DNA of 7,139 nt from Desulfobacteraceae bacterium. Lineage in GTDB: Bacteria; Desulfobacterota; Desulfobacteria; Desulfobacterales; Desulfobacteraceae. Where the stretch lies: assembly GCA_011390435.1 (NCBI GenBank), contig JAABSK010000138.1, positions 1 to 7,139 of the forward strand, given 5' to 3'. The notes below the pieces were generated by a model that was given only the letters and a program-made list of their open reading frames with translations, was not told the origin of the DNA and ran no database searches. Below are positions 1 to 7,139 of the stretch, in pieces (positions within the stretch are counted from its first letter, which is position 1; the number at the start of each line of letters is the position of its first letter). The position numbers and the translations under genes were made by a program.

Positions 1-47
1 GGTTCGTTCATGGGCAAGACAGTCCATACAGGTGGTGAATTTCAAAT
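1..47 (-). pseudogene. Possible displaced 3' end of the deacetylase gene
   Basis: Read in the deacetylase frame, the sequence from 47 downwards encodes LKFTTCMDCLAHERT and stays open to the window edge, whereas the intact gene ends KFTTCMDYLAHA and stops. The displaced piece may be the original gene end, separated from the rest by the rpn unit. An ATG at 11 (ATGAACGAACC) could alternatively be the start of the next EPS gene, overlapping the old gene end. The window stops too soon to decide. Confidence 0.4.
9..47 (-). repeat. Direct repeat copy A, downstream of rpn
   Basis: This 39-base segment matches 1182-1220 at 37 of 39 positions in the same orientation; the differences are at 20 and 22. 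The longest exact run is 25 bases (23-47). It lies 27 bases past the rpn stop and reproduces the 3' end of the deacetylase gene. The period between copies is 1173 bases. Confidence 0.93.
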
Positions 48-74
48 TAAAAGTTTGTGGCGGCATTACGAGAT

Positions 75-332
75 TTATTGTTCTTTGTCTGACAGCAGGT
101 GCAGCGGGATTTCGACGGGTTCGTTATTCAGTATCTGTCTGACCAGATCAACTTCGAGATCAATGATCTGTGCGATCATTTCTTCAGTCAGTCCTTTTTT
201 ACCGGCATTGCGAACCAATGCGATCATAGCTTCCTGCCTGCCTTCCTGCCTGCCTTTCTGCATGCCTTTCTGCATGCCTTCCTGCCTGCCTTTCTGCATG
301 CCTTCCTGTCTGAGTTTTTCTGCGGTTGTCAT
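75..332 (-). CDS. Internal in-frame product RpnS-like (85 residues), putative intragenic antitoxin
   Basis: Methionine 244 of the Rpn protein is preceded by a near-ideal Shine-Dalgarno sequence, so an 85-residue C-terminal protein can be made separately from the same frame. It begins MTTAEKLRQE, contains the tandem four-residue repeats (about residues 9-35), then the helical segment GKKGLTEEMIAQIIDLEVD and an acidic tail ending SDKEQ. It lacks the whole nuclease domain. In published E. coli Rpn systems the separately translated C-terminal domain blocks the toxicity of the full-length protein, and its dimer interface carries four-residue repeats of variable number. The architecture here matches that description. 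Translation and antitoxin activity are inferred, not shown. Confidence 0.68.
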   Translation of the reverse strand: MTTAEKLRQEGMQKGRQEGMQKGMQKGRQEGRQEAMIALVRNAGKKGLTEEMIAQIIDLEVDLVRQILNNEPVEIPLHLLSDKEQ

Positions 333-1061
333 GGCAATATCCCCTCCTTTATCTGAAATACTGGCAACTGATTTGACAAGTCGGGCTGTTTCAATCTCAG
401 TTGCCTGTAATATGTAGTTTATCACAGCTTCGAGGAATTTCAATCCCTGTGTTTCCTGAAAATAGGCCCGGCCAATCTCTAAAAACTGGGCCAGATGATG
501 TTCCAGTTTCTGCTGGTCAAATATGTTTTTCATGATCAACAGCCCTATCCGCAGAGAGACTGCCTTGAAAATGCTCGTTTTTATGGATTCGTTGGAGTAC
601 ACAGACAGATCCACAAAAATGAATTCAAAATCAGGGACATACGGTGTTATAGCATCCGGCAGATTTTTGAACCGGGTGATCAGGGTACCCGGGTTCCAGG
701 GTTTCCAGCCGTGGTAGAGTACAATGGGAATAACTGGTAATCTGGATTGTTTTTGTTTGATGCTGTTTTCCCAAAGGTTGCTCATGTAACGGTGCAGCTG
801 GAAGGGGAGATTCTTGTCCGGAGCACTTTTGTGTTCAAATAACAGGGCTATTTTGATCTGTGTTCCGGAAAACCGGCAGGTATAAACAGTGTCGGAAAAA
901 TTTTCCGCCAAAGCCGTATCCACATGAGACCCCTTTTCAATGACAAGTGTCTCAAAATCCATCTGCTCTACCAATTCGGACGGAAGGATATGCCGGACAA
1001 AATCAGTGGCATTGTCCCGAATTGAAAATGTTGCCTTGAAAAAAAGATCGTGGTGGTTCAT
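75..1061 (-). CDS. Rpn family recombination-promoting nuclease (PD-(D/E)XK, putative transposase_31)
   Basis: This 328-residue protein has an N-terminal PD-(D/E)XK nuclease domain and a variable C-terminal tail. It opens NHHDLFFKATFS, typical of the family. Asp57 in NFSDTVY and Glu76-x-Lys78 in ALLFEHKS are the likely catalytic residues. FQLHRYM (87-93) and PVIPIVLYHGWKPW (109-122) are further family hallmarks. Residues about 252-278 are four-residue EGMQKG/RQEG repeats, followed by a helical segment KKGLTEEMIAQIIDLEVDLV (289-308). E. coli Rpn proteins cleave DNA and stimulate RecA-independent recombination; later work describes them as anti-phage toxins inhibited by an internally translated C-terminal product. 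The ATG at 1061 is chosen because the family signature begins there; the in-frame TTG at 1085 adds eight atypical residues. It follows the deacetylase on the same strand, looks more A+T-rich by eye, and is flanked by direct repeats, suggesting acquisition. Confidence 0.92.
   Translation of the reverse strand: MNHHDLFFKATFSIRDNATDFVRHILPSELVEQMDFETLVIEKGSHVDTALAENFSDTVYTCRFSGTQIKIALLFEHKSAPDKNLPFQLHRYMSNLWENSIKQKQSRLPVIPIVLYHGWKPWNPGTLITRFKNLPDAITPYVPDFEFIFVDLSVYSNESIKTSIFKAVSLRIGLLIMKNIFDQQKLEHHLAQFLEIGRAYFQETQGLKFLEAVINYILQATEIETARLVKSVASISDKGGDIAMTTAEKLRQEGMQKGRQEGMQKGMQKGRQEGRQEAMIALVRNAGKKGLTEEMIAQIIDLEVDLVRQILNNEPVEIPLHLLSDKEQ
230..313 (-). repeat. Seven 12-base tandem units encoding four-residue repeats in rpn
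   Basis: Seven consecutive 12-base units: on the plus strand three are CTTCCTGCCTGC (230, 242, 278), three are CTTTCTGCATGC (254, 266, 290), and the last at 302 is degenerate (CTTCCTGTCTGA). In the rpn frame they encode RQEG or MQKG blocks. Because the unit is a multiple of three, gain or loss changes repeat number without breaking the frame, in both the full-length and the internal product. Confidence 0.95.
341..350 (-). promoter_or_regulatory. Strong internal ribosome binding site within rpn
   Basis: On the minus strand AAAGGAGGGG lies inside the rpn coding sequence, with GGAGG 10 bases ahead of the ATG at 332. It is the best Shine-Dalgarno match I saw in the window, better than that of the full-length rpn start, where GGAG is 14 bases away. 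It falls at the junction between the nuclease region and the C-terminal repeats. Confidence 0.72.
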
Positions 1062-1109
1062 ATACTTGTCATTGACTCCGATCAATGGGGCTGAGGCTGG
1101 TTTATTTTT

Positions 1110-1184
1110 TCAAATAACTTCAAAGCCGACACGCTCAAAATGTTCCCAATCTGCTACAATTTCTTTCATTTCCCGCTCAAGCAT
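1110..1184 (-). CDS. Possible 24-residue ORF overlapping the deacetylase stop; may be a gene remnant
   Basis: An ATG at 1184, within the repeat, overlaps the deacetylase stop in the form ATGCTTGA and opens a 24-codon frame ending in TGA at 1110. The product starts MLEREMKEIV and contains DWEHFERVGFEVI. It is charged, has no membrane segment, and I do not recognise it. A shorter reading starts at the ATG at 1169. It could be a translationally coupled small peptide, the head or tail of a gene interrupted by the rpn insertion, or chance. Only the overlap geometry supports expression. Confidence 0.2.
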   Translation of the reverse strand: MLEREMKEIVADWEHFERVGFEVI

Positions 1185-2055
1185 GGGCAAGATAATCCAT
1201 ACAGGTGGTGAATTTCAAATGCTGAAAACCGGTCAGCAGGGCCTGCAGCTTTTTGTGAGTACGATGCAGGTTGATATAATGCCTGAACCTGAACCCGGCC
1301 GGTGCCTGTTTCACCCGCGGCTGATCCGGATCAAACTCCCAGGGGTGTGAATAAAAGATAAAGGCATTGTCCTGGTTCAATACGCGCTGCATGCCCATCT
1401 TGAACAAAAAAAAGGGCAGCAGCCTGAAATAGCCGCCGCCGCCAAGGGGAAACACGTTTTCGCCAATGGTCAGATTGCTCAATGGCAGTTCAAAAAAATC
1501 ATGGCTGATCCTGAAAGCTGCCCCGGTTTTCTGACATCCGGAAAGGTCAATCCGTCCGTACCGGCCATGCATTGCAAAAGAGTTATAACTGGAATCGTAT
1601 AAATGGCCGGTCTGGCGGATAATCTCCAGAATGTCGTTGTTTACGGCAAAACTGGGAGCGCGATACCCGCAGACCTGAGCGCCGATGATATCTTCAAGCA
1701 GGGATCTGCCGGTTTTCAGATCGTTTTGGATCTCATCTGACGACTGGGTGGTGCACAAATGGTGCTGATCACCGTGGGACGCCACTTCATGGCCGCGGCT
1801 GTGAATTTCGCGAACCAGGCCGGGCAGCTGTCTTGCAATCCATCCCAGAACAAAAAACGTTGCTTTGGGCTGAAAGGAAACACTGTCCAGCAGATCCAGG
1901 ATGGTGTGCATGTTCTTTTCCACCCGGAGCTCCCTGTCCTTCCAGGTGGAATAGGGAATGCAGGATTTAAAATTTTCTACCTGGAACCAGTCTTCAACAT
2001 CAAATGTCAGCAGGATGGTTTGTTTCCCGTCCAATGCCGTGGTATTCAAATCCAT
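1177..2055 (-). CDS. Polysaccharide deacetylase, XrtA/PEP-CTERM locus type with DUF3473-like C-terminus
   Basis: This 292-residue NodB-fold carbohydrate esterase should remove acetyl groups from N-acetylated sugars of the EPS. Motifs are in order: TFDVEDW (17-23, the Asp/Glu/Asp form of motif 1), ATFFVLGW (65-72), the metal site SHGDQHH (93-99, His94 and His98), GYRAPSF (120-126, Arg122), YDSSY (143-147) and FYSHPWEFDP (234-243, His237). The DFFELPLSNL and GGGGYFRLLP stretches and the DQPR segment are typical of TIGR03006 deacetylases. No signal peptide is visible. The ATG at 2055 lies inside the dehydrogenase gene. The overlap cannot be trimmed away, because the codon of Asp19 straddles the dehydrogenase stop. 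The last codons lie in a direct repeat whose second copy flanks the rpn gene, so the present C-terminal end (YLAHA) may be a product of insertion. Confidence 0.94.
   Translation of the reverse strand: MDLNTTALDGKQTILLTFDVEDWFQVENFKSCIPYSTWKDRELRVEKNMHTILDLLDSVSFQPKATFFVLGWIARQLPGLVREIHSRGHEVASHGDQHHLCTTQSSDEIQNDLKTGRSLLEDIIGAQVCGYRAPSFAVNNDILEIIRQTGHLYDSSYNSFAMHGRYGRIDLSGCQKTGAAFRISHDFFELPLSNLTIGENVFPLGGGGYFRLLPFFLFKMGMQRVLNQDNAFIFYSHPWEFDPDQPRVKQAPAGFRFRHYINLHRTHKKLQALLTGFQHLKFTTCMDYLAHA
1182..1220 (-). repeat. Direct repeat copy B, forming the 3' end of the deacetylase gene
   Basis: This partner of 9-47 encodes deacetylase residues from about LKFTTC to the penultimate codons (YLAH) and ends at the ATG that overlaps the stop. 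Together the two copies bracket the rpn gene and its 120-base leader. I found no inverted repeats at the inner edges. Confidence 0.93.
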
Positions 2056-3355
2056 ATTCTTTCAGTTCCAGGGGGTCATACTGGTTTCTGCCGTCAAATA
2101 CAACTCTGCGGTGCATCTTTTCAGCCATTTGTCGAAAATCCGGCTGGCGGAAGGTTTTCCACTCGGTCACCAGGATCAGGGCATCTGCATTTTCAACCGG
2201 CGTATACTGGTTATTGCTGAACTGCAGCCGGCCGTCGGCAAACCAGTCCGTTGGGAACTCTTTTTTGGCCTGGTTCATGGCAACCGGGTCAAACGCATTC
2301 ACACGGGCACCGGCAGCGAGCAGTTCTTCGATCAGCACACGGGAAGATGCCTCCCGCATATCGTCGGTTCCCGGCTTAAAAGAGAGCCCCCACACACAAA
2401 AGGTGTGAGTGGAAAGGTCTTTGCCAAAGCGGGCCTTGACCTTTGCAGCCAGTACCTGTTTTTGTGCGGCATTGCGTTTTTCCACTGCGCTGAGCAGCTC
2501 CGGTTCGATGCCGGATTGCCGGCTGGTGCGGATCAGGGCCTTGACGTCTTTGGGAAAGCAGGAACCGCCATATCCGCATCCCGGATAGATAAAAGAATAT
2601 CCGATCCTGTTGTCCGAACCAATGCCTTTTCTGACATTTTCCACATCAACCCCGAGGCGCTCACAGATCACCGCAATTTCATTCATAAAGGAGATTTTCG
2701 TGGCCAGCATGGAATTGGCGGCATATTTGGTCATTTCCGCGTCCCGGACATTCATGATGATCAGCTTGTCCCGGTTTCTGGAAAACGGCGCGTAGAGTCT
2801 GCGCATGATATTGGCAGCCCGCTCGGATTCCACACCCACGATAATCCTGTCCGGTTTTAAAAAATCGTTGACTGCAGCGCCTTCCTTTAAAAACTCCGGG
2901 TTGGAGACCACGTCGAATTCAACATCCATGCCCCGTTTGTCCAGCTCTTCCTGAATAGCGGCCTTGACCTTGTCTGCCGTACCCACCGGCACGGTGGATT
3001 TGTCCACGATCACAGAATATTCATTGATGTTCCGGCCGATCTGCCTGGCCACCTGCAGCACATACCGGAGGTCTGCAGACCCGTCTTCTCCCGGCGGGGT
3101 GCCAACGGCGATGAAAAAAATCGTGGACTGTCCGGCAACCGCTGCCAGTGATGTTGAAAAATGCAGCCCCCCATCTTTGAAATTCTGAATGACCAGGTTT
3201 TCAAGGCCGGGTTCATAAATGGGCAGAATCCCGTTTTTCAACCCCTCGATTTTTGCTTCATCCACATCCACACAGGTGACGTTGCTGCCCATTTCAGAAA
3301 AGCAGGCCCCTGTCACCAGACCGACATAACCGGTTCCGATAATCGTAAGATTCAT
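2000..3355 (-). CDS. ugd: UDP-glucose 6-dehydrogenase
   Basis: This 451-residue cytoplasmic enzyme oxidises UDP-glucose to UDP-glucuronate with two NAD+, supplying an acidic sugar for EPS. It has the N-terminal NAD-binding motif GTGYVG (7-12) with the acidic strand end VDVDEAKI (29-36). Next come VGTPPGEDGSADL (84-96), STVPVGT (120-126), NPEFLKEG (152-159), and Lys210 and Asn214 in TKYAANS. The catalytic cysteine is Cys266 in GYGGSCFPKDV, and the UDP-binding domain carries FKPGTDDMREA (326-336). All expected active-site residues are present and the length is normal for the family. The ATG at 3355 has AAGGA upstream. The related UDP-ManNAc dehydrogenases are an alternative; the motif pattern and small N-terminal region favour UDP-glucose. 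The 3' end overlaps the deacetylase by 56 bases in another frame. Confidence 0.96.
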   Translation of the reverse strand: MNLTIIGTGYVGLVTGACFSEMGSNVTCVDVDEAKIEGLKNGILPIYEPGLENLVIQNFKDGGLHFSTSLAAVAGQSTIFFIAVGTPPGEDGSADLRYVLQVARQIGRNINEYSVIVDKSTVPVGTADKVKAAIQEELDKRGMDVEFDVVSNPEFLKEGAAVNDFLKPDRIIVGVESERAANIMRRLYAPFSRNRDKLIIMNVRDAEMTKYAANSMLATKISFMNEIAVICERLGVDVENVRKGIGSDNRIGYSFIYPGCGYGGSCFPKDVKALIRTSRQSGIEPELLSAVEKRNAAQKQVLAAKVKARFGKDLSTHTFCVWGLSFKPGTDDMREASSRVLIEELLAAGARVNAFDPVAMNQAKKEFPTDWFADGRLQFSNNQYTPVENADALILVTEWKTFRQPDFRQMAEKMHRRVVFDGRNQYDPLELKEYGFEYHGIGRETNHPADI

Positions 3356-3382
3356 GTTCAGCTTTATCCTTTGAAACGCATA

Positions 3383-4708
3383 TTAAAAGTCAAAAAGTCT
3401 GTCTTCCAGTGTTGTCCTGGGTTTGTCCGCGGAGAATTTCACAGGAGACGCTGGTGTCATCCGGATGGTGATCATCCCGATATTTTCCTGATAATCCTGA
3501 CGCAGCGCAGAATCTGTATTAAAGTCGATAAATGAGTAAGACAGGTTCATGGTCAGCCATTTCAGAGGTGCCCATGAAAGCCCGCACCCCAGGGCCATGG
3601 TATTGTCCTTGCGGTTGACACCGGGTTCGTCAAACTGGCTGATCTGATAGGATGCATTCAGATCACCGGTCAGGCGGCGGGTGAGCTGACGCTGCAACAG
3701 CGCCCCTGCCTGGTAGTAGATTTCAAAACCAAGGCCGGCGGCATCATCACTGCTGGGCGTGTATCCGCTGGCACCGGTTATGGAAAGATGCGTTCTGCGG
3801 TCGATCTCAAAATCCTTGTACGCATCCAGGTCCAGAAACAGGTCGGTTGAATCAGATGCATTTGCCTGGTCCCATTCCTGAAACAGGACACCTATCCCCA
3901 GGCGGATACCGGAATCTTCTGTCGGCTGCCAGTCAAATCCCACAGAGGGGTTGTAGATGGTGTGGTCTCCGGAGTTTTGTTCGGTGTCGGTGTGGGCATA
4001 GGCAACATAGGCATCCAGATGGCGGCTCATGCTTTTGAGCAGCCGGACACTGCCGGACCAGGTTTTGGGATCATTGTTTGAAAAGTCATAATCTGTTTTT
4101 TCGTATGACCCGTCCAGATTGATGCCGAACCGGGGCGAAAACCAGTAGGCCAGCGACACAGACGGTTGATGTTCTGTGTGTTCATTGGCGTTGACATTAT
4201 CGTATGCATCAAAGGAATACCGGTAGTTTACCCCGACAGAATCCTTTGGGCCGAAATTGTGAACCATCCCCACGGACGCGGTATTGGTGTCATGTTTTTC
4301 AAACGTGTTGGTGGTGACGGTTCGATCCAGGCTCCGGGTGAACTGCTCGGAAAAAAAGAACCGTGTCTGGCGGCTGGTCCAGGTCTGGCCGTTCAACTGA
4401 ACCGTATGGTTCCAGGAATCATTTTCATCGCGCTGAAGATGATCAATGTAGCTGGGATGATAATTGAAAAACAGCTGATTTTTCCTGTCCATGGCGCCGA
4501 ATGAGAACCCGGCATTGTAAATGGTGGTAAATTCATCTTTTGTGTTGCTGCGGGTCTGGTGATAATTGTCTGTGTACTTTTCCGTAATCGAAAGCGACGG
4601 AACAAACTGGGGAACCATTTTGGAAAACGCTGATGCCGCCGGAAACAGCACAAGGCCTGCAGCCACGATACGGGTGATCAATACACCGAGCCGATTGGAT
4701 AATCTCAT
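3383..4708 (-). CDS. Outer-membrane beta-barrel protein of EPS locus (XrtA-associated TIGR03016-like)
   Basis: This protein of about 441 residues carries a signal peptide (hydrophobic run VLITRIVAAGLVLFPAASA, likely cleaved after ASA) and then a long series of alternating-hydrophobicity strands. Examples are FFFSEQFTRSL, SVGVNYRYSFDAYD and LTMNLSYSFIDFN, as expected for an outer-membrane barrel. The chain ends in LFDF; a terminal Phe is the usual barrel-assembly signal. The early segment PSLSITEKYTDNY recalls the opening of barrel proteins found in XrtA/PEP-CTERM EPS loci. No enzymatic motif is visible. It starts about 40 bases after the export protein and is the natural outer-membrane partner for that short protein, but this role is inferred from position. 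The ATG at 4717 is also in frame; 4708 is preferred because AAGGA is better spaced from it. Confidence 0.85.
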   Translation of the reverse strand: MRLSNRLGVLITRIVAAGLVLFPAASAFSKMVPQFVPSLSITEKYTDNYHQTRSNTKDEFTTIYNAGFSFGAMDRKNQLFFNYHPSYIDHLQRDENDSWNHTVQLNGQTWTSRQTRFFFSEQFTRSLDRTVTTNTFEKHDTNTASVGMVHNFGPKDSVGVNYRYSFDAYDNVNANEHTEHQPSVSLAYWFSPRFGINLDGSYEKTDYDFSNNDPKTWSGSVRLLKSMSRHLDAYVAYAHTDTEQNSGDHTIYNPSVGFDWQPTEDSGIRLGIGVLFQEWDQANASDSTDLFLDLDAYKDFEIDRRTHLSITGASGYTPSSDDAAGLGFEIYYQAGALLQRQLTRRLTGDLNASYQISQFDEPGVNRKDNTMALGCGLSWAPLKWLTMNLSYSFIDFNTDSALRQDYQENIGMITIRMTPASPVKFSADKPRTTLEDRLFDF

Positions 4709-4716
4709 GGGTTTCA

Positions 4717-4721
4717 TCCTT
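4717..4721 (-). promoter_or_regulatory. Ribosome binding site for the outer-membrane barrel gene
   Basis: Minus-strand AAGGA lies 8 bases before the ATG at 4708 but directly abuts and overlaps the ATG at 4717. The spacing favours the downstream start and removes only three residues from the longer reading. Confidence 0.55.
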
Positions 4722-4745
4722 GTAGAATTAACGGGTTACACAGGT

Positions 4746-5324
4746 CTACGGCACAATGATGGTGTCATCTGCCTGCAATGGAATATCCTTGCTGAAATCA
4801 CCGTTCAGGATATCGTTGTAGCTGATGGTGATGTTCATCTCTTTTCCCTCTCCCCTGCGGATCAGGATAATCTTGTTTTTTGAGGCCCATTCCGTGAATC
4901 CGCCGGAAAGGGCGAACGCCTGCATGACGGTGAGGTTTTTGATGATGGGGTATTCACCGGTGCGCATCACCTCACCCAGAATGTAAAATTTCTGGCTGAC
5001 AGGATTGGCCAGTGTCACTGTTACATTGGGCGCTTCAACATATTCCGTGAGTTTTTTTTCAATCACTGCTTTCAGGTCCATGGTGGTCCGGCCCTGCGCC
5101 ACAATATCATCCAGCAGGGGAAAAGTGATTTTGCCGTCACTGCGGACCATTGCGTCATTAATGGTCAGATCCGGCTCCTGCCAGGTGGTGATGCGAAGAA
5201 TGTCCCCGACACCGATTCTGTAGTCGCCTTTCCCGTCCTGTGCCAGACCGGCTGCAGGCATGCCAAGACAGCACACCAGACATACCACTGCCATTGTTTT
5301 TGTTATCTGCCTTAAAAAATACAT
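4746..5324 (-). CDS. Periplasmic polysaccharide export protein, short Wza/OPX type
   Basis: This 192-residue exported protein belongs to the Wza/OPX family, which forms the periplasmic part of the EPS exit channel. A signal peptide (hydrophobic run, likely cleaved after AGLA, before QDGKGDYRIG) precedes the polysaccharide export domain (YRIGVGDILRI through NVTVTL). One SLBB domain follows (KFYILGEVMRTGEYP, then LTVMQAFALSGGFTEWA). The Cys-rich hydrophobic stretch has no clear lipobox, so it does not look like a lipoprotein. It is about half the length of Wza and ends shortly after the SLBB domain, without the C-terminal helix that crosses the outer membrane in Wza. The ATG at 5324 is preferred because GGAG and AAGGGG lie just upstream. 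The in-frame TTG at 5354 would add ten residues ahead of the signal peptide. It resembles the export proteins of XrtA loci (TIGR03027-like). Confidence 0.93.
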   Translation of the reverse strand: MYFLRQITKTMAVVCLVCCLGMPAAGLAQDGKGDYRIGVGDILRITTWQEPDLTINDAMVRSDGKITFPLLDDIVAQGRTTMDLKAVIEKKLTEYVEAPNVTVTLANPVSQKFYILGEVMRTGEYPIIKNLTVMQAFALSGGFTEWASKNKIILIRRGEGKEMNITISYNDILNGDFSKDIPLQADDTIIVP

Positions 5325-5326
5325 AG

Positions 5327-5338
5327 CTCCGCCCCTTT
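5327..5338 (-). promoter_or_regulatory. Ribosome binding site deciding the export protein start
   Basis: Read on the minus strand, AAAGGGGCGGAG lies two bases before the ATG at 5324. The purine-rich AAGGGG element sits 7 bases from that ATG. It falls inside the longer in-frame extension from TTG 5354, so it argues for initiation at 5324. Confidence 0.65.
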
Positions 5339-5396
5339 GATTACATTGCTCCAAATAAACCAGGCAGCGCGATTGTGTCAGTCTGACAAAAAAAGA

Positions 5397-6791
5397 CTAC
5401 CTGGCGCCCTTGCCAAACAATACGGTTTTGATGGTGCGTAAGATGATCACGATATCCATGGTAATGGACAGGTTCTTGATGTAAAACAGGTCATAATTGA
5501 GTTTTTCCACTGCATCTTCAACCGTTGCCCCGTAATCGTAAGATACCTGGGCCCATCCGGTCAGGCCGGGTTTGACCTTGAACCGTTCCGCATAATAGGG
5601 AATCTGTTTTTCCAGTTCATCTGTGAAGTGCTTGCGCTCCGGCCGGGGGCCGACCATGCTCATTTTTCCACACAGCACATCCCACAGCTGGGGCAGTTCG
5701 TCAATCCTGAATTTCCGGATCACCTTTCCCACACGGGTGATGCGCTGATCATCAGCCTGGGCCCACATGGGTCCGGTTGCCTTTTCCGCATCCTGAACCA
5801 TGGAACGGAACTTGTGCATCATGTATTCCTGGCCGTGCTCACCCACCCGGTCCTGGGAGAAAAACACCGGCCCGCGTGAATCAAGCTTGATGAGGATGGC
5901 CGTCAGCAGCAGCAGCGGGAATAACACAATCAGCATCAGGAAGGAAAGAACAATATCTTCCAGCCGTTTGACAATGGTTTTCATCCGTGATTTCTTAAAC
6001 CCTTCGGAAAAAATCAGCCAGGACGGATTGATTTTGGTCACCAGCACCTTGCCGGTGAGCATTTCGTAAAACGTGCTGCCTTCCAGAACTTCCAGACCGC
6101 GGGTCCGGCACTTGAGCAGCTCCTGGGTGGGGAAATTGCCCCGTTTTTCCTTGAGGGCCACAATCACCTTGTGGACATTGGTGACCATGGCAATAGCGCA
6201 GCAATTTTCTTTATCGTATTCAATCGGGATCGATCCGATACGGGCAGGATCAATTTTCTCATTCTCGGTATCCGGGATCAGGCGCACCACGGTATACCCG
6301 CAGTCAATGGTGTTGTTGATCTTGTCGATAATGTCAAACGCCAGGGGGGTGGACCCCAGAATCATGACGTTCTCGTTGAAATACCCTTTGTTGAGAATCC
6401 AGATATAGACCATCCGCCACCCGATGATAAACACAATCAGAAACACCACACTTAAAATAAAGACTTTCTGATCAATGATGGCTGCCGGAAACAGAAAATA
6501 GATCACTGCCAGTATGATTGAAGTGGCGCCAAGGGACTGCAGCAGGCGGATCCCCAGCTCCGGAATGGACGAGGCAATCTCAAAATCATACAAATCATTG
6601 TAATACAGGCAGATCTGGCACAAAAAAGTGATCAGAAAAATTTTCAAAAATAAAAACAGATCCAGGACCGCAACGTCAAATTTTGATATCAGGGCGGCTG
6701 CCAGCAGAACAGAGCTGAAAATCACCAGGCCTTCAAAGATAAAAAAAAGAATGTTCCGTATGGGAAAGTACTGTTTTAAGAGTCTAAGCAT
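5397..6791 (-). CDS. Undecaprenyl-phosphate sugar-1-phosphate transferase (initiating EPS glycosyltransferase, EpsB/WbaP-like)
   Basis: This 464-residue inner-membrane protein should transfer the first sugar phosphate from a UDP-sugar to undecaprenyl phosphate and so start the EPS repeat unit. The N-terminal third holds several hydrophobic helices (about 13-35, 40-63, 85-105, 110-132). A Rossmann-like region follows, beginning NVMILGSTPLA (141-151). The catalytic bacterial sugar transferase domain fills the C-terminus: KRLED (275-279) before a membrane helix (280-301), FFSQDRVGxxG (310-320), HKFRSM (326-331), the key DELPQLWDVLCGKMSMVGPRPE (364-385, Asp364/Glu365) and KPGLTGWAQV (407-416). 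Length and layout match the long transferases of XrtA/PEP-CTERM loci (TIGR03013-like). The ATG overlaps the kinase stop, giving ATGCTTAG, which supports this start. The sugar specificity cannot be read from the sequence. Confidence 0.95.
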   Translation of the reverse strand: MLRLLKQYFPIRNILFFIFEGLVIFSSVLLAAALISKFDVAVLDLFLFLKIFLITFLCQICLYYNDLYDFEIASSIPELGIRLLQSLGATSIILAVIYFLFPAAIIDQKVFILSVVFLIVFIIGWRMVYIWILNKGYFNENVMILGSTPLAFDIIDKINNTIDCGYTVVRLIPDTENEKIDPARIGSIPIEYDKENCCAIAMVTNVHKVIVALKEKRGNFPTQELLKCRTRGLEVLEGSTFYEMLTGKVLVTKINPSWLIFSEGFKKSRMKTIVKRLEDIVLSFLMLIVLFPLLLLTAILIKLDSRGPVFFSQDRVGEHGQEYMMHKFRSMVQDAEKATGPMWAQADDQRITRVGKVIRKFRIDELPQLWDVLCGKMSMVGPRPERKHFTDELEKQIPYYAERFKVKPGLTGWAQVSYDYGATVEDAVEKLNYDLFYIKNLSITMDIVIILRTIKTVLFGKGAR

Positions 6792-7139
6792 TTTTCACGC
6801 CGTATCCGTATTTACCGTATCCGTACTTGCTGTAGCCGTAGCCGATGGGTTTTTTCGCACAATTGTACACAGCACCAATGACTTTTTCCTCGCCATATGC
6901 CTCCACAAGGTCCATGACATCTTTTTTGTGGGTTTTGCCCTGGCGGATCACAATGATGATCCCATCCACCTGCCGGGAGATGGCATTGGTTTCCGATGTA
7001 AGATATGGCGGGGGCGTATCAATGATGATATACCGATTGGCGTATCGTGCCCGGACCTCCTGAATCAGGTTTTTCATCAGATCGGAAGACAGCAGCTCTG
7101 ACGGGTTCGGGGGAATCCTGCCTGCCGGAAGCAGTGTCA
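6784..7139 (-). CDS. Tyrosine autokinase (CpsD/CapB-type BY-kinase), C-terminal part, cut by window edge
   Basis: This is the last 117 residues of a bacterial tyrosine kinase that controls polysaccharide chain assembly at the inner membrane. The frame is open to the window edge, so the ATG at 7077 is internal and not the real start. The fragment begins with the BY-kinase motif LPAGxxPPNPSELL (fragment residues 3-16). A Walker B-like strand YIIIDTPP (36-43, Asp40) follows, then a strand with GIIIVIRQGKT and a Tyr/Gly-rich tail with six tyrosines in 15 residues. Tyrosine clusters at the C-terminus are the autophosphorylation sites in this family. The P-loop and any chain-length domain lie upstream, outside the window. 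Its stop overlaps the sugar transferase start by 8 bases, which suggests translational coupling. The XrtA-associated kinase subfamily (TIGR03018-like) is the best guess from context. Confidence 0.93.
   Translation of the reverse strand, partial: TLLPAGRIPPNPSELLSSDLMKNLIQEVRARYANRYIIIDTPPPYLTSETNAISRQVDGIIIVIRQGKTHKKDVMDLVEAYGEEKVIGAVYNCAKKPIGYGYSKYGYGKYGYGVKNA

Follow-up and report, generated by a model that had tools for sequence, protein, structure and literature searches.

The window, by which we mean the whole stretch of 7,139 nucleotides that was analysed, carries an rpn-like gene near its left end and, from 1177 to 7137, an XrtA/PEP-CTERM exopolysaccharide cluster with genes for a deacetylase, a UDP-glucose-type dehydrogenase, an outer-membrane protein, an export protein and a glycosyltransferase. 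Part of an ATPase-like protein can also be made out in the cluster by eye. The features on which the analysis turns are as follows.

9..47, no strand: 39-bp direct repeat, the copy downstream of rpn, identical to the other copy at 37 of 39 positions
75..1061, minus strand: rpn (RpnL-like), predicted PD-(D/E)XK nuclease of 328 amino acids, ATG start at 1061
75..332, minus strand: RpnS-like tail of 85 amino acids, predicted antitoxin (from frame, conservation and database proteins)
75..224, minus strand: post-repeat module of about 48 amino acids, ending ILNNEPVEIPLHLL; two short helices, weakly HTH-like
230..312, minus strand: 12-nt tandem repeats encoding four-residue units in the first helix of the tail (6.9 copies by TRF)
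330..332, minus strand: internal start codon ATG, in frame with rpn, Met244 of the full protein
341..350, minus strand: internal Shine-Dalgarno (SD) sequence AAAGGAGGGG, from sequence and SD energy
474..1058, minus strand: catalytic Transposase_31 region, residues 2-196 (profile match and 48-sequence alignment)
1177..2055, minus strand: XrtA-system polysaccharide deacetylase, upstream of rpn (TIGR03006, 288.3 bits; cut-off 276.2)
1182..1220, no strand: other copy of the 39-bp direct repeat, lying upstream of rpn and within the deacetylase gene's 3' end (repeat search)

The rpn reading frame is intact over 328 codons, running on the minus strand from 1061 to 75 with its stop at 77-75. The product matches Transposase_31 (PF04754) in Pfam at 1.3e-40 and 139.6 bits (cut-off 21), TIGR01784 in NCBIfam at 1.9e-26 and the RpnA model NF007361 at 6.1e-21, the last being under that model's equivalog cut-off. 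By its sequence, the window gene is a member of the Rpn family (YhgA-like, COG5464/PF04754). Residues D5, D57, E76 and K78 are invariant in an alignment of 48 sequences, as are H4, K9, H77, Q88 and Y92, among others. From the order of the motifs, we infer that the first four correspond to D11, D63, E82 and Q84 of RpnA. Lysine is the customary residue of the PD-(D/E)XK superfamily at the position held in RpnA by Gln84. In the portion of the RpnA study that we draw on, activity depends on D11, D63 and E82, the catalytic set is given as D11, D63, E82 and Q84, and the substitution Q84K abolished activity (PMC5350276).

The predicted structure of the full product (pLDDT 90.7) consists of the nuclease half, a helix spanning residues 237-288 and then two short helices. 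The nuclease half of this model resembles the nucleases EndoMS, Shedu and BspD6I with Z scores of 5.0-6.7, a modest and commonly reached level. A sequence search of solved structures with the full-length product gave zero matches at E values up to 1, and Foldseek with the full model gave no match below E 0.001, the RpnA chain 7TH0 being absent among the matches listed.

Within this frame, AAAGGAGGGG (350-341) is followed by an 8-nt spacer and an ATG at 332-330, from which the frame stays open for 85 residues to the stop at 77-75. The SD energy at this ATG, calculated as a duplex with a generic anti-SD and not the organism's own, is -12.1 kcal/mol, the strongest among the 20 in-frame ATG, GTG and TTG codons; that at the main ATG (1061) is -6.1, with long spacing. 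Across both strands of the window, only two of 281 ATGs reach -12.1, and ATG 332 is one of them. The coordinates, the frame and the open run to the stop thus bear out the original prediction of an in-frame SD and ATG 332 inside the nuclease gene, and its claim that the internal site is stronger than the main start holds for the window. Its placement of the start exactly at the border between the catalytic region and the repeat-bearing tail stands only roughly, as the Transposase_31 match ends at residue 196, the tail helix begins at 237, the Met is residue 244 and the repeats occupy nucleotides 230-312. Taken singly, the window's SD is not significantly stronger than expected under synonymous recoding (p=0.12); the strength of the case comes from the relatives. 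A promoter and terminator scan of window positions 1-1300 found three promoter sites against 2.2 expected, which is no evidence for an internal promoter, and no terminator-like site.

We read the locus as a single frame that encodes both an Rpn nuclease toxin and, through a stronger internal start, its antitoxin tail, and we put the probability of this reading at about 0.83. Translation from ATG 1061, with its weak SD, would produce RpnL, a predicted PD-(D/E)XK DNA endonuclease, and translation from ATG 332, with its strong SD, would produce an excess of RpnS, the 85-residue tail. RpnS would use the long helix that carries the repeats to pair with the RpnL tail, which has the same sequence, holding the nuclease off, and release from RpnS in infection or stress would yield free RpnL nuclease. 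Separate translation, dimer-mediated inhibition, toxicity and phage defence are what analogy with the published systems would lead one to expect of the window gene. Among those systems, Zhong et al. 2023 report that each of the five E. coli rpn genes, and one C. difficile rpn gene, has an internal start; in the parts of that paper used here, RpnS blocks the growth inhibition and SOS induction caused by RpnL and, for RpnA, cleavage, the number of repeats determines specificity in RpnC, and RpnP2 protects from some T-even-type phages (PMC10327210).

Relatives from the fetched loci fall into four classes. Classes A (the window's type) and D both carry Transposase_31. Class C has a weak match to PDDEXK_2 (2.3e-4, below cut-off). 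For class B, Pfam gives no match to a nuclease family and TIGR01784 covers the tail alone; its members would be nucleases by analogy only. The four-residue repeats lie early in the tail and vary in number among genes, and the post-repeat module (75..224) is the part common to dissimilar Rpn-like proteins. In a Pfam scan at E up to 1 the window tail matches only Yae1_N, below that family's cut-off, with no match to PF14261 (DUF4351). A profile built from the tails matches 7TH0 weakly (E 0.022), with the alignment starting at 7TH0 residue 1; this match stands ninth of 21 rows, outranked by designed helical proteins and resolvases. The helix make-up of the tail model is the same as that of RpnAS (7TH0); Foldseek with this model returned nothing below E 0.001, and 7TH0 is absent among the 50 matches listed in the tail-model structure searches. 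The post-repeat tail (75-224) resembles, with modest scores, the HTH end of serine recombinases and DeoR. PADLOC gave one weak match, of the tail to a putative invertase (4e-4).

The tail also occurs on its own. A protein search with the 85 residues found 121 short proteins, and among the 120 of these that were listed 59 share the tail ending; 20 of the 59 begin at the class A-type Met, seven at the class B-type, two at the class D-type and 30 elsewhere. One of the short proteins (P0123, 69 residues) is the window tail except that its repeat region is shorter by 16 residues. Among the fetched loci, L009 has a stop 14 codons upstream of the tail Met and retains the SD AAGGAG, in L105 (genome G029) a class A gene broken near its start is followed by a second tail whose SD is strong (-12.2), and L106 has a free tail after a stop, with a weak SD (-4.7), the strong one having been lost. 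The free tails in the databases may represent decayed or truncated genes instead of functional antitoxins. Searched as protein against plasmids, the tail found 606 records, nearly all below 60% identity; a plasmid DNA search with window positions 1-1250 found no match.

A different role for the internal product has been weighed, in which it serves as an additional subunit or regulates rpn by binding DNA, and is not chiefly an antitoxin. Its profile and models are modestly like resolvase and DeoR-type HTH domains, and many antitoxins bind DNA too, so that both roles may coexist. Against this, RpnAS and RpnBS counteract their long proteins, according to the part of the E. coli work used here (PMC10327210), and tails are also separately encoded in the same lineage. 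We consider a chiefly structural or regulatory role unlikely.

The conservation set comprised 67 non-redundant Rpn-like genes out of 77 (the rest being redundant), with three genes that lack the Met counted as misses. A Met stands at the homologous column in 64 of the 67 (A 23/26, B 11/11, C 6/6, D 24/24), the class A misses being three distant relatives. At this Met every one of the 64 reaches an SD of -6 or stronger, compared with 56 of 428 other internal Mets of the same genes. Compared with synonymous recodings, 62 of the 64 have a stronger SD than the mean (Wilcoxon 8e-12, relatives treated as independent); in L003 and L113, both of class A, it is weaker than the gene's own synonymous mean. 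Because these tests treat related genes as independent, the agreement of the four classes is a safeguard. The classes reach the SD through different peptides and with different spacing (KGG recurs in class A; HKETAM and EKEKNM occur elsewhere), and thus it is the nucleotide signal that is conserved, not the peptide. Glycine codons at the SD, counted in classes A and D only, are GGA 44 times, GGG 21, GGT 9 and GGC 0 (n=74); GGC is the commonest glycine codon overall in class A and D genes (327 of 1060).

Comparison of the two starts gives a similarly uniform picture: the internal SD beats that of the main ATG in all 38 genes (of the 64) with an assignable ATG main start. This comparison omits five class A genes whose only start candidate is GTG or TTG, among them L005, in which the TTG start has -9.3 and the internal start -10.7. 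The sole start candidate of the L005 gene, the TTG, directly follows AAGGAGACGGCAAA (L005 2960-3010), which resembles the class B internal SD; a recombination joint is possible at this point. The original prediction had named loss of the internal ribosome binding site from homologues as a result that would tell against it, and the alignment instead finds both the SD and the ATG kept across four classes with different amino acids. Together with the stronger internal SD in 38 of 38 comparable genes, this supports the gene-within-gene reading.

The same data weigh on the idea that the SD-like run only reflects conservation of a K-G-G peptide and that one protein is made. That KGG recurs in class A fits the idea, as does the fairly strong mean energy that class A reaches under synonymous recoding (-8.76, against -10.85 observed), and only 11 of the 64 genes are singly significant at p<0.05 against such recoding. 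Yet the other classes arrive at an SD with different peptides, 62 of 64 genes exceed their synonymous mean, GGC is missing from all 74 glycine codons and database proteins start at the internal Met. We regard a peptide by-product as very unlikely.

A second pattern concerns the movement of tails between dissimilar Rpn-like proteins. In genome G018, adjacent class B and class C genes (L100 872-2934) are identical at 181 of 187 nucleotides over a stretch that begins at the last repeat and runs beyond the stop codon. The N-terminal halves of the classes, by comparison, have no significant mutual alignment (E 5.6 for B-C, 0.96 for A-C and 0.005 for A-B). The class C copy, the second gene at L100, looks by eye to be frameshifted near its start and may for this reason be inactive. 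In genome G060 (L104) a class A rpn stands in an array with two class C genes and a free tail of 84 residues, all with nearly the same tail but differing in repeat number, and in G001 and G066 class A and class B genes share the post-repeat tail. Across these four genomes, five cross-class pairs have tails that are 93-100% identical, and in each genome the shared stretch starts inside the repeats. Sharing is not universal: tail identity is 60% for the A-C pair in G003, 72% for A-D in G005 and 40% for A-B in G029. Over eight pairs, same-genome cross-class tail identity averages 0.82, compared with 0.59 when permuted, and 0 of 5000 permutations reach the observed 0.82; this test covered the 27 tails from genes assigned to a class and treats relatives as independent. 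The contigs that carry the G018 and G060 genes are 4.0 and 5.2 Mb long; those with the class B copies of G001 and G066 measure 3.4 and 4.2 kb.

The nucleotide pattern of tail sharing is a matter of observation, and the tails, with a single type in each genome, could by conjecture constitute a shared antitoxin pool. We tentatively propose, at somewhat less than even odds, that the Desulfobacterales tail is an exchangeable cassette, swapped by recombination in the 12-nt repeats between dissimilar Rpn-like genes of a genome, each of which retains the internal SD and ATG of its class 5' of the repeats, and that repeat number could set the partners within the pool. If tails are swapped through the repeats, the origin of new toxin-antitoxin specificities becomes directly testable. 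Among the papers listed in searches of the open-licence literature, supplements aside, none deals with tail exchange among Rpn-like proteins. This pattern is the part likely to be of most value to specialists; the window gene itself is a well-supported member of a published kind.

No defence genes were seen beside rpn in the 7.1 kb of the window, its neighbours being the exopolysaccharide cluster. In genome G040 (L117 2213-5008), a 53%-identical rpn is found on the downstream side of the same XrtA deacetylase gene, separated from it by two small genes, of which the first looks nucleotidyltransferase-like by eye; a direct repeat (60 bp, 78%) surrounds this rpn and carries the start of the next gene. 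Close relatives come from Desulfobacteraceae-type genomes, which fits the earlier guess of a distant, probably anaerobic Gram-negative lineage. Of 389 genomes sampled from the order, 17 have matches at E 1e-60 or better; the figure for the phylum is 0 of 395, an empty answer that is weakly informative. Within the family, 19 of 86 genomes have the tail type, and viral contigs contain seven distant relatives (28-40%).

Direct repeats flank many of these genes. With flanks of up to 700 bp, a direct repeat of at least 35 bits surrounds 13 of 31 rpn genes and an inverted repeat 0 of 31; by the same test, direct repeats surround 0 of 31 deacetylase controls. With flanks of up to 600 bp, and L147 left out for want of a flank, direct repeats occur around 10 of 20 window-type genes and nearer relatives (inverted, 1 of 20) and 6 of 26 genes of a Pfam-drawn rpn set (inverted, 1), where three are also in the window-type set and one is a tandem array. 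The corresponding figure for Fic control genes is 3 of 27 (inverted, 0). Within the same loci, direct repeats surround 11 of 22 rpn-like genes (inverted, 1), 4 of 20 genes near rpn and 1 of 27 further off.

The possibility that the repeats are a fixed target-site duplication made by Rpn was set aside in view of the Fic result and the varying lengths. Insertion sequences are marked by terminal inverted repeats and a target duplication of fixed length; here, flanking lengths differ between loci, and rpn genes are described in the published analysis, in the part used here, as lacking identifiable target-site duplications (PMC10327210). Because Fic genes also have such repeats and the lengths are variable, a general duplication footprint of accessory genes is possible despite the enrichment at rpn. 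We read the rpn flanking repeats as probable footprints of duplication or recombination at insertion. That the gene is mainly a mobile element (a putative transposase) with an incidental tail start is hardly credible, since the direct repeats that suggest it, 39 bp in the window, differ in sequence between loci and have varying aligned lengths of about 25-210 bp, the ends of the window rpn have no inverted repeat of at least 14 nt, and the published analysis found no evidence for autonomous transposition (PMC10327210).

If one frame does encode toxin and antitoxin here, the intragenic antitoxin arrangement extends to sulfate-reducer-type bacteria, with a quantitative test across four classes, and an internal start stronger than the main one could serve as a simple genome-mining rule for hidden antitoxins. 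What the present analysis itself contributes is an intact gene, conserved catalytic residues, a stronger start conserved at the nucleotide level, free tails and length steps of four residues.

Several known systems invite comparison. The Type I-D cas10d gene likewise gives a full protein and an internal-start product from a single gene, but the Cas11d-type small product is, in the account drawn on here, a needed subunit and not an inhibitor (PMC10327210). Separate RpnS genes, such as E. coli ypaA (rpnES), some of them annotated DUF4351 (PF14261), resemble the stand-alone tails at L009 and L105 and among database proteins in that the tail has a gene to itself, beside a parent gene or apart from one, although the window tail differs from DUF4351 RpnS genes in having no PF14261 match in the Pfam scan. 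The C. difficile rpn gene also combines an internal start with a distant phylum; its host is Gram-positive, and the assay described in the part of the paper used here was of small-protein expression in E. coli (PMC10327210). The closest likeness is to E. coli RpnA, RpnB and RpnP2, which, as far as the published description was consulted, have a YhgA-like PD-(D/E)XK half, an in-frame internal SD and ATG ahead of the repeats, repeats of four residues in the first tail helix, a short three-helix tail and separate tail copies, the last found downstream of rpnC and rpnE (PMC10327210). Unlike the E. coli genes, the window gene belongs to a Desulfobacterales-type lineage, has a tail of another sequence, ending in IPLHLL, comes after an XrtA deacetylase gene, is flanked by a 39-bp repeat and is known from sequence alone; unlike RpnA, it has Lys at the position taken as Gln84. 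With these differences, the window gene appears to fit the published RpnL/RpnS gene-within-gene kind, and at the level of sequence its membership is good.
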